A stretch of DNA of 64,000 nt from Dehalogenimonas sp. THU2. GTDB lineage: Bacteria > Chloroflexota > Dehalococcoidia > Dehalococcoidales > Dehalococcoidaceae. The stretch is from NCBI RefSeq assembly GCF_039749495.1, contig NZ_JBDLLU010000005.1, forward strand, positions 62,001 through 126,000, written 5' to 3'. Below are positions 1 to 64,000 of the stretch, in pieces. The position numbers were made by a program, and so were the translations under genes. Under the pieces are notes generated by a model. It was not told where the DNA came from and searched no databases. It saw only the letters and a list, made by a program, of their open reading frames with translations. How positions within the stretch are numbered: the stretch's first letter is position 1; the number at the start of each line of letters is the position of its first letter.

Positions 1-627
1 CCATGGCCCATGGGTCTTGACAGCTTTAAAGTTGATCCCGCTGTTCGTCATCCGGTTGATCACGGCCGGTATTCCGGTGTCGGTGCCGATGTGGTCGAAT
101 ATTTCGCGCCTGAGGTGATAAATGCCGGTGCTTATCAAGCCATCACACGGTTGTCTGGGTTTCTCAAGTATCGCCTGGACTTCATCTTCATCATTCACCA
201 CGGCCACGCCATACTGGGTCGTACTGCTCACGGGCACACTTTTCAGAAGCACCGTCCATGGCGGGGTTGAGACGAAATCCCGGATGGTCTCCCGGGTGAT
301 AAGGTTATCGCCCGGCAGCACAAAGAAGTCATCCCGGGCTACCGATTTGGCCAGGTGAAGGGCGTGAGCCGTGCCCAGTTGAGGCTGTTGCTCGATATAC
401 CGGATGTTTACCTTGAAGGATTTGCCGGAACCCAGTGAATCGTAGATCTGTTCCTTCCGGTAACCGGTGACAATTACGATATCACGGATGTTGAAGGCGG
501 CGAGGGATTCGATGACGTGATGGAGGATGGGTTTGCCGGCGATGGAGATCATGACTTTGGGCCGGGTATTGGTGAACGGTCGCAGTCTCTGCCCCTCACC
601 CGCCGCCAGAATTATCGCTTGCTCCAT
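1..627 (-). CDS. Sugar-phosphate nucleotidyltransferase (3' end cut by window)
   Basis: The first 209 codons read from an ATG at 627 down to the window edge. The N-terminus carries the nucleotidyltransferase loop LAAGEGQRLRPFT followed by RPKVM, then the conserved GTAHAL and LPGDN metal-binding segments, YGVA and the EKP motif near residue 157. This is the Rossmann-like NTP-transferase fold (GlmU/RmlA-type) that joins a sugar 1-phosphate to a nucleotide. The tail seen so far, ending in THGPW, resembles the archaeal-type two-domain sugar-1-P nucleotidyltransferase/acetyltransferases, where a left-handed beta-helix would follow outside the window. The exact sugar cannot be told. The start is the only ATG placed directly before the glycine-rich loop. 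Confidence 0.85.
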   Translation of the reverse strand, partial: MEQAIILAAGEGQRLRPFTNTRPKVMISIAGKPILHHVIESLAAFNIRDIVIVTGYRKEQIYDSLGSGKSFKVNIRYIEQQPQLGTAHALHLAKSVARDDFFVLPGDNLITRETIRDFVSTPPWTVLLKSVPVSSTTQYGVAVVNDEDEVQAILEKPRQPCDGLISTGIYHLRREIFDHIGTDTGIPAVINRMTNSGINFKAVKTHGPW

Positions 628-668
628 GGCGGCATTATAAACCTAACTGAGCAATCATTCAATCTATA

Positions 669-1262
669 TCAGGTATGTTTTAAATGGCTGTTGGAATCCA
701 TGAATAATACCTCATAGCCCTTGCGCCGCCAGGGATCCAGCGCCCAGGTAGTTGCCTCCGCGTCATCGCCCGGCGCCGAGGCGATGATGATCAGCGCCGG
801 GGGACTCAGCCTTGAGCTTAGAGACGCCAGGGCGGCGGTGATCGGGTGGGACCCAGAGGCCGTGCCGATGGCGGCATTTTCGAAATCCAGCAGTGCCAGC
901 AAGCCCTGCGACTCCGGCGAGGCAAATCGCTCAAGCAGGTTAATATTGCGCCGGAGCGAAGCCACCTCAGCGGGCTGAAGCCGCCGTTTGACGGCGGGAA
1001 CGATCCGGATATCTGTGAGGCGGCCTAATAAATGGCGAAGGGTATTTTCCGGGTTCTCCGGCGTGGTTACCAGAAGCAGGCCGTCTCGGTTGTAAAGGGT
1101 TAAAGCTAACGGCACTGCTTCCCGGGCCATGGTCAGCGCGGCTGATATCAGGTTAAAGGCGAGGATGTCCGCGCCTTCAGCGTCCGGGGCATCCAGACTG
1201 GCCAGGATAACCGCTACATGGTTAGGAAGGATTGGTAATGGATTAACTGTTCCTCGAGGATT
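669..1262 (-). pseudogene. 5'-truncated DUF58 protein remnant
   Basis: An open frame runs from a TAA at 1263-1265 to the stop at 669 without an early start codon; the first ATG (1130) lies in the middle of the conserved region. The translation from the stop, including HVAVILASLDAPDAEG and then NLISAALTMAREAVPLAL, looks like the von Willebrand-like C-terminal half of DUF58 proteins, in which a helix after the LDxSxS segment is followed by a second strand. The N-terminal half and membrane helices of a DUF58 protein are absent and the upstream 70 bases lead straight to another gene. I infer a decayed fragment; a short functional protein from ATG 1130 (153 aa) is less likely. Confidence 0.5.
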
Positions 1263-1333
1263 TTAGTCGTTTGTGGGGGTGATTGCAAAAGTAATAATCT
1301 TCTGAACAGGGACCCAAACCGGATTAAGCTACC

Positions 1334-2485
1334 TCATCTACGAAACAACCCAGTAGCCCATTCCAAAAAGGCAGCACCATGCCAGTCGAACGACAACCGG
1401 TCATCATCGAGCAGTCTTTTTAAAAGGCCACTTTGATGAGTCTTCCGGATCAGATTGTCCAGGTGGCGATCACCATGTTCCAGAATGAAATTCCTGGCCA
1501 GCTTCCCCAAGAACATGTCACGACGTAAACGGCGATGCCATGCTTTCTCATAACTTTTAAGATACCCGGCCTGCAACGTGTCCCGGAGGAGGGCTTCATG
1601 CAGTGTATTGGCGGCGAGATCGGCACAAAGGAGTCCGTAATATAATCCACCGCCGGTGGTGGTCTTGACCTGGCCGGCCGCGTCGCCCACGACGAGCAAG
1701 CGCTCACCGAAGGTTTTTTCCAGCCGCGCCAAGGGTATGGGCCGGCAGACCGGTCTCCCGACGGGGGCGATAGTGCCGGAAACTTTGTTGAGCAGATCGG
1801 TGAAAGCCTGCATATGTTCTACGGGGTGGTCACGGACGATCATACCTAATTTAGCCTGCCCTGGTGAGGTCGGGACCTTCCAGGCGAAGAAGCCGGGGGC
1901 TACGGACGCACCGAGGAATACCTCCAGTTCGGTGATGCCTGCTCCTTCGACATCAAGCTGGACGCCAACGGCGAAGTCTTTTACTGCGCCGACCCCGAGC
2001 TGGGTTGTAAGCTTTTGGGTGAGTCCGGCGGCGATGACCACGGATCTGGCAGTGAATTGACACGGTTCCTGATTCCGAAGAGCGTGAACGACGACGCGGT
2101 CGGGCAGTATCTCTATGCAATTCACCGTTGACCCCAGTTCAAGCCGGGCGCCGGCGGCGCAGGCTTTTTCAGTCATCTCCCGGTCAAAAGCCGCCCGGTC
2201 GATGATAATCGCCTGAGTTGTGGAACGCTTGATATGAATCGTCTCCCCTGAGGGGGAATGGACGCGGGCGCCGCTGAAGCGCCGCAATATCAATCCGGTA
2301 TCTATTTTAAATTCTGCAAGACACTCGGGACTGACAATGCCGGTGCAGCATACCGGCTCACCGAGTGTCCGGCGTTTTTCAAGCAGGATGACATCATGGT
2401 TCCGGGACCCAAGTTGAAACGCTACCCGGCTGCCGGCGGGGCCAGCACCCACGATGATGACATCGGCCATACTGTTCTGCATCAT
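1334..2485 (-). CDS. Geranylgeranyl reductase family FAD-dependent oxidoreductase
   Basis: A 383-aa flavoprotein. Residues 8-35 are a dinucleotide-binding beta-alpha-beta unit (VIIVGAGPAGS, acidic residue after the second strand), followed by a GEPVCCTG cysteine pair typical of the geranylgeranyl/digeranylgeranyl reductase family, and a second FAD motif, LLVVGDAAGQVKTTTGGG, near residue 265. Members reduce isoprenoid double bonds of lipids, quinones or tetrapyrrole side chains. The substrate here is not evident; menaquinone or polyprenyl carriers are possible. It stands alone on the minus strand, separated from both neighbours. Tandem ATG codons at 2485 and 2482 make the exact start uncertain by one residue. 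Confidence 0.85.
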   Translation of the reverse strand: MMQNSMADVIIVGAGPAGSRVAFQLGSRNHDVILLEKRRTLGEPVCCTGIVSPECLAEFKIDTGLILRRFSGARVHSPSGETIHIKRSTTQAIIIDRAAFDREMTEKACAAGARLELGSTVNCIEILPDRVVVHALRNQEPCQFTARSVVIAAGLTQKLTTQLGVGAVKDFAVGVQLDVEGAGITELEVFLGASVAPGFFAWKVPTSPGQAKLGMIVRDHPVEHMQAFTDLLNKVSGTIAPVGRPVCRPIPLARLEKTFGERLLVVGDAAGQVKTTTGGGLYYGLLCADLAANTLHEALLRDTLQAGYLKSYEKAWHRRLRRDMFLGKLARNFILEHGDRHLDNLIRKTHQSGLLKRLLDDDRLSFDWHGAAFLEWATGLFRR

Positions 2486-2575
2486 AATTTCCGAGTATCA
2501 AAAACGACACCGTGGGCGATGCCGGCGAGATCGCAAAGCAATCCTTCCAATTAAAGTGACATACTCAAGCTAAGA

Positions 2576-2597
2576 AATCAGACGCTCGTCTCTGATT
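2576..2597 (-). terminator. Hairpin downstream of the 2.6-6.4 kb operon
   Basis: Inverted repeat AATCAGA (2576-2582) / TCTGATT (2591-2597) with an eight-base loop, placed 30 bases after the last gene of the minus-strand operon and before the next gene. There is no clear U-run, so termination is inferred from position only. Confidence 0.35.
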
Positions 2598-2627
2598 CGT
2601 CAGTTATATACCTTATGGCCAGAATTA

Positions 2628-3341
2628 TCAATTGACGGTAATCGTTATACGGTCAATAAAAAAAGCAGACGCACCGCGCAGTACTGGCTCGGTTTCCAAG
2701 GTGATCAAATTGAATCCCAGATTGGAATTGAAGGAAATTATGCCCTGGGGATAGGTATCTGTGGTGAAGGCGCCTCTTGCTGTCGCGGTGCCAACAAGTG
2801 AGCTTGTCGCTGAATCGACATAGGCGTTCAATCTGATTTCCGTTGGTGTTTCAACGTTACCTGGGCCATGAGAATCAACTGTGGCGAAAGAAATCGTAAT
2901 ACTATTGATACGCTGGCTGAATTTAAGCTGTAATGAACTCTTTGATACATCGTTATCGTAAAGATATTTCCCTGAGAATTGTGACAGAATGAAATCAGTG
3001 CTTGCCTGGTTTTGAATTGAATAAGCGGCACCGAAGGTTGAACTGAATTCGGTAACGACTCCGCCTACGGTCTGGGAAAAGGGGATGCTTTGGCCAACGC
3101 CTAAAACTGGAGAACCTGTATCAAAGTCAAATGTAAAAGTGCCATTGACTACTGGCGGTGTGGTGGTCGTAATTGGGGGCGTTGTTGCTGGCGGTGTGGT
3201 CGCTGGGGTTGTGGGCACCTGAGTCGTTCCAGGATTTGTTGTTGGATTTCCGCTTCCGGCACAGGCTGGCATGACCATTAAGACCGTCGTAGCGACGAAG
3301 AGTAAAATATTCCGATTGAATGGTGTCTTAACTCGTGTCAT
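2628..3341 (-). CDS. Putative lipoprotein with Thr/Pro-rich linker and beta-sandwich-like domain
   Basis: 237 aa. A signal peptide with lipobox-like end (VLMVMPAC) is followed by a low-complexity TTP/PATT linker (residues about 31-67) and a 165-residue Ser/Thr-rich domain with alternating hydrophobic strands ending FFIDRITITVN. Its layout resembles exported beta-sandwich modules with a C-terminal 'DNI' strand, but I do not recognise a named family. The start ATG overlaps the stop of the ATPase gene in the ATGA form, so the two are translationally coupled and the lipoprotein probably belongs to the MacB-type transporter operon. The substrate or role is unknown. Confidence 0.7.
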   Translation of the reverse strand: MTRVKTPFNRNILLFVATTVLMVMPACAGSGNPTTNPGTTQVPTTPATTPPATTPPITTTTPPVVNGTFTFDFDTGSPVLGVGQSIPFSQTVGGVVTEFSSTFGAAYSIQNQASTDFILSQFSGKYLYDNDVSKSSLQLKFSQRINSITISFATVDSHGPGNVETPTEIRLNAYVDSATSSLVGTATARGAFTTDTYPQGIISFNSNLGFNLITLETEPVLRGASAFFIDRITITVN

Positions 3342-4057
3342 GGTGCCGCCCCATTTCTCAACCCGCTGAAACTGGCTTTGCGGGTTTCCAGTTCTTTTAA
3401 GGTTCCATTGATCATCTCGAACGCCCGGCTGGCGTAAGGTAACAATTCCAGCGAGTGGGTCACAATTATGAACGTGACACCTTCGGAGTTAATTTTTCGG
3501 AGCATTTCCATGATCTGGGCTTCTGTTTCTTCATCGAGATCGCTCGTGGGTTCATCGGCAAGAACAAGTTGGGGACTATTGAAGAGAGCTCGCGCAATTA
3601 CGGCTCTTTTTTGCTCACCGGCAGATAATTGAAGAGGAAAAACATCAGCTTTTGAAGCAAGGCCGACCTTTTCCAGGAGTTCAATCGCAACCTTGCTATC
3701 GCTCTTCGACCCGCCGGACCTGGTGAAAACACCCGGCAAACTGACATTGTCAACGACCCGAAGAGATTGCAGCAGGCTCGGGAATTGAAATATGAAACCC
3801 ATTCGCTCAGCTCTGACATTAGATAACTCCCTGTCACTCAGCTTCGCGAGATCGTGATCGTCCAGCATGATCTGGCCAGCGCTTGGTCTGACAAGTCCGG
3901 CCGCCAGGTTGAGCAAGGTTGATTTGCCGCTGCCTGAGCGCCCAACAATCATGATTAATTCACCCCGGGCGATATCCAGGTTCACCTGATCAACCGGGGT
4001 GATCGTCGTGTGTTCATCGAGGGTGAACGTCTTTGTAACCTGTTTCAAACTCAACAT
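3338..4057 (-). CDS. ABC transporter ATP-binding protein (MacB/LolD type)
   Basis: 239 aa with all motifs of an ABC ATPase: Walker A GRSGSGKST near residue 39, Q-loop in FIFQFPSLLQ, signature LSAGEQKR (one substitution from LSGGQ), Walker B LVLADEPTSDLD and the switch histidine in VTHS. The placement of signature and D-loop fits the LolD/MacB/FtsE subfamily, which drives mechanotransmission rather than substrate passage through the membrane. It is followed by the lipoprotein gene in ATGA overlap and preceded two bases upstream by the permease gene, so all three form one transcript. Confidence 0.93.
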   Translation of the reverse strand: MLSLKQVTKTFTLDEHTTITPVDQVNLDIARGELIMIVGRSGSGKSTLLNLAAGLVRPSAGQIMLDDHDLAKLSDRELSNVRAERMGFIFQFPSLLQSLRVVDNVSLPGVFTRSGGSKSDSKVAIELLEKVGLASKADVFPLQLSAGEQKRAVIARALFNSPQLVLADEPTSDLDEETEAQIMEMLRKINSEGVTFIIVTHSLELLPYASRAFEMINGTLKELETRKASFSGLRNGAAP

Positions 4058-4059
4058 CG

Positions 4060-5253
4060 CTAGGCCCTCATCGCAATCGCAAGTTCTTGCCGGCTAAGCC
4101 TGAAAGCGGGAATGAATGCTGCCAATGTTACCGTCACCAAGGCAAGGCCAATTCCGGCGCTGAACATTCCGATGAATGTCGGCACAGACGGGAATAAAAA
4201 CGGCATGCGCAGAGAACCGGCTATCAAGTCTTTTAGGATATACAGTCCGCCGGCGGCTATGATGATGCCAATAAAAGAACCAGCCAACGCCAGAACGGCC
4301 GCTTCCGACACAAGCGTTTTAAATATGAAACCGCGTGTCGCTCCAATGGCCCTTAATACAGCCATCTCACGCTTTCGTTCGTTGGCCGCCATGGAAAACA
4401 CCAGGCCGATCAAAAACATCGAAAGGGTCCAGATGATGAGTGAAATAACGAAGAACCCCCAGAGCAGGCCGTTCATCTGGGCACGAAAAGTGCCGAACAG
4501 ATCAGGGCTTTCGATAGGTACCATACCCCGGGTCTGGGCCAGGATGTCCAGGGCGACCTTGTGAACATCAGCCTGGGACTCCGTTCTCACCATAATGGTT
4601 GAAATCCGCTTTGGGTCGACGGAAAGTGGTTGAACCGCTGTGGTAATTGAACTGTTCGCCATTTCGATCGCGGTTTCCATGGTCATGAACAAAGTCTGGT
4701 CCAAGCCGGTGCCTGTCGGCGTAAGGTTGCCCACCAGGTCCATGCCATAACCGTAGAGAATGATGTTATCAGTTTCCGGTGGTACCGAAATGTAGTGCCC
4801 GCCAACTACTTCACCTTTCTTCAAGTCCCTGCCCAGGTTTTCCTTCAGCCAGGGTGAGACGGTAAAATCCGTTGCCGGGTCGTAGACCACCATAAACATC
4901 TCCCACACGGCACAGCAGGCGGCACCATATAGTGAAGCGAGGTACACCTGGGGCGAAACAGCATCCACGCCCGGTACCGCCGCAACCGCCTCCACGTTCT
5001 CCCTCGGCATCCAGATATCGATAGGTTTACCCATAAGTAGCGCGGTTTCCAGCTTGTGTTCACCGCCGGCTGGTACCACGAGGATGTCAGCACCCATGCG
5101 CTCCAAACCTGCGTCAAGACTATATTCGGCGCCCTTAATAATAAGCGTCGTCGACAGTAAAAATCCGGCTACGCCTACGACTCCCAGTAATATAACCAGG
5201 CTGCGAAAGCCGTTCCAGCTGATATTTTTAAGCGCCAGTTTCATCGTGTTCAT
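4060..5253 (-). CDS. FtsX/MacB-type ABC transporter permease
   Basis: 397 aa. One N-terminal membrane helix (LVILLGVVGVAGFLLSTTLI), a large extracytoplasmic domain (residues about 40-265), then three helices at the C-terminus, the FtsX/MacB_PCD topology. The segment ERKREMAVLRAIGAT between helices 2 and 3 is the typical coupling-helix region. It is encoded just before its ATPase. Such transporters act on outer-face lipoproteins, peptides or signals; here the flanking lipoproteins are candidate partners. No RND-like membrane fusion protein is encoded nearby, which fits a single-membrane cell envelope. Confidence 0.9.
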   Translation of the reverse strand: MNTMKLALKNISWNGFRSLVILLGVVGVAGFLLSTTLIIKGAEYSLDAGLERMGADILVVPAGGEHKLETALLMGKPIDIWMPRENVEAVAAVPGVDAVSPQVYLASLYGAACCAVWEMFMVVYDPATDFTVSPWLKENLGRDLKKGEVVGGHYISVPPETDNIILYGYGMDLVGNLTPTGTGLDQTLFMTMETAIEMANSSITTAVQPLSVDPKRISTIMVRTESQADVHKVALDILAQTRGMVPIESPDLFGTFRAQMNGLLWGFFVISLIIWTLSMFLIGLVFSMAANERKREMAVLRAIGATRGFIFKTLVSEAAVLALAGSFIGIIIAAGGLYILKDLIAGSLRMPFLFPSVPTFIGMFSAGIGLALVTVTLAAFIPAFRLSRQELAIAMRA

Positions 5254-5288
5254 ATTAAGCTTGTTACCTTAAAATAGCCCAAATTAAG

Positions 5289-5939
5289 TCAGCAGGGAGG
5301 CAGTCCGCCACCCTCCCCCTCTTCGAATAAAATCAAGATGTAGGGTGCCAACCCCGCGGCGTCCTTTGTCCAGTCTGTCGAGACAAGCACGGTGTTTGTT
5401 ACCAACTGTCCGTTGCTGTAGGATTTTTCGATGTAACTTACTTTTTCCACATGTTTAAGAATATCGGAACCAATTTCGTTGGCGGTGATCAACTCATTTT
5501 CGAAAGAGGAAATGGGAACATTTTTAAGAGTGACTTCATAAAAAACGCCATCATCGGGTGAAGTGTGCGTTATCCTTCGGGTGAAAACCAGAGACGTCAT
5601 CCACTGTCCGTCCGGGGTTATGGTGCCATGAACCTGATCGGTTACTGTCTGAGTCGGCGTTTTCTCTTCTCTGAAACCCCGGAACGAATCAAGCATCCAG
5701 CCGATGGGAACAGTCAGAACCTCCAGAGTTGTCGGGTGGCGAAATACGATGCCGAAGGTCTCGAATTCCATGATACCATAGAGCCTGACCGACATGTTGG
5801 TGGTTTTTTTTAACAAATCAGCCTTGGTGGTGTCCGGTTCTGACGCATCCAAGTCAGGCGCGCATCCAAAAGGCAGAACCAGGAGAAGCGCGATTAGCGG
5901 CATCAACCATCTACGCGATCGGGTATATAATTTGTTCAC
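5289..5939 (-). CDS. Putative lipoprotein of unknown function
   Basis: 216 aa. Positively charged N-terminus, hydrophobic core and a lipobox ending FGC at about residue 26 mark a lipoprotein. The mature part is mostly beta-strand-like and ends in an acidic and glycine-rich tail (EEGEGGG, then PPC). I do not recognise the family. It lies 35 bases upstream of the permease gene and in the same direction, so it is probably cotranscribed with the MacB-type transporter and may be its cargo or a sensor. Confidence 0.7.
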   Translation of the reverse strand: MNKLYTRSRRWLMPLIALLLVLPFGCAPDLDASEPDTTKADLLKKTTNMSVRLYGIMEFETFGIVFRHPTTLEVLTVPIGWMLDSFRGFREEKTPTQTVTDQVHGTITPDGQWMTSLVFTRRITHTSPDDGVFYEVTLKNVPISSFENELITANEIGSDILKHVEKVSYIEKSYSNGQLVTNTVLVSTDWTKDAAGLAPYILILFEEGEGGGLPPC

Positions 5940-5983
5940 TTCATCCCTAACCCATCAGTTATCAATCTCTGGAGAACTGGGCC

Positions 5984-6403
5984 TTATTCCAGTTTATTCG
6001 ATCTAGCGGCGAGCACCAATCCAACGAGGCTTGCCGCAATTACCAGAGAGCCGGCTGTGATCAAGCCTGGCCGTTCAAGGGTTACGCAGGTCATAGTAGG
6101 ATTTTGGCAGACTCCTATCAGAAATGTCGGCAGAGCAATTATCACCGCGCCGAGAACCACGCCGAGTCCGCTCAGTTGCATTAGTGTAGTTTTCCGCCGG
6201 TTGAGGGTCATCATGACGCCTACGACAGCCAGCGGGGCAGCGGCGGCTATTTCAGCAATACCGCTCCAATGACATTTCATGGCAATTGTTTTGCCGTTTG
6301 CCAGGGTTATCGCCAAACCCTGAGACTGGCAATCGGAAAACATTGGAAAAACCGCTGCAAAAGCAGCCAGAGCTACCAAACCGATGCCTAGAACCTTGTA
6401 CAT
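5984..6403 (-). CDS. DUF4418 family membrane protein
   Basis: 139 aa with four membrane segments. The first loop holds DCQSQG and later the MKCHWSG segment; a further C-x(5)-C pair occurs in the third loop (VCQNPTMTCVT). This spacing of cysteines and the 'M-C-H/x-W' box match DUF4418, a family of small four-helix proteins often found next to FtsX-type ABC transporters in anaerobes. It is the first gene of this operon. Function is not known. Confidence 0.75.
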   Translation of the reverse strand: MYKVLGIGLVALAAFAAVFPMFSDCQSQGLAITLANGKTIAMKCHWSGIAEIAAAAPLAVVGVMMTLNRRKTTLMQLSGLGVVLGAVIIALPTFLIGVCQNPTMTCVTLERPGLITAGSLVIAASLVGLVLAARSNKLE

Positions 6404-6433
6404 CTTCCGTCCTCGCTTTTCATGTGTATTATT

Positions 6434-6448
6434 TAGGTTAATTACCTA
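6434..6448. promoter_or_regulatory. Small inverted repeat upstream of the DUF4418-ABC operon
   Basis: TAGGT-TAATT-ACCTA lies 31-45 bases upstream of the first start codon of the minus-strand operon, in an AT-rich stretch that should hold its promoter. It could be an operator half-site pair; nothing else supports this. Confidence 0.3.
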
Positions 6449-6546
6449 TAAGTATACTATGGAACCCGTGGTACTCCAAATGGGATTTAAAGGTCACTAC
6501 CTTTGGTTAATGAAAGTCGGTTAGGGAACAATTGAATTGACCCCTC

Positions 6547-7950
6547 CTATTTTATCCCGGTAGCCGCCGTTTCTGACTTGTTGCCTTTAGACCAGAGAAT
6601 ATACCGTTGTCTCCAATACACCACGAGGTTTTCCGATGGGAGTTCCCTCCAAGATCGTACAGAAAAGAACAGAAGAATCGCAGTTTTTATGATTATGATG
6701 AACCAAAAACCCATTCCCAACGGGGAAAGTGTGGAGGTAACCGAAGCCGGAAGTCCTGACACGGAGGATACCAAATCAGGAGATGTATATGCTAGGTGTA
6801 AACCATAGAACAACGGGTATTCAAGTAGGATTACCAGCCTGAAAGCAACTGGAATCACAATCGGGAACAGTATTAAAAGAAATGGAGCGATCCAGAAAAA
6901 GAAATTGGGTGACCACCCGTAAAACACGGCAAAATAGATGCTAAGGCAAAACAGACACCCCCAGATAAACTCTTTTTCAGTCTGTATCTTTTTAAACAGC
7001 ATAAAAGCGCCGATAGCCGTGGATAAAAACAGCATAAACACCATACTGTACCAATGGTTATAATCAGGAACCGGAGTCGTCATCATCGAATGTACCGGCG
7101 TAATCCCCGTCCAACCCCAGTTCCTTTGGACTATTCCTGAGAAATCCTGAAAAAACGGGTCCATTGGTACAGGGTTTCCGGAAAAAGTCATGGCCAAGGC
7201 ATAGATTGTTTCCCATGGGGGACGTCCGCTTTGCCAGTTGAATGCACTTATAAATATGTCGAAATTTCCGATTATGAAAGGGAGCATTAAGATGCTAAAA
7301 GTTGAAACTGATACCGCGGTAAATAATATTTTTTGGTTTTTTGTATAAGTATCGCTCTTGAGAATTACCGGGAGGATGAATAACCCAATCGGTTTCAGAC
7401 TTGCGCCCAAGCCCAGGAGAAATCCCCCCCTCCGAACTGATCCCTTCAAACCATAATAAATAGCGCCGAGCAATACTGCGATTGGCAATGAATCTATGAC
7501 CTTGAACCATTCGAAAGTCATGAAAATTATGATATATATCAGACCCAGTATAACTGCTTTTTGTTCACCGGAGATATGCTCAACGATTTTGTAGAAGAAA
7601 TACACGCTTAAAAACAGTGCACTGATGCTTACGAAATACCATAACAGTGAGAAAAGCCCACCTAAGTACCATGCGTCTCCAACTAGCGCCTGGGATGGCT
7701 TCCAAAGCAAATAGTATAGATAATGAGTACCCGGGTTTTGTCCGGACCAAACGTTAAGAAAACCATGTTCGTCCATCAGAGAAAAAACTTCCCCCAACCA
7801 GTTGGTAAACCAGTTGGAGGGAAGTTGAGTCAGCAGGTCTCCGCTGAGAAAATACACCCCAGTATACAATACTGCAACAAGAAACAGCAGACCCTTGAAA
7901 GTGATCTTGATGTTACCTTGTTCCAAAAATTTCGTCAGGTTCATCGACAT
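6547..7950 (-). CDS. Polytopic membrane protein, GT87-like (polyprenyl-phosphate mannosyltransferase type)
   Basis: 467 aa from the ATG at 7950; a longer frame reaches a TTG at 8046, but its extra 32 residues are polar and not family-like, and no clear ribosome binding site settles the choice. There are about ten membrane helices. Features such as the first extracytoplasmic loop with HGFLNVWSGQNPGTHYLYYL, a GLGASLKPIGLFILP segment, and YGWSPNFFFW near the C-terminus resemble the integral-membrane glycosyltransferases of the DUF2029/GT87 group, which use polyprenyl-phosphate sugars. Base composition is visibly more AT-rich than that of neighbours. Paired with the adjacent methyltransferase, it could belong to surface glycan or glycolipid synthesis. 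Confidence 0.6.
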   Translation of the reverse strand: MSMNLTKFLEQGNIKITFKGLLFLVAVLYTGVYFLSGDLLTQLPSNWFTNWLGEVFSLMDEHGFLNVWSGQNPGTHYLYYLLWKPSQALVGDAWYLGGLFSLLWYFVSISALFLSVYFFYKIVEHISGEQKAVILGLIYIIIFMTFEWFKVIDSLPIAVLLGAIYYGLKGSVRRGGFLLGLGASLKPIGLFILPVILKSDTYTKNQKILFTAVSVSTFSILMLPFIIGNFDIFISAFNWQSGRPPWETIYALAMTFSGNPVPMDPFFQDFSGIVQRNWGWTGITPVHSMMTTPVPDYNHWYSMVFMLFLSTAIGAFMLFKKIQTEKEFIWGCLFCLSIYFAVFYGWSPNFFFWIAPFLLILFPIVIPVAFRLVILLEYPLFYGLHLAYTSPDLVSSVSGLPASVTSTLSPLGMGFWFIIIIKTAILLFFSVRSWRELPSENLVVYWRQRYILWSKGNKSETAATGIK

Positions 7951-8104
7951 ATCATGTGTCAGTAACACCCCATTCTCAGTGTGAATACAAATCGTCTTTA
8001 GGCAGCGGGTTAAACTTTTCGAGCATTCAGAGCCAGTTGAGGCCAATGCTCATTCCTGTGATTGTTGCTTTGAAATCTGTTTTGTTTCGGTTATTTCAAT
8101 CAGG

Positions 8105-8914
8105 TTAGTATTTTTGCACGGTCCAAAGCCAATTTAGACCGAAACAAAGGCTGCGAATATGGCCGTCGTATCCCGTTTCTCGCCATAAATCGGAAATCTG
8201 TTCCTTTGTGAAATTGCGGTGGAACGGTTCATTCCCAGCGCACGTCATGCTCAAGTGCTGACGCATTTTCCAAATACTGTTGGTGCTGGGCACTGATCCA
8301 ACCAGCCACCCCCCGGGTTTGCACGCCCGAATCATTTCGTTCAGAGTTTCAATTGGATTCTCAAGGTGTTCGATAACTTCGGTTGCGATCACTAGGTCGA
8401 CTGAATCATCCTGGACAGGCAACAATTCTGCATCGGCTTGGGCTTTAACAATATATGGTTTGCCGTTCATACGGTTTAAGGCCCACAGGTTCATATCCAG
8501 AGCGACCGCTCTTTGTCGCATAGTAGCTATCTTGTTGGTTATCAAGCCGGTACCGCAACCAATATCTAGGACAACCCCATCTTTCTTGATGAGGTTTTCG
8601 ATATGATTCCAGGTTTCGATTCTTCTGGTATGGTGATAAATATACTCAAGACCCTTGGGATCCTTTGTCCAGTCATATCGTTCGAATAAATAAAACTCTT
8701 TGACTGGCAAATGACCTGCATCCATTTCAGAATTGGTTTCAGGACTTATAAGGGAGGGTATTCCGTTTTTAACAGTATATCGAATTTGGCATTCGGAACA
8801 CCAGAGATCATCGGATCGCTGTTCTAAACTAGATTTACACGTTGGACAACCTAGCACCTCAAGGTGCCAATCTTCAAATGCATGAGAGCTATTGGATGGC
8901 GCTGTTTGAATCAT
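8105..8914 (-). CDS. SAM-dependent methyltransferase with N-terminal Trm112-like zinc domain
   Basis: 269 aa. Residues about 20-55 form a zinc-ribbon-like Trm112 domain (LGCPTCKSSL, then LWCSECQIRY and GIPSLISPE). A class I methyltransferase follows: motif I VVLDIGCGTGLIT near residue 114, an acidic motif II at ALDMN, and DLVIATEVIEHLENP as motif IV/post-IV. This pairing is common in bacterial glycan- or lipid-modifying methyltransferases. It is adjacent to the membrane glycosyltransferase-like gene and shares its lower GC, so the two may have been acquired together. Confidence 0.85.
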   Translation of the reverse strand: MIQTAPSNSSHAFEDWHLEVLGCPTCKSSLEQRSDDLWCSECQIRYTVKNGIPSLISPETNSEMDAGHLPVKEFYLFERYDWTKDPKGLEYIYHHTRRIETWNHIENLIKKDGVVLDIGCGTGLITNKIATMRQRAVALDMNLWALNRMNGKPYIVKAQADAELLPVQDDSVDLVIATEVIEHLENPIETLNEMIRACKPGGWLVGSVPSTNSIWKMRQHLSMTCAGNEPFHRNFTKEQISDLWRETGYDGHIRSLCFGLNWLWTVQKY

Positions 8915-8930
8915 GTTTTTCCATTTTCTA

Positions 8931-8963
8931 CTGAGGACTTCGGCTTTGGGCCGAAGTCCTCAG
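8931..8963 (-). terminator. Perfect 14-bp hairpin after the multicopper oxidase gene
   Basis: CTGAGGACTTCGGC (8931-8944) and its exact reverse complement (8950-8963) flank a five-base loop. It sits 14 bases past the oxidase stop codon and just upstream of the methyltransferase start. No U-run follows on either strand, so it may act as an mRNA 3' stabiliser or a factor-assisted terminator. Confidence 0.6.
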
Positions 8964-8976
8964 GTAACAATTTCTA

Positions 8977-11900
8977 TTACGGAGTCACAGTGATGCGACA
9001 CTGAGTTGGCTGGAACGACCACCCTGCTGGACTCTGGTAGCCGCCGAAGCTGGCTGATACGACACCGGCTGCTCCTGTGAGAGCGACAGCCACATCTCCG
9101 CTTGCCGAAGTTAACCCGTTCCCTGACGAGAGCGATCCTGCAGTGGTAAGGAATGAAACGTTCTGACCGACGACAGGATTGCCGTATTGGTCAGCTAAAT
9201 GGAAGGTAACCAAACCGCCAACGGTTGTTCCCGTAAGCACCGTCTGGATGAAAGGTACAACAGCCACGATGCTCATGTGAGACGACGCTAGTCGGTTTGC
9301 ATCGCCGAAGTAGACTGCATCTATAACAACGGAAGCCTTTTCATTTGGTGCCACAACGCTGAATGAGGCGATACCTGATGCATTTGTATTAACTATTATT
9401 GATCCGCTTTCGTTCGTGCCTGTCTCCAATTTGTAGAACACATAGTTGAAGGTGACAGGCAGGCTGGCGATAGTCACCGTGGCTTGGCTTGGCAGTGTCT
9501 GAATCAGCGCTGTCAGATTTATGTTTTGTCCGGGACTAACGGAATCTGCGGCGTCGGTAACGATTCGGGTTACCGCAAGGCCGGAAGGAACCACCTCGGC
9601 GGTGATTCGCACCTGTGATGGCTGGTACGACCAGCCACTGCCGTTAACAAAACCTCCGAAACTAGCTGACACGACGCCTGAGTTAACGTCGCTCAACGTT
9701 ACTGAAGCGTTTCCACTTGCGTCGGTCGTCGCAAGACCAGCCGAAAGTGTCCCTGCAGTTGTGAGGAAGGATAGATCTTGGCTGGCGATAGGGTTGCCGT
9801 ATGAGTCCGCCAAATGGAAAATTATAGTACCCGCGGTGTTGGATGCAGTCAAAACTGTTTGGATGAATGGTACTACCGCAATGGTGCTCATATTAGATGA
9901 TGGCTGTAGGTTGGCATCGCCATTGAAGATGGCGTCGATAACCACTGTAGCCTTCTCGTTGGGAGCGGGGATTGCCAATACAGCGTTGCCCGAAGCATCC
10001 GTGGTAACGGTTACGGAGCCAGATTCTGTAGTGCTGGACTCAAGTTTGTGGAATACATAGTTAAACAGAACAGGTAGGTCTGCCCTAACAATTGGTGCTA
10101 AACCGGGCAATTCTCTAAGAGATGCCGTCACGTTGATTGGTTTGGCAGGGCTGACCGATGTCGGGCCTAAGGTGACTGTCCTTGTCTGTCCTACGCCGGT
10201 ACTCTGGGCGCCAGCAACCGTTGGCACTGATTCTGCAGTAGCGGTGGGGAATCCGGGTATTGTGCTGCCCACTGTATTCAAGGCTGAAATCCGGTAGTAG
10301 TAAGTGATGGCGTTTTCAATTTCTGTATCATCGAAATTGGTCACCATTCCAACGTTCCTAGTCAATAAGTTAGCTGTGAAGCCAGCATCCGTAGCTCTAT
10401 CGATTTTGAAGCCGGTGGCGTTGACTGCCGGGTTAGTCCATGACAAACTAACGCGTTTTGGATCCTCCAGGATAACTGCGCTCACATTTTCTGGCGCATC
10501 CGGCGCGACGGCAAAACACACACCGTGCATCATGTCCATTTCCTCGTGGCCGAGGATGTGACAGTGGATGACATATTCCCAGCCGAAGTTGACCATTTGA
10601 TTGACGATGGTGATTGGATTACCGTTGGGATCGAAGAAACCTCCGGGAGGACCTATCAATACCTCACCAAGAGGCATCGTCGCATCTATCGGGCGGATGG
10701 AGTTCGGTACTTTGAAAGGTAACTGGGGAGCCACAGGGCGCAGGGCGACGATGGTATCTTCCAGCGGGCTGACCCTCAAAGTTTCCTTCCAGCCAAGTTC
10801 AGTGGCATGTGGGAATGAGATACTGCCATCCCAGGAAACCCGGTTGATCAATTGTATGTTGAACAGATGGAAATGTATGGGGTGAGTATCCACGCCATTA
10901 TGTGTGATTTTCCATAGCTGAGTGCCATCACCGGGCGCGGGTTCGCTCAAAGGGATCATGGAGTCACGTAACACTTCGACGGGCGGCGACGCATACGGGT
11001 AGAGCATGAAGTTGGCGGCGCCCACCTGGGTGTTGGGCAGTTCCAGCCCCAGCATACCGCTCATGCGACCGTAGATGGGATCAAACGCTTCGCCCATCTC
11101 ATCCTGGATGGCCTTGGGCTGAAGCGGCATTGTCATTTGTAGGCCGCTTATGGTCCTGAAAGTATGAGAGTTCTGGAAAATGCGGACGTAGGTATCGGAC
11201 GGAGTCGGGAATGAGGTTAGTCCGCCCCTTGGTGAAAAGGTTCCGTCTCCATTGTCCACGCGATATGCGCTGTTATAACGGCTGTTGGGTACGATGGTCT
11301 TGGGCTGGGTTCTCTCGAACACGCCCTGATGCGCCGCGTTAGATTCCCATGCCTCATTAAGGGCAGTCAGACTGAAGGTCGGAGCGGGGGCAATATCACG
11401 CACTCTGATTTGCATCACAGTGCGGGTGTTCGGGCCGTGGCCCTGCAGGGTGGTGTTGCCATTGGCAGGGTAGGTGTATCCACCCGCGTCACGCATATCC
11501 GGTGAGCCTGTGTAATAATCCAGGCGTGGGTCTGGGGCGGGGAAGGGAGCGGGGGCATCGTTATAGACGATAAGCGTCTTGCCGGCGAAAGCGGAGAAAT
11601 CGACGATCACATCAGAGCGCTCGGCGGGGCCAAGGAGGAGGGAGAAGGAGTTGACAAGGCCTGCGTTGAATGTAGTGACGTCAACGTTCCAGTCAATGGG
11701 GCGTTGGCGCACGACGGCGGGCGCCGGCAGGAAGCCGCCTTCAGAGCCGATCACAATCCAATCAGGACCGGCTGTATTCCAGTCCGGCACACCGCCCTCC
11801 CTGCCGTCCACCGGCCAGGTTCCGTTGCCTTCCTCAAAATCCTGAGGCCAGGTCAGGTCGGCTGGATACGGTGAGGCTACAACCGTCTTGACCTCGGTGC

Positions 11901-13596
11901 CGAATCCGGTACCCGGAGTTACGGGATCACCGTTGGCGTCGATGGCATAACCGGCAGGATCAGCCTCATACATTTGGAGGTTTACGAAGCGATCATTGCA
12001 GGCGTTAAGGACACGAAGCCTGTAGGCTTTGGGATCAACTTCCACATATGGGAAGGCGGTGCCGTTGACGATCATGGTATCCTGGAAGGATTCCATCTGC
12101 ATCGCCGGGTGAGGGGTGCCTGGGATAACAGGGGCTTCCCACGGCTCATTGATCGGATCGTAGTATGGGTTAGGTTGTGGTCCTACTACCAAATTGGTAG
12201 CCGGCGGCCAGAACCAGGGGGCGTACAGCCAGCGGCCCATCGGGTTGACACCCGAGCCATCGGGAGCCCAGGGATTGGCTGCCGGGTTGTAAACGCTGCC
12301 CATCCACAAGTCGCCGGTGTGTGGTGTGCCTGGGGTGATGCCCCAGTTCCAGGTCGGGTCAGTCGAGGGAATCATGGGAGCATCTACATAAGTCTTGTCC
12401 TGAACGACGAGAGGAATCTCATCGGCGGGGATGATTCCGTTGCCAATCAGTTCGGCTTCCACCGCATCTCTGATAATGTAGCCGGCGGCCATACCGACGT
12501 AAACATTGAGCCTGGTGATGCCGAGGGCATGGTCATGATAGAACATAAGTCGGGCGCTTATCTGGTTAGGATAATAGTAGTTGTACTGGCCGGGACCAGG
12601 ATCAGGCATGTCAGGGACGCCGGAATAAAGGACGCTGGCACCGTCTGGATACGATGTGGTTTCGCCGGCCGGAGTGACCCACTGGTGCGGCGTACCATCG
12701 CTGATCCAAGGGGCGTCAGCACCGTGGAGGTGGATGACCGCCCGGTTTTGGGTGTACTTTTCGGTGCCGCCCATCGGGCCGAGGCCGGCGCCCATCATCT
12801 CCTCATCGACTGGGATAAACAGGTCGCCGCCGGCGCCGGTAGGCAGTTCATTGGTGAACCTGATGCGGACAGCGCGATCTTTCTGAGCCACAATAAGCGG
12901 ACCCATATAGTGGATCGGGTCCGGTGAAACATCGTTGGCGGTGCCGCCCGCATTGGTGCCCATATTCGTCTGAACATAGCCGCGCAGACGGGTGGGTTGT
13001 AAGTCCGAATGCATTTTTTCGTCGAATTCACGCAGAGATATTTCATAATAATCAGAGCCGGGGTAGGTTAACCTATCAGGCTTGGCAACTGACATATACT
13101 GGCCGAGGAGATTGGCGTTTTCCGGGCCAAGGCCCGGCAACCGGTCGACAAACTTCCTGATGGGGGGGCTGTAAGCCCAGTTCGGGATGGTAATGCTAAA
13201 GTAGTCCGGTATATCTCCCGGACCGACAGTCACTGCCGACGGAAGAGCTGAGGTGATGAAATTATCACCCTCAGGCACCAGCAAACCGGCTTCGGCAGCA
13301 AGTTCTTTGATTCGCTTAGCTGCAGCCATGCGCTCCTCATGGGTGATCCTGTTGCGGTAGACCGGGTTTTTCACCGGTTCTGCTGCTTGTACTAACTTGC
13401 GGCTGGCAACAGTATAACCCAGCATGCCAGCGGTTCCCGCCGCCAGTTGCAGATATTGCCTCCGAGAAATGCCCCGCGGCGCCGGCTGAGATATGGCTGT
13501 CGACATTGAAATGGGGGGGGATTGACTGCTTCCTCCAGCTTCCCTCAGCTTCCTATTGAAAATATTGGTAGCCTTCCGACGCCTTTGTGCAGACAT
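8977..13596 (-). CDS. Giant Tat-exported multicopper oxidase with Fn3 and two Ig-like repeats
   Basis: 1539 aa from the ATG at 13596, chosen because AAGGAG lies six bases before it; an ATG at 13614 has no such site. A twin-arginine signal (ISRRQYLQL, Arg about 45-46) precedes a helical region. Copper motifs of multicopper oxidases are complete: HLHG (289-292), FYHDHALG (His 354, 356), HPIHFH (905-910) and HCHILGH with following Met pair (about 1011-1023), so type 1, 2 and 3 sites can be formed. Then a fibronectin III domain (about 1032-1120) and two tandem modules of about 200 residues (about 1134-1335 and 1339-1539) that share VVPFIQTVL and YGNP motifs and look like bacterial Ig-like/invasin domains. 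The oxidase part is longer than laccases and resembles large bilirubin-oxidase or Mn-oxidase relatives. It is likely cell-surface anchored or displayed. The substrate is unknown. Confidence 0.88.
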   Translation of the reverse strand: MSAQRRRKATNIFNRKLREAGGSSQSPPISMSTAISQPAPRGISRRQYLQLAAGTAGMLGYTVASRKLVQAAEPVKNPVYRNRITHEERMAAAKRIKELAAEAGLLVPEGDNFITSALPSAVTVGPGDIPDYFSITIPNWAYSPPIRKFVDRLPGLGPENANLLGQYMSVAKPDRLTYPGSDYYEISLREFDEKMHSDLQPTRLRGYVQTNMGTNAGGTANDVSPDPIHYMGPLIVAQKDRAVRIRFTNELPTGAGGDLFIPVDEEMMGAGLGPMGGTEKYTQNRAVIHLHGADAPWISDGTPHQWVTPAGETTSYPDGASVLYSGVPDMPDPGPGQYNYYYPNQISARLMFYHDHALGITRLNVYVGMAAGYIIRDAVEAELIGNGIIPADEIPLVVQDKTYVDAPMIPSTDPTWNWGITPGTPHTGDLWMGSVYNPAANPWAPDGSGVNPMGRWLYAPWFWPPATNLVVGPQPNPYYDPINEPWEAPVIPGTPHPAMQMESFQDTMIVNGTAFPYVEVDPKAYRLRVLNACNDRFVNLQMYEADPAGYAIDANGDPVTPGTGFGTEVKTVVASPYPADLTWPQDFEEGNGTWPVDGREGGVPDWNTAGPDWIVIGSEGGFLPAPAVVRQRPIDWNVDVTTFNAGLVNSFSLLLGPAERSDVIVDFSAFAGKTLIVYNDAPAPFPAPDPRLDYYTGSPDMRDAGGYTYPANGNTTLQGHGPNTRTVMQIRVRDIAPAPTFSLTALNEAWESNAAHQGVFERTQPKTIVPNSRYNSAYRVDNGDGTFSPRGGLTSFPTPSDTYVRIFQNSHTFRTISGLQMTMPLQPKAIQDEMGEAFDPIYGRMSGMLGLELPNTQVGAANFMLYPYASPPVEVLRDSMIPLSEPAPGDGTQLWKITHNGVDTHPIHFHLFNIQLINRVSWDGSISFPHATELGWKETLRVSPLEDTIVALRPVAPQLPFKVPNSIRPIDATMPLGEVLIGPPGGFFDPNGNPITIVNQMVNFGWEYVIHCHILGHEEMDMMHGVCFAVAPDAPENVSAVILEDPKRVSLSWTNPAVNATGFKIDRATDAGFTANLLTRNVGMVTNFDDTEIENAITYYYRISALNTVGSTIPGFPTATAESVPTVAGAQSTGVGQTRTVTLGPTSVSPAKPINVTASLRELPGLAPIVRADLPVLFNYVFHKLESSTTESGSVTVTTDASGNAVLAIPAPNEKATVVIDAIFNGDANLQPSSNMSTIAVVPFIQTVLTASNTAGTIIFHLADSYGNPIASQDLSFLTTAGTLSAGLATTDASGNASVTLSDVNSGVVSASFGGFVNGSGWSYQPSQVRITAEVVPSGLAVTRIVTDAADSVSPGQNINLTALIQTLPSQATVTIASLPVTFNYVFYKLETGTNESGSIIVNTNASGIASFSVVAPNEKASVVIDAVYFGDANRLASSHMSIVAVVPFIQTVLTGTTVGGLVTFHLADQYGNPVVGQNVSFLTTAGSLSSGNGLTSASGDVAVALTGAAGVVSASFGGYQSPAGWSFQPTQCRITVTP

Positions 13597-13614
13597 TTCC
13601 CTCTCCTTCGGCAT

Positions 13615-13889
13615 TTTTAAATTTTGGTATACCCTGAGCGGCCACGATCCTATTGTTTATCAGGATAACACGTCTTTATAATCTTAACAATACGTAGTTT
13701 TACGTAATTTTTGGAATATACCTATTTAGTTTAGCATTAATTCCAAACTCCCACTAATAGGTATGGAAAAGGTTCGCAAAGCAACTGAGCGCCCATAATC
13801 GTGACAAACAAACACGCTTGCTAGTGATGGCGCGACGTAGTTCAAAAATTAATAAAATAATCTTCGCCTGGTATTCACGGGAACAACCA
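13615..13889. other. Intergenic region upstream of the multicopper oxidase
   Basis: No gene is seen in these 275 bases. It is AT-rich. On the minus strand, TTGTTA followed 17 bases later by TATCCT, about 60 bases before the oxidase start, is a weak promoter candidate. It also contains the long inverted repeat described separately. Confidence 0.5.
13718..13764. promoter_or_regulatory. Long-spaced inverted repeat upstream of the oxidase promoter region
   Basis: ATACCTATTTAG (13718-13729) and CTAATAGGTAT (13754-13764) are reverse complements apart from one extra T, separated by 24 bases. A second overlapping pair, TTGGAAT/ATTCCAA, lies inside the same region. It could be a regulator binding site for the oxidase or the terminator stem of recO, which ends 126 bases away. 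Confidence 0.35.
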
Positions 13890-14660
13890 TCATTCACATA
13901 GGAGAGTCATCTTTAGCTCGTCCAGCCATACCGCGCTCTTGATCTCGTGTTCCAGCAAAAAGCGCAAATAGGACTGGGTGATCCTGCGGATCTCCTGATT
14001 CAGCGCCGGGCGATACTTAAGTCGCATGGCAGAATCGTAACCGTTTTCCATGAGAAAGCGCATGACTTTGAGGCCGCTGGATGATATGGGATAGGCTATC
14101 GGCGCGGCGGCGGCGCAATCGGGGCATAATGTGCCACCGGCCAGTGCCGAGAAGTAATTGGTTACCGGCTGGAGATCAGAGCCGCAATTCAGGCAGCGGT
14201 ACAGCGACGGCTGGTAGCCCAGGTTAGTCAGATGATTCAGCTCGAAGAAACGGCTCAAGAGCTCAAGGTTGGCGGTTTGCCCCAGGTTGCCAAGGGTTTC
14301 GGTCAACAGGTCGAATAAGGGAAGATTTGGTTGGCCTTCCGGCGCGAAGTGATAAACCAGTTCGGTAAAATACAGGGCATAAGACGTGCGCTCCAGTGAA
14401 TTGCGGATATCCAGGTGCGCGTTCAGTGTCTGGCTGCCGATAATGATATCCATGTTCTTGCCGCGGGCTAAGGTCACATCGGTGTATGTCAGCGTTTCCA
14501 GGTGTCCGGCGAGCTTGCTTTTTGCTTTGCGGACACCGCGGGCGATGGCGGAGATCTTTCCCAGTTCCCTGGTGAAAAGGGTGATCACCCGGTCCGCTTC
14601 CTTGAGACGGGCTCGCTTGATGACTACGGCCGGGGTTTTCAGCTCATGAGACGCGGTCAT
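13890..14660 (-). CDS. recO: DNA repair protein RecO
   Basis: 256 aa, the usual length. The N-terminal OB-fold shows the RecO pattern (AVVIKRARLKEADRVITLFTR-type opening, GKISAIARGVRKAKSKL and a later LYFTELVYHF in the helical domain). A zinc site is visible as CLNCG near residue 150 and CPDC about 30 residues on. RecO binds single-stranded DNA-SSB and works with RecR to load RecA; recR lies in the same operon. The start overlaps the upstream DNA-glycosylase-like gene as ATGA, so it is the last gene of the dnaX operon. Confidence 0.95.
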   Translation of the reverse strand: MTASHELKTPAVVIKRARLKEADRVITLFTRELGKISAIARGVRKAKSKLAGHLETLTYTDVTLARGKNMDIIIGSQTLNAHLDIRNSLERTSYALYFTELVYHFAPEGQPNLPLFDLLTETLGNLGQTANLELLSRFFELNHLTNLGYQPSLYRCLNCGSDLQPVTNYFSALAGGTLCPDCAAAAPIAYPISSSGLKVMRFLMENGYDSAMRLKYRPALNQEIRRITQSYLRFLLEHEIKSAVWLDELKMTLLCE

Positions 14661-15346
14661 ATGCTCTTAGCCTTGAGCCGTTCCTGCACCGCAGCGCTCT
14701 GAAGCTCACGCAGGGCATCCGCGGCGATCCAATGGGCGGCGGGGTTATCCAGGCGGGCGATTTCCGTGGCTGCCGCGATCGCCAGAGCGTTCAATCCCGT
14801 AGATCGTTTCCCGATCTGCCGCAGCGCCCAATTGACCGCTTTCTTGACGAAGTTACGCGCATCGTTGGAACCGCGGACGATCTCGGGTAAGAATGCCTTA
14901 ATTTGCTCATCGGGGATCTTTTTGTCACCCACCGCCAGACGAGCCATGAGTACGAAACCGGCACGTTTAACGAAAACCTCCTGGCGGTGGCTCCATTCGA
15001 TCGCTTTATCGTAAGCGTATGGTGTTTTCTCCCAGAGATTGGAGCAGACCTGGTCGCAGACGTCCCAGGAATCGAAATCCGCTATCCATGCCTCCATCTG
15101 GGCGATGGTGACCTGCTTTGGATCATCGACCAGCGACGCAAGAATCCGGGCTTCATGGATGCCGGAGTTCCAAAGGCCGATGGCTAACTCATGATTGCGG
15201 CGATGCAGCTTTGCCATAGCTCGTAGCGCGGGGATCGATACGCCGAGCGTGTTGTCAGGGTTGATGCCGAAGCGCGCCATGCCCACTATGTTGGCGGGAT
15301 TAGACATCGATCGGAGTTCCGTGAGGATATCGTCGCAGAGGCTCAT
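14657..15346 (-). CDS. DNA alkylation repair protein, AlkD-like HEAT-repeat glycosylase
   Basis: 229 aa composed of helical HEAT-like repeats. Visible family marks include the N-terminal GINPDNTLGVSIPALRAMAK segment, the WDVCDQVCSNLW box around residue 92 and the FVKKAVNWALRQIGKR box around residue 165, as in AlkC/AlkD relatives that excise positively charged alkylpurines without base flipping. It is coupled by ATGA to csaA before it and to recO after it, within a repair-rich operon. Confidence 0.85.
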   Translation of the reverse strand: MSLCDDILTELRSMSNPANIVGMARFGINPDNTLGVSIPALRAMAKLHRRNHELAIGLWNSGIHEARILASLVDDPKQVTIAQMEAWIADFDSWDVCDQVCSNLWEKTPYAYDKAIEWSHRQEVFVKRAGFVLMARLAVGDKKIPDEQIKAFLPEIVRGSNDARNFVKKAVNWALRQIGKRSTGLNALAIAAATEIARLDNPAAHWIAADALRELQSAAVQERLKAKSI

Positions 15347-15690
15347 TGGACGCGGGTTCCAACCGGTACTTCACAGTCAGGCGCCACCAGCACGACATCA
15401 TCATCACCGTTGACAGCTCCCAGCACCAGCACCTCAGAGATGAAATCAGCGATCTGTTTGGGCGGGAAATTGACCACCGCCAGGACCATGCGACCGACAA
15501 GTTTTTCGCAGGAATAGCGCCTGGTGATTTGGGCGCTGGACTGCTTTATACCCAGTTCACCGAAATCCAGCCAGAGACGGAAGGCCTTTTTTCGGGCTTT
15601 GGGGGAAGGCTCGGCCCGGATAACGCGGCCGGCTCGAATGTCGATCTTCTCGAATTCGGCGAAAGTGACCGTGGACACACTTAGAGCCAT
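15343..15690 (-). CDS. csaA: CsaA-like tRNA-binding-domain protein
   Basis: 115 aa from the ATG at 15690, which overlaps the corA stop; a longer frame upstream lies wholly within corA. The body is an EMAP/tRNA-binding OB-fold: FEKIDIRAGRVI near the start, KPR-like positive segment, a GxxSSAQI segment and VVNFPPKQI, ending with VLVLGAVNGDDDVVLV. In Bacillus CsaA is described as a chaperone linked to protein export; the OB-fold also binds tRNA. It is translationally coupled on both sides in the dnaX-recO operon. Confidence 0.88.
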   Translation of the reverse strand: MALSVSTVTFAEFEKIDIRAGRVIRAEPSPKARKKAFRLWLDFGELGIKQSSAQITRRYSCEKLVGRMVLAVVNFPPKQIADFISEVLVLGAVNGDDDVVLVAPDCEVPVGTRVQ

Positions 15691-16745
15691 TTCTTGCGTC
15701 GGAAGTACAATAGAAGGAGCAGTCCCACCAGCCCCATGACCGCCAGCACGGCAAAATAGCCCCAGCGCCACCCCAGCTCCGGCATGAAATCAAAATTCAT
15801 GCCGTAAACCCCCGCGATGAAAGTCAGGGGTATGAAGATGGTGGCGATGATGGTCAGCACCTTCATAACCTCGTTCAGCCGATTGGAAACGCTGGAAAGG
15901 TAGATGTCCAGCAGGTCCGAGAGCATTTCGCGGGAGTTATCGATGCTGTCCATGACCTGGATGGTGTGGTCATACACGTCCAGAAAGTACGGACGGGTGA
16001 CGTCGGCGATTAGCGGCGAATCAGAATGGCGTAAACCGCTGACCACTTCCCGCAGCGGCCAGATGCCGCGGCGCATGAAAAGGAGTTCCCTTTTGAGGGT
16101 TTTGATGGTGGACAGGGTCTCGGCGGTGGGGGACAGCAACAGGTTTTCTTCCAGATCGTCGATGACATCGCCGAAGCCTTCCAGGACCACGAAATAGTTA
16201 TCGACGATGGCGTCGATCAGGGCATAAGCGAGCGTGTCGGCGCCCTGTTTGCGCAGCAGGCCTTTGTTTTTGCGCAATCGCTCCCGAACGTGTCCGAAGG
16301 CGTCACCGGTGCCTTCCTGAAAAGAGATGACATAATTACTGCCCAGTACTAGGGAGACTTGTTCGGCGACGGTCTCGTTCTCGATCTCGTCGCGGTACAG
16401 CATCTTGAGGACGATGAACAGGTACTGGTCGTGATCTTCAAGTTTGGGACGCTGCTGGGTATTGGCGATATCCTCCTGGATGAGCGGATGTAATCCGAAG
16501 TGGCGGCCTAATTCTTCGATGATCGCCGGTTCATGCAGGCCGTCGATGTTAATCCAGGTGACGGTGGCGGTATCGCGGAAGACACAAGCCTCGGCGGCGG
16601 TTGAAAGGACTCTTTCCTGAAATTGCCCGGCATCGTAGTCCAGGACGGTAATCCTGGTTTTATCTGCCCGGCGTTTACCGACATGGATGACCGTTCCGGG
16701 CGGCATGCCGGCCTTGTGCGACTGGCTGACAACCTGTTTGGTCAT
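15681..16745 (-). CDS. corA: Magnesium/cobalt transport protein CorA
   Basis: 354 aa. A large cytoplasmic N-terminal domain with long helices is followed by two C-terminal membrane helices and the hallmark YGMNF motif (residues about 317-321) at the end of the first one, then PELGWRWGY. The protein ends with a lysine/arginine tail after helix 2 (RRKKWL). It forms pentameric Mg2+ channels. The gene is third from the end of the recombination/replication operon between recR and csaA, an unusual but tight arrangement (15-base gap and 10-base overlap). Confidence 0.95.
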   Translation of the reverse strand: MTKQVVSQSHKAGMPPGTVIHVGKRRADKTRITVLDYDAGQFQERVLSTAAEACVFRDTATVTWINIDGLHEPAIIEELGRHFGLHPLIQEDIANTQQRPKLEDHDQYLFIVLKMLYRDEIENETVAEQVSLVLGSNYVISFQEGTGDAFGHVRERLRKNKGLLRKQGADTLAYALIDAIVDNYFVVLEGFGDVIDDLEENLLLSPTAETLSTIKTLKRELLFMRRGIWPLREVVSGLRHSDSPLIADVTRPYFLDVYDHTIQVMDSIDNSREMLSDLLDIYLSSVSNRLNEVMKVLTIIATIFIPLTFIAGVYGMNFDFMPELGWRWGYFAVLAVMGLVGLLLLLYFRRKKWL

Positions 16746-16760
16746 GATATGGTCACCTGG

Positions 16761-17372
16761 TTAAAACTCCTGGCGGTTTTCCATGGCGCGCGACAGGGTG
16801 ACATCATCGGCGTACTCAATCTCACCACCGAAGGGCAGGCCACGGGCGAGGCGGGTGACCCTGACACCGAGAGGGGTGATCAGGCGCTGCAGGTACATGG
16901 CCGTGGTCTCACCTTCCACGTTGGCATTGGTGGCCAGGATCACCTCGACGACGCCGCCACACTCGAGGCGAGTCAGGAGCTCGGCCATGCGGATGTCGGC
17001 GGTGCCGATGCCCTCGGTGGGGGAGATGGCGCCGTGAAGCACATGGTAGGCACCCTTGTAGGCGCCGGTGTGCTCCAGCGTCAGCATGTCCTGGGGTTGT
17101 TCCACCACACAGACGCGGGTCTGGTCACGCACCGGGTTGGCGCAGATGCCGCAGGTCTCGGCGTCGGCGATGTTGCAGCAGATGCGGCATAAGCGGGTCT
17201 TCTGCTTGACGCTGACCAGGGCGTCGGCCAGGTCCCGCACCTGCTCCTCGCTGGCTTTCAGGATGTGATAAGAAAGGCGCTGGGCGCTCTTGGGCCCGAT
17301 GCCGGGCAACCGGCTCAGAACTTCCGTAAGCCGGTTGACCGCGGCGGCTGTTGATTTAGGGGCTTCTTTCAT
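16761..17372 (-). CDS. recR: Recombination protein RecR
   Basis: 203 aa. The helix-hairpin-helix region [15 protein letters not shown] (about 18-32), the four-cysteine zinc motif starting [16 protein letters not shown] (about 57-72) and the Toprim domain with VCVVEQPQD and the GGEIEYADD end are all present. It works with RecO, encoded in the same operon, in RecA loading. It directly follows ybaB, the classic dnaX-ybaB-recR order. Confidence 0.97.
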
Positions 17373-17387
17373 TGGGAAAAATTGTCC

Positions 17388-17687
17388 TTAGCTCAGTCCG
17401 GAAATGTTCATGCCGCCCATCATGCCGGCCATTTCCTTGCTGGAGGCCTTCTTGGCTTTTTCCAGGGCGTCGTTGACCACTTTGAGGACGTTGTCCTCGA
17501 GCTGCTTGGCTTTTTCCGGCTTCAGGGCGTCCGGGGCAATGGTGATTGACAGCACCTTCTGCTGGCCGTTGGCGGTCACCTTGACCGGGCCTTTTTCGGC
17601 TTCGACGATTACCTTGGCCAGTTCTTTCTGGATCTTATCCAACTGTGATTTGAGTTCCATAGCCTGTTTTACCCTTGAGAAGTCCAT
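17388..17687 (-). CDS. YbaB/EbfC nucleoid-associated protein
   Basis: 99 aa from the ATG at 17687; the frame opens further upstream only inside dnaX. The short helix-strand fold is recognisable by QLDKIQKELAKVIVEAEKG, VTANGQQKVLSITI and the C-terminal MAGMMGGMNISGL tail. YbaB dimers bind DNA non-specifically or weakly specifically. It overlaps the end of dnaX by 19 bases and precedes recR by 15. Confidence 0.95.
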   Translation of the reverse strand: MDFSRVKQAMELKSQLDKIQKELAKVIVEAEKGPVKVTANGQQKVLSITIAPDALKPEKAKQLEDNVLKVVNDALEKAKKASSKEMAGMMGGMNISGLS

Positions 17688-19312
17688 TTTTCCTCCACAC
17701 TTATTATCTCGGCGCCGCGTCGCTGCGCCTCTTTGACCAGGTGATTGTTGGGCGGCTCGTGAATGCAGGTCACCTGGCACGGCGTGCCCAGGCAGGCCGA
17801 CAGAATGTCGGCGGTGACCCGTTTGTTCTCCGGCTCGTTGATCTTGTTCATATGGATGGGGAATTTGAAAGACAGAGTGACCATGCCGTTATCAAAGGCC
17901 ACCGGCTGGACGCCGGCGCTGCGCAGTATGGCCAAGGCGGGTGAACGCCGCAGTTGCGGCGGCGCCGCGGTCAGTATCTGCGGCCATTGGGCGGCCAATT
18001 CTTCCAAGTTGCCTATTATTCCGGCTTCAGATTTTGACACCGGCACAGAGGTATCCGCCGCAATCGATGGTTCTCTAACCGGCGAACGTGGCACCGGCTG
18101 AGCGGCAGGTGCGGCTGCAAGCGGCGCGGGCGGCTGTACCGGCGCCGGTTTTGGCTCTACTGCCGGGGGTTTGATTTCCGTGGGTCTGGCCGCGGTTTTC
18201 GGGGGTGCGACAGGCGCGGGCGTCGCGGCCGCCACCGGTTTCAAAGTGACATCGATCAGCGCCATTTCCATCGCCAGGGGACTGGTCATGTCGGCGACGG
18301 AGGATAGCACGGCAAAGCTCTTAAGGGCTTTGAGTATTTGTTCCAGTTCCGTCGATTCGGCCACGGCCAGCGTCCCGGCCAGTTCCTCGGCGGTCAGGCC
18401 CAATGAATCAGCGGAGCCCGCTTTGACCATCAGAAGCTGCCGCAGCTTTTCCACCAGTTCCCGGTTGAACTGTTTCAGGTCCACGCCGTCGGCGGCTACT
18501 CCGGACAGGAGCCTCATGCCCGCGGCGGGGTCATTCGCGGCGATATGCCGGACCAGTTGGCTGGAGCGGTCGTCGCCGGTGAGACCCAGGCCGGACTGGA
18601 CCTGGCGCAGGCCGATACGACCGTCGTTGACCGTGGCGATCTGCTGCAGTAGGTTCTCCGCGTCCCGCAGGCTGCCGCCGGAAGCTCGGGCGAGGAGAGC
18701 CAGCCCGTCGGGGTCTATCTCGACACCCTCGGCGACGGCGATCTCGGCCAGCTTGTTAGCGATATCCGTCGCCGATAGACGCCGGAAGTCGAAGCGCTGG
18801 CAGCGGGACATGATCGTCGGTAATATTTTATGGAGTTCCGTCGTCGCCAAAATAAAAATGACTCTCGGCGGCGGTTCTTCCAGCGTCTTCAGCAGGGCAT
18901 TAGAGGCGCTGGTGGAGAGCATGTGGACTTCATCAATGATATAGACCTTGTAGCGGGCCTCGGACGGGGCGTAGTTGACGCGTTCCTTGAGTTCCCGGAT
19001 ATCGTCCACGCCGGTATTGGAGGCGGCGTCGATCTCTATGACATCCATGGCGCTACCCGAGGTGATGGCGCGGCACATGGAGCAGGTGTTGCACGGCTCG
19101 CCCAAGCCCTCATTGGTCAGGCAGTTGACCGCCTTGGCCAGGATGCGGCCGGTGGAAGTCTTGCCGGTGCCCCGCGGTCCGCAGAACAGGTATGCCTGAG
19201 CCATGCGCCGCTGCCGGAGAGCGGAGAGCAGGGTGCTGGTTATCGGCGTTTGTCCCACCACCTCGGCGAGGCTCTGGGGGCGCCATTTGCGGTAATATAC
19301 CTGACAAGACAT
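17669..19312 (-). CDS. dnaX: DNA polymerase III subunit gamma/tau
   Basis: 547 aa. AAA+ clamp-loader motor: Walker A CGPRGTGKTS near residue 45, four-cysteine zinc module (CNTCSMC), Walker B VYIIDEVHMLS and sensor 1/SRC box at MSRCQRFDF. Domain III continues to about residue 350, followed by an Ala/Pro-rich linker (about 360-425) and a small C-terminal tau-like domain. It loads the beta clamp. The promoter just upstream would give a leader of only about three bases. It heads a seven-gene operon ending with recO. Confidence 0.97.
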   Translation of the reverse strand: MSCQVYYRKWRPQSLAEVVGQTPITSTLLSALRQRRMAQAYLFCGPRGTGKTSTGRILAKAVNCLTNEGLGEPCNTCSMCRAITSGSAMDVIEIDAASNTGVDDIRELKERVNYAPSEARYKVYIIDEVHMLSTSASNALLKTLEEPPPRVIFILATTELHKILPTIMSRCQRFDFRRLSATDIANKLAEIAVAEGVEIDPDGLALLARASGGSLRDAENLLQQIATVNDGRIGLRQVQSGLGLTGDDRSSQLVRHIAANDPAAGMRLLSGVAADGVDLKQFNRELVEKLRQLLMVKAGSADSLGLTAEELAGTLAVAESTELEQILKALKSFAVLSSVADMTSPLAMEMALIDVTLKPVAAATPAPVAPPKTAARPTEIKPPAVEPKPAPVQPPAPLAAAPAAQPVPRSPVREPSIAADTSVPVSKSEAGIIGNLEELAAQWPQILTAAPPQLRRSPALAILRSAGVQPVAFDNGMVTLSFKFPIHMNKINEPENKRVTADILSACLGTPCQVTCIHEPPNNHLVKEAQRRGAEIISVEEKWTSQG

Positions 19313-19322
19313 AAGCGCCGTA

Positions 19323-19350
19323 ATTATACCTTATGCCGGGGTATTTCTAA
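19323..19350 (-). promoter_or_regulatory. dnaX promoter, start codon next to -10
   Basis: On the minus strand TTAGAA (19345-19350), 16-base spacer, and a perfect TATAAT (19323-19328). Only ten bases separate the -10 box from the dnaX ATG, so transcription should begin two to four bases before the start codon, leaving no room for a ribosome binding site. Confidence 0.6.
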
Positions 19351-19409
19351 AGACAATAATAGCGCCGAAAAATGAGCCGGTTGTGGTTGCTTTACGGTAC
19401 AGGGAGTGG

Positions 19410-19438
19410 CGAGAGGCGGCTCACTGAGCCGCCTCTCG
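19410..19438 (-). terminator. 14-bp hairpin after rpoD
   Basis: CGAGAGGCGGCTCA and its exact reverse complement (19425-19438) surround one base; with unpairing this gives a stable stem with a short loop. It lies eight bases past the rpoD stop. The TTTT run is on the plus-strand side, so it may work in both directions or mainly block read-through from the opposite strand. Confidence 0.7.
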
Positions 19439-19445
19439 TTTTATC

Positions 19446-20945
<1,500 letters not shown>

Positions 20946-20952
20946 TCTCTTT

Positions 20953-22725
20953 TTACCTTCCCGGGCCGCGGTGCCGGTCCTCTTTGCGCTTAAAAAGCTC
21001 GGCAAGGCGGCTGTCTAGAGCCAGGCCCTGCTCCTGAAATTTGAGGATCTCGGCGGAACTGCCCTTGTCAATTTCAGCGTTGAGTACATCTTTTATTTTG
21101 ATGGCGGTAGCTTTAAGGTGTTTTTCTTCCAGGCGCAAGGCGCACTCGGACAGCCTCTCTGCCAGGCGGTTGTCCGGCGCCGGAGCGCCCAATAGGCGGT
21201 CAAAACCGTCCCGGATGGCGGCGTCCAGCCGCTGCCGGATGACCGCGAGGTCGTCGGAAGCCAGGCAGGCGGCATAGATCTCCCGGTTCTCCACGCTCTC
21301 GAAATACTCCGGCTTGACCGCTTTGCATTGCGGCTTGAGCTCAGGATGCTTCAGCAGGAGCGCCAGGAAGTAGTCTTCGATCGGACTGGCCAACGCCGGG
21401 GGCGGCGCCACAGTCGCCGGAGCGCCCGGTTCCAAGCGGTGCGGGGCCGGAGGTTGTTTCAGACGGTTCAGGCTGTACTGCAGGTCCGCGGTGGTGGCGC
21501 CGACCCGTCCGGCCAGCTCCGCCAGGTAATGACCGCGCCGTACCGGGTCCTTGATGCCGGCGACGACGGGCAACAGCTTTTCCGCCAGTCCCGATTTGCC
21601 GGCGGCTGTGCGCAGGTCGAAGCCGATGGCGGCGTGGTTGAAGACGAAATCCACCAACGGCCCGGCCAAGGCGATAAGATTGGTCCAATCGACGGAGTCG
21701 TGCCGGATGACATCGTCCGGATCCTGTCCCGCCGGGGCGACGGCCACCTTGATCTCTGATTCGAGCAGATTCTCGAACGGCACGCAGCGGGTCATGGCTT
21801 CCTCACCGGCGACATCGGCATCCAGCGCCAGTACCAGCTGGCGCGACAGTTTTTTGAGGATGCCGATCTGCTTCTCGGTGATGGCGGTCCCCATGCTGGC
21901 CACGGTATTTTTGAAGCCGTACTGGTGGCTGATGATGACGTCCAGATAACCCTCGACGATGATAGCCGTGTCAGCCTGGCGGATGGCGGAAGCGGCCAGG
22001 TTGATGCCGAAGAGGGTGGCGCTCTTGGAGAAGAGGGGGGTCTCCGGAGAGTTGAGATACTTGGGCTGGGAGTCGTTGAGGACCCTGGCGCCGAAGCCGG
22101 TGATGCGGCCGCGGACATCGGCGATGGGGATGATCACCTGGTCGCGGAAGCGGTCATAGAGGCGGCCGGTATCGGCGCGGCCCAGGAGCCCCGCCTCCAG
22201 CAGCATGTCATCGGGGTAACCCGCCTGGTTCAGGTGGTCTTTAAGCGCCTGCCATTCCGGCAGGGCGTAACCCAATTGGAAATCGGCGATGGAGCCCGCA
22301 TTGACGCCGCGCTTGTCAAGGTAAGCCCGGGCTTTGTCCGCCGCCGGAGAAGTCAGCAGCAGGTCATGAAAATATTGGGCCGCGGCGGCGTTTAAGCGGA
22401 AGAGGTCATCCAGGCGGTCGTGCTCCGGAGTCGGCTGGTAGCGGGAGGGGAGTTGAATGCCGTATTTTTCGGCCAGGCGTTCCAGCGCTTCGCCGAAGGT
22501 CAACCCCTCTTTTTTCATGATGAACGAAAAGATATCGCCGCCGGTGGCGCAGGCGCCGAAGCAGTGCCAGGTCTGGTTATCCGGGTACACGAAGAAGCTG
22601 CCGTGCTTTTCCGAATGGAACGGGCACAGCCCTTTGAGCGTTTTTCCGGAACGCGACAACGGAGTGTACTGACTGATCAGTTCCACTATGTCGGCGCGGT
22701 TTTTTATTTCTGTAACGGTATCCAT
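20953..22725 (-). CDS. dnaG: DNA primase DnaG
   Basis: 590 aa. N-terminal CHC2-type zinc domain: [10 protein letters not shown] and [12 protein letters not shown] (about 35-66), then the catalytic RNA-polymerase/Toprim core with VEGYLDVI (about 258), DADVAGEEA and DPDD. The C-terminal part is the helicase-binding helical domain. It synthesises primers for replication. It lies directly upstream of rpoD, as in the macromolecular synthesis operon of many bacteria, but without rpsU. Confidence 0.96.
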
Positions 22726-22734
22726 TGATGATTA

Positions 22735-22853
22735 AATCCGAAGCACGAAATACGAAATACGAAACTTGCCGATAAATTTAACCCTGAGATCCCGGCTCAA
22801 TAGAGTATCCGGCCTCTTTTCGGATTTCGACATTAGGATTTCGTATTTACTTT
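22735..22853. repeat. CGAAATAC-type degenerate repeat forming a large inverted repeat
   Basis: The dnaG-dgt gap begins with AATCCGAAGCACGAAATACG and a second CGAAATACGAAAC unit, and ends (read on the minus strand) with GTAAATACGAAATCC and CGAAATCCGAAAAG. The two ends are therefore inverted copies of one degenerate octamer family. Related units occur at 33790-33860. Confidence 0.6.
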
Positions 22854-22856
22854 CTA

Positions 22857-23891
22857 TTATATCAATCCGAAGGACATCGACATGCTGGTGGCGAAGAGGT
22901 CGGTCATACCGGCGATGTAATCCACTACGCCGCGTTCCGGGTCTTCCTCGTTAACGTACTCACCCGGCATCCGGTGCGGGAACCGCAGCAGGAAACCATA
23001 CATGTTCCTGACGATTCTCCGGGCGTCCTCGGCGTCCTGGTCCCGGCGATAATAAACCCGCTCAAAAAGGAAATCCCGCAGCAGGTTGGTAACCTCCAGC
23101 ACTTCCTCGCTCATGCCGATCACCGCCGGGCGGTCCGGCGCCTGTCCGGAGATGCCCCACGAAAATGAAATCACGTCGTGGATCATGGTGTCGATGCGGC
23201 GCGAATGGCTGGCGCCCAGGACTTCCACCGCCCGGGCCGGCAGGTCTGCTTCTTTTAATATCCCGGCCCGCACCGCATCCCCGATGTCGTGGTTGATGTA
23301 GGCCAGGGCGTCGGCCAGGCGGCAGATATCACCCTCCGGCGTGGCCGGGCGGCCGCTGGTGTTGGACATGATACCGGTCCGGGACTTGGAGTGGTTCAGG
23401 ATGCCGTCCCGAACCTCCCAGGTGAGGTTGAGTCCCCGGCCGCCTTTCTCCAGCTTATCTACCACCCGCAGGCTCTGTTCGTTATGCCGGAATCCGCCGG
23501 GGTAGAGCTCAGCCAGCACTTCCTCACCGACATGGCCGAAGGGCGTATGCCCCAGGTCATGCCCCAGGCTGATGGCTTCGGCCAGGTCCTCGTTCAGCCG
23601 CAGAGCCCGGGCGATGGTGCGCGCCAGTTGCGATACTTCCAGCGTATGGGTGAGGCGGGTGACGTAATGATCGCCGCTGGGGGCGATGAAGACCTGGGTC
23701 TTGTGCTTCAGCCGCCGGAAAGCCTTGGAATGGATGATGCGGTCGCGGTCCCGCTGAAAGGCGGTGCGCACCGCGCAGGGCTCCTCGGCGACGGCACGGC
23801 CGCGGCTATCGGCGGAGAACGTCGCGAAAGGCGACAGCCATTGCCTTTCGCGTTCTTCCAGGGAAATGCGGACTCCGGACAGATCGTTCAT
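22857..23891 (-). CDS. dgt: Deoxyguanosinetriphosphate triphosphohydrolase-like protein
   Basis: 344 aa. HD-domain metal ligands are visible as TRLTHTLEV (His about 82), HDLGHTPFGHVGE (His-Asp about 110-111) and a later NHDIGDAVRAG (Asp about 201). The N-terminal CAVRTAFQRDRDRIIHSKAFRRLKHKTQV segment is typical of the dGTPase type 2 family. It hydrolyses dNTPs to nucleosides and triphosphate, limiting dNTP pools. It stands alone between repeat-filled gaps. Confidence 0.93.
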   Translation of the reverse strand: MNDLSGVRISLEERERQWLSPFATFSADSRGRAVAEEPCAVRTAFQRDRDRIIHSKAFRRLKHKTQVFIAPSGDHYVTRLTHTLEVSQLARTIARALRLNEDLAEAISLGHDLGHTPFGHVGEEVLAELYPGGFRHNEQSLRVVDKLEKGGRGLNLTWEVRDGILNHSKSRTGIMSNTSGRPATPEGDICRLADALAYINHDIGDAVRAGILKEADLPARAVEVLGASHSRRIDTMIHDVISFSWGISGQAPDRPAVIGMSEEVLEVTNLLRDFLFERVYYRRDQDAEDARRIVRNMYGFLLRFPHRMPGEYVNEEDPERGVVDYIAGMTDLFATSMSMSFGLI

Positions 23892-23996
23892 CGGGGGCTT
23901 CGTTCCTCAGCGGGGACTCCGGCCTTGCGCCGAATGGCGCCGAAACCCCGTCCGCATGATGCGTTTTGATGCATATTAATGCTCGAATTCGATAGC

Positions 23997-24127
23997 TCCT
24001 CCGTTACTGGAGGTGCCCCCTCACCTAACCTCTCCCCGTTGGGGGAGAGGGATTATAATCTGTCCTGATAGACTCTTCGTTGCTGGAGGTGCCCCGTCAC
24101 CTTAATCCTCTCCCCGCAGGGGAGAGG
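23997..24127. repeat. Two tandem copies of a CCTCTCCCC hairpin repeat
   Basis: Copy 1 (23997-24050) and copy 2 (24072-24127) share the order TGGAGGTGCCCC, TCACCT, then a hairpin CCTCTCCCC / GGGGAGAGG with a three- to four-base loop (stems 24029-24037/24042-24050 and 24107-24115/24119-24127). This 'ctctcccc...ggggagag' type is a known dispersed palindromic repeat class in many bacterial genomes. It fills the gap between dgt and ppsA and may act as a terminator of ppsA. Confidence 0.8.
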
Positions 24128-24148
24128 AAATTACCCGATACGCTTTTT

Positions 24149-26413
24149 TTATACCTTCAGCTTGGCTTCCGCCCGGGCGATGATCTCGCGGGTGGTGCCG
24201 ATCATATCAGGGCTGACCGAGACCGAGGTGATGCCCCAGGAGACCAGTTTTTCGGTCAGTTCCGGGTATACCGACGGCGCCTGGCCGCAGATGGAAGCGG
24301 TGATGCCTCTCCGCTTTGCTGTGGTGACGGCGATCTCCAGGGCAGCCATGACCGCCTCATTGCGCTCGTCGAAAGTATCCTGCAGCTTCTCGGAATCACG
24401 GTCGACGCCCAGCACCAGCTGGGTCAGGTCGTTGGAGCCGATGGAGATGCCGTCGATACCAACGTCGATGAATTTGTCCATCAGGAAGATGTTGGCCGGA
24501 ATCTCGGTCATCATCCACAGTTTGAAGTCAGGCCCGCGCTTCAGGCCCTCGGCTTCCAGAATCTCCTTGGTCCGGATCAGTTCATCGACGGTGCGCACGA
24601 ATGGAATCATCACCCAGAGATTGGGGTAATCCTTGCGCACCCGTTTGATGGCTTCTATCTCCATCTTGAAGCTTTCGATGTCACGGATGTAACGTGAGGC
24701 GCCACGGTAGCCCAGCATCGGATTTTCTTCCGGCTGCTCGTATTTGTCGCCGCCCTCAAGCTCGCGGTATTCGTTGGTCTTGAAGTCGGTGGTGCGGTAA
24801 ACGACCGGGCGGGGGTGGAAAGCCTTAGCGAACGGCAGGATACCATCGTAGAGCTTCTGGATGAATTCTTCCTGCCGGCCAGTTTCCACCATGAAGTTGG
24901 GGTGCTTGCCGATGGCGCTGACGATGAATTCGGCTCGGAGGAGACCGACACCGTCGACGTTGCGGGCGGCGACCAGGTCAGCCAGTTCCGGCTGTGCCAG
25001 GTTGACATAAACTCTGGTCTTAGTCTTGATGGCGTCGCGGACCATGCTGACGACCGAGGAGGTCTGGATGCGGCGGGTCACCTTGCCGTCGTAAACCTTG
25101 CCGTGGGCGCCGTCGACGGTGATGATCTGGCCGGTTTTAAGCAGGGAGGTGGCCTCGCCGGTGCCGACGACACAGGGGATTCCCAGTTCGCGGCTGACGA
25201 TGGCGGCGTGGGAGGTGCGGCCGCCGCGGTTGGTGACGATAGCTGCCGCCCGTTTCATGGCGGGTACGAAATCCGGGGTGGTCATCTCCGCCACCAGGAT
25301 ATCGCCGGTGAAGACCTGGTCGATGTTGGCGGGGTCCAGGATGATCTTGACCGGACCGGAAGCCAAGCCGGGGGAAGCGGCGGCGCCGGACAGCAGGATC
25401 GGGCGCTTGATCTCCGGTTCCATCTCGGTGCTTTCCTTGATGGCGGTGACGGGGCGGGACTGGACGATGAAAATATCGCCGTTCTCCTTGGCCCACTCGA
25501 TGTCCTGCGGTACGCCGTAATGTTTCTCGATATGAATGGCCAGTTCCGCCAGCTTGATGACGTCATCGTCCGAAAGCTTCTGCTGCTCCTGTCTGGCGGC
25601 GGGAACGCCCTGCCAGTAGTTGGAGCCCTCGGCGCCGGCCTCAATATTACCGGTGTTACGCACCAGCCGCCGGTCCTGGTGGCTGATTCGGCGCGAAACA
25701 ATGGAAGGACCTTCTTTGTCGATGATGAAAAGATCGGGCGTGATTTCACCCGATACCAGCCCTTCACCCAGACCGTAGATGGCCTCGATGACGATCTTGG
25801 AGGGGTCGTTGGTGATGGGTTCGATGGTGAAGACGACGCCGGAAGTCACCGATTGCACCATGCGCTGCACGGGCACGGCGATGCCGACCTGGAAATGATC
25901 GAAGCGCTGTTCAACGCGGTAATATACGGCGCGGGGCTCGAAAAGCGAGGCCCAGCATTTCTGGACCGCCGCCACCACGGCGTCTCCGCCTTCTATGTTC
26001 AAATAGGTGCTCTGCTGGCCGGCAAAGGAGGCTTCCGGCAGATCTTCCGCCGTGGCCGAGGATCTGACCGCCACCAGTCCCTCACCGAGGGTGGCATAAG
26101 CTTCCTTGATCTTCCCCGCCAGGTCCGGCGGCAGGGGCGTGTCCATGATAAGCTGTTTGACCGCGCCGGCGGCGGCGGTCAGGGCTTTGGAGTCTTCCAC
26201 GTCCAGGTTTTCCAGCGCTGATTTGATCCGGGGTTGCAACTCGGAAGCAGCGATAAAATCATAATACGCGTTGGCTGTTACGATAAAGCCAGGAGGAACC
26301 GGAATCTTTGCGGCGGTCATTTCGCCCAGATTGGCGCCTTTACCACCGACTATGGGAATGTCATTCTTGGTTACCTGGTTGAACCAGACAATCGCCTCCG
26401 GCGTCTTCTGCAT
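24149..26413 (-). CDS. ppsA: Phosphoenolpyruvate synthase
   Basis: 754 aa, a typical length. The N-terminal ATP-grasp domain opens with VGGKGANLGEMT and contains VRSSATAEDLPEASFAGQQ; the swivelling phosphohistidine domain has GGRTSHAAIVSRELGIPCVVG near residue 402 with the catalytic His; the C-terminal TIM barrel shows the SIGSNDLTQ and ASICGQAPS motifs with the catalytic Cys. It converts pyruvate and ATP to PEP, AMP and phosphate, feeding gluconeogenesis. With the pyruvate:ferredoxin oxidoreductase at 35-38 kb it fits autotrophic or acetate-based carbon assimilation. Confidence 0.97.
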   Translation of the reverse strand: MQKTPEAIVWFNQVTKNDIPIVGGKGANLGEMTAAKIPVPPGFIVTANAYYDFIAASELQPRIKSALENLDVEDSKALTAAAGAVKQLIMDTPLPPDLAGKIKEAYATLGEGLVAVRSSATAEDLPEASFAGQQSTYLNIEGGDAVVAAVQKCWASLFEPRAVYYRVEQRFDHFQVGIAVPVQRMVQSVTSGVVFTIEPITNDPSKIVIEAIYGLGEGLVSGEITPDLFIIDKEGPSIVSRRISHQDRRLVRNTGNIEAGAEGSNYWQGVPAARQEQQKLSDDDVIKLAELAIHIEKHYGVPQDIEWAKENGDIFIVQSRPVTAIKESTEMEPEIKRPILLSGAAASPGLASGPVKIILDPANIDQVFTGDILVAEMTTPDFVPAMKRAAAIVTNRGGRTSHAAIVSRELGIPCVVGTGEATSLLKTGQIITVDGAHGKVYDGKVTRRIQTSSVVSMVRDAIKTKTRVYVNLAQPELADLVAARNVDGVGLLRAEFIVSAIGKHPNFMVETGRQEEFIQKLYDGILPFAKAFHPRPVVYRTTDFKTNEYRELEGGDKYEQPEENPMLGYRGASRYIRDIESFKMEIEAIKRVRKDYPNLWVMIPFVRTVDELIRTKEILEAEGLKRGPDFKLWMMTEIPANIFLMDKFIDVGIDGISIGSNDLTQLVLGVDRDSEKLQDTFDERNEAVMAALEIAVTTAKRRGITASICGQAPSVYPELTEKLVSWGITSVSVSPDMIGTTREIIARAEAKLKV

Positions 26414-26523
26414 TCCTCTTGTCTCCTTCCAGACAGCTAGATGTTTTCTGGGTACGCACCTGAATCAGGGTATGACGCTTTTCTTGGAAACTCCGGTAGA
26501 CCTTTTATCGGCAAAGGCTAACT

Positions 26524-26552
26524 ATTCTACTATAAACCGGACTCATTGTGAA
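26524..26552 (-). promoter_or_regulatory. ppsA promoter
   Basis: On the minus strand TTCACA (26547-26552), 17-base spacer and TAGAAT (26524-26529). It would give a 5' leader of about 100 bases before the ppsA start. Confidence 0.55.
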
Positions 26553-26598
26553 GAGCCTTGCTAATCCCCGCGGAAATATTCTACCACGGCTGGGCGTC

Positions 26599-26608
26599 AA
26601 CACGTGTT
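26599..26608. promoter_or_regulatory. Perfect palindrome in the ppsA/BFN divergent gap
   Basis: AACACGTGTT is a ten-base perfect palindrome lying seven bases upstream of the -35 box of the plus-strand gene and behind the ppsA promoter, a sensible place for an operator. Confidence 0.35.
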
Positions 26609-26615
26609 TACTTCA

Positions 26616-26644
26616 TTGACACCCCATGACCATAAAGGTAGAAT
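26616..26644 (+). promoter_or_regulatory. Promoter of the bifunctional nuclease gene
   Basis: Perfect TTGACA (26616-26621), 17-base spacer and TAGAAT (26639-26644), about 40 bases of leader before the ATG at 26693. Confidence 0.75.
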
Positions 26645-26692
26645 TGGGCAGGTTTAACAAGGCTAACCGCGCATTGGAGGCTCCCGAAAATA

Positions 26693-27259
26693 ATGATAGA
26701 AATGACCATTGAGAGCATACGTGTCAGCCTGGTGAATTATCAGCGGGTGGTCATGCTCAAAGAAAAAAATACCCTGCGTTATCTGCCGATCTGGATCGGT
26801 TCCGCCGAGGCGCAGGCCATCGCCATCCGGCTGCAGGAAGGCATTCAGGTGCAGCGGCCGATGACCCACGACCTCCTGGCGACGACCATCGAGGTGCTGG
26901 GCGCCAAGGTGGAGCACGTTATCGTCAACGACCTCAAGAACGATACCTTCTACGCCAAGATACTGCTCAACTTCGGCGGCAACCAGCTTGAGATAGATTC
27001 CCGGCCCTCCGACGCGCTGGCGCTGGCGGTCAGGGTGGACGTGCCCATCTACGCCGACGAATCGGTGCTGGACAAGGCAGGCATCGTCCTGGAACGCGAG
27101 AGCGAAGGCGGCGCCGATGCGCTGGAAGCTATCGATGGCACCGCCGACGTTTCCGAAAAGCGCAAAAAAGCCAGCGAGGACGAGATCAAGAAGATGAGCG
27201 CCTTCCGCGATTTCATCGACAACCTCGACCTTGAGGATTTCGACAAGCGGAAATCGTAG
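26693..27259 (+). CDS. Bifunctional nuclease (BFN/DUF151) family protein
   Basis: 188 aa. The DUF151 fold is clear in residues 1-135: LPIWIGSAEAQAIAIRLQ, RPMTHDLL, VIVNDLKNDTFYAKI and the IDSRPSDALALAVRV box. A charged C-terminal tail contains a UvrB-like end. Homologues such as TM0160 have been described with a bifunctional-nuclease domain; the biological role in bacteria is not settled. It is monocistronic, with its own strong promoter and terminator. Confidence 0.9.
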   Translation: MIEMTIESIRVSLVNYQRVVMLKEKNTLRYLPIWIGSAEAQAIAIRLQEGIQVQRPMTHDLLATTIEVLGAKVEHVIVNDLKNDTFYAKILLNFGGNQLEIDSRPSDALALAVRVDVPIYADESVLDKAGIVLERESEGGADALEAIDGTADVSEKRKKASEDEIKKMSAFRDFIDNLDLEDFDKRKS

Positions 27260-27280
27260 GGGTTAAAACGGCAGACCGAA

Positions 27281-27309
27281 GAGGGCGCTTTCAAGCGCCC
27301 TCTTTTTTT
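27281..27309 (+). terminator. Intrinsic terminator after the BFN gene
   Basis: GAGGGCGCTT / AAGCGCCCTC with a two-base loop followed by seven T residues. Confidence 0.92.
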
Positions 27310-27352
27310 ACGGTATTCACGGGGAAACTGGCAAGCAGATTATGGCGGCTTT

Positions 27353-27466
27353 GAGATCGTTTCGCCGGAGGCTCACGATGACGGTTTGTTTTATCGTTGA
27401 TTCCGTCATGGAACCAGGGCTGGTGGCTATGAGATTGCCACGTCGCTTCGCTCCTCGCAGTGACGG
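27353..27466. repeat. Two divergent copies of a GAGATTGCCACG...GTGACGG repeat
   Basis: Copy B (27431-27466) runs GAGATTGCCACGTCGC, TTCGCTCC, TCGCAGTGACGG; copy A (27353-27384) is a degenerate relative beginning GAGATCGTTTCGCC and ending CGATGACGG. This is the well-known dispersed repeat whose translation gives 'RSEATWQSH'-like peptides. It has an imperfect palindromic core (GCGAAG/CTTCGC). Confidence 0.7.
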
Positions 27467-27568
27467 TTAAATAATGTCTGTTTGAATTTGACTTCGCTCT
27501 ACGTCTATGGCAAAATCTGGTACTATATCGGGCAGTACTAATCGGCATCGACCGAAAATTAACAATTT

Positions 27569-27574
27569 TATAAT
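27569..27574 (+). promoter_or_regulatory. -10 box before the leader RNA
   Basis: A perfect TATAAT about 25 bases before the structured leader. No good -35 box is found at 16-18 bases, so the call is tentative. Confidence 0.35.
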
Positions 27575-27601
27575 CTCCGAATTTGCACTGACCTAAAACA
27601 G

Positions 27602-27690
27602 ATGTCACGGGGTGCAAACGGTGTCCTGACTCCGTCAGGACCGAGGGTACAGATGGAAACGCCTGTGCCTCCCATTATTGGAAAGGGGAA
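27602..27690 (+). ncRNA. Candidate molybdenum-cofactor (Moco)-type riboswitch
   Basis: A structured leader precedes a terminator and an importer operon. A perfect stem GTCCTGA/TCAGGAC (27623-27629/27635-27641) is followed by CGAGGG (27642-27647), ACAG...GGAAAC...CTGT forming a second stem, and GCCTCCC (27667-27673). The order CCGAGGG, GGAAAC, GCCTCCC is how I remember the conserved core of the Moco RNA motif. The first downstream gene encodes a lipoprotein resembling a molybdopterin-binding fold, which agrees. A cobalamin riboswitch is less likely because no B12-box-like sequence is seen. A covariance-model search would decide. Confidence 0.5.
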
Positions 27691-27715
27691 ATTATGTTTA
27701 AATAATATATATTTT

Positions 27716-27747
27716 AGAGTGCTCTCTTTTTGGGGCACTCTTTTTTT
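27716..27747 (+). terminator. Intrinsic terminator of the leader RNA (expression platform)
   Basis: AGAGTGC / GCACTCT (27716-27722/27735-27741), extendable by G-U pairs to ten base pairs, followed by seven T. It lies between the structured leader and the first gene, as in transcription-attenuating riboswitches. Confidence 0.8.
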
Positions 27748-27811
27748 ATTTTCTCCGGTACCGTTTACCCCTGAAGAATCGAACGAAAATAATAACGATG
27801 CGAGGACGTTG

Positions 27812-28345
27812 ATGAAAACCAGAATGGTATTGCTGCTGATGGCAGCCTTAATGACTTTGAGCGTTGCCGGGTGCGGCGATGCGGAAGCGATTACTCCGCC
27901 TCAGACAACCGCGCCGGCGCAAACAACAGCGCCGCCACTGACCACCCAGGAGCCCCAGGTACAATGGAGCGTAAACGTCCAGGTGATCGGTAAAACACCG
28001 GTTACGATCACCCATGAGGACGCCGCAAAGATCGGTCCGGTAGATATCGTCGCCGCCATCAAAGATGGGAATAATGTCCTGCCGGCACACACCTTCAAAT
28101 GTATCCTGCTCGTCGACCTGCTGGAATACATCGGGTTGAAAACGTTCACAGTTATTACCATCGAGAGTGCCGGCGTCACTGTGGAAATTACTCCGGACAG
28201 GATCGATGCCGCTGCCGCAGGGTTTGCCTGGATGGTTGACGGGGAAGCGTTGAATGCCAGCACCGGATTGGTCAAGTGGGTGAATCACAACCGAGGGCCG
28301 AAACACTGGGCTGACAATGTGACGCTGATCACCGTCATTGAGTAA
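27812..28345 (+). CDS. Lipoprotein with oxidoreductase molybdopterin-binding-like domain
   Basis: 177 aa from the ATG at 27812, the only start giving a proper signal peptide with lipobox (LSVAGC, Cys 21); the frame stays open into the leader RNA but that part is not protein-like. A Thr/Pro/Gln-rich linker (about 27-50) leads to a domain of 125 residues in which ITHEDAAKIGPVDIVAAIKDG, LLVDLLEYIGL, ITIESAG and WMVDGEAL follow the layout of the sulfite-oxidase-type molybdopterin domain (PF00174). The Mo-ligating Cys of that family is not at the expected place (DGNN). It is first in an operon with a B12-type importer and may be an extracytoplasmic binding or delivery protein. Confidence 0.7.
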   Translation: MKTRMVLLLMAALMTLSVAGCGDAEAITPPQTTAPAQTTAPPLTTQEPQVQWSVNVQVIGKTPVTITHEDAAKIGPVDIVAAIKDGNNVLPAHTFKCILLVDLLEYIGLKTFTVITIESAGVTVEITPDRIDAAAAGFAWMVDGEALNASTGLVKWVNHNRGPKHWADNVTLITVIE

Positions 28346-29360
28346 ATTCAACTTCAAAAAGCCGGGTTTATTCGCCCTGCTGATTATCGGGCCGCTTTTG
28401 ATTATGCTGGTATCGCTTTTTATCGGCCGGTACCCTTTGTCGGTGTCAGAAGTGCTTCAAGCTCTGGCTTTCCAACTGGGTCTGGGGAATGCCGATGTCC
28501 CGGCCACGCATATCAACGTGGTCTGGGACATCCGGCTGCCCCGAGCAATTTTAGGGGCGGCGGTAGGCGCCAGCCTGGCGGTCAGCGGCGCGTCCTTCCA
28601 AGGCATGTTCCGCAATCCGCTGGTAAGCTCCAACATCCTGGGGGTATCTTCAGGCGCGGGTTTCGGCGCCGCCCTGGCTATAATCTTGTTTCAGGGTCAG
28701 GCGGTATATATTTATTTGTTTGCCTTCGCCTTCGGCCTGCTGGCGGTCGTGCTCAGTTACATGATCGGTGTGACCTATAAAATCGCACCCACCATAATGC
28801 TGGTACTCGGCGGCGTGGTGGTGTCATCCATATTTGCTTCCCTGATTTCGCTCCTGAAATATCTGGCTGATCCCTATGACCAACTGCCGAGTATCGTTTT
28901 TTGGTTGATGGGCAGTCTGGCAACCGCACAATTCTCGGATATTCTGATCTCTGCCATACCGATGGCGGTCGGGGTTTTAGGGTTGCTTCTAATGAGATGG
29001 CGGCTGAATGTCCTGTCCATGGGGGATGTGGAAGCCAGGGCGCTGGGGGTTAATGTCATGATTTCCAAGAGCCTGGCCATTTTTTTCGCCACTATTGCTA
29101 CAGCGGGAGCAGTCAGCGTCAGCGGGATTATCGGCTGGGTGGGACTGGTGATTCCCCATATCGGCAGAATGCTGGTCGGCACCAATCACAACCTGTTGAT
29201 TCCCGTTTCCCTGTCGCTAGGCGCCATGTACCTGGTGCTGATAGATAATATCGCCCGGACACTTACCGGGGCGGAAATCCCCCTGGGAATTTTAACTTCT
29301 CTCATCGGCGGTCCGTTTTTCATCTATTTGATCAAGCGAACCAAGGCAAGGGGATGGTAA
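28338..29360 (+). CDS. FecCD/BtuC-family ABC transporter permease
   Basis: 340 aa with about ten membrane helices. The family motifs are present: the DIRLPRAILGAAVGASLAVSG segment (about 56-76), GVSSGAGFGAAL, and the cytoplasmic LGxxARAxG-like box at EARALGVNVM that contacts the ATPase. It starts with TTG at 28338, overlapping the preceding stop by eight bases; no later start keeps the first helix. Such permeases import metal chelates, cobamides, heme or, in MolBC systems, molybdate/tungstate. Confidence 0.92.
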   Translation: MSKFNFKKPGLFALLIIGPLLIMLVSLFIGRYPLSVSEVLQALAFQLGLGNADVPATHINVVWDIRLPRAILGAAVGASLAVSGASFQGMFRNPLVSSNILGVSSGAGFGAALAIILFQGQAVYIYLFAFAFGLLAVVLSYMIGVTYKIAPTIMLVLGGVVVSSIFASLISLLKYLADPYDQLPSIVFWLMGSLATAQFSDILISAIPMAVGVLGLLLMRWRLNVLSMGDVEARALGVNVMISKSLAIFFATIATAGAVSVSGIIGWVGLVIPHIGRMLVGTNHNLLIPVSLSLGAMYLVLIDNIARTLTGAEIPLGILTSLIGGPFFIYLIKRTKARGW

Positions 29361-29369
29361 CCATCCGTC

Positions 29370-30191
29370 ATGATTAACGTCACCAATGCTTCATTTTCAT
29401 ACGGTAAGGGTGACGTGTTCCGGGACGTCAATCTACAGGTCAACCGCGGTGAGATCTATTGCCTTCTGGGGCCGAACGGCTGCGGCAAATCCACGCTGAT
29501 ATTATGCATACTCGGCGTCCTGAAAACAGCCAACGGCAGCGTTTCACTGGATGGTCAGGACATCCGCGATCTAAAGCCCCGGGATATCGCACGGTTGGCG
29601 GCCTATATACCCCAGGTACACGAGAAACCGTTCCCATATAAGGTTATCGATGTCGTCCTCATGGGTAGAACAGCCTACAGCGGCACTTTTTCGCCGCCGT
29701 CAGCCCAGGACCGGATAATCGCTGAAGAAGCGTTGGCAAAGGCCGGTATCGCCCAATTCGCCGAACGCCCTTACACCCAACTTAGCGGCGGCGAGACGCA
29801 ATTGGTGATAGTAGCAAGGGCGCTGGCCCAGCAGACACCAATACTGGTCCTGGACGAGCCGACCTCCCACCTTGATTTCCACAATGAATTATATTTTCTG
29901 CAGTCCATTGTCAGACTGGTTCAGGAGTCCAACCTGACAGTGGTCATGGCCACCCACTCGCCCAACCATGCTTTTTACTTTGAGGGCTCCGGGATCAACA
30001 CCAGGGTTGGGTTGATGAATCATCAAATAATCGCAGTTCAGGGCAGCCCGTCCGCCGCTCTTACTGAAGAAAATATGGCAAAAACCTTCAACATCCGATC
30101 CAAAGTCGTTTGTTACCAATGGGAAGGTGTTGATTTGAAACAGATCATACCTCTTGAAATCACTGATACGGTTCCTGAAAGGAAGTTTTAA
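29370..30191 (+). CDS. ABC transporter ATP-binding protein (BtuD/FecE type)
   Basis: 273 aa with Walker A LGPNGCGKST (about 33-42), Q-loop YIPQVHE, signature LSGGETQLV, Walker B ILVLDEPTSHLD and switch His in ATHSPNHAFYF. The last 50 residues form an accessory C-terminal domain. It begins nine bases after the permease gene and ends just before the binding-protein gene, completing a BtuC2D2F-type importer. Confidence 0.92.
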   Translation: MINVTNASFSYGKGDVFRDVNLQVNRGEIYCLLGPNGCGKSTLILCILGVLKTANGSVSLDGQDIRDLKPRDIARLAAYIPQVHEKPFPYKVIDVVLMGRTAYSGTFSPPSAQDRIIAEEALAKAGIAQFAERPYTQLSGGETQLVIVARALAQQTPILVLDEPTSHLDFHNELYFLQSIVRLVQESNLTVVMATHSPNHAFYFEGSGINTRVGLMNHQIIAVQGSPSAALTEENMAKTFNIRSKVVCYQWEGVDLKQIIPLEITDTVPERKF

Positions 30192-30192
30192 C

Positions 30193-31266
30193 ATGAAGCT
30201 GAAATCATCTTTCATCGTCGTCTCGCTGTTATTGCTGGGTTCGTTACTACCTGGCTGCAACAACCAGCAACCACCGGAAAACCAGGAAGATACCGTTACC
30301 GTGGTGGACAGCGCCGGCAGGACCGTTGAAGTTCCTGCCAATGTCCGAAGGATCGCCGCTCTGTATTCATTCGCCGCATATACCGTCTGCCTGCTGGGAC
30401 GTGGTAATGACCTGGTGGGAGTACCGGGTGGCCTCCAGCGAGATATTCTGCTGATTGAAATTTTTCCGGAGATCGCAAACGCCTCGGTACCCCGGGAAGG
30501 CGGAGCCATCAACATGGAAGAACTGCTGCGGATTGATCCGGATGTGGTCATCGTCAGAAATGAGTTCGTTGCCGACCAGAAAGAGGTTGAGAAGCTGGAT
30601 AACAGCGGCATTCCATATGTTGTGGTTGATTACAACAGCATGGAGGAACAGCGGGAGGCTGTGCTGATCGTCGGCCGGACCATCGGCAGAGAAGCGGAAG
30701 CTGTGGCTTTCAACAACTACTACCTGGATATAATCGACCGGGTCGATCAGGTGGTAGGTGACCTGGCCGAAGACGACAAGGTCAGATTGCATCACTCCGA
30801 GAATCAGGCTACCCGGGCGACCCACGCCGACTCCCTGGTCGCGGACTGGACCCGGGCTGCTGGGGTGATCAATGTTTCCGTTGGCGGCGACCTTGAACTC
30901 ATCGGTAATGACTACTATGCCAGTATCGAACAGATCCTGCTCTGGAATCCGGAAGTGATCATCGTCAATGAACCTTCGGCCTATGCCATCATCACCAAGC
31001 ACCCTCAATGGTCCGGAATCACCGCTGTTCAACAGGGACAAGTGTACCAACTGCCGAACGGTATCTCCCGCTGGGGACACCCGGGGTCGGTGGAAACGCC
31101 CCTGGCCTTGTTATGGACGGCTGTAACCGTTTACCCCGACCTGTTTCCCGATGTGGATATGCCTGCGGAAGTGCACCAATTTTACAAGACATTTTTTAAT
31201 ATGGAACTGGATGCCGCGATGATTGCTACAATACTTGAAGGCGGTGACTTAAGAGCGCCCAAGTGA
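30193..31266 (+). CDS. ABC transporter substrate-binding lipoprotein (BtuF/FhuD fold)
   Basis: 357 aa from the ATG at 30193, two bases after the ATPase stop; a longer frame lies inside the ATPase gene. Signal peptide with lipobox LLPGC (Cys 22). The mature protein is a class III periplasmic-binding-protein: VTVVDSAGRTVEVPANVRRIAAL, a central long helix after EREAVAFNNYYLDI and a second lobe with NPEVIIVNEPSAY. The substrate is not readable; cobamide, siderophore or oxyanion are all known for this fold. Confidence 0.9.
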   Translation: MKLKSSFIVVSLLLLGSLLPGCNNQQPPENQEDTVTVVDSAGRTVEVPANVRRIAALYSFAAYTVCLLGRGNDLVGVPGGLQRDILLIEIFPEIANASVPREGGAINMEELLRIDPDVVIVRNEFVADQKEVEKLDNSGIPYVVVDYNSMEEQREAVLIVGRTIGREAEAVAFNNYYLDIIDRVDQVVGDLAEDDKVRLHHSENQATRATHADSLVADWTRAAGVINVSVGGDLELIGNDYYASIEQILLWNPEVIIVNEPSAYAIITKHPQWSGITAVQQGQVYQLPNGISRWGHPGSVETPLALLWTAVTVYPDLFPDVDMPAEVHQFYKTFFNMELDAAMIATILEGGDLRAPK

Positions 31267-31367
31267 AACCCAGGTAGCCAACCGCGCCATGCCCAGCGTG
31301 CTTTTTCTTGGGTGCTGGTGTTATATTTGTAGCTGTCTGTGGATAAAAACGGTGCAAGGAGTTGGTT

Positions 31368-32114
31368 ATGGGTCGGCTTGTTTTTATCGGTATCGATGAC
31401 ACCGACGTCCTGGACGGTCCGGGCACGGGCAGGGTGGCCAGAGGGCTGGTCCAGTACCTGGAATCACGTGGTTTGGGAAGGCACAAGGGGGTCATCCGCC
31501 ATCAGCTTCTGGTTGACCCCAGGATCCCCTATACATCTCACAACAGCGCCAAATGCATCCTGTTCCAAACCGCAGAATCAATCGAGAGCCTCCGGCAGCC
31601 GTGCGTTAAATACATGGCGGAGAATTTCCAACCCGGGTCCGACCCCGGCCTGTGTATTTGCGAAGACCGTCAGTTTGATGATGAGTTTTACGGTTACGGC
31701 GTCCTGGCTCAAACAGATTATATCCCCAAATCGCAGACCATCAGCCTGGCGGAAAAGTGGGATATTTACCTTGAGGCCCTGGGTGGTACGGGGGATGGTA
31801 TTATCGGGGCGCTGGCAGGGGTTTCTTTAAGCGCCGGCGGCAACGACGGGCGGTATATCCACCTGAGAGGGATCAAGGAGGTGGGGAGGTTATTGATTGT
31901 CAGCGAGGTAAAGGAACAGACCGATACCCTTTCCGTGATCGATGAACAGGGGAACATTGTCCCTGACAGCGCTTTGGTTGACAATCTGGGCTGGCTGCGG
32001 CCTACTCGCATCGACGGCCAGCCGAAACTGAAAGTCCGGCTGGAAAGTAGCGCTGACGGGAATCCGGTGTGGCAGCCGGTGGAACGTAAGAAAATATGCC
32101 ATGAAAAGGGCTAG
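31368..32114 (+). CDS. TiaS-like (tRNA-Ile2 agmatinylcytidine synthetase N-domain) protein
   Basis: 248 aa from the ATG at 31368, preceded by AAGGAG at seven bases. It opens with FIGIDDTDVLDGPGTGRVARGL, close to the IDDTDS..G.CT box of the kinase-like domain of archaeal TiaS, and continues with RHQLLVDPRIPYTSHNSAKC, like the 'NPxIPWKTRGN' box. The OB-fold and zinc ribbon of full-length TiaS (over 400 aa) are missing. Bacteria normally use TilS for tRNA-Ile2, so this is more likely a paralogue with another activity. It is 101 bases behind the importer operon. Confidence 0.6.
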   Translation: MGRLVFIGIDDTDVLDGPGTGRVARGLVQYLESRGLGRHKGVIRHQLLVDPRIPYTSHNSAKCILFQTAESIESLRQPCVKYMAENFQPGSDPGLCICEDRQFDDEFYGYGVLAQTDYIPKSQTISLAEKWDIYLEALGGTGDGIIGALAGVSLSAGGNDGRYIHLRGIKEVGRLLIVSEVKEQTDTLSVIDEQGNIVPDSALVDNLGWLRPTRIDGQPKLKVRLESSADGNPVWQPVERKKICHEKG

Positions 32115-32256
32115 TGTGTCCGCCAGGTCCTACATTTCCCCCAGTTAAGATCATTAGCCACTATGCTGAGATCCGGCGGAGAAAATCAGTCTCGAATGAT
32201 CGCAATTGGGGGGTTCCGCAAGGGGGAACGAAAAATGGATCGGTCTCAGAAGAAAA

Positions 32257-32346
<90 letters not shown>

Positions 32347-32497
32347 ATGTGAGCCACTCTTCTGGAAGCCTGCCAATGATAATAAAAGTAAGCCAGTTAG
32401 TCAAACCGGATGGGCGTACCGGGAGAAAACCTGGCTGTGATACGATTCATTGCATGTCATGCGGAACCTGGAGGCATTGCGACGTTCTTAAAGTTAT

Positions 32498-32773
32498 TCA
32501 ACTCGTTGACCGAGTCGGTTCATTCTCTCCCATGATCAACCGTTCTTTTCTTGCCTTCGGCCAAGTTTTGACCTGGGATTCCCTTTTTTTCGCGGCCGAG
32601 ACGTCGGCATGTTTTTCAAAGTATACCAGCGTAACCGGCCCGCGGCCGCGAGTGTACTTGGCGCCCGTACCCCGGTTATGCTGTTCGATGCGTTGATCGA
32701 GGCCGGTGGTGACCCCGGAATAGATGGAGCCATCGCGGCATCTGAGTATATAGAAAAACCATTCTTGGTCCAA
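32498..32773 (-). CDS. GIY-YIG nuclease family protein
   Basis: 91 aa. The GIY-YIG domain is clear: FYILRCRDGSIYSGVT (the GIY and YIG positions read as FYI and YSG), QRIEQHNRGTGAKYT with the catalytic Arg, and the later EKHADVSAAKKRE with the metal-binding Glu. This is the small UPF0213/YhbQ-type, possibly active on nicked or damaged DNA. It is located between two tRNA-Ser genes on the same strand. Confidence 0.92.
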   Translation of the reverse strand: MDQEWFFYILRCRDGSIYSGVTTGLDQRIEQHNRGTGAKYTRGRGPVTLVYFEKHADVSAAKKRESQVKTWPKARKERLIMGENEPTRSTS

Positions 32774-32822
32774 GATCGACTCGATTTGGGTTTCAAAGGA
32801 CTATTTGCCAGAGTTCAGATGG

Positions 32823-32909
32823 CGGAGAGGGCGGGATTCGAACCCGCGCTCCGCATAAACGGAGATCGCTTTTCGAGAGCGACACCATCAGCCACTCGGA
32901 CACCTCTCC
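32823..32909 (-). tRNA. tRNA-Ser (CGA)
   Basis: 87 bases on the minus strand: acceptor GGAGAGG/CCTCTCC identical to the other serine tRNA, anticodon stem TCGCT/AGCGA with loop CTCGAAA (anticodon CGA), variable arm CTCCGTTTATGCGGAG, T-loop GTTCGAATC. Discriminator G; no encoded CCA. Confidence 0.97.
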
Positions 32910-32972
32910 CCGACGGGTATTTTAGCGGAACGGTGGCGGAAAGTGAAACTAACTTTGCGCGGGTGGCTGCGT

Positions 32973-32978
32973 TATAAT
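32973..32978 (+). promoter_or_regulatory. -10 box six bases before the lipoprotein start
   Basis: A perfect TATAAT ends six bases before the ATG at 32985, so RNA should start at the A of the start codon. No -35 of quality is visible. Confidence 0.5.
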
Positions 32979-32984
32979 TTGCAT

Positions 32985-33776
32985 ATGAAGACTTTATTGA
33001 TCGCCGCTCTTGTTATCGGACTACTAGTACCCGCTACCGGCTGCCAGAGGTTTGAAAGAGAACTGGCGCCCATCGAAGGTGTTTCTATCGAACTGACCGA
33101 ATCCGGCGATCAATTCCGGGCTCAGGTTGAGATCACTTACGGGTTGCCGAACGGTTGCTACGAACCGGATGAGATCAAGAAAACAGCTATCACCGGCGGT
33201 TTCGATATCGCCGTCTGGATCAAGCTGCCCGCGACCGCGGAGGCTTGCAATGAGATTTATCGCCTGGAAACGGCCATTGTGGACCTGGGCAGCGATTTTA
33301 AGGCCGGGGAAACCTACACCGCCCGGGTCAACGGTGTCGAGCACCGATTCACCGTATCTGGGGCGACAGGGGATGAAGACCTGATCATCAAGACCGCGCC
33401 CATTGTATCGGTGGACGTACGGATAGCCGAGTCGTTCCAGCCCCAGGTATTTATCGATATCAGGGGGCTGCTCACTGACGGGTGTACCGTTCTTAACGAT
33501 GTCGATATTCAGCGCCAGGGAACTACAATTGACATAACAGTGACCACCCAGCGCCCGAAGGACGCCGTCTGCATCCAGGTGGTCAGTTTCTTCACCCATG
33601 CCGTGCCCCTCGGTTCGGATTTCGTTGCCGGGCAGACTTATACACTTCGGGTGAACGGTCAGGCGAGTCAATTCACCGTTGGTTCTTCTGGGGGGTCCTC
33701 GGGTGGGGAAGTGCCGCCGGTGACGGATCCGGCGCCCGCACCGGCGCCGATGCCGGGGGTGCCGCCGGATAGATAA
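32985..33776 (+). CDS. Lipoprotein with two tandem copies of a two-cysteine beta domain
   Basis: 263 aa from the ATG at 32985 (lipobox PATGC, Cys 20). Two copies of an 85-residue module follow (about 28-125 and 137-230). Both have a 'GxxxxGC' turn, a second Cys about 28-35 residues on, then LGSDF.AG.TY..RVNG...FTV (LGSDFKAGETYTARVNG and LGSDFVAGQTYTLRVNG). The tail is a Gly/Ser then Pro/Ala-rich stretch (PAPAPAPMPG). The module is a recurrent extracellular domain in environmental bacteria as far as I remember, with no settled function. Transcription is probably leaderless. Confidence 0.75.
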   Translation: MKTLLIAALVIGLLVPATGCQRFERELAPIEGVSIELTESGDQFRAQVEITYGLPNGCYEPDEIKKTAITGGFDIAVWIKLPATAEACNEIYRLETAIVDLGSDFKAGETYTARVNGVEHRFTVSGATGDEDLIIKTAPIVSVDVRIAESFQPQVFIDIRGLLTDGCTVLNDVDIQRQGTTIDITVTTQRPKDAVCIQVVSFFTHAVPLGSDFVAGQTYTLRVNGQASQFTVGSSGGSSGGEVPPVTDPAPAPAPMPGVPPDR

Positions 33777-33785
33777 AGATAACGA

Positions 33786-33865
33786 GACAAATCCGAAATC
33801 CGAGTATCGAAATCCGAAACAATTTCAAAATACCAAATACCAAAGTTTGAACCCCGAAACCCGCA
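33786..33865. repeat. Degenerate CGAAATCC/ACCAAATACC repeat
   Basis: Units CCGAAATCCGAGTATCG, AAATCCGAAAC, ATACCAAATACCAAAG and CCCCGAAACCCGC follow one another in the gap before the antiporter gene. The first part matches the repeat at 22735-22853. Confidence 0.6.
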
Positions 33866-33929
33866 ACTCGCGACTCATGACTTGCACGACTAGCGAAAAA
33901 ACTTAGAATCTGCTAAAGTTTCCAGCCAT

Positions 33930-35210
33930 ATGGAAACTGAGCATTTAATATTTAGTTTGATCCTGACCTTCGGTCTGGTGCTCCTGGCGGCACGCCTTGG
34001 TGGGGAGATCGCCGAACGTTATCTGAAGCAGCCGGCGGTGATCGGCGAACTGGCGGCCGGTATTATTATCTCTCCCTTCCTGCTTGGCGGTCTGCTGGGC
34101 GACCCGGTGATACTGAATTTCGGTACCATCAGCGGCCACCTGGTCGAAGGTGGACTCGAGATCGAGAATTTCAACCCGTTGCAAGTCGTTTCTGAGATCG
34201 CAGTGATCGCTTTACTCTTCGTGGCCGGTATGGAAACCGACGTCCGTTCGTTCGTGAAAAATGCCTTCACCGGTGCCCTGGTAGCCGTCGGCGGCGTTAT
34301 TGTGCCCTTTATCCTGGGGTATTTTGCGGCCATGTACTTTTTTCCCGACATCGGCGTTGTAGGTTGGCTGTTCACCGGCGCGGTGCTAACCGCTACCAGT
34401 ATCGGTATCACGGTGCGCATCCTCATGGATATGGGCAAGCTGGGAACCCGGGAGGGGACCATAATCCTGGTCGCCGCGGTTATCGACGATATCATCGGTT
34501 TGGTAATTCTTTCGGTGGTTATCTCCATGGCTAAGACCGGCGAATTGTCAGCGGGCAGTGCCCTGGTTACCGGCGCCATCGGCTTCGCCGTCTGGCTGGG
34601 CATACTGTTCCTCGGTTACTACGGGCATAAATATATCTCACGCTTTTTACTCCAACCCTTTAAAGAGTCCGGTCTGATGCCGATCACGGCGCTTATCGTG
34701 GGTGTGCTGATTTCCTGGGGAGTGACCCTCGTCGGGCTGCATCCGGTGGTCGGCGCTTACGTGGCTGGTCTGATGTTCGCCGCCACCGCGGAACGCGAGG
34801 AGATTATTCACCAGACCCGGCCGATTATGCTTTTCCTGGCGCCGTTCTTTTTCGCTTACCTCGGCATGCAGGTGGACCTGGGAGAGATCGCCGTGGTCAT
34901 CGTACCTGCCGCGGTCATAATCGTCCTGGCAGTATTCGGCAAGATCATCGGTTGTTACCTCCCGGCCAAGCTGATCGGAAAGTGTGACAATCGCGGTGCG
35001 CTGATCGTCGGCATGGGCATGGTTCCCCGCGGTGAGGTCGGCCTTATCGTCGCCGGTGCCGGTCTTTTGGTCGGCGCTATCAGCCGGGATATTTTCGGTG
35101 TGGCCGTGGCGGTCAGCCTGGTCACCACACTTATCGCCCCTTCGCTGCTCAAGCCGTTCTTTAAAAAGATGGCAGCCACACCCCCGGTTACCCCGCATTT
35201 GCCCCATTAA
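33930..35210 (+). CDS. Cation/proton antiporter, CPA2 (KefB/NapA-like) family
   Basis: 426 aa with about twelve membrane helices and no nucleotide-binding RCK domain. The family marks are GELAAGIIISPFLLG (about 35-49), a pair of charged residues in the sixth helix region (AAVIDDIIGLVIL, about 185, the DD ion-binding pair), and GMVPRGEVGLIVAGAG (about 364). It exchanges Na+ or K+ for H+. A TGC-TAAAGT extended -10 box lies ten bases before the ATG, so the mRNA may be leaderless. Confidence 0.9.
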   Translation: METEHLIFSLILTFGLVLLAARLGGEIAERYLKQPAVIGELAAGIIISPFLLGGLLGDPVILNFGTISGHLVEGGLEIENFNPLQVVSEIAVIALLFVAGMETDVRSFVKNAFTGALVAVGGVIVPFILGYFAAMYFFPDIGVVGWLFTGAVLTATSIGITVRILMDMGKLGTREGTIILVAAVIDDIIGLVILSVVISMAKTGELSAGSALVTGAIGFAVWLGILFLGYYGHKYISRFLLQPFKESGLMPITALIVGVLISWGVTLVGLHPVVGAYVAGLMFAATAEREEIIHQTRPIMLFLAPFFFAYLGMQVDLGEIAVVIVPAAVIIVLAVFGKIIGCYLPAKLIGKCDNRGALIVGMGMVPRGEVGLIVAGAGLLVGAISRDIFGVAVAVSLVTTLIAPSLLKPFFKKMAATPPVTPHLPH

Positions 35211-35269
35211 TACTGCGTATTCCTTGTCAAGATTACTTTAAATACGCTAAAATGTAATCCTACCCCTTC

Positions 35270-35342
35270 GCCCCTGTAGCTCAGGCGGATAGAGCACCAG
35301 CCTCCGAAGCTGGTTGCGAGCGTTCGAGTCGCTCCAGGGGCA
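35270..35342 (+). tRNA. tRNA-Arg (CCG)
   Basis: 73 bases: acceptor GCCCCTG/CAGGGGC, D-arm AGCTCAGGCGGATAGAGC, anticodon stem CCAGC/GCTGG with loop CTCCGAA (anticodon CCG), T-arm GAGCG/CGCTC with loop TTCGAGT. Discriminator A; no encoded CCA. Confidence 0.95.
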
Positions 35343-35377
35343 CTTTCATTCAGTAAACCGGTCAGGGAGGAGCTACT

Positions 35378-35953
35378 ATCAAAAGCGAACTTACTGAACT
35401 CAGGTGGCACGGCCGCGGCGGACAAGGCGCCGTAACCTCAGCCGAACTCGTGGCCCAGGCGGCCATCGCCGAAGGCAAATACGCCCAGGGATTTCCCAGT
35501 TTTGGACCCGAACGCCGAGGCGCCCCGGTCATGGCCTTTAATCGAGTCAGCGCCACTAACCCCATCCGCAATCGCGCCGGCATCGCCCAGCCGGATGTTG
35601 TGGTGGTGCTGGATCCCAGCCTCGTCGAGATCGGCAACGTTACCGCCGGACTCAAAGGCGGCGGAACCATCATCATCAACACCACCAAAGCCATGGACGC
35701 TTTCCCAAAACTCGGTGAAAAATGGCAGGTGGCTATTATCGACGCCAACCGCATCGCCCGCGAGGAACTCGGCGTACCTATCGTCAATACCACCATGCTC
35801 GGTGCTTTGATAAAAGCCACCGGCGTGGTCGAGCTCGAATCCATGATCGAACCGCTGAAAGCCCGTTTCGGGCGGATAGCGGAAAAGAACATCAAGGCTA
35901 TGAGACGCGCTTTCGAAGAGACCCAGGTAAAGGAGCTTGAAGCAATTGGCTAA
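35378..35953 (+). CDS. 2-oxoacid:ferredoxin oxidoreductase gamma subunit (ATC start)
   Basis: 191 aa read from ATC at 35378. The frame has a stop at 35354 and no ATG, GTG or TTG before a GTG at 35450, yet the family's N-terminal RWHGRGGQGAVTSAELVAQA lies upstream of that GTG. GGGAGGAG (35365-35372) sits five to seven bases before the ATC, an ideal ribosome binding site, and homologues start M-K-x-E-L in this place. The rest is typical: FPSFGPERRGAPVMAF, DVVVVLDPSL and the GALIKATGVV box. The subunit completes the heterotetrameric POR/KOR enzyme with the delta, alpha and beta genes that follow. The tRNA-Arg gene ends 35 bases upstream. Confidence 0.9.
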   Translation: MKSELTELRWHGRGGQGAVTSAELVAQAAIAEGKYAQGFPSFGPERRGAPVMAFNRVSATNPIRNRAGIAQPDVVVVLDPSLVEIGNVTAGLKGGGTIIINTTKAMDAFPKLGEKWQVAIIDANRIAREELGVPIVNTTMLGALIKATGVVELESMIEPLKARFGRIAEKNIKAMRRAFEETQVKELEAIG

Positions 35954-36242
35954 ACCTGAGAACGAACTCACCTGGAAAGATATCGAGACCGGTGCCGCCG
36001 TTACCGAGCCGGGCAGCGCTGCCGGTTACCGCACCGGTGACTGGCGCTCCCAGCGGCCGGACTATGATTTTTCCCGCTGCCTTAAGTGCGGCATCTGTTT
36101 TGTCTTCTGCCCCGAAGGCTGCATCCGGCAGAACCAACGCGGTTTTTACGAGGCTGACCTTTATTACTGCAAAGGCTGCGGTATCTGCGCCTACGAATGC
36201 CCGACCCGGGTGATCAAGATGCGGGATGAGGAGGAGAAATAA
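35946..36242 (+). CDS. 2-oxoacid:ferredoxin oxidoreductase delta subunit (2[4Fe-4S] ferredoxin)
   Basis: 98 aa from a TTG at 35946, overlapping the gamma stop by eight bases, with AAGGAG ten bases upstream; another TTG nine bases earlier would be too close to that site. Two cluster motifs, CLKCGICFVFC and CKGCGICAYEC, each followed by a Pro, mark a bacterial-type ferredoxin. Its clusters carry electrons from the beta-subunit cluster to external ferredoxin. The stop overlaps the start of the alpha gene. Confidence 0.92.
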   Translation: MAKPENELTWKDIETGAAVTEPGSAAGYRTGDWRSQRPDYDFSRCLKCGICFVFCPEGCIRQNQRGFYEADLYYCKGCGICAYECPTRVIKMRDEEEK

Positions 36243-37417
36243 TGGGTCAACGAGTTGGCATCGAAGTTTCCATTGCCCTGGCCGACGCCGTAAAACTGGC
36301 CAATGTCGATGTTATTGCCGCCTACCCCATCACTCCCCAGACCCACATCGTGGAGCACCTAGCTGAACTGGTGGCCGAGGGCGAACTGGACGCGGAGTAT
36401 ATCCCCGTCGAATCTGAACATTCGGCGATGAGCGCCTGCCTTGGTTCATCCGCGGCCGGCGCCCGCACCTTCACCGCCACCGCTGGTCAGGGCCTGGAGC
36501 TGATGCATGAAGTGCTGTACGTCGCTTCCGGCATGCGGTTGCCCATGGTTATGGCGGTGGCCAATCGGGCATTGTCTGCCCCTCTTTCCGTCTGGGGCGA
36601 CCACTCCGACGCCATGGCGGTCAGGGATACCGGCTGGATCCAGATTTTTACCGAGAACGGCCAGGAAGTGGTAGATCAGACCATTTGCGCCTTCAAGATC
36701 ACCGAACACCACAAGGTGCTCCTCCCGGTGATGGTGCACCTGGACGGATTCAACCTGTCCCACGTTATCGAACCCATCGAGATGCCGGATGAAAAGGACG
36801 TCTGTGAGTTCCTGCCGTTCAACCGCAGCCCTCTGACACTTCACCCGTTGCGGCCGGTGGCCATGGGCGACTTCGCACCGCCGGTGGTCTTCACCGAGGC
36901 AAAATGGGCCCAGGAACAGGCCATGCTGAACGTCAAAGACACGATATTGGAAATATGGGAGGAATTTGCGCAGAAGTTCGGCCGGAGTTACAAGCCGGTC
37001 GAATGCTACAAATGTGAAGGCGCCAAAACCCTGCTGTTCACCATGGGCAGCTTTTCTGAAACCGCCATGACGGCGGTGGACAAGCTCCGCGACGCCGGCG
37101 TGAACGTCGGGCTGATCCGTTTGAGGCTGTGGCGTCCGTTCCCGTTCGAGGAGTTCCGCGCCGCGATGAAAGGTGTCGAGACCCTGTTGGTCCTTGATCG
37201 TGCCATCTCCTCCGGTGGTCCCGGCGGCCCAGTGGCCTCTGAAATCAAGGCGGCCCTGTATAACGAAGTTGAAAAACCCCGGATCGTCAGTTTCATCGGC
37301 GGCCTGGGCGGACGCGATATCACCGTCACTGCTTTTGAGAAGATAATCGTCGACGGCATAGAGCTGGCGGCGTCGGGCAGCGGGCGGGAATACGAGATGG
37401 TTGGGGTGAGGGAATAA
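36242..37417 (+). CDS. porA: Pyruvate (2-oxoacid):ferredoxin oxidoreductase alpha subunit
   Basis: 391 aa. The pyrimidine-binding domain of the TPP enzyme shows AYPITPQTHIVEHLAELV, VESEHSAMSACLGSSAAGART and ATAGQGLELMHEVLYVASG; a transketolase C-terminal domain follows after DGFNLSHVIEPIEMP. The sequence is of the POR rather than the 2-oxoglutarate type as judged from these boxes, though the substrate is an inference. It overlaps its neighbours by one base on both sides, so all four subunits are made in a coupled way. Confidence 0.92.
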   Translation: MGQRVGIEVSIALADAVKLANVDVIAAYPITPQTHIVEHLAELVAEGELDAEYIPVESEHSAMSACLGSSAAGARTFTATAGQGLELMHEVLYVASGMRLPMVMAVANRALSAPLSVWGDHSDAMAVRDTGWIQIFTENGQEVVDQTICAFKITEHHKVLLPVMVHLDGFNLSHVIEPIEMPDEKDVCEFLPFNRSPLTLHPLRPVAMGDFAPPVVFTEAKWAQEQAMLNVKDTILEIWEEFAQKFGRSYKPVECYKCEGAKTLLFTMGSFSETAMTAVDKLRDAGVNVGLIRLRLWRPFPFEEFRAAMKGVETLLVLDRAISSGGPGGPVASEIKAALYNEVEKPRIVSFIGGLGGRDITVTAFEKIIVDGIELAASGSGREYEMVGVRE

Positions 37418-38337
37418 TGCAGAATTTAGGTATATACGCATCCCGTCTGGTCACCAAAGAAGAAAATTTCGTACCTGGCCACCGCGCCTGCATCGGCTGC
37501 GGCGAAGCCCTGGCGGTGCGCCTGGCGGCTAAGGCTTTCGGCCACAATACCATCGTGGTCAACGCTACCGGCTGCATGGAGATCGTGGCTTCCCAGTTGC
37601 CCTACACCTCATGGAAGTTGCCCTGGATACACACACTGTTTGAGAACTCCGCGGCTGTTGCTTCCGGCGTCGAGGCAGGCCTCCGCGCCCAGATGCGCAA
37701 AGGCAAGCTGCCGCAGGAGGACATCAATGTCGTGGCCATCGCCGGTGACGGCGCGACGCTCGATATCGGCCTTCAGGCATTGTCCGGGGCTATGGAACGG
37801 GGCCATAATTTCCTCTATCTTTGCTTCGACAACGAAGCCTACATGAACACCGGCATTCAGCGTTCGTCGGCGACGCCTTTCGGCGCCTCCACCACCACCT
37901 CACCGGCGGGTAAGGTACATTCAGGCCAGACGTCACAGAAGAAGAACATGCCGGAGATCGCCGTAGCCCATAACATTCCCTATGTGGCCACCGCCTGTCC
38001 CAGCTATCCTTTCGACCTGATCGAAAAAGTGAAAAAAGGCCTGGCCACTAAAGGTCCCGCCTACATCCACATCATGTCGGTGTGCCCCACCGGCTGGCGT
38101 TGCGATACGGAGATAACCATCAAGCTGGGCCGGCTGGCGGTAGAAACCGGTATCTTTCCGCTGTACGAGGTCGAGAACGGACAGTACAAGATGAGCCTGG
38201 TGCCCGAGAAACTGAAACCCATCGACGAATATATGAAACTGCAACGGCGGTTCCGCCACCTGAAACCGGACGCTTTGGCAGGCATCCAGACCCGGGTAGT
38301 CGAAGAATACGAGAAATTATTGGAGAAAGCGGTATGA
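37417..38337 (+). CDS. porB: Pyruvate (2-oxoacid):ferredoxin oxidoreductase beta subunit
   Basis: 306 aa. GHRACIGCGEALAVRL (about 22-37) gives two of the cluster cysteines, and the TPP-binding GDGATLDIGLQAL (about 109) is followed by the CFDNEAYMNTGIQRSSATP segment typical of POR beta. It holds TPP and one [4Fe-4S] cluster. The stop codon overlaps the next start as ATGA, which ties the NuoE-like gene to the por operon. Confidence 0.93.
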   Translation: MQNLGIYASRLVTKEENFVPGHRACIGCGEALAVRLAAKAFGHNTIVVNATGCMEIVASQLPYTSWKLPWIHTLFENSAAVASGVEAGLRAQMRKGKLPQEDINVVAIAGDGATLDIGLQALSGAMERGHNFLYLCFDNEAYMNTGIQRSSATPFGASTTTSPAGKVHSGQTSQKKNMPEIAVAHNIPYVATACPSYPFDLIEKVKKGLATKGPAYIHIMSVCPTGWRCDTEITIKLGRLAVETGIFPLYEVENGQYKMSLVPEKLKPIDEYMKLQRRFRHLKPDALAGIQTRVVEEYEKLLEKAV

Positions 38338-38804
38338 CCCTGGAAACTAAATCCCCGGCTGCCGTGGTCAACAACGTTTTAGCCAAATACGAACGGGACG
38401 CCAGCATGCTGGTGGGCATCCTGCAGGATATCCAGGTGGAGATGAACTATCTGCCCAAGGAATGCCTGGTCATGGTCAGCGAGGGACTGGACATCCCCCT
38501 TACACGGGTATACAGCGTTGCCACGTTCTTCAAGGCTTTCAGTCTTAAACCGCGCGGCCGCCACAGCGTCCAATGCTGTATGGGCACCGCCTGCCATGTC
38601 CGGGGCGCCGAAAAGGTGCTGGACAAACTGCAAACGGAGATGTGCCTGTGCGCCGGTGAAACATCCGCGGACATGAAATTTACCTTGGAGACGGTCAACT
38701 GCGTCGGCGCTTGCGCTCTGGGACCGGTGGTGGTGGTGGACGGCGAATACGTCGGCCAGGTGACCACAGACAAAGTGAAATCGATACTGGAGAGCTGTAA
38801 GTAG
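38334..38804 (+). CDS. NuoE/HymA-like [2Fe-2S] subunit
   Basis: 156 aa from the ATG at 38334, overlapping the porB stop; a longer frame lies inside porB. It has the helical N-terminal domain and the thioredoxin-like [2Fe-2S] domain with Cys 82 and 87 (CCMGTACHVRGAEKV) and Cys 123 and 127 (NCVGACALGP). This subunit is the 24-kDa partner of NuoF in complex I and of HydA/HndA in bifurcating hydrogenases. Here it is encoded with a POR and no hydrogenase. Confidence 0.93.
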   Translation: MTLETKSPAAVVNNVLAKYERDASMLVGILQDIQVEMNYLPKECLVMVSEGLDIPLTRVYSVATFFKAFSLKPRGRHSVQCCMGTACHVRGAEKVLDKLQTEMCLCAGETSADMKFTLETVNCVGACALGPVVVVDGEYVGQVTTDKVKSILESCK

Positions 38805-38805
38805 T

Positions 38806-40683
38806 ATGGCTGTACAAACGACCAAACAGGGACGGCTCAACTCCGCGGCGGAATTGGAAACGCTGCGGCAGGAAATAAAATCCGCGACGGGGGAAAATCC
38901 CCGCCTGATCACCATCTGCTGCGGCACCGGCTGCCTGGCTTACGGCGGCGCCAAACTCGCGCAAGCCTTCAGGGATGAAATAGAGACCCGGGGACTTCAG
39001 GACAAAGTTGGAGTCAAGACAACCGGCTGCCACGGTTTCTGCGAGCGCGGCCCCCTGGTGGTCATCCGGCCGGAGAACATCTTGTACCAGCGGGTAAAGC
39101 CTGAAGACGTCGGGGATGTCATCAGCGACACCATCGAGCAGGGCAAGGTCGTCGAGCGCCTGCTGTACACACTGCCCGGCACCAAAGAGCGCGTCACTTA
39201 TGAACATGACGTGCCTTTTTATAAGAAACAGATGCGACTGGTTTTCGGCGCCAACGGCTATATCGATCCGACGCTGATCGAAGATTATATCGGCGTTGGC
39301 GGCTACACGGCCATGGTCAAGGCTCTTTTCAGCATGACCCCGGACGAGGTCGTCAGCGAGGTCAAACGCTCCGGGTTGCGCGGGCGCGGCGGCGGCGGCT
39401 TCTCCGCAGGGGCCAAGTGGGAGAGCACCCGTGAAGCTCACGGCGGTCTCAAATATCTCATCTGCAACTGCGACGAAGGAGACCCCGGCGCTTTCATGGA
39501 CAGGTCTTTGATGGAAGGCAACCCCTTCGGCATCCTGGAGGGTATGGTCATCGCCGCTTACGCCATTGGCTGTCACGAGGGCTACATCTATATCCGCCAC
39601 GAATACCCGGTGGCAGTGAAACACGCCGAGATGGCTATCGCCAAAGCGGAAGCCATGGGACTCCTTGGCGACAACATTCTAGGTTCCGGATTCAGCTTCA
39701 AGATCAAGATCAACCGCGGTGGCGGTGCCTTCGTCTGCGGCGAGTCCACCGCCCTCATGGCCTCCGTGGAAGGACGCATCGGCGAACCGCGCGCCAAGTA
39801 CATTCACACTTCGGAAAAAGGCCTGTGGGACCGGCCGACGGTGCTCAACAATGTGGAAACCCTGGCCAACGTGCCGCTCATCATCAATCGCGGCGCACAG
39901 TGGTACAGTTCCATCGGTACCGCCAACAGCAAGGGCACCAAGATCTTCTCATTGGTGGGCAAGGTGAACAACACCGGGCTCATCGAGGTGCCCATGGGCA
40001 TCACCCTTCGGGAGATCATCTACGATATCGGCGGCGGCATTCTCAAAAACAAGAAATTCAAAGCCGTCCAGACCGGCGGCCCTTCCGGCGGTTGTCTGCC
40101 CGCCGAGATGCTAGATCTGGCTGTCGATTTTGACGAACTGTCCCGCGCCGGCTCTATGATGGGTTCAGGCGCCATGATCGTTATGGACGAAGACAACTGC
40201 ATGGTGGACATCGCCCGCTATTTTGTGTCCTTCCTGGAGGGCGAATCCTGTGGTAAGTGCGTGCCCTGCCGTGAAGGCTTGAAGCGCATGAACCAGATAC
40301 TCGAACGGATCACCAATGGCAACGGCCGGGACGGCGACATCGAGCTGCTGGAAGATCTTTCGGAGACCCTCACCTGGGGCGCCCTCTGCGGCCTGGGCGG
40401 CGGAGCGGCCAATCCGGTCATGTCTACCATCCGCTACTTTCGGGACGAGTACGAGGCGCACATCAAGGAGAAACGCTGCCCTGCCGGCGTCTGCAAGCCG
40501 CTCATCACTTACAACATCGTGGAGGCCAACTGCCCCGGCTGCAATCTGTGCATCAAAGCCTGCCCGGTGAACGCCATCACCTCGCCGGGTAAGAAGATGC
40601 CGGTGATCCTGGACCAGAGCAAGTGCACCAAGTGCGGCGCCTGTTATGATGTCTGTCGCTTGAACGCCGTGGAGGTTAGATAA
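38806..40683 (+). CDS. NuoF/HymB-like NAD(P)H-binding flavo-iron-sulfur subunit
   Basis: 625 aa. N-terminal thioredoxin-like [2Fe-2S] domain (Cys 38/39, 43, 75, 79), then the 51-kDa module: GRGGGGF (193-199) for NADH, NCDEGDPG (221-228) for FMN, SLBB domain, and the N3-type [4Fe-4S] site SCGKCVPC with Cys 528. The C-terminus has two further clusters (CPGCNLCIKAC 576-586 and CTKCGACYDVC 607-617). This four-part layout is that of HydB/HndC of electron-bifurcating enzymes, longer than complex I NuoF. It should be the NAD(P) site of the complex. Confidence 0.94.
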   Translation: MAVQTTKQGRLNSAAELETLRQEIKSATGENPRLITICCGTGCLAYGGAKLAQAFRDEIETRGLQDKVGVKTTGCHGFCERGPLVVIRPENILYQRVKPEDVGDVISDTIEQGKVVERLLYTLPGTKERVTYEHDVPFYKKQMRLVFGANGYIDPTLIEDYIGVGGYTAMVKALFSMTPDEVVSEVKRSGLRGRGGGGFSAGAKWESTREAHGGLKYLICNCDEGDPGAFMDRSLMEGNPFGILEGMVIAAYAIGCHEGYIYIRHEYPVAVKHAEMAIAKAEAMGLLGDNILGSGFSFKIKINRGGGAFVCGESTALMASVEGRIGEPRAKYIHTSEKGLWDRPTVLNNVETLANVPLIINRGAQWYSSIGTANSKGTKIFSLVGKVNNTGLIEVPMGITLREIIYDIGGGILKNKKFKAVQTGGPSGGCLPAEMLDLAVDFDELSRAGSMMGSGAMIVMDEDNCMVDIARYFVSFLEGESCGKCVPCREGLKRMNQILERITNGNGRDGDIELLEDLSETLTWGALCGLGGGAANPVMSTIRYFRDEYEAHIKEKRCPAGVCKPLITYNIVEANCPGCNLCIKACPVNAITSPGKKMPVILDQSKCTKCGACYDVCRLNAVEVR

Positions 40684-40685
40684 CA

Positions 40686-41426
40686 ATGGTCAAACTGACG
40701 ATAAACGGCCGTGAGTTTCAGGCCGAACCCTGTGACACGGTTCTGACGGTGGCGACGCGGGGCGGTATCAACATCCCCACCCTGTGCCATTCTGAATCCA
40801 TACACGACTACGGCGCCTGCCGGGTATGCCTGGTGGAAGTGGAGCGGCGGGGTCGCAAACGCTTGGTCACTTCCTGCCTGTACCCCGTGGAAGAAGGTCT
40901 TAAGGTCACCACCGACTCGGATAAGGTCAAGCGCGTCCGCAGTACCGTCATGGAACTCCTTATAGCCCGCTGCCCTGAATCCATCGACGTCAAAGAAATG
41001 GCTAAAAAGCTCGGGGTCACGGAATCCCGGTTCGTAGCGGAAGATGAGAAATCATCTAAGGATAACTGTGTCCTGTGCGGCATGTGCGCACGGGTCTGTT
41101 CCGAAGTGGTCGGCGCCAGCGCCATCAGTCTGGTCAACCGTGGCACGGAGCGGGAAGTGGCACTGCCTTTCTACGACGATACCGGCGCCTGTATCGCTTG
41201 TGGCTCCTGCGCTTATATCTGCCCCACCGGCGCCATCACCCTGGTGGACACCGCCACCAAACGGATCATAAGCTGGCCCAAGGGCACCGCTGATTTCCCG
41301 TTGAAAGCCTGCACCAGCTGCGGTATCCACTTCGCACCGGTGAAACAACTGGAATACATGGCTGCCACCGCCCACCTTTCGCCAAGTGAATTCGAACTAT
41401 GCCCTGACTGCCGCAAGATGGAGTAA
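40686..41426 (+). CDS. NuoG/HydA N-terminal-like iron-sulfur protein without catalytic domain
   Basis: 246 aa. Plant-type [2Fe-2S] domain (Cys 34, 45, 48, 64), a short helical stretch, two [4Fe-4S] motifs (Cys 128-138 and 169-179), and a C-terminal pair CTSC...CPDC (209/212 and 239/242) that could bind a metal ion. The His-containing cluster of full NuoG is not obvious and the H-cluster domain of [FeFe] hydrogenase HydA is absent. It begins two bases after the NuoF-like stop and ends the operon. It probably wires ferredoxin or the POR to the flavin subunit. Confidence 0.9.
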   Translation: MVKLTINGREFQAEPCDTVLTVATRGGINIPTLCHSESIHDYGACRVCLVEVERRGRKRLVTSCLYPVEEGLKVTTDSDKVKRVRSTVMELLIARCPESIDVKEMAKKLGVTESRFVAEDEKSSKDNCVLCGMCARVCSEVVGASAISLVNRGTEREVALPFYDDTGACIACGSCAYICPTGAITLVDTATKRIISWPKGTADFPLKACTSCGIHFAPVKQLEYMAATAHLSPSEFELCPDCRKME

Positions 41427-41443
41427 CTTCCCACGGTTGGTGC

Positions 41444-41449
41444 TATAAT
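41444..41449 (+). promoter_or_regulatory. Extended -10 box upstream of tRNA-Pro
   Basis: TGC-TATAAT, a perfect extended -10 element just after the por-nuo operon, 97 bases before tRNA-Pro. It may drive a precursor with a long 5' part; no other gene lies between. Confidence 0.4.
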
Positions 41450-41546
41450 ACCTGGTCCTGGAAGTTAGAATATTTAGAATCAGGAATGATATAACATCGC
41501 TCGTGGCCATGGCGAACCGTTCCGAATTTCGGATTTTCATAATTAG

Positions 41547-41622
41547 CGGGGTGTGGCGCAGTTGGCAGCGCGCAGCGTTTGGGACGCTGAGGCCGGAGGT
41601 TCAAATCCTCTCACCCCGACCA
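41547..41622 (+). tRNA. tRNA-Pro (TGG)
   Basis: 76 bases with the 3' CCA encoded: acceptor CGGGGTG/CACCCCG, anticodon stem CAGCG/CGCTG with loop TTTGGGA (anticodon TGG), T-loop GTTCAAATC. This is the only tRNA of the window with a genomic CCA. Confidence 0.97.
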
Positions 41623-41815
41623 AAGATGCATTTACCCTTCGACCGGCAAGATGTGGACATACTTGCGCCCCTGAAAGCCACGGTAAATATCTAAAAGACT
41701 CCTATCTTAATTACGGCTCAACTCCATTGCTATCGCCGTTTGACCGAATGCCCGGGGAATATTTGACTTAGAAGCCCGTTCATGACGACAATAGTAAAAC
41801 GATATAGGAGGTCCC

Positions 41816-42121
41816 ATGAGTTCAAAGGTTGTCACCCTCGATGTTAACGGTAATGATGTTCTCCTATCCTTTTTCGTGCAGACGTTTTTCGATAAGGTGC
41901 TGGACGGCATGGTCGGTGCTCTTGAAAGCGCCTGCCAGGTGGAAACCCTGGAGCTAAAGGCCGGCGCAGGAGATACTACACTGACGGTCAACGGCACCTC
42001 CATAAGTATGAACGAGTTCGTCCGGACCGCCTTCAGGAACACGACGCGAGGTATGATCTCCAGTCTCAGAGGCATCGACAAGATCGATACTTTCATTATC
42101 CGCATCGGCGGCGGCAAATAA
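41816..42121 (+). CDS. Conserved-looking small protein of unknown function
   Basis: 101 aa, preceded by a very strong ribosome binding site (AGGAGGT at 41806-41812). Two halves of similar length each start with an amphipathic strand (VVTLDVNGNDVLLS and LTVNGTSISMNEF) followed by FVQTFFDKVLDGMV- and FVRTAFRNTTRGMI-like helices, so it may be an internal duplication of about 45 residues. No cysteines in motifs, no signal peptide, no membrane helix. I do not recognise the family. Confidence 0.75.
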   Translation: MSSKVVTLDVNGNDVLLSFFVQTFFDKVLDGMVGALESACQVETLELKAGAGDTTLTVNGTSISMNEFVRTAFRNTTRGMISSLRGIDKIDTFIIRIGGGK

Positions 42122-42176
42122 GGCCGCTTTTCATGCCTGATGCCGTTATAGTGCTAAAGAGGACAATTATGTTGCG

Positions 42177-43085
42177 ATGACGGTACAGGTTATCCGAAGA
42201 TTCCTGACAAACGCGGTCTTCTTAACAATACTCCTGATGGCAGTCACGGCCTGCGACCTGCCACCCTCCTCTTCCACCATTTTCACGCCTACCCAACTCA
42301 GATACCGCCTGCTGGATGCCTTCCCCGACTTCTTCTGGTGCGACCCGGATTTCTTTCCCATCGGCAGCTCGGAACGGGAATTACAGAATGCCCTCGACCA
42401 GTTCGACGGCATCCGAGCCAACGATGATGAGTTCAATGCCATCGTGAAACGCATCGGTCTGGATCACAAGCTCAATTACACCACCGAGGAGCAATTGCTG
42501 GTTTATCGGCAGCACAAGCTTCTGACCCGGGCGATAAGTGAATTCCTGTCCTCCGGCGACGGTTTCAGTTTCGTCATCCGCGTCGGACAGGACGGGCAGC
42601 AGGGTGAACGCATCCAGGGCAATATCGCCACGGACGGGCGGATCAGGGTGGCCGATCGCGAACCCAGCTTCAATAGCTGCCCCATCTGCCTGGCAAAGGG
42701 AACTTTGATCGACACCCCGCAGGGTCCGGTGGCCGTCGAAGACTTGGTAGTAGGTATATTGGTTTGGACACTCGATGAGAGCGGACAGCAGGTGGCGGCA
42801 CCGGTTATCAAGACATCGAGGACGCCGGAGCCAGCCATGTTCCAATTGCTCTGTATCACCATGGAAGATGGCAGAATCTTGACGGCTTCACCCGGTCACC
42901 CGGCGGCGGACGGACGGCTGCTGGCCGTGCTCGATCCCGGAGACACCCTCGACGGTGCGGCCATCGAGTCCATAGAAATCGTCGACTATACCGGCCGTAC
43001 GTACGACATTCTCCCCGGCGGAGATACCGGGTGGTATTGGGCGGACGGTATTTTGCTGGCCAGCACGCTTGCCGAGAAACCCTAA
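42177..43085 (+). CDS. Lipoprotein with C-terminal Hint (hedgehog/intein) domain
   Basis: 302 aa. Lipobox VTAC (Cys 26); an uncharacterised helical part (about 35-160); then a Hint domain: the nucleophile-like Cys 171 in CLAKGTLIDTPQGPVAVEDL, an SPGHP block with His 241 and the closing strand pair YTGRTYDILPGG...WYWADGILLAST. The usual last His-Asn of inteins is replaced by Ser-Thr, so full splicing is not expected; an N-S acyl shift with cleavage or attachment at Cys 171 is possible. The translation start is weakly supported, with AGAGGA 13 bases upstream. It is transcribed towards nadE, which has its own promoter. Confidence 0.82.
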   Translation: MTVQVIRRFLTNAVFLTILLMAVTACDLPPSSSTIFTPTQLRYRLLDAFPDFFWCDPDFFPIGSSERELQNALDQFDGIRANDDEFNAIVKRIGLDHKLNYTTEEQLLVYRQHKLLTRAISEFLSSGDGFSFVIRVGQDGQQGERIQGNIATDGRIRVADREPSFNSCPICLAKGTLIDTPQGPVAVEDLVVGILVWTLDESGQQVAAPVIKTSRTPEPAMFQLLCITMEDGRILTASPGHPAADGRLLAVLDPGDTLDGAAIESIEIVDYTGRTYDILPGGDTGWYWADGILLASTLAEKP

Positions 43086-43093
43086 GCACTAGC

Positions 43094-43122
43094 TTGACAA
43101 CCGCTCGTCAGCCTCATACGAT
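43094..43122 (+). promoter_or_regulatory. nadE promoter, start codon next to -10
   Basis: Perfect TTGACA (43094-43099), 17-base spacer and TACGAT (43117-43122). The ATG at 43132 begins ten bases after the -10 box, so the leader would be about three bases. Confidence 0.75.
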
Positions 43123-43131
43123 TAGCTGCAT

Positions 43132-44868
43132 ATGAAACAACTTCGTATCGCGCTCGCTCAGGTCAACCCTACGGTCGGGGATTTCAGGGGCAATGTCCGT
43201 CTTATCACCGAAAATATCGAAAAAGCCAGGGCGGCCGGGGCGGATATCATCGCTTTTCCGGAACTGGTCATCACCGGCTACCCGCCGGAAGACTTGTTGT
43301 TGAAATCCAGTTTTATCGATGCTAACCTGAAGGCGTTAGATAAGGTCATCGAAGCAACCCGCGAGATCACCGCCGTCGTCGGGTTCGTTGACCGTAAAAG
43401 CGGCCTGCGCAATGCCGCAGCCATCATCCACGACGGCAGGCTGTCGGCCGTGTATCACAAGGTATATCTGCCCAATTATGGCGTTTTCGACGAGAAACGT
43501 TATTTCCACGCCGGGAATGTTTGCCCGGTCTTTGGTATCGCCGGTGTCGGTGTCGGGTTCAGCGTTTGTGAGGATATCTGGTATGAAGCTGGCCCGGTTA
43601 CGGTGCAGGCCAGCGCCGGCGCCGAGCTGGTGCTGAATATCAGCGCCTCGCCTTATCATCACGGCAAGCATATGGTGCGGGAACGCATGCTGGGGGCGCG
43701 CGCCACGGACAACGTCGCCGCCGTGGCATTTTGCAATATGGTCGGTGGGCAGGATGAATTGGTATTCGACGGCGCATCCGTCATCTTCGATGAACGGGGC
43801 AAAATCGTCGCTCGCGCTGGACAGTTCGAGGCAGAACTGCTGATAGCCGATATCGACATCAAAAGCGTATCTCAGGCCCGCCTTCAGGATACACGCTGGC
43901 GTAAAGGACAGACCCAACTGGAATGTGATTGCCCCAGTCAACAGATATCCGTTAGTGATGCACGGTTCACCAATTCCCTCCTCCGCCTCGAAACACGAGT
44001 CGCCCCTTTACTCGAACCCGAAGCTGAAGTATATGAAGCGCTGGTGACGGGGACCCGGGATTACATACATAAGAACGGTTTTAAAGGCGTCATCATCGGG
44101 CTTTCAGGCGGCGTCGATTCTTCCATCGTGGCTGCTGTCGCCGTGGACGCGCTGGGACCGGACGCGGTTCACGGTCTCATCATGCCTTCACGTTTCTCCT
44201 CACCACAGAGTGCTGAATACGCGGGTCAACTCGCCGCCAACCTGGGTATCAGGACCTTCACCATCCCTATTGAAAAAGCCTACCAAGCATACCTTGACAG
44301 CCTGTCGGACGTTTTCAAGGACGTCAAACCGGACGTGACCGAAGAGAACGTCCAGGCGCGTATCCGCGGTAACCTGCTGATGGCACTTTCCAACAAGTTC
44401 GGCTGGCTGGTCATGAACACCGGTAACAAGAGCGAGGTCGCCACCGGCTACACTACCCTTTACGGCGACATGGCCGGCGGCTTTGCCATCATCAAGGACG
44501 TGTCTAAGACGCTGGTCTACAAGCTCTGCCGCTACCGGAACACCAAAGCCGGTCGTAAATTGATACCGGAAGAGGTTATCACCCGCGTCCCATCGGCGGA
44601 ACTGCGGCCGGAACAGAAGGACTCGGACAGCCTTCCTGAATATGACCTGCTCGATCCCATCCTCCTGGCCTATGTCGAAGAGGATAAGGGCGTCGAACAG
44701 ATCGTCGCCCAGGGCTACGATGAAGCAATAGTCAGGAAGGTGGCAAGGCTTGTCGATTCGTCCGAGTATAAAAGGCGCCAGGCGCCCCCTGGGGTGAAGA
44801 TATCCCCCAAGGCCTTCGGCCGCGACAGGCGATTGCCGATTACCAGCAAGTTCCGGGATGGAGCATAG
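43132..44868 (+). CDS. nadE: Glutamine-dependent NAD+ synthase
   Basis: 578 aa. N-terminal nitrilase-type amidotransferase domain with the Glu of AFPELVITGYPPEDLL (about 46), Lys of YHKVYLPNYGVF and Cys of VCEDIWYE (about 149); C-terminal ATP-pyrophosphatase domain with GLSGGVDSSIVAAVA (about 325) and NTGNKSEVATGY. It amidates deamido-NAD with ammonia from glutamine. A 578-residue length fits the two-domain bacterial type. Confidence 0.96.
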   Translation: MKQLRIALAQVNPTVGDFRGNVRLITENIEKARAAGADIIAFPELVITGYPPEDLLLKSSFIDANLKALDKVIEATREITAVVGFVDRKSGLRNAAAIIHDGRLSAVYHKVYLPNYGVFDEKRYFHAGNVCPVFGIAGVGVGFSVCEDIWYEAGPVTVQASAGAELVLNISASPYHHGKHMVRERMLGARATDNVAAVAFCNMVGGQDELVFDGASVIFDERGKIVARAGQFEAELLIADIDIKSVSQARLQDTRWRKGQTQLECDCPSQQISVSDARFTNSLLRLETRVAPLLEPEAEVYEALVTGTRDYIHKNGFKGVIIGLSGGVDSSIVAAVAVDALGPDAVHGLIMPSRFSSPQSAEYAGQLAANLGIRTFTIPIEKAYQAYLDSLSDVFKDVKPDVTEENVQARIRGNLLMALSNKFGWLVMNTGNKSEVATGYTTLYGDMAGGFAIIKDVSKTLVYKLCRYRNTKAGRKLIPEEVITRVPSAELRPEQKDSDSLPEYDLLDPILLAYVEEDKGVEQIVAQGYDEAIVRKVARLVDSSEYKRRQAPPGVKISPKAFGRDRRLPITSKFRDGA

Positions 44869-44870
44869 CC

Positions 44871-45062
44871 ATCATCAAGAAGGCACTATTACAAAGTGTG
44901 GCGGTAGTGGGTGTCGGTGTTGTACTGGTGGTTGTAGCCAGCATGGTTCCATTTCTGTTTTTCCTGGGTGTTGCGGGGATCATAATGATTATCTGGGGCG
45001 TGATCAGCTCTTTGAAATGGATGTGGCAGCATGACATCGATGATTCTGCCGCCAAGAACTAG
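44871..45062 (+). CDS. Small single- or double-pass membrane protein (candidate ATC start)
   Basis: 63 codons from ATC at 44871 to TAG at 45060-45062. The product begins with a short charged end (IIKK), has two hydrophobic segments separated by VPFLFF, and ends polar (WQHDIDDSAAKN). GGAG (44860-44863) lies seven bases before the ATC, overlapping the nadE stop. There is no ATG, GTG or TTG in front of the lysines; a GTG at 44898 would give a shorter protein that starts inside the first hydrophobic segment. Membrane character and codon use support a real gene; the start is the uncertain part. Confidence 0.5.
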   Translation: MIKKALLQSVAVVGVGVVLVVVASMVPFLFFLGVAGIIMIIWGVISSLKWMWQHDIDDSAAKN

Positions 45063-45094
45063 CCACCTATCTGTTTCCGGTTGAAGGAGGAGAT

Positions 45095-46120
45095 ATGACA
45101 CAGTGGCAATCCATGCTCAAAGGTGATTCTCTTTCCTGGCTGCTCGAACCGGACACTGAAAACCCCGCCGTTCGCTATCTGGCCCTCCGCGATATCGTTG
45201 GCTTGCCGCAGGATTCCTCCGAACTACTCGAAGCCAAAACGAAGGCTATGACCACGGGTACGATAACGGCTGTGTTGGATAACCAGAGACCAACTGGCTA
45301 TTGGGTAAAACCCGGCGGCGGTTACGGGCCGAAGTATACAGGCTCGGTGTGGTCGCTCGTGACGCTGGCGCAGATGGGCGCCGACAAGTCTGAGCCGAGG
45401 GTGCGGCAGGCGGCAGCGTACCTGTTAGATCATACTGTATCACCGGTCGGTTGGTTCAGCTACAACGGCACCAATTCCGGATTCCTTCATTGTCACGCCG
45501 GGTATCTGGGTGCGGCGATGTTTGCCCTGGGTTTTGGAGACGACTTACGGGTGACCGCGGCTATCGATTGGCAAGCCAGAATGATAACTGGTGAGGGCAT
45601 AGCGGAAGCGGGAAGTGAGGAATCGGCCAGGTATTACCACTATACCACGGGACCGGGATTTATCTGCAGCGCCAACGCTAATAAACCCTGTGCGTGGGGC
45701 GCTGTCAAGGCGATGCGGGCTCTTGGAAGCGTACCTGGTGGTCAGCGTACATTGGCGATGGATTCTGCCATAGATCGAGGCCGGCAGTTCTTGTTGAACA
45801 CCGATCTGACTGTTTGCGACTTTCCTACACGTGATAAAACTAAAGCCAGCGGCAATTGGTTCAAATTCGGCTTCCCACTGCTGTACGTCGCGGATCTGTT
45901 GGAGCTTATTGAAGTTTTGACGGTGTTGGGTGGCGGTGGGGACCTCCGGCTGGAAAAAACCTGGAAGCTGGTCCTCGACAAGCAGGATGATCAGGGACGC
46001 TGGGCGATGGATTACAGCTACAATGGAAAGCTATGGTCAGGCATCGAAGTTAAAGGTGAACCGAGCAAGTGGGTTACGCTCAGGGTATTACGGGTGTTGA
46101 AGAGGGCGTTTCCAAACTAA
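45095..46120 (+). CDS. Alpha-toroid (terpenoid-cyclase/prenyltransferase-like) protein
   Basis: 341 aa, with AAGGAGGAG just before the ATG. The sequence is a set of helical pairs of the alpha-alpha toroid fold (RYLALRDIVGLP, WSLVTLAQMGADK, AAAYLLDHT, the GFLHCHAGYLGAAMFALG segment and DDQGRWAMDYSY near the end). The catalytic Asp-rich box of squalene cyclases is absent. Relatives in Chloroflexota are often labelled 'nitrogen fixation protein NifH' by mistake. Real function unknown. Its end overlaps the convergent gene by four bases. Confidence 0.65.
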   Translation: MTQWQSMLKGDSLSWLLEPDTENPAVRYLALRDIVGLPQDSSELLEAKTKAMTTGTITAVLDNQRPTGYWVKPGGGYGPKYTGSVWSLVTLAQMGADKSEPRVRQAAAYLLDHTVSPVGWFSYNGTNSGFLHCHAGYLGAAMFALGFGDDLRVTAAIDWQARMITGEGIAEAGSEESARYYHYTTGPGFICSANANKPCAWGAVKAMRALGSVPGGQRTLAMDSAIDRGRQFLLNTDLTVCDFPTRDKTKASGNWFKFGFPLLYVADLLELIEVLTVLGGGGDLRLEKTWKLVLDKQDDQGRWAMDYSYNGKLWSGIEVKGEPSKWVTLRVLRVLKRAFPN

Positions 46121-47952
46121 CCGCACTGCCATTTCTTACAATCCGGGCAATCGCCGTCAGGTCGCCAGTTCGACGATAGCGCCGGGTGGACGCCGATTGT
46201 TAAGAGCAGGTCCAGCATCAGGCAAGGCGGCAAGCCTACCACGTTCGAGTAACAGCCTTTGATACGGGCGACGGGATTGAATTCTTTATCCTGGATGCCG
46301 TAAGCCCCGGCTTTATCCAGCGGGCTGTCGCTGTTGACATAAACCTCGATTTCCTGGTCGGTGTAATGCCGCATAGTGACCTGGCTGGCGAGGTGGTCCG
46401 AGACCGTTTCGCCGGTGGCGGCGTCGGTGACGGCTATCGCGGTGATGACGCGGTGGGACTTGCCGCGGAGTTTCTTCAGCATGTCGGTTGCCGCTTCCGG
46501 CGATCCTGGTTTGCCCAATATTTCGTCACCCATGACCACGATGGTGTCGGCGGCAATGACAGTGCCGCTTTCGCAGTTTACCGCCACTGCCGCCGCCTTG
46601 GCGCGAGCATGAGCGACAGCTTGTTCCTCCGGTGACAGACCTTCGGTCGGTGTTTCGGGGACGTTGGACGCCACGGTCTCGAACTTCAACCCCATGGCGG
46701 TGAGTATTTCGCTGCGGCGGGGTGAGGCGGAGGCCAGAATGAGATTTTGACGATTCAGAAAAGCTTGTTCTTTTTCGGGGGTCGATCTCAATGTGGCCAC
46801 TGTCTCTACATGGTAGGTCTGCGGAAAAAGGTCTACCGGTGTGATGTCCTCTATCTCGTAAGGACCGTGGGTCAATACCCGCAGATCGCGGGCCAAGGCT
46901 TCGGGATTGCAGGAAACATAAACTAGACGTTTCGGCGGATAAAAATTCAGGGTTTTCAGCGCAGCCGGATGGCAACCGGTGCGTGAAGGGTCGATTATTA
47001 TGGCGTCGGCCAGCCTGCCCAGGTGAGGCAGCACCGATTCCGTCTTTGCTTCGAGTAGTTCGACGTTGTGGAGGCCGCGGACGTTCTCCCGGGCGTCTTT
47101 TATCGCCGCGCCGGATTCTTCGATGGCGATGGCCTTTTTGACGTACGGCGCCAGCAGAACGGCAAAGGTCCCGACACCGGCGTAAGCGTCGATAAGGGTC
47201 TCACCGCCCGTTAGGCTCAACCGGTTCCGGATGAGATCGGCCAGGCGTTCGGCTTGGGATGTGTTCACCTGGAAAAAAGCCGGTGAAGACACCCGGAACC
47301 GGTGTCCGGAAAGGATCTCGTGGTAATAGGTTTGCCCGGTGATGACGGTGACATCCGGGTTTTTCAGCTTGGGTTGGATGAGGTAGGAATCGGTGTTTAC
47401 CCCATAGCGGATGGAGAACTGGGTCGTCTCGGCGCAGCGGCCTTCCAAAGCGGCCATGAGGCTATTTACGCCCTCGGCCATGATGGGGCATTGGTCCACG
47501 GGAACGAAACGTCGTGTGACGCGGTTGATGAAGCCGAACCGGTTCATGCGGCGGCGCACCGTGAGACGCGCGTGATTGCGGTAACCGAATTCAACCGGCG
47601 AGGATAAAGCCGGCTGAATAACCGTATCGATGTCTTTAGCCCTGAGCGCCCGTTCGACTAGTGCGTGTTTGAGTTCAAGCTGGTGCCGGTAGTCTATATG
47701 CTGCCATTGGCAGCCGGAGCATTCGCCGAAATGTTGGCAGACCGGGGAGCGGCGGTGAGGAGAAGGTTCGATGACGCTCTCGACGACAGCATCAATGCCG
47801 TCGTCATTGCTTCGGATGACCCGCGCCGTCACCGTCTCGCCGGGGATACCGCCGAAAACGTTGACCCTTTTGTCGTCGTACTCGCCAATGACGTCACCGA
47901 ACTCGCCGAAGCCTGTAATCCGTACGGTGATGATCTCGAACGACTCATTCAT
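46117..47952 (-). CDS. RlmD-like RNA m5U methyltransferase fused to Maf pyrophosphatase
   Basis: 611 aa, one continuous frame. Residues 1-60 are a TRAM-like domain, followed by a [4Fe-4S] site Cys 72, 78, 81 and 155, and a class I methyltransferase with DAYAGVGTFAVLL (about 254-266), DPSRTG (321-326) and nucleophile Cys 348 in VSCNPEALARDL; this is the RumA/TrmA family that methylates uridine C5. From residue 404 a complete Maf domain follows: LILASASPRRSEIL, AADTIVV (467-473) and AYGIQDK (550-556), a pyrophosphatase of modified or canonical NTPs. The tail (CPDC..C, last ten residues) may bind metal. The two activities are usually separate genes. Confidence 0.9.
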   Translation of the reverse strand: MNESFEIITVRITGFGEFGDVIGEYDDKRVNVFGGIPGETVTARVIRSNDDGIDAVVESVIEPSPHRRSPVCQHFGECSGCQWQHIDYRHQLELKHALVERALRAKDIDTVIQPALSSPVEFGYRNHARLTVRRRMNRFGFINRVTRRFVPVDQCPIMAEGVNSLMAALEGRCAETTQFSIRYGVNTDSYLIQPKLKNPDVTVITGQTYYHEILSGHRFRVSSPAFFQVNTSQAERLADLIRNRLSLTGGETLIDAYAGVGTFAVLLAPYVKKAIAIEESGAAIKDARENVRGLHNVELLEAKTESVLPHLGRLADAIIIDPSRTGCHPAALKTLNFYPPKRLVYVSCNPEALARDLRVLTHGPYEIEDITPVDLFPQTYHVETVATLRSTPEKEQAFLNRQNLILASASPRRSEILTAMGLKFETVASNVPETPTEGLSPEEQAVAHARAKAAAVAVNCESGTVIAADTIVVMGDEILGKPGSPEAATDMLKKLRGKSHRVITAIAVTDAATGETVSDHLASQVTMRHYTDQEIEVYVNSDSPLDKAGAYGIQDKEFNPVARIKGCYSNVVGLPPCLMLDLLLTIGVHPALSSNWRPDGDCPDCKKWQCG

Positions 47953-47969
47953 CGGCTGGCAAAATCCTG

Positions 47970-49778
47970 CTATTCGGCTCGTCTGCGGTCGTGGGCGGAA
48001 AGCAGCTTCTTGCGCAGCCGGATGTTCTTGGGGGTTACTTCCACCAACTCATCGTCCTCGATGAAATCGAGGGATTCTTCGAGCGATAGTTTCATAGGAG
48101 TGGTCAGCTTGACGGAAATATCGGAAGTCGAAGACCGGATGTTGGTCATCTTCTTTTCTTTTGTAACGTTGACCGCCAGGTCGGAGCCGCGGGCGTGTAA
48201 TCCGACGATCATACCTTCATAAACTTCAGTCATCGGTTCGGTGAAAAGTATGCCGCGTTCCTGGGCATTGTTCAGGCCATAGGTGACCGCGGTTCCAGCC
48301 TGGGAAGCGATCAGCACGCCGCTGCGGGTACTGCCGACCTCGCCCTGCCATGGTTCGTAATCCAGGAAGAGAGTGTTCATCACGCCGCGGCCGCGAGTGG
48401 AAGTTAAAAAGCTGCTCCTGAAGCCGATAAGACCCCGGGTGGGTATGTGATATTCCATGCGTACGTTGCCCAATCCGTCATGATGCAGGTTGGTCATACG
48501 GCCTTTGCGCTTGGCCAGCATCTCGGTCAGTTCCCCGATGCATTCTTCGGCGGTATCGATGGTAAGGGCTTCCATTGGTTCCATAACCTTGCCGTCGACG
48601 GTTTTGGTAATAGCCTCCGGCTTGGAAAGCTCCAACTCGTAGCCCTCGCGCCTCAGGGTCTCGATCAAAATGGACAGGTGCAGTTCGCCGCGGCCGGACA
48701 CCATCAGGACGTCGGGTGAATCGGTATCTTCTACACGCAGGCTGATATTTGTTTCCAGTTCGCGGTAAAGGCGTGATCGAAGCTGGCGGGAGGTGCAGTA
48801 CTTGCCCTCACGGCCGCCGAACGGCGAGGTATTTACGCCGAAGGTCATCTTAACCGTGGGTTCGCCGATGACGATTCCGGGCAGGGCTTCGGGGCGTTCC
48901 GGATTAGCCACGGTGTCGCCGATGTTGACTTCTTCCAGTCCGGTGATGGCAACGATGTCCCCGGCCTCGGCCAGGTTGGTTTCCACGCGGGCCAGTCCCA
49001 TATGGGTGAAGACCTCATTGACCTGATAACGCCGAGTCTCGCCATTCTTGTCAATGACCACTACCGGGTCCCTGGGGGCTATGGTGCCGCGGTGGATACG
49101 ACCGATGGCTATACGGCCTTTATGGGTGGAATAATCCAGGTTGGAGATGAGCATCTGCAGCGGGCCTTCGTCGATCTCCGGCGGCGGTATGTTCTTTAAA
49201 ATGCATTCGAAGAGCGGCACCAGGTCCTTACCTTCCGCTTCCGGATCGGTCACAGCGAAACCGCCGCGGGAACTGGAGTAGATCACCGGGAAATCAAGCT
49301 GTGCATCCTCCGTCGCCAGTTCTAGGAACAGGTCCTGCGTCATGGACAGGACTTCCTTGATACGGCGCGTCGGCCGGTCCATCTTGGTGATGACGACGAT
49401 GGGCTTCAGCTTCTTTTCCATCGCCTGCTTCAGCACGAAGCGAGTCTGCGGCATCGGGCCGTCGACGGAATCGACCAGAAGAAGGCAGCCTTCTGCCATA
49501 TTGAGTACCCGTTCCACTTCACCGGAGAAGTCGGCGTGACCGGGAGTATCGATGATATTGATCTTATGGCCGCGATATTCCACCGCGGTGTTCTTGGCCA
49601 GGATGGTGATGCCCTTTTCACGCTCCAGTGCGTTGCGGTCGAGGATCAACTCACCCATCTCCTGGTTTTCACGGAAAACATGGCTTTGTTTTAACAGTAC
49701 GTCCACCAGGCTGGTCTTGCCATGGTCGACGTGGGCGATAATGGCGATATTACGAATGTCATCACGAAACTTGGGCAC
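47970..49778 (-). CDS. typA: GTP-binding protein TypA/BipA
   Basis: 602 aa, the normal size. Translational-GTPase motifs: AHVDHGKTSLVD (P-loop), DTPGHADFSGEVER and TKMD; then domain II, and the BipA-specific C-terminal region. It binds ribosomes and is needed for assembly of the large subunit at low temperature in several bacteria. Its gene follows a long leader (see the separate entry) and ends 18 bases before the methyltransferase-Maf gene. Confidence 0.96.
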   Translation of the reverse strand: MPKFRDDIRNIAIIAHVDHGKTSLVDVLLKQSHVFRENQEMGELILDRNALEREKGITILAKNTAVEYRGHKINIIDTPGHADFSGEVERVLNMAEGCLLLVDSVDGPMPQTRFVLKQAMEKKLKPIVVITKMDRPTRRIKEVLSMTQDLFLELATEDAQLDFPVIYSSSRGGFAVTDPEAEGKDLVPLFECILKNIPPPEIDEGPLQMLISNLDYSTHKGRIAIGRIHRGTIAPRDPVVVIDKNGETRRYQVNEVFTHMGLARVETNLAEAGDIVAITGLEEVNIGDTVANPERPEALPGIVIGEPTVKMTFGVNTSPFGGREGKYCTSRQLRSRLYRELETNISLRVEDTDSPDVLMVSGRGELHLSILIETLRREGYELELSKPEAITKTVDGKVMEPMEALTIDTAEECIGELTEMLAKRKGRMTNLHHDGLGNVRMEYHIPTRGLIGFRSSFLTSTRGRGVMNTLFLDYEPWQGEVGSTRSGVLIASQAGTAVTYGLNNAQERGILFTEPMTEVYEGMIVGLHARGSDLAVNVTKEKKMTNIRSSTSDISVKLTTPMKLSLEESLDFIEDDELVEVTPKNIRLRKKLLSAHDRRRAE

Positions 49779-49941
49779 AATAGTCTCCTTAAAAAAGCGC
49801 GGTCGATTAATCGGGGGAATACAACAAAACGACGCCTGAATTAGGCGTCTGGTCGGAAGCGGCGTCGCCGCCGCAACGAAGTGATAAACCGAGGCATATA
49901 CATCTACATAATATTGTATCTTTTATAACGGAAATTAGCAA
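49779..49941 (-). promoter_or_regulatory. typA promoter and long structured leader
   Basis: On the minus strand TTGCTA (49936-49941), 17-base spacer and TACAAT (49913-49918) form a good promoter, giving a leader of about 130 bases. The leader holds the GC-rich palindromic stretch GCGGCGGCGACGCCGC and then a hairpin GACGCCT/AGGCGTC (49833-49851) followed by GTTTTGTTGT, which resembles an intrinsic terminator. Confidence 0.5.
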
Positions 49942-50052
49942 TATTCCCGGATTCAGACCGGTTCCTGAGCCGGAGCGGGCTCTTCCGGGAACCGTCGCGT
50001 TCTTTCATGGCTTGATTGTAACGCCATCTCCGCGTGCCACCAAATTTGTGCC

Positions 50053-50081
50053 TTGACTCAGCGATAATCGACAGCTACACT
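50053..50081 (+). promoter_or_regulatory. Promoter of the DrrAB-type transporter operon
   Basis: TTGACT (50053-50058), 17-base spacer and TACACT (50076-50081), with a leader of about 18 bases that holds GGAG before the ATG at 50106. Confidence 0.65.
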
Positions 50082-50105
50082 TCTTCGGAAATCGGAGAAA
50101 AACTC

Positions 50106-51083
50106 ATGAAAAACAATTCAGTACTTGCCGTCGAGGCATCGGGTCTGGTCAAGATGTTCGGTAAAACAAAAGCCGTCGATGGTGTCGACCTGGCCGTGGC
50201 GGCTGGGGGTGTCTACGGATTCCTGGGGCCGAACGGTGCCGGCAAGACCACTACCATCCGCATGCTCGCTACGCTGCTGCGGCCAGACGCCGGCGTCGCC
50301 AGGGTCTTCGGGCATGACGTGGTTAAAGAGGCCGATGAGGTGCGGCGGCGAGTCAGCCTGACCGGGCAGTTCGCTTCTGTCGACGAAGATCTTACCGGCC
50401 ACGAAAACCTGGTTCTGCTGGCGCGGCTGCAGGGCTACGGATGGCCTCAGGCAAAAGCGAGGGCGGCCGACCTGCTGGGGGCTTTCGGATTGGCCGAAGC
50501 CGCCGGGCGCCAGGTCAAGACTTACTCCGGAGGCATGCGCCGCCGAATCGATATCGCAGCCAGCATCGTGGTCACACCCGATTTGTTATTTCTCGACGAG
50601 CCCACCACCGGACTGGACCCGCGCAACCGTAACCAAGTCTGGGACATCATCCGGTCGCTGGTCGGATACGGCAGCACTATTTTCCTGACGACCCAGTATT
50701 TGGACGAGGCTGACGAATTGGCCGACCGCATTGCCGTCATCGATAACGGCAAGATCATCGCGGAGGGCACCAGCGGACAGCTTAAAGCCGCGGTGGGCTC
50801 CGGGGCAGTGCATATCCGCCTGCATACTCCCGAGAGCCGGCCGGAGGCCGAACGAATCCTGTCGCTGAGCTTGGGCCTCCCGGTCCACCTGGAGTCGGAC
50901 CCGGCAGAATTGTCGGTGCGACTACTCGCGGCGGAACACGCGACGGGCGCGCTTTACGAACTGTCCCGGGCTGGAATAGGGGTCAGTAGTTTTTCCTACG
51001 GACAACCCAGTCTGGATGAGGTATTTCTCACACTCACCGGCCACTCCGCCGATGTCATTCATAACGAGGTGCCTGCGCAATGA
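50106..51083 (+). CDS. ABC transporter ATP-binding protein, DrrA family
   Basis: 325 aa from the ATG at 50106; a longer in-frame opening lies across the promoter and is rejected. Walker [18 protein letters not shown]-loop [13 protein letters not shown], signature [12 protein letters not shown] and Walker [17 protein letters not shown] are those of the daunorubicin-resistance DrrA type, and the C-terminal 80 residues form its characteristic DUF4162-like domain. It pairs with the next permease in an exporter of drugs, lipids or polysaccharides; substrate unknown. Confidence 0.92.
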
Positions 51084-51907
51084 TTACTGAACAACCTATC
51101 GCTCCGGAGAGCCTTCATTTGGTCCTGTCTGCCCGGGAACGGCCGTCGCGGTTGTCCCCGCTTTCTACCGCTTTGACCTTCGGCTGGCGGGCGCTACTGA
51201 AGATCAAGCACGTCCCCGAGCAGTTATTCGATGTGACCGCCTCCCCGATAATTTTCCTATTGATGTTTACCTACCTTTTTGGCGGCGCTTTAGCCGGATC
51301 AACCGGGGAGTATCTGCAATTCGTTTTACCGGGTATCCTGGTGATGACGGTGACCATGATTACCATTTACACCGGGTTGGGTATCAACAACGACATCAAA
51401 AAGGGTGTTTTCGACCGGTTCCGCTCGTTGCCGATCTGGCGGCCGGCGGTGGTCATCGGGCCGCTGCTGGCTGATACCGGCCGGTACACCATGGCTTCAG
51501 CGGTTATGATACTGCTGGGAGTTATACTTGGCTACCGGCCTGAGGCGGGGGTGTTCGGTGTGCTGCTGGCGGTGGCTCTGCTTCTGGTCTTTTCCTTCAG
51601 CCTGTCATGGATCTGGATCGCCCTCGGCCTCAAGATGCGGACTCCGGAGTCGCTGATGGGGGTGAGCATGATGATACTGTTCCCGCTGACCTTCGCCAGC
51701 AATGTCTTTGTTTCGCCCCAAACCATGCCCGGCTGGCTGGAGGCGTTCGTCAACGTGAATCCCATAACTCACCTGGTGACGGCGGTACGCGGTCTGATGT
51801 CAGGCGCAGCGGATGCCGAAGAGATCGTGATCGTTCTTCTGGTCAGCGTGGCGTTGTTTGGTGTCTTCAGCCCGCTGGCAATGCGTCTTTATAAAAATAA
51901 GCAGTGA
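51080..51907 (+). CDS. ABC-2 type permease, DrrB family
   Basis: 275 aa with six membrane helices. It begins in ATGA overlap with the ATPase gene. The first helix follows a cytoplasmic N-terminus ([28 protein letters not shown]), and the later [35 protein letters not shown] segment is typical of ABC-2 exporters. The two genes form a full half-transporter pair. Confidence 0.92.
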
Positions 51908-51929
51908 TCCAGGGTTTTGATATCAGTAT

Positions 51930-52565
51930 TCAGCTCTGTTTTTTACGGGGATTCTTCGGATACAACTGATCGTAGTATTCCGGGTAGAGTTTTTTAGTGC
52001 AATCTGGACAAATGCTGTGTGTAAAATCGGCGTCGGTGTGCTCGGCGACATACGTTTCCACGGATTTCCAAAACCCCTTATCATCCCGGATTTGTTTGCA
52101 GTTGGCGCAGATCGGAATGAGGCCTTTCAACACCCTGACGTTATCCAGGGCTTCCTGAAGCTTGCGGGCCAATTCCCGGCGGTCCGCTTCCAGTCCGGCT
52201 TTGTATAATGCGATCTCCACCGCGGCCCGAAGGTCGTTCTCGTTGAATGGCTTGGTCAGGTAACCCAGTGGTTCCGCCTTTTTCGCCTGTTCCAGGGTCG
52301 CCGGATCGGCGTAAGCGGTCAGATAGACCACCGGCACCGAGAACCGGTGGTTGAGTTCTATCGCCGTGGCGATACCGGAGTGTGGTCCTTTCAACACGAT
52401 ATCCATCAACGCCAGATCCGGCGTGAATTGCTCGGCGATTTTAAGAGCATCGTCGCCGTTGGCGGCAATGCCGACTACCTCGTAGCCAAGGTCCTCCAGG
52501 CTGGCCTTGATATCCTGAGCCGTAATGGCTTCATCTTCCACCACCATTATTTTAGCCTTCGTCAT
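51930..52565 (-). CDS. Response regulator with coiled-coil and zinc-ribbon-like C-terminus
   Basis: 211 aa. Receiver domain (2-120) with the acidic pair in VVEDEAIT, phosphoacceptor Asp in ALMDIVLKGP (about 55), Thr/Ser in YLTAY and Lys in YLTKPF. A linker helix then leads to LIPICANCKQIRDDKGFW and a CPDC pair, a C4 metal-binding module that recurs in response regulators of environmental bacteria and lacks any DNA-binding or enzymatic fold I recognise. It is cotranscribed two bases after the histidine kinase gene, so they are cognate. Confidence 0.92.
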   Translation of the reverse strand: MTKAKIMVVEDEAITAQDIKASLEDLGYEVVGIAANGDDALKIAEQFTPDLALMDIVLKGPHSGIATAIELNHRFSVPVVYLTAYADPATLEQAKKAEPLGYLTKPFNENDLRAAVEIALYKAGLEADRRELARKLQEALDNVRVLKGLIPICANCKQIRDDKGFWKSVETYVAEHTDADFTHSICPDCTKKLYPEYYDQLYPKNPRKKQS

Positions 52566-52567
52566 CG

Positions 52568-55500
52568 CTAATCCTCGTTAAATATAATTTGGAAGTCTGA
52601 GCCACGATCGGTTTTGACCGTTAATTTACCGGATAACTGGTGTTCAGCCAAAGCCCTGACCAATCTCATGCCCAGCGATCGATCATTTTGCGGATCGAAA
52701 CCCGACGGCAGACCGACCCCGTTATCCTTAACAGATAAGATGTACCGCCCATTGTCTGGTTGTAAAGAAACCCGGATAGAGCCGCGTTGACCGTCGGGGA
52801 AAGCGTACTTTAAGGCGTTAGTCACCAGTTCGTTGATAATGAGCCCCAAGGGAATGGCGGTATCCAGGTTGAAGACCACATCGGCGACATCTATCTCAGC
52901 ATGTACCGTCCCTGGGGACAGTGAGTAGGCGTGCAACAGGTTATTGACCAGTTCCTTGGCGTATTCCTTGATGCTGATACGCGCCAGATCGGCTGATTGA
53001 TAGAGCTTGTTGTAGACTAAAGACATGCTCTTGATGCGATCCTGGCTTTCTTTGAGCATTTGCTTGGTCTGTTCGTCAGTTACGAACTGAGCTTGCATTT
53101 TAAGCAGGCTGGAGATGACCTGCATGTTGTTTTTGACCCGATGGTGAATCTCCTTGAGCAACAGTTCCTTTTCAGCTAACGCCGCTTTGATCCTTTCCTG
53201 CGCTTTTTTACTCTCGGTGATGTCGCGGGCGATGGTGGAAAATCCTGTGACGCGGCCGGCGATATCCTTGACCGGCGAAATGGTAACTGCGACATCGATA
53301 ATGGCTCCGTCCTTGCGGCGGCGGGCCGTTTCCCAATGATCAGCCTGTCCGAATTCACGGATTTGCTTGAGAATTCCGGGAGTGTCGTTATCGGTACCGG
53401 GGGGGATAAGCGGCGTGTTGGATTGCCCGATCATTTCCTCGGCAGTGTATCCCAGCATTTTTTCGGCCGCTTTGTTCCAACTGGTGATGATGCCGTTGAT
53501 ATCCCGGCCGATCAGGGCGTCGGCGGAGAATTCCACGATTGCCGCCAATTGAGATTTGGTTTCCCAGGTGCGGTTGCGCTCGGTGACATCTGTGAAGATG
53601 GTGGCGAATCCATTTTCGCCCCAGGGCGCTATCGAGATATCGAAATCCCTGTCCAAGGGTGTGAAATGCACCTGAATATGATCCGGCCGGCCGGTGAGAG
53701 CCACTCCAGCATACTCTTCAAGGTAGGGGGGTTTGGCGACGCCATAAGCTTCGGTGGCCAGTTTACCGATAACTTGGGCCTTTTTGAGACCGAGTATTTC
53801 TTCAAATTTCGGATTGACATCGATTATCCGGTAATTCACCGCCTGGCCGCGTTTATCCATCACCAACTGGTGTAGAGCGACACCCTCGGTCATGCTGTTA
53901 AAAAGCGAACGCAACCTGGATTCATTTTCCTGGAGAGCGATTTCCGTCTTTTTACGCTCACTGATATCCTTGATGACATGTACCGTACCGACACATTGCC
54001 CGTCCCTGACGATCGGTGAAGTGGTGACTTCTATGAATTTGCCTAGCGCCGGCTCCATGAATTCGGCGGCGGCCTGACGGCAACTCCGAAGAGTGCAGTC
54101 GTGGGGACAGCCTGATGTTGCATTTTCGGTACCATGCACGAGCTCGAAACAATGCCGACCCTTGATGTTATCGATGGGTACCTCGACCAGATCGGCAAAC
54201 GCCTGGTTGACCCGCACGATATGGTGTTCGGCGTCGATGATGCTGATCGCATCCTTGATGGAGTCGAACGTATTTTCCCAGTCATCGGCGGCGCTTCTTA
54301 GCTTTTCCTCCAGGCGCTTGCGTTCGGTCACCACATCGAAAACGGCAACAAAGTAACCTGTTTCCGGGCTGTAAACAGAAATATTGAACCACATATCCAG
54401 GGCTTCCACGTAATTCTCAAATGCTTCGGGGTTACCGGTCACGGCCACGCGTCCGTATATCTCAAGCAATTCCGGGTTCGACTCGGCGATACCCGGAATG
54501 ACTTCGGTGACCTTTTTCCCGACTACATCTTTCAGCCCCGTCAATTCATAAAAGGCATGATTGACATTCAGGTAGACAAAATCGGCAGGCACCTCGTCAT
54601 GAAAAATCATGCAGCAATAGGCCAAACCGTTCAGCATGTTCTCGAACAGAGTCCGGTACAGCATTTCACTGTGGTGGAGCGCCTGCTCCGCTCGCTTGCG
54701 GTCGGTAACGTTACGGAGGAAAACCACCCTCCCGTTGGCTTTCCCCCCGCCGTCCATGAGCTGGGTGACGTCGGCTTCCAGGTCGGTTCCATTTTGAGTG
54801 ATCAGGCAGAATCCGGAAGGTGATTCGTCGATAGTCCCGATGTTAGAAATCCATGGGGCCGACGTGGCGAGTGTTTCCAAAGGACGGCTGATGATTTCTC
54901 CGCTGTTTATCCCAAGCATTTCTCTGGCAGCACGGTTCATGTCGATGATGCGGTTACGGCGGTCCAGCACTAACATCCCATCAGGGATGGTATCGATTAT
55001 CACATTACGGGCAACTGGAAGTATGTCGAGGAGTTGCCAGTGGAATATGGCAAAAAGGAACAAGATACCGGAAAAAGAAAAGGCAACCCTTGTCAGGTCA
55101 TAGCCGGGAAACGGGTTATTTCCGGATACATAGATGAAACCGGATAGCCACGGCGCCGCAACCCCGGCCAGCATCAGCACCGTTCGGGGCAGATACTCCT
55201 GGTGCGTCTGGAGGGCGTGACGGACCAGCAGTATGCCGCCCGCCAGAATGCACAGGCTGGTATAGCCGATGTTGGACAGCCAGAACCAGATTCCGTGCCC
55301 ATATATGATGAGGTTGGAACCTGCCGGCCCCGAGCTGAAGGAATTCCAGATTAAGCCGTGCTGCTCGTTGGTGGCGGCCAGAATAAGGGTTACAGCCGGA
55401 ATGAAGAAAGCCGCGCTTATGGTGCGCCGGTTGAGCCATTTTACTAACCCGGTGTAATCGGCTGCGAATAGGAGGAATAAAACGGGTACGCTAACGCCGC

Positions 55501-55732
55501 CGATGTATTCCAGCTTTGAGAATAAAATTTTGGTTTCCTGCGCAGGGGCTGAAACTTCCAGCATTCCGAAGAAGGTCCACACGCTTGCGGCGGCCATCAA
55601 TAAGGCCAACGCCAGGCCACCCGTCGATTTCCGTCGCTGCCAGGAGACTGCGGCCACGATTGTGGCGATGGTGAACGATACCGCGTAAACGGCGGTATAA
55701 GATGTCAGAATGAAGGCAGGTGTTTCCGGCAT
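52568..55732 (-). CDS. Multi-PAS membrane sensor histidine kinase (HisKA_2 type)
   Basis: 1054 aa. Seven N-terminal membrane helices (about 1-230; 7TM-HisKA type sensor), then five PAS domains in series (about 240-350, 355-470, 480-600, 605-720 and 728-845), a phosphoacceptor box LLKEIHHRVKNNMQVISSLL-like (His in EIHHRVKNN, about 868) of the HWE/HisKA_2 group and an HATPase domain ending with a RGSDFQIIF segment. No heme- or flavin-specific residue can be named for the PAS domains by eye. It should phosphorylate the response regulator encoded next to it. Confidence 0.9.
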   Translation of the reverse strand: MPETPAFILTSYTAVYAVSFTIATIVAAVSWQRRKSTGGLALALLMAAASVWTFFGMLEVSAPAQETKILFSKLEYIGGVSVPVLFLLFAADYTGLVKWLNRRTISAAFFIPAVTLILAATNEQHGLIWNSFSSGPAGSNLIIYGHGIWFWLSNIGYTSLCILAGGILLVRHALQTHQEYLPRTVLMLAGVAAPWLSGFIYVSGNNPFPGYDLTRVAFSFSGILFLFAIFHWQLLDILPVARNVIIDTIPDGMLVLDRRNRIIDMNRAAREMLGINSGEIISRPLETLATSAPWISNIGTIDESPSGFCLITQNGTDLEADVTQLMDGGGKANGRVVFLRNVTDRKRAEQALHHSEMLYRTLFENMLNGLAYCCMIFHDEVPADFVYLNVNHAFYELTGLKDVVGKKVTEVIPGIAESNPELLEIYGRVAVTGNPEAFENYVEALDMWFNISVYSPETGYFVAVFDVVTERKRLEEKLRSAADDWENTFDSIKDAISIIDAEHHIVRVNQAFADLVEVPIDNIKGRHCFELVHGTENATSGCPHDCTLRSCRQAAAEFMEPALGKFIEVTTSPIVRDGQCVGTVHVIKDISERKKTEIALQENESRLRSLFNSMTEGVALHQLVMDKRGQAVNYRIIDVNPKFEEILGLKKAQVIGKLATEAYGVAKPPYLEEYAGVALTGRPDHIQVHFTPLDRDFDISIAPWGENGFATIFTDVTERNRTWETKSQLAAIVEFSADALIGRDINGIITSWNKAAEKMLGYTAEEMIGQSNTPLIPPGTDNDTPGILKQIREFGQADHWETARRRKDGAIIDVAVTISPVKDIAGRVTGFSTIARDITESKKAQERIKAALAEKELLLKEIHHRVKNNMQVISSLLKMQAQFVTDEQTKQMLKESQDRIKSMSLVYNKLYQSADLARISIKEYAKELVNNLLHAYSLSPGTVHAEIDVADVVFNLDTAIPLGLIINELVTNALKYAFPDGQRGSIRVSLQPDNGRYILSVKDNGVGLPSGFDPQNDRSLGMRLVRALAEHQLSGKLTVKTDRGSDFQIIFNED

Positions 55733-55903
55733 GGATCAGGCGGCCCTGACTGTGACGGTGTTGGGAAAACGATACGGTATGTTACCAGATAACCGGCAGG
55801 TACGGAATCGCGGGTATGTTGAATATCTGTTCATTTTTGTTTAACCATGGTATCACGTTCCCCGGTATTGTCAAGATAGTGCGGCCTGCTCCGGTACGGA
55901 TGA

Positions 55904-58255
55904 TCATTTCAGCCGCAGCACCGTCGCCCCGTCGCCGCCCTGTTCCCGGGGAGCTGAGGCGAAAGAGCGCACAAGGGGATGCCTGCCCGCCTGCTCCCGC
56001 ACGATAGCGCGGACTGCGCCGGTGCCGAAACCATGGATGATCCGCACTTCAGGAAGATTGGCCGTAGCCGCGTCGTTCAGGTATTCATCGAGCAACGACT
56101 CGATGTCGTCGGCGCGTTTACCCCGGAGGTCCAGTTCCAAACCTACGCTTTTTCCGGAGGAAATTACCCGCACCGCGGCCTGGGGCGTCCTTGCCGGTTC
56201 ACCGGACAACTTTGTAAGTCCGTCCCGCCTCAATTTGAAGTGCAGCGGTCCGGCGGCGACCCCGACCTGGTCTGATTTTTCGTTTACGGCGATGACAGTG
56301 GCTTCGATTTCAGCTGCCTTCAACCAGACGCGATCACCGGTTCCGATGGTGGCGTCCTCGACGGCGGCGATACCCGCTTCAGACCGCCAGATACCCTGTT
56401 TCAATCTCCCCCGCACCAGCCCGGAAACCTCCCGGGCGTTGGTCACGGCGGCCTGTGAACGTTCGCGCTCGAGGGCAGTCCTGGCCTGCCGCAACTCTTT
56501 TTCGAGCACGGCTGCTTCTTCTATTATGGCGTCGCGGGCCGCCCGTAATATGGATTGCTTCTCTTCTTTTAATCTGGTGAGTTCGACGGCCAGGCTTTTA
56601 TTCTGTCTTTGCAGCGTGTCTTTCTCACACGCCAGCAGCTTTTGGAGGTCTTCCACCCGCCGTTTCTCCGCCTGTAGTTCGGTCAGCAATTCTTCGAGTT
56701 GCCGCGCTCCCTCGGCCAGCAAATGGCGGGAAGTTTCGATGACGCTGCCTGGCAAGCCGAATCTGGCGGCGGTGGCGATGGCGTTTGATCCGCCGGGCAT
56801 ACCCAGCGTCAGGTGGTAGGTAGGATTCAATGTTTCTGGGTCGAAGTCGAAAGATGCGTTTTCAAGTCCCGGCGTGACATGAGCGAAGACTTTCAGGTCA
56901 GTATAGTGCGAGGTGGCCGCCGCCAGCACCCCGGATGATTTCAAATGCGTCAGGATAGCCCGCGCCAGGGCGGAGCCTTCCTGGGGGTCGGTGCTGGCGC
57001 CGAGTTCATCGAGGAGTACCAGGCTGCTGCTACTTACATTATTGAGGATACGGGCGATATTACTCATATGGCCGCTGAAGGTCGACAGGGCTTCCTGGAC
57101 GCTCTGTTCATCGCCGATGTCGGCAAAAACGCTCTTGAAAACCGGTAATCTGGTGTTTTCACCCGCCGGTATAGGTAAACCGGCCTGGGTCATCAGGGAC
57201 AGCAGGCCGATAGTTTTTAAAGCGACGGTTTTACCGCCGGTGTTGGGCCCGGTGATGACCATGATGGAAAAATCCCGACCCAATTCGACCGACAGCGGTA
57301 CCGCCGTCCCGCCCAGCAGCGGGTGGCGGGCGGTATCGAGGCGGACCACCGCCGGTTCACTCGCCGACGGTTTGAAGATGGCCGCCTCGCGTGACCGGGT
57401 GCGAATGGCGTAATGCCCTTTGGCCAGCGCCAGATCGATATGGGCTGCGGCGTCCAAGCTGGTCTCTATACCGTCTGAAACGGCGCCGACCAGCGCGGAT
57501 AATTCGGTCAGGATGCGCTCTATCTCCCGCGCTTCCTCGATCTCCAGTTCCTTGAACTCATTACCCAGTTCCAGAGCGGCGAATGGTTCGACAAAGACGG
57601 TGGCCCCGGTGTTGGAGACGTCATGGATTATGCCCTTGATCTCGCCCTTGTGTTCCGCTTTTACTGCGATGGAGAACCGGCCCTCTCTTTCGGTGATGAT
57701 GGGTTCCTGGATATAACGCCGGGTGGCGTCTGAGTTGATGAAGCTCTGCAGTTTTTCCCCGACCTCGGCTCGCTTGGCCCGCAGTCGGTGGCGGAGGCTC
57801 GACAGTTTGTCGGAGGCATTGGGCAGCAAGTCTCCCTCCGGCGATATCGCCCGGTCCAGACCCTTCTCCAGGTGGGAGAAATCACCGATCTCGGTGGCGA
57901 TGCCTTGAAGACGGGGCGTCTCTTCGGTTATTTCACGGAACTTGAATTTCAGGCGCCTGAGTATAGCTAGGGAACTACGGATCTCCGAGAGTATCTTAGG
58001 TTCCAGTACCCGCCCGAGGGACGCGTAACGTGTTTCCTCAGAGATATCGGTTAGTCCGTAAACGGAGAAACCCGGTTCCAGTTCCAACACCTTCCGTGCC
58101 TCGGCGGATTCCTCCAAACGGGCTTTGATGAAATCGATATCGGTCGAAGGCTCAAGTGACAGCGCCAGTGAACGGGAGCCGGAAAAGGCGCAATGACCGG
58201 CGATGATATCGCGGACGCGAGGGAATTCCAGGAGGTCCAGATCTTTTTCAAACAT
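55904..58255 (-). CDS. mutS2: Endonuclease/ribosome-rescue protein MutS2
   Basis: 783 aa. Coiled core helices, then the MutS ATPase with Walker A GPNTGGKT (336-343) and Walker B SLVLLDELGASTDPQEG; a long coiled coil (about 520-620) and a C-terminal Smr domain (about 705-783) with LDLRGKRADD and HGFGTGAVRAIV. In other bacteria MutS2 suppresses recombination or acts on collided ribosomes. The start follows its -10 box by seven bases, so the mRNA is likely leaderless. Confidence 0.94.
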   Translation of the reverse strand: MFEKDLDLLEFPRVRDIIAGHCAFSGSRSLALSLEPSTDIDFIKARLEESAEARKVLELEPGFSVYGLTDISEETRYASLGRVLEPKILSEIRSSLAILRRLKFKFREITEETPRLQGIATEIGDFSHLEKGLDRAISPEGDLLPNASDKLSSLRHRLRAKRAEVGEKLQSFINSDATRRYIQEPIITEREGRFSIAVKAEHKGEIKGIIHDVSNTGATVFVEPFAALELGNEFKELEIEEAREIERILTELSALVGAVSDGIETSLDAAAHIDLALAKGHYAIRTRSREAAIFKPSASEPAVVRLDTARHPLLGGTAVPLSVELGRDFSIMVITGPNTGGKTVALKTIGLLSLMTQAGLPIPAGENTRLPVFKSVFADIGDEQSVQEALSTFSGHMSNIARILNNVSSSSLVLLDELGASTDPQEGSALARAILTHLKSSGVLAAATSHYTDLKVFAHVTPGLENASFDFDPETLNPTYHLTLGMPGGSNAIATAARFGLPGSVIETSRHLLAEGARQLEELLTELQAEKRRVEDLQKLLACEKDTLQRQNKSLAVELTRLKEEKQSILRAARDAIIEEAAVLEKELRQARTALERERSQAAVTNAREVSGLVRGRLKQGIWRSEAGIAAVEDATIGTGDRVWLKAAEIEATVIAVNEKSDQVGVAAGPLHFKLRRDGLTKLSGEPARTPQAAVRVISSGKSVGLELDLRGKRADDIESLLDEYLNDAATANLPEVRIIHGFGTGAVRAIVREQAGRHPLVRSFASAPREQGGDGATVLRLK

Positions 58256-58262
58256 GCTTTTT

Positions 58263-58268
58263 ATTGTA
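58263..58268 (-). promoter_or_regulatory. mutS2 extended -10 box next to the start codon
   Basis: Minus-strand TGA-TACAAT (box at 58263-58268) ends seven bases before the ATG at 58255. The -35 region (TTTATG) is weak, as is usual with an extended -10. Confidence 0.5.
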
Positions 58269-58554
58269 TCACCATTGATAATTTACATAAAGATATTTTG
58301 AGCGACTACGTAATATTGACTTACATAGTACCAACGGGAGAATACCAGCAGCAAACAGAGGTGAAAGACTTTATTAGTTAACGGGCAACATAACTCCCAT
58401 TGTGTAATCTAACTATCAACGTGAGGGTCGCGAAGTCAGAGTGACAGGTATGCGTAGTTAGCGTATTGTAATTGTGCGAGACCGATATAAAATAATTGGT
58501 AATGGAAGAAACACGGATTGAGCGGAAAAAACGCTAATTGTAGACAGATAATGG
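58269..58554. other. AT-rich intergenic region without a gene
   Basis: No coding frame of quality, tRNA or repeat is seen in these 286 bases; the composition is more AT-rich than elsewhere. It separates mutS2 from tRNA-Asp, which points the same way. Confidence 0.5.
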
Positions 58555-58628
58555 CGACCCCGATGGGATTCGAACCCACGATCTCCACCGTGACAGGGTG
58601 GCATGTTAGACCGCTACACCACGGGGCC
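58555..58628 (-). tRNA. tRNA-Asp (GTC)
   Basis: 74 bases on the minus strand: acceptor GGCCCCG/CGGGGTC with one G-U pair, anticodon stem CCACC/GGTGG with loop CTGTCAC (anticodon GTC), T-loop GTTCGAATC. Discriminator G; no encoded CCA. Confidence 0.97.
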
Positions 58629-58640
58629 GCGCGAAGAAGA

Positions 58641-58670
58641 AGTGTACCTTAGTCGGCTGGGGACTGTCAA
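58641..58670 (-). promoter_or_regulatory. tRNA-Asp promoter
   Basis: Minus-strand TTGACA (58665-58670), 18-base spacer, TACACT (58641-58646), twelve bases before the tRNA 5' end. Confidence 0.75.
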
Positions 58671-58693
58671 ACGGAATCCCGTACGACCGTATA

Positions 58694-58722
58694 TTGTTTG
58701 CCATTTACCCTTGTGCTATAAT
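58694..58722 (+). promoter_or_regulatory. rpsF operon promoter
   Basis: TTGTTT (58694-58699), 17-base spacer and TATAAT (58717-58722) preceded by TGC, an extended -10 element. Confidence 0.75.
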
Positions 58723-58749
58723 GCTTCGGTATTTTTGATAACAGGCATT

Positions 58750-59118
58750 ATGCGGGAGGACACTACCATCGCTGTCAAAGAAAAAAAGAATCAGGCCATG
58801 GCCGAACTGCTGCGCACCCGCACCGAACCGGTCCGCAGCTATGAACTGGTCATCATCTATCGCCCGGAACTGACCCCGGAAAAGGTCGACGCCGGAATTG
58901 CCCATGTCACCGGATTGGTGACCGGCAGCGGCGGAACCATTGGCGCGGTCGATATGTGGGGTAAGCGCAAGTTAGCCTATCCTATAAAACATCAGGCCGA
59001 AGGCATTTATGTGCTTCTGAAATTTACCGCCGTTTCATCGTTGCTCAAGAAGATCAACGGCGATCTGCGCATTTCGGAAGATGTGCTCAGGCATATGGCT
59101 GTCGCGCCGGAGGCTTAA
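58750..59118 (+). CDS. rpsF: 30S ribosomal protein S6
   Basis: 122 aa from the first ATG. The S6 core starts at RSYELVIIYRPEL and continues with GGTIGAVDMWGKRKLAYPIKHQAEGIYVLLKF and EDVLRHM. The N-terminus is uncertain: GGGAGG (58754-58759) lies inside this reading and points to an in-frame ATC at 58768 eight bases on, while an ATG at 58798 gives the family's usual length but has no clear ribosome binding site. It is the first gene of the rpsF-ssb-rpsR operon. Confidence 0.9.
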   Translation: MREDTTIAVKEKKNQAMAELLRTRTEPVRSYELVIIYRPELTPEKVDAGIAHVTGLVTGSGGTIGAVDMWGKRKLAYPIKHQAEGIYVLLKFTAVSSLLKKINGDLRISEDVLRHMAVAPEA

Positions 59119-59146
59119 GGTCTCCGAATATTATTAGGAGTAATCC

Positions 59147-59548
59147 ATGGTCAGTCTGAACAAGGTGATGATCATCGGCAACGTTGGTGGTGACCCGGAA
59201 ATGCGGTTTACCCCCAGCGGTCATCCGGTTACTTCTTTCAGTGTAGCCACTAACTGGCTCACCAACACTCCCGAGGGAGAAAGAAAAAAGGAAACCGAGT
59301 GGTTCAATGTGACCGCCTGGGATAAGCTGGCCGAACAGTGTAATCAGATTTTGAGCAAGGGCCGGTTGGTATATGTCGAAGGCCGGCTGCGGACCCGTAG
59401 TTGGGATGGGCAGGACGGTCAGAAGCATTACCGTACCGAGGTCGTCGCCAATCGGGTTACCTCACTTGATCGGGCGCCTTCGGCCGCCGGTGAAGCTGGC
59501 GGCGGTGATGCCGGCGGGGATATCAACCCGGAAGACATCCCCTTTTAA
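59147..59548 (+). CDS. ssb: Single-stranded DNA-binding protein
   Basis: 133 aa. OB-fold of bacterial SSB: LNKVMIIGNVGGDPEMRFTPSG, the TEWFNVTAWDKLAEQ box and GRLRTRSWDGQDGQKHYRTEV; the acidic tip DINPEDIPF binds partner proteins. It lies between the S6 and S18 genes, the standard order. Confidence 0.96.
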   Translation: MVSLNKVMIIGNVGGDPEMRFTPSGHPVTSFSVATNWLTNTPEGERKKETEWFNVTAWDKLAEQCNQILSKGRLVYVEGRLRTRSWDGQDGQKHYRTEVVANRVTSLDRAPSAAGEAGGGDAGGDINPEDIPF

Positions 59549-59587
59549 ATTAGTCGAACGAACTCAATATAAGCAGGAGATTATAAC

Positions 59588-60046
59588 TTGGTAGTTGCAA
59601 GAAGTTTCGGAGCCAGACCGCAGGGAGCGCGCCCCGCCGGACGTTTCGGTGGACGCGGACGTTTTCAGGCGAGGCGTAAAGTATGCGCCTTTTGCGCTGA
59701 CAGGAACATTGTCATCGATTATAAAGATACCGCCAGGCTCAGCCGCTTTATCTCCGAGCGGGGTAAGATCAATCCCCGCCGCCGAAGCGGCACCTGTGCC
59801 CGTCACCAGCGGGCGCTGGCAACGGCTATCAAACAGGCCCGCACCATCGCCCTGTTGCCGTTCGTACCGGAACATATCCGGCAGGCAGGTACCTTCTGGA
59901 CGATGAGTCCCGCCGCTCCCAAGGCGCCGGAATCCGTCGCTGAGGCCAAGGCTGCCACGGTTCCTGTTGAAAGCAAGATCGAAGCCGCGCCGGAAGTTGT
60001 GGCTGAATCCGTTGCGGACACCGTTGAGACGGCGCCGCAGAGCTAA
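59588..60046 (+). CDS. rpsR: 30S ribosomal protein S18 with long Ala/Glu-rich C-terminal extension
   Basis: 152 aa starting with TTG at 59588; AGGAGA lies seven bases upstream. Residues 1-95 contain the S18 fold ([24 protein letters not shown] and [22 protein letters not shown]), preceded by a Gly/Arg-rich head. The last 45 residues (after FWTM) are a low-complexity Ala/Glu/Val/Pro tail absent from most S18 proteins, which end about 75-90 residues long. Confidence 0.93.
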
Positions 60047-60079
60047 TTTATTTTTTAGATATTCGAAAGAGGAATTATC

Positions 60080-60220
60080 GTGCCCAAAAGGACATATCAG
60101 CCTAAAAAAATTCCCCGGAAGAGGGAACATGGTTTTCTGGCCCGCATGGCCACCCGTGGCGGTCGCGATGTGCTGAAAGCACGGCGTGCCAAAGGGCGTA
60201 AGCGTCTTACTGTTGTCTAA
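60080..60220 (+). CDS. rpmH: 50S ribosomal protein L34
   Basis: 46 aa starting with GTG at 60080 (AGAGGAA eight bases upstream). The typical L34 text is present: [30 protein letters not shown] and a basic end. It heads the rpmH-rnpA-yidD-yidC-jag block. Confidence 0.96.
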
Positions 60221-60258
60221 TGAGGTAGTCCCTCCGAAACCTTGATTACGGAGGGTGC

Positions 60259-60621
60259 ATGGAAAAAGAAAAGCGATTGCGGCGGCGAGAAGATTTCCGG
60301 CGGGTGCTGGACTCAGGTAGGGGTTTTGCCGATCGGTATATGGTTATAAAAAACACCCCAGGACCCGTGGAAAAAAGCCGTATCGGGATCGTTACCAGTA
60401 AAAAAGTCGGCGGCGCCGTTGAACGTAATATTGTCAGGCGGCGTCTCAGAGAAATATTAAGGCATATAGATCTTCAACCTGGACGGGATTTGGTTGTCAT
60501 CGCCCGCCAGGCCGCCAGTACCGCAACATTCAATGAACTTAGTGCAAGCGTTCGGAAACTGCTAGGGCGCACTGGACTGTTAAGTACCGAAGATGAAAAA
60601 AGCGGCTCTCTGGTTAATTGA
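60259..60621 (+). CDS. rnpA: Ribonuclease P protein component
   Basis: 120 aa. [18 protein letters not shown] at the start and the RNR-type box [17 protein letters not shown] (about 54-70) are diagnostic of RnpA. It binds RNase P RNA for tRNA 5' maturation. Its 3' end overlaps the start of yidD by 29 bases. Confidence 0.95.
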
Positions 60622-60811
60622 ATTATATCAGAACTCCATTTCCCGGGTACTGCCCCCTTCATGCAGGTTCCAACCTACATGCTCTCACTATACTCATGAG
60701 GCGATTATCAGGTTCGGAATACTGAAAGGTGTTTGGCTGGGCGTAAAGCGATTGGCGCGGTGCCATCCCTTGAATAAAGGCGGCTATGATCCGGTGCCGG
60801 ATAGGAATTAA
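60593..60811 (+). CDS. yidD: Membrane protein insertion efficiency factor YidD
   Basis: 72 aa. [28 protein letters not shown] with the conserved cysteines, then [25 protein letters not shown] short amphipathic protein that helps YidC-dependent insertion. It overlaps rnpA at its start. Confidence 0.95.
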
Positions 60812-60821
60812 GGAGACTGGT

Positions 60822-61895
60822 TTGCGTATCCTAAAGAAGATAGTTGTAATGACCGGACTGCTGGGGTTGCTGGTCGTTGTGGCCAGTGGTTGCCTTGGCG
60901 GCGGTACCCGCAATGTCGGTTGGAGCGGCGTCACCGTATCAGGGGACGCCCTGTATTTCAATTCGCTTAACGGCACTCTGATCTCACTCAATGCCGAAGG
61001 AGGCACGCCTCGCTGGCAGGCGCCTCTGGAAAAAGCACTGGGCGCGTACGCATCTCCTCTGGTGGTCGATGACACACTATACATAGCGGCATTTGGCGGG
61101 CAGGTGTTCGCTCGCAATGCCGCGGGTGGCACCGAAAAATGGACTTATCCTACCGGCGGACAATTACCCGAAGCAATCGTCGGCGGGCTTGCCTACGATG
61201 ACGGCCGGCTATTCTACGGCAGTACCGATGGTAATGTTTATGCGCTCGATGCCGCTACGGGGCAAGAGATTTGGGAGTTCTCCACCGGCGACAAGATCTG
61301 GGCAACCCCCGTTATCGATGATGGGGTCTTGTACATAGGGTCGTTTGACAAGAGTTTCTACGCCATATCGACAGATACCGGGAGCGAACTCTGGAGTTTC
61401 GAAGCTGGCGGGGTATTCACCGCGACAGCTCTTATTTATGATGGCACTGTCATTGTGGGGTCTCTGGATCGTAACCTGTACTCGCTGGATAAACAAACCG
61501 GCACAATGCGCTGGCAGTTCGCGGCCGACCGCTGGTTCTGGGCGACTCCGGTTCTGATCGACGACACGATTTACGCTCCCAACACCGATAGCCGGGTATA
61601 TGCTATCAATGCCGACAATGGAACTCTCTCGACGACCTATGAAATGTCGGCGCCTGTTTCTTCCTCGCCCGTTGTGGTGAACGGCAACATTGTTGTGGCT
61701 GCCCAGGACGGGATTGTAAGCACTATCGACCCGTCCTCAGGGCAAATCACCCAGTTGGCGGATCTGGATGTCACCGTCCGGGCGCCTTTGACCGCCAGTG
61801 TTGACGTGATTTACGTCCATTCCCAAACAAATGAAGCTGTTTACGCTTTGAATGCAACCACCGGCACCCAATTGTGGTTCTACAGGGCTCAGTAA
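60822..61895 (+). CDS. PQQ-like beta-propeller repeat lipoprotein (BamB-like)
   Basis: 357 aa from a TTG at 60822 with AAGGAG eight bases upstream; an earlier ATG (60786) lies inside yidD and would spoil the signal peptide. Lipobox VVASGC (about residue 20-25). Six to seven repeats of the quinoprotein-propeller type (for example VVDDTLYIAAFGGQVFARNA, GLAYDDGRLFYGSTDGNVYALDA, PVIDDGVLYIGSFDKSFYAI). It is inserted between yidD and yidC, which suggests a role at the membrane-insertion site or merely a shared promoter. It is not the true BamB of diderms. Confidence 0.85.
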   Translation: MRILKKIVVMTGLLGLLVVVASGCLGGGTRNVGWSGVTVSGDALYFNSLNGTLISLNAEGGTPRWQAPLEKALGAYASPLVVDDTLYIAAFGGQVFARNAAGGTEKWTYPTGGQLPEAIVGGLAYDDGRLFYGSTDGNVYALDAATGQEIWEFSTGDKIWATPVIDDGVLYIGSFDKSFYAISTDTGSELWSFEAGGVFTATALIYDGTVIVGSLDRNLYSLDKQTGTMRWQFAADRWFWATPVLIDDTIYAPNTDSRVYAINADNGTLSTTYEMSAPVSSSPVVVNGNIVVAAQDGIVSTIDPSSGQITQLADLDVTVRAPLTASVDVIYVHSQTNEAVYALNATTGTQLWFYRAQ

Positions 61896-61907
61896 AGAGG
61901 TATTTGA

Positions 61908-62861
61908 GTGGATATAGGTTCGATCTGGGATATTATCATCCTCAACCCGTTGATCAACGGGATGGTCTGGCTTTCCAGTATTCTGTTTCACAGCTTCGGA
62001 TTGACCGTAATCGTACTGACCGCAGTTATCTTCGCGATAATGTATCCGCTGACCATCAAGCAGATGCGGGCAGCTCAGGCGATGCAGGAATTGCAGCCCA
62101 AAATCCAGGCTTTGCAGAAAAAATACGCAAAAGATCGGCAGCGCCTGGCCCAGGAACAGATGGCCTTGATGAAAGAATCCGGCGCCAGCGCTTCAGGTTG
62201 CCTGGTACCGATGGTGATCCAGATGCCCGTCTGGATCGCTCTTTATCAATCCATCATCCGCGTGTTGGCGGTGACGCCGGAAGATTTCCTTAATCTTTCT
62301 GAGCGCTTGTACGACTGGCCGGTACTCTATCAATCCTTGCCACTCGACAGCCAATTTCTTTGGATCAATCTGGCCGTACCGGATTATGTTCTGGCTCTGT
62401 TCGTCGGTCTGGCGATGCTGATACAACAGAAGATGACCATGGTGCCTTCAACCGATCCTAAAGTAGCCGCACAGGGCAAGATGATGTTGTTCATGATGCC
62501 TGCCATGTTCGTCTTTATCTCGATCACCTTTCCGGCAGGTCTGGCGTTGTACTGGTTGACCTCAAGTATTTTACGTGTCATCATTCAGTTCTTCGCCACT
62601 GGTCCCGGGGAACTGAAACCCTGGTTTCAGGGCATGGTGGCCAAGTTTGGCCCTGACAAGGGTGTTAAACCCCGCGTCGCAAGAGTTGAAAAATCACCTG
62701 CTAAACAGCCGGTTCAAGTTGTGGTGGAACAGACTGAGGAGATAATTGATGAGAGATCTGGAGATATTCGCACGGACAGTGGACGAAGCGATAAGCAGCG
62801 CCCTGGACAAGCTAAAGGCAAGCCGGGAAGAGGTGGAGATCGACGTCATAAGCGAAGGTAG
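61908..62861 (+). CDS. yidC: Membrane protein insertase YidC
   Basis: 317 aa, GTG start at 61908. Short Gram-positive/Chloroflexota-type YidC without the large periplasmic domain: first helix, then the hydrophilic groove LTIKQMRAAQAMQELQPKIQALQKKYAKD, SGCLVPMVIQMPVWIALYQSI, and helices ending at YWLTSSILRVIIQF. It has a basic C-terminal tail (KPGRGGDRRHKRR) that could bind ribosomes. That tail is encoded in a 113-base overlap with jag. Confidence 0.94.
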   Translation: MDIGSIWDIIILNPLINGMVWLSSILFHSFGLTVIVLTAVIFAIMYPLTIKQMRAAQAMQELQPKIQALQKKYAKDRQRLAQEQMALMKESGASASGCLVPMVIQMPVWIALYQSIIRVLAVTPEDFLNLSERLYDWPVLYQSLPLDSQFLWINLAVPDYVLALFVGLAMLIQQKMTMVPSTDPKVAAQGKMMLFMMPAMFVFISITFPAGLALYWLTSSILRVIIQFFATGPGELKPWFQGMVAKFGPDKGVKPRVARVEKSPAKQPVQVVVEQTEEIIDERSGDIRTDSGRSDKQRPGQAKGKPGRGGDRRHKRR

Positions 62862-63438
62862 TCATGGGATATTCGGTCTGGGGGCTGAAGAAGCCTGTAT
62901 TATCGCGAGGTTAAAAAATGACATCACGAACCGTCCGGTTACACGAGCCCATGACGCCGTGTCGGTCATTCAAGAAGTAATTCAAGCCCTTCTCGATCGG
63001 ATGGGCCTGGACGCTGGTGTGGAATACCTTCCGGATGCTATGGTAACGGAAGAAACTGGTAACGAATCCGGTATGGTTTTCGATATCCTGGGTGAAGATC
63101 TGGGATTATTGATCGGACGGCACGGTCAGACGCTGTCCAATTTCCAGTACCTGGTCCGCATTTTGGTAGCTCAGCGAGTTGGCGAGTACCTTCCGATCGT
63201 TGTCGACGTAAACGGATATCGTCAAAGACGTTTCAAAGCTTTGGAGACCCTGGCCAGGCGTACCGCGGAGCAGGTGCGCATCCGTAGAGTACCGTTCTCC
63301 CTTGAACCCATGCCGGCTTTTGAGCGCCGCATTGTCCACCTGGTATTGGCGAACGATCCAGCGGTGACAACCGAAAGCGTCGGTGTAGGTGAAGAGCGCA
63401 AAGTAGTTGTGGTACCCCGTGAAGGGTTATCAAAATAA
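62749..63438 (+). CDS. jag: Jag/KhpB RNA-binding protein
   Basis: 229 aa from the ATG at 62749 (GAGGAG eight bases upstream; a TTG directly before it is less likely). Jag N domain (1-50, EIFARTVDEAISSALDKLKASREEVEI), a KH domain with GEDLGLLIGRHGQTLSNFQYL and an R3H domain with LEPMPAFERRIVHLVL. It forms a complex with KhpA and binds many mRNAs and sRNAs. The first 38 codons overlap the yidC end in another frame. Confidence 0.94.
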   Translation: MRDLEIFARTVDEAISSALDKLKASREEVEIDVISEGSHGIFGLGAEEACIIARLKNDITNRPVTRAHDAVSVIQEVIQALLDRMGLDAGVEYLPDAMVTEETGNESGMVFDILGEDLGLLIGRHGQTLSNFQYLVRILVAQRVGEYLPIVVDVNGYRQRRFKALETLARRTAEQVRIRRVPFSLEPMPAFERRIVHLVLANDPAVTTESVGVGEERKVVVVPREGLSK

Positions 63439-63471
63439 ATCAGACCTAGACCCAAAGTCTTAGTCTGATTT
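63437..63471 (+). terminator. Hairpin after jag
   Basis: AAATCAGAC (63437-63445) and GTCTGATTT (63463-63471) with an inner short stem. The stem ends in the T residues and overlaps a TTGACA box (63470-63475) of the next leader. Confidence 0.55.
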
Positions 63472-63508
63472 GACAGTGTTTTCGACAATGTGTTAATCTA
63501 GCGACATC

Positions 63509-63589
63509 ATGTTTTTCGGCAGGTTTAGCTACACCTTCGCCTTTACCAAGCGCACCAGAGTGCGCTTGGGCTGGTCGAACACGAACTAA
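63509..63589 (+). CDS. Candidate aromatic-rich leader peptide (26 aa)
   Basis: ATG at 63509 to TAA at 63587-63589; five of the first 12 residues are Phe and one is Tyr (MFFGRFSYTFAF). A TTGACA (63470-63475) is followed 18 bases on by TAATCT (63494-63499, with TGT before it), placing the start codon nine bases past the -10 box, the same geometry as other genes here. Inside the ORF a perfect stem CCAAGCGCAC/GTGCGCTTGG occurs and a terminator follows at 63613. It may be an attenuator leader for the next gene, or a chance frame. Confidence 0.35.
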   Translation: MFFGRFSYTFAFTKRTRVRLGWSNTN

Positions 63590-63612
63590 ACAGAACTTAA
63601 AAGGTTAAACTT

Positions 63613-63648
63613 AAAGACCACCTCCCAAGCGGAGGTGGTCTTTGTTTT
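63613..63648 (+). terminator. Strong hairpin before the acyl-CoA synthetase gene
   Basis: AAAGACCACCTCC (63613-63625) and its exact reverse complement (63631-63643), five-base loop, then GTTTT. It lies 21 bases upstream of the synthetase start, so it either ends the small leader transcript or is a regulated terminator. Confidence 0.75.
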
Positions 63649-63668
63649 GCGGGAGGTACTAGTACCAG

Positions 63669-64000
63669 GTGGAATCACGCACCATACCGGGACTTATAAA
63701 ACGCAACGCCGAACGCTGGCCGGATAAACCGGCGATGTGCTACAAGAACCTGGGCGTGTGGCAACGTTACACCTGGCGTGACTACTACGAGAAGGTGAAG
63801 TATTTCTCGCTTGGCCTGCTTAGTCTTGGATTGGAACCGGGCGATGTTGTAGCCATCATCGGCGACAATGAGCCGGAATGGTTTTGGGGCGAGTTCGCCG
63901 CGCAGGCCGCAGGTGCGATACCCACCGGTATATACGTTGATGCGGTGCCGGATGAAGTCAAGTTCGTAGTCAATCACTCAGGGGCAAGCTTTGCCATAGT
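63669..64000 (+). CDS. AMP-dependent (long-chain-type) acyl-CoA synthetase, 3' end cut by window
   Basis: 110 codons from the GTG at 63669 to the edge. A TAG at 63660 leaves this as the only start; GGGAGG (63651-63656) lies 12 bases before it. The text RNAERWPDKPAMCYKN, YTWRDYYEKVKYFSLGLLSLGLEPGDVVAIIGDNEPEW and AAQAAGAIPTGIYVDAVPDEVKFVVNHSGA is that of the N-terminal part of long-chain acyl-CoA ligases (FadD15/ACSL-like). It would activate a fatty or aryl acid as acyl-adenylate then CoA ester. Confidence 0.88.
   Translation, partial: MESRTIPGLIKRNAERWPDKPAMCYKNLGVWQRYTWRDYYEKVKYFSLGLLSLGLEPGDVVAIIGDNEPEWFWGEFAAQAAGAIPTGIYVDAVPDEVKFVVNHSGASFAI

Follow-up and report, generated by a model that had tools for sequence, protein, structure and literature searches.

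A predicted lipoprotein of Dehalogenimonas with a C-terminal Hint domain, conserved first-step residues and a co-varying cysteine pair

Analysis of a 64,000-nucleotide stretch of DNA from Dehalogenimonas sp. THU2 (the window) revealed a gene whose 302-residue product comprises a signal peptide with a lipobox, an exported domain of ~130 residues and, at its end, a Hint domain spanning residues 171–298 (Table 1). Sequence comparisons and structural models make it reasonably probable that this is a self-processing surface lipoprotein that resembles hedgehog minus the sterol part. Most likely, judging by those same data, the Hint domain would either cut itself off or pass the membrane-anchored domain to a nucleophile. 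That reading is favored by a match to the Hint_2 profile, fold similarity to inteins and Hedgehog with Z-scores of ~18, a nearly invariant catalytic set, and loss of the intein His-Asn with only a short tail behind it, as well as by purifying selection in both domains and the occurrence of a signal peptide with lipobox in 58 of 59 sequences, the window protein included.

Table 1. Features of the Hint lipoprotein gene and its product. Positions are those of the window; conservation counts refer to the 59-sequence set and include only those sequences with a residue in the given column.
Feature	Position	Strand	Evidence or remark
Likely ribosome-binding site AAAGAGGA	42156-42163		upstream of Hint lipoprotein gene
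Hint lipoprotein gene	42177..43085	+	302 aa; ORF list, homologues
Signal peptide, residues 1-25	42177..42251	+	hydrophobic run up to lipobox VTA/C
Cys26, predicted lipidated cysteine	42252..42254	+	Cys in 55/55
Exported N-terminal domain, residues 38-167	42288..42677	+	four helices and four-stranded sheet in model
Cys55, probable disulfide partner of Cys168	42339..42341	+	co-variation with Cys168
Cys168, position -3 before Hint Cys171	42678..42680	+	co-variation; aligns with -3 of 3nzm
Pro169-Ile170, before predicted scissile bond	42681..42686	+	invariant, 59/59
Cys171, predicted Hint nucleophile (Cys1)	42687..42689	+	59/59; aligns with Cys1 of inteins
Hint domain, residues 171-298	42687..43070	+	Hint_2 match, fold matches
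Block B Ser238-Pro-Gly-His241 (intein/hedgehog TxxH)	42888..42899	+	Ser 58/59, His 59/59
Asp277, block F aspartate	43005..43007	+	56/56
Ser296-Thr297, replacing intein terminal Asn and +1 residue	43062..43067	+	each 55/56

The original prediction, made from the sequence alone, had singled out this open reading frame for the motifs CLAKGTLIDT (with Cys171), SPGHP (238–242) and DGILLAST (290–297), all of which are present, and had described its product as an exported lipoprotein with a C-terminal Hint domain that lacks the His-Asn of inteins, a description that our analyses bear out. The hydrophobic signal peptide leads to the lipobox VTA/C26, so that the protein carries the signal peptide with lipobox cysteine of a bacterial lipoprotein, as called by a simple rule of our own and not by a trained predictor. 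A chance open reading frame can be dismissed since both domains and the whole protein are kept in other genomes, and dN/dS values were 0.07–0.38 in eight homologue pairs.

The Pfam profile Hint_2 (PF13403) matched residues 170–214 with an E-value of 2.8e-9 (37.9 bits versus a cut-off of 28.4), a match that spans only profile positions 1–45 of 147. All 48 complete homologous Hint domains were also matched by this profile at E-values up to 1, and 38 of them at that limit by the NCBIfam model for the intein N-terminal splicing region, whose match to residues 171–242 of the window protein is sub-threshold. Structure prediction, which had been proposed as a check, yielded a full-length AlphaFold model (from a 12-sequence alignment) with a horseshoe Hint fold and a mean pLDDT of 84. 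When residues 168–298 of this model were compared with solved structures, the best matches (Z 17–18, rmsd 1.5–2.0 Å, 118–129 residues) were to the DnaB and gp41-1 inteins, Drosophila Hedgehog (1at0, Z 17.9) and a Clostridium thermocellum BIL of unspecified type (2lwy, Z 17.9). The structural alignments place residue 171 on intein residue 1 and on Cys258 of Drosophila Hedgehog, and several intein alignments, those of gp41-1 and Mtu RecA among them, stop at residue 296, which corresponds to the last intein residue. With its profile match above the cut-off, predicted horseshoe fold, and Cys1 together with the block B S/TxxH, the domain belongs to the Hint superfamily as judged by sequence and model.

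Inteins need a penultimate His and a terminal Asn for C-terminal cleavage. Both are replaced in every complete homologue, and the chain ends soon afterwards, at Hint positions 130–142 (counting Cys171 as 1), which is ~4 residues past the Hint fold in the window protein and fewer than 16 in all complete homologues. The Hint lipoprotein therefore cannot splice, having neither a terminal Asn nor a C-extein. The residues expected to act first are retained: block B positions 7 and 10 and position F:4 (usually Asp) are first-step or assisting residues in inteins (PMC4031507), and T326 and H329 of the hedgehog TxxH motif have first-step roles (PMC9163320). Their counterparts are nearly constant although identity to the window protein drops to 20% in the N-terminal domain, with Hint domains at 44–62%. 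Sequence comparison thus indicates a domain in which the residues of the first step (N-S acyl shift and thioester formation) are conserved and those of splicing lost, as in hedgehog, a combination that fits the cleavage or transfer suggested by the original prediction.

The position of the chain end also bears on whether the domain is a degenerate intein or the releaser of a polymorphic toxin (PT-HINT), setting free a toxin at the C-terminus or joining exteins, an idea to which we give almost no credence. Hint domains are known in such systems, and in other Chloroflexota there are Hint stretches inside open reading frames of about 300 to 3,700 residues, but every complete homologue stops within ~15 residues after the Hint domain, with no cargo behind it, and lacks His-Asn. 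The residue just past the site of the intein terminal Asn has suggested a further alternative, in which the acyl group of the thioester would move internally to Thr297 (+1). The resulting branched ester would be stable or slowly hydrolyzed, as there is no Asn able to cyclize. The column is Thr in all sequences except one, which has Ser, and the +1 residue that performs this step in inteins is Cys, Ser or Thr (PMC4031507); however, the structural alignment provides the first and last aligned residues only and hence no geometry for residue 297, and Thr297 may be structural. Such a transfer has a slim chance of being correct.

For the self-processing reading we infer lipidation, a disulfide, thioester formation and cleavage, in the following manner. 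The protein would be exported, lipidated at Cys26, anchored in the membrane and folded, after which Cys171, aided by Ser238, His241 and Asp277, would attack the Ile170-Cys171 peptide bond to produce a thioester. Resolution of the thioester by water, or by a small or surface nucleophile, would release the Hint domain and leave the anchored domain ending in ...Cys-Pro-Ile, its C-terminus free or modified. Position −3 is taken by Cys168, which is probably disulfide-bonded to Cys55 and would position or gate the junction. N-terminal cleavage of inteins is slower when the −1 residue is bulky and beta-branched, as Ile is. Here the −1 residue is an invariant Ile, where hedgehog has Gly (PMC9163320), and this counts against self-processing; by analogy, the Ile may make spontaneous hydrolysis slower and favor a specific acceptor.

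The conserved residues could also serve a stable fold or binding, and it is conceivable, albeit unlikely, that the Hint fold is catalytically silent and retained for binding or for structure, with the protein staying whole on the membrane. Consistent with this are the lack of a downstream extein to free, the Ile at −1, the lack of a known substrate, and the fact that the terminal Ser-Thr and many non-catalytic residues are equally invariant. Against it, Cys1, the block B Ser and His and the block F Asp are nearly exceptionless over the 59 sequences, whereas occasional loss of Cys1 would be expected of a purely structural domain.

A detail of the Hint lipoproteins that is new is a pair of cysteines, Cys55 in the exported domain and Cys168 immediately before the junction. 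Both are present in 53 sequences and both are replaced (Val, Tyr) in six, with loss of a single one in none of the 59, and the two columns rank first of 36,074 long-range column pairs by normalized mutual information. On a tree built with both residues masked the pair changes state three times, and strong branch support requires at least one of these changes; independent events are thus few. A genome with two copies of the Hint lipoprotein (G329; L044 and L066) has one with and one without the pair. The simplest reading of the co-variation suggests a Cys55-Cys168 disulfide beside the active site. In the predicted model Cys168 aligns with the residue at −3 in 3nzm, the structure of a redox-trap intein, which makes an exchange between Cys168 and Cys171 conceivable. 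A strict Cys168-Cys171 redox trap was not supported as a general need, as Cys168 is gone and Cys171 kept in six sequences. No homologue of VKOR, a candidate source of the disulfide, was found in the window's genome, which counts against the self-processing reading. A more elaborate version of that reading, which we regard as distinctly unlikely, is a redox-gated counterpart of hedgehog in which the Cys55/Cys168 pair silences the Hint domain until a redox or nucleophile signal, with transfer of the lipid-anchored domain then to a specific surface acceptor or to Thr297; if true, the outcome would be a doubly anchored or remodeled surface protein.

The exported domain ahead of the Hint domain was modeled with high confidence on its own (pLDDT 95, pTM 0.87, from the 59-sequence alignment), and Pfam contains no family for this part of the protein. 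Fold searches of the PDB with the model returned weak matches only, the best being a designed cystatin fold (Z 4.3) followed by NTF2-like proteins; Z-scores of 4.3 or less are too weak to name a fold, and both identities were dropped, the absence of a match being no proof of a new fold. The hedgehog signaling domain was absent from the results of both sequence and fold searches with this domain. One conserved N-terminal domain is common to all homologues, always ahead of the Hint domain. Additional domains seemed to be present in the long upstream frames of some homologues, but nearly all of these were sequence 5' of the lipobox; L007 has an additional stretch of ~100 residues between lipobox and N-terminal domain.

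The search for homologues with the same N-terminal part, as had been recommended, was productive: 59 sequences, including the window protein, share the architecture, nearly all from Chloroflexota and one from a methanogen. The whole protein occurs in 12 of 101 related genomes and 16 of 156 genomes of the order, and a search of the phylum found matches in 68 of 400 genomes, ~46 of them full-length or nearly so and the remainder Hint-only or partial stretches. A GTDB genome scan added one Methanoregulaceae contig, and other phyla were covered by one pattern scan tuned to Dehalococcoidales. The contig, from a metagenome-assembled genome, encodes its Hint lipoprotein at L026:4938-5738 among open reading frames that look archaeal by eye, which points either to bacterial–archaeal gene transfer or to a binning error. 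Searches of viral contigs identified no homologue of the whole protein, and with the Hint alignment only two partial N-terminal Hint matches; plasmids and phages gave no match to the Hint lipoprotein.

Within the window's genus the gene was found in five of the eight members searched, directly before nadE in all five (the window included), and the other three have no detectable remnant before nadE. This is the only conserved neighbor, and only within the genus; outside it the neighbors differ. Other features near the gene in the window include a 101-residue open reading frame just 5' of it (41816-42121, +), which resembles a C-terminal piece of the MobB/FeS-domain models PRK14494 at scores far below the model cut-offs, and a protein (45095-46120, +) whose similarity to squalene-hopene cyclase domains is weak and sub-threshold. 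A further open reading frame (46117-47952, −) fuses the 23S rRNA methyltransferase RlmD and the nucleotide pyrophosphatase Maf; this fusion is a single frame in all eight genomes searched of the genus, and a sister-genus genome (G008) has RlmD and Maf as two neighboring separate genes.

The original prediction had considered such proteins little studied, which holds with one precedent. Burglin (2008) outlined a bacterial group, separate from inteins, Hog and BIL, whose members end in a Hint-like domain and have in common an N-terminal region and two conserved cysteines upstream, some of them also carrying a signal peptide (PMC2362128). Its members include Myxococcus xanthus MXAN_6253 and proteins of S. 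aurantiaca, Reinekea, Photorhabdus, Serratia and Yersinia, and the group had been detected earlier also by Dassa and Pietrokovski (PMC2362128). The Hint lipoproteins share the C-terminal Hint domain, signal peptide and two upstream cysteines with that group, as compared by description only. The two cysteines are missing from six of the 59 Hint lipoproteins, which are mainly from Chloroflexota, whereas the 2008 group was drawn from proteobacteria and myxobacteria; no lipobox, cysteine co-variation or activity is reported in the accessible part of that paper. Because the description matches well, the Hint lipoproteins look like a lipid-anchored Chloroflexota branch of this uncharacterized Hint class, and thus an understudied variant and not a new kind. 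No functional study or activity test of such Hint proteins was found in the searchable literature, nor were papers naming MXAN_6253 or plu1731, or joining Dehalogenimonas and intein.

Among better known systems, hedgehog shares the layout of the Hint lipoproteins: both have a secreted N-terminal domain followed by a C-terminal Hint domain with Cys1 and S/TxxH and no Asn. Unlike Hog, the Hint lipoproteins have no sterol-recognition region after the Hint domain. The general base of Hog is an Asp or His at Hint position 46; by residue count, no Asp or His is conserved at positions 43–49 of the Hint lipoproteins. B-type BIL domains have intein motifs except the C-terminal one and are expected to undergo N-terminal cleavage (PMC7765530). 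The Hint lipoproteins have the same set of motifs, but B-type BIL domains lie in variable regions of non-conserved proteins, whereas here the Hint domain always follows the same conserved domain and forms the C-terminal end; from A-type BIL domains they differ in having no C-terminal His-Asn. With inteins they share the fold, Cys1 and the block B and F residues, and their Cys at −3 falls on residue −3 of 3nzm, but they have no endonuclease.

Hint-driven modification of a protein C-terminus is known in detail for hedgehog. Bacterial lipoproteins of hedgehog layout, maintained by purifying selection throughout a phylum and found in one methanogen, would make hedgehog-like transfer in prokaryotes, and its natural nucleophile, testable, and the small size of both domains (~130 residues each) makes them suited to structural and chemical work.
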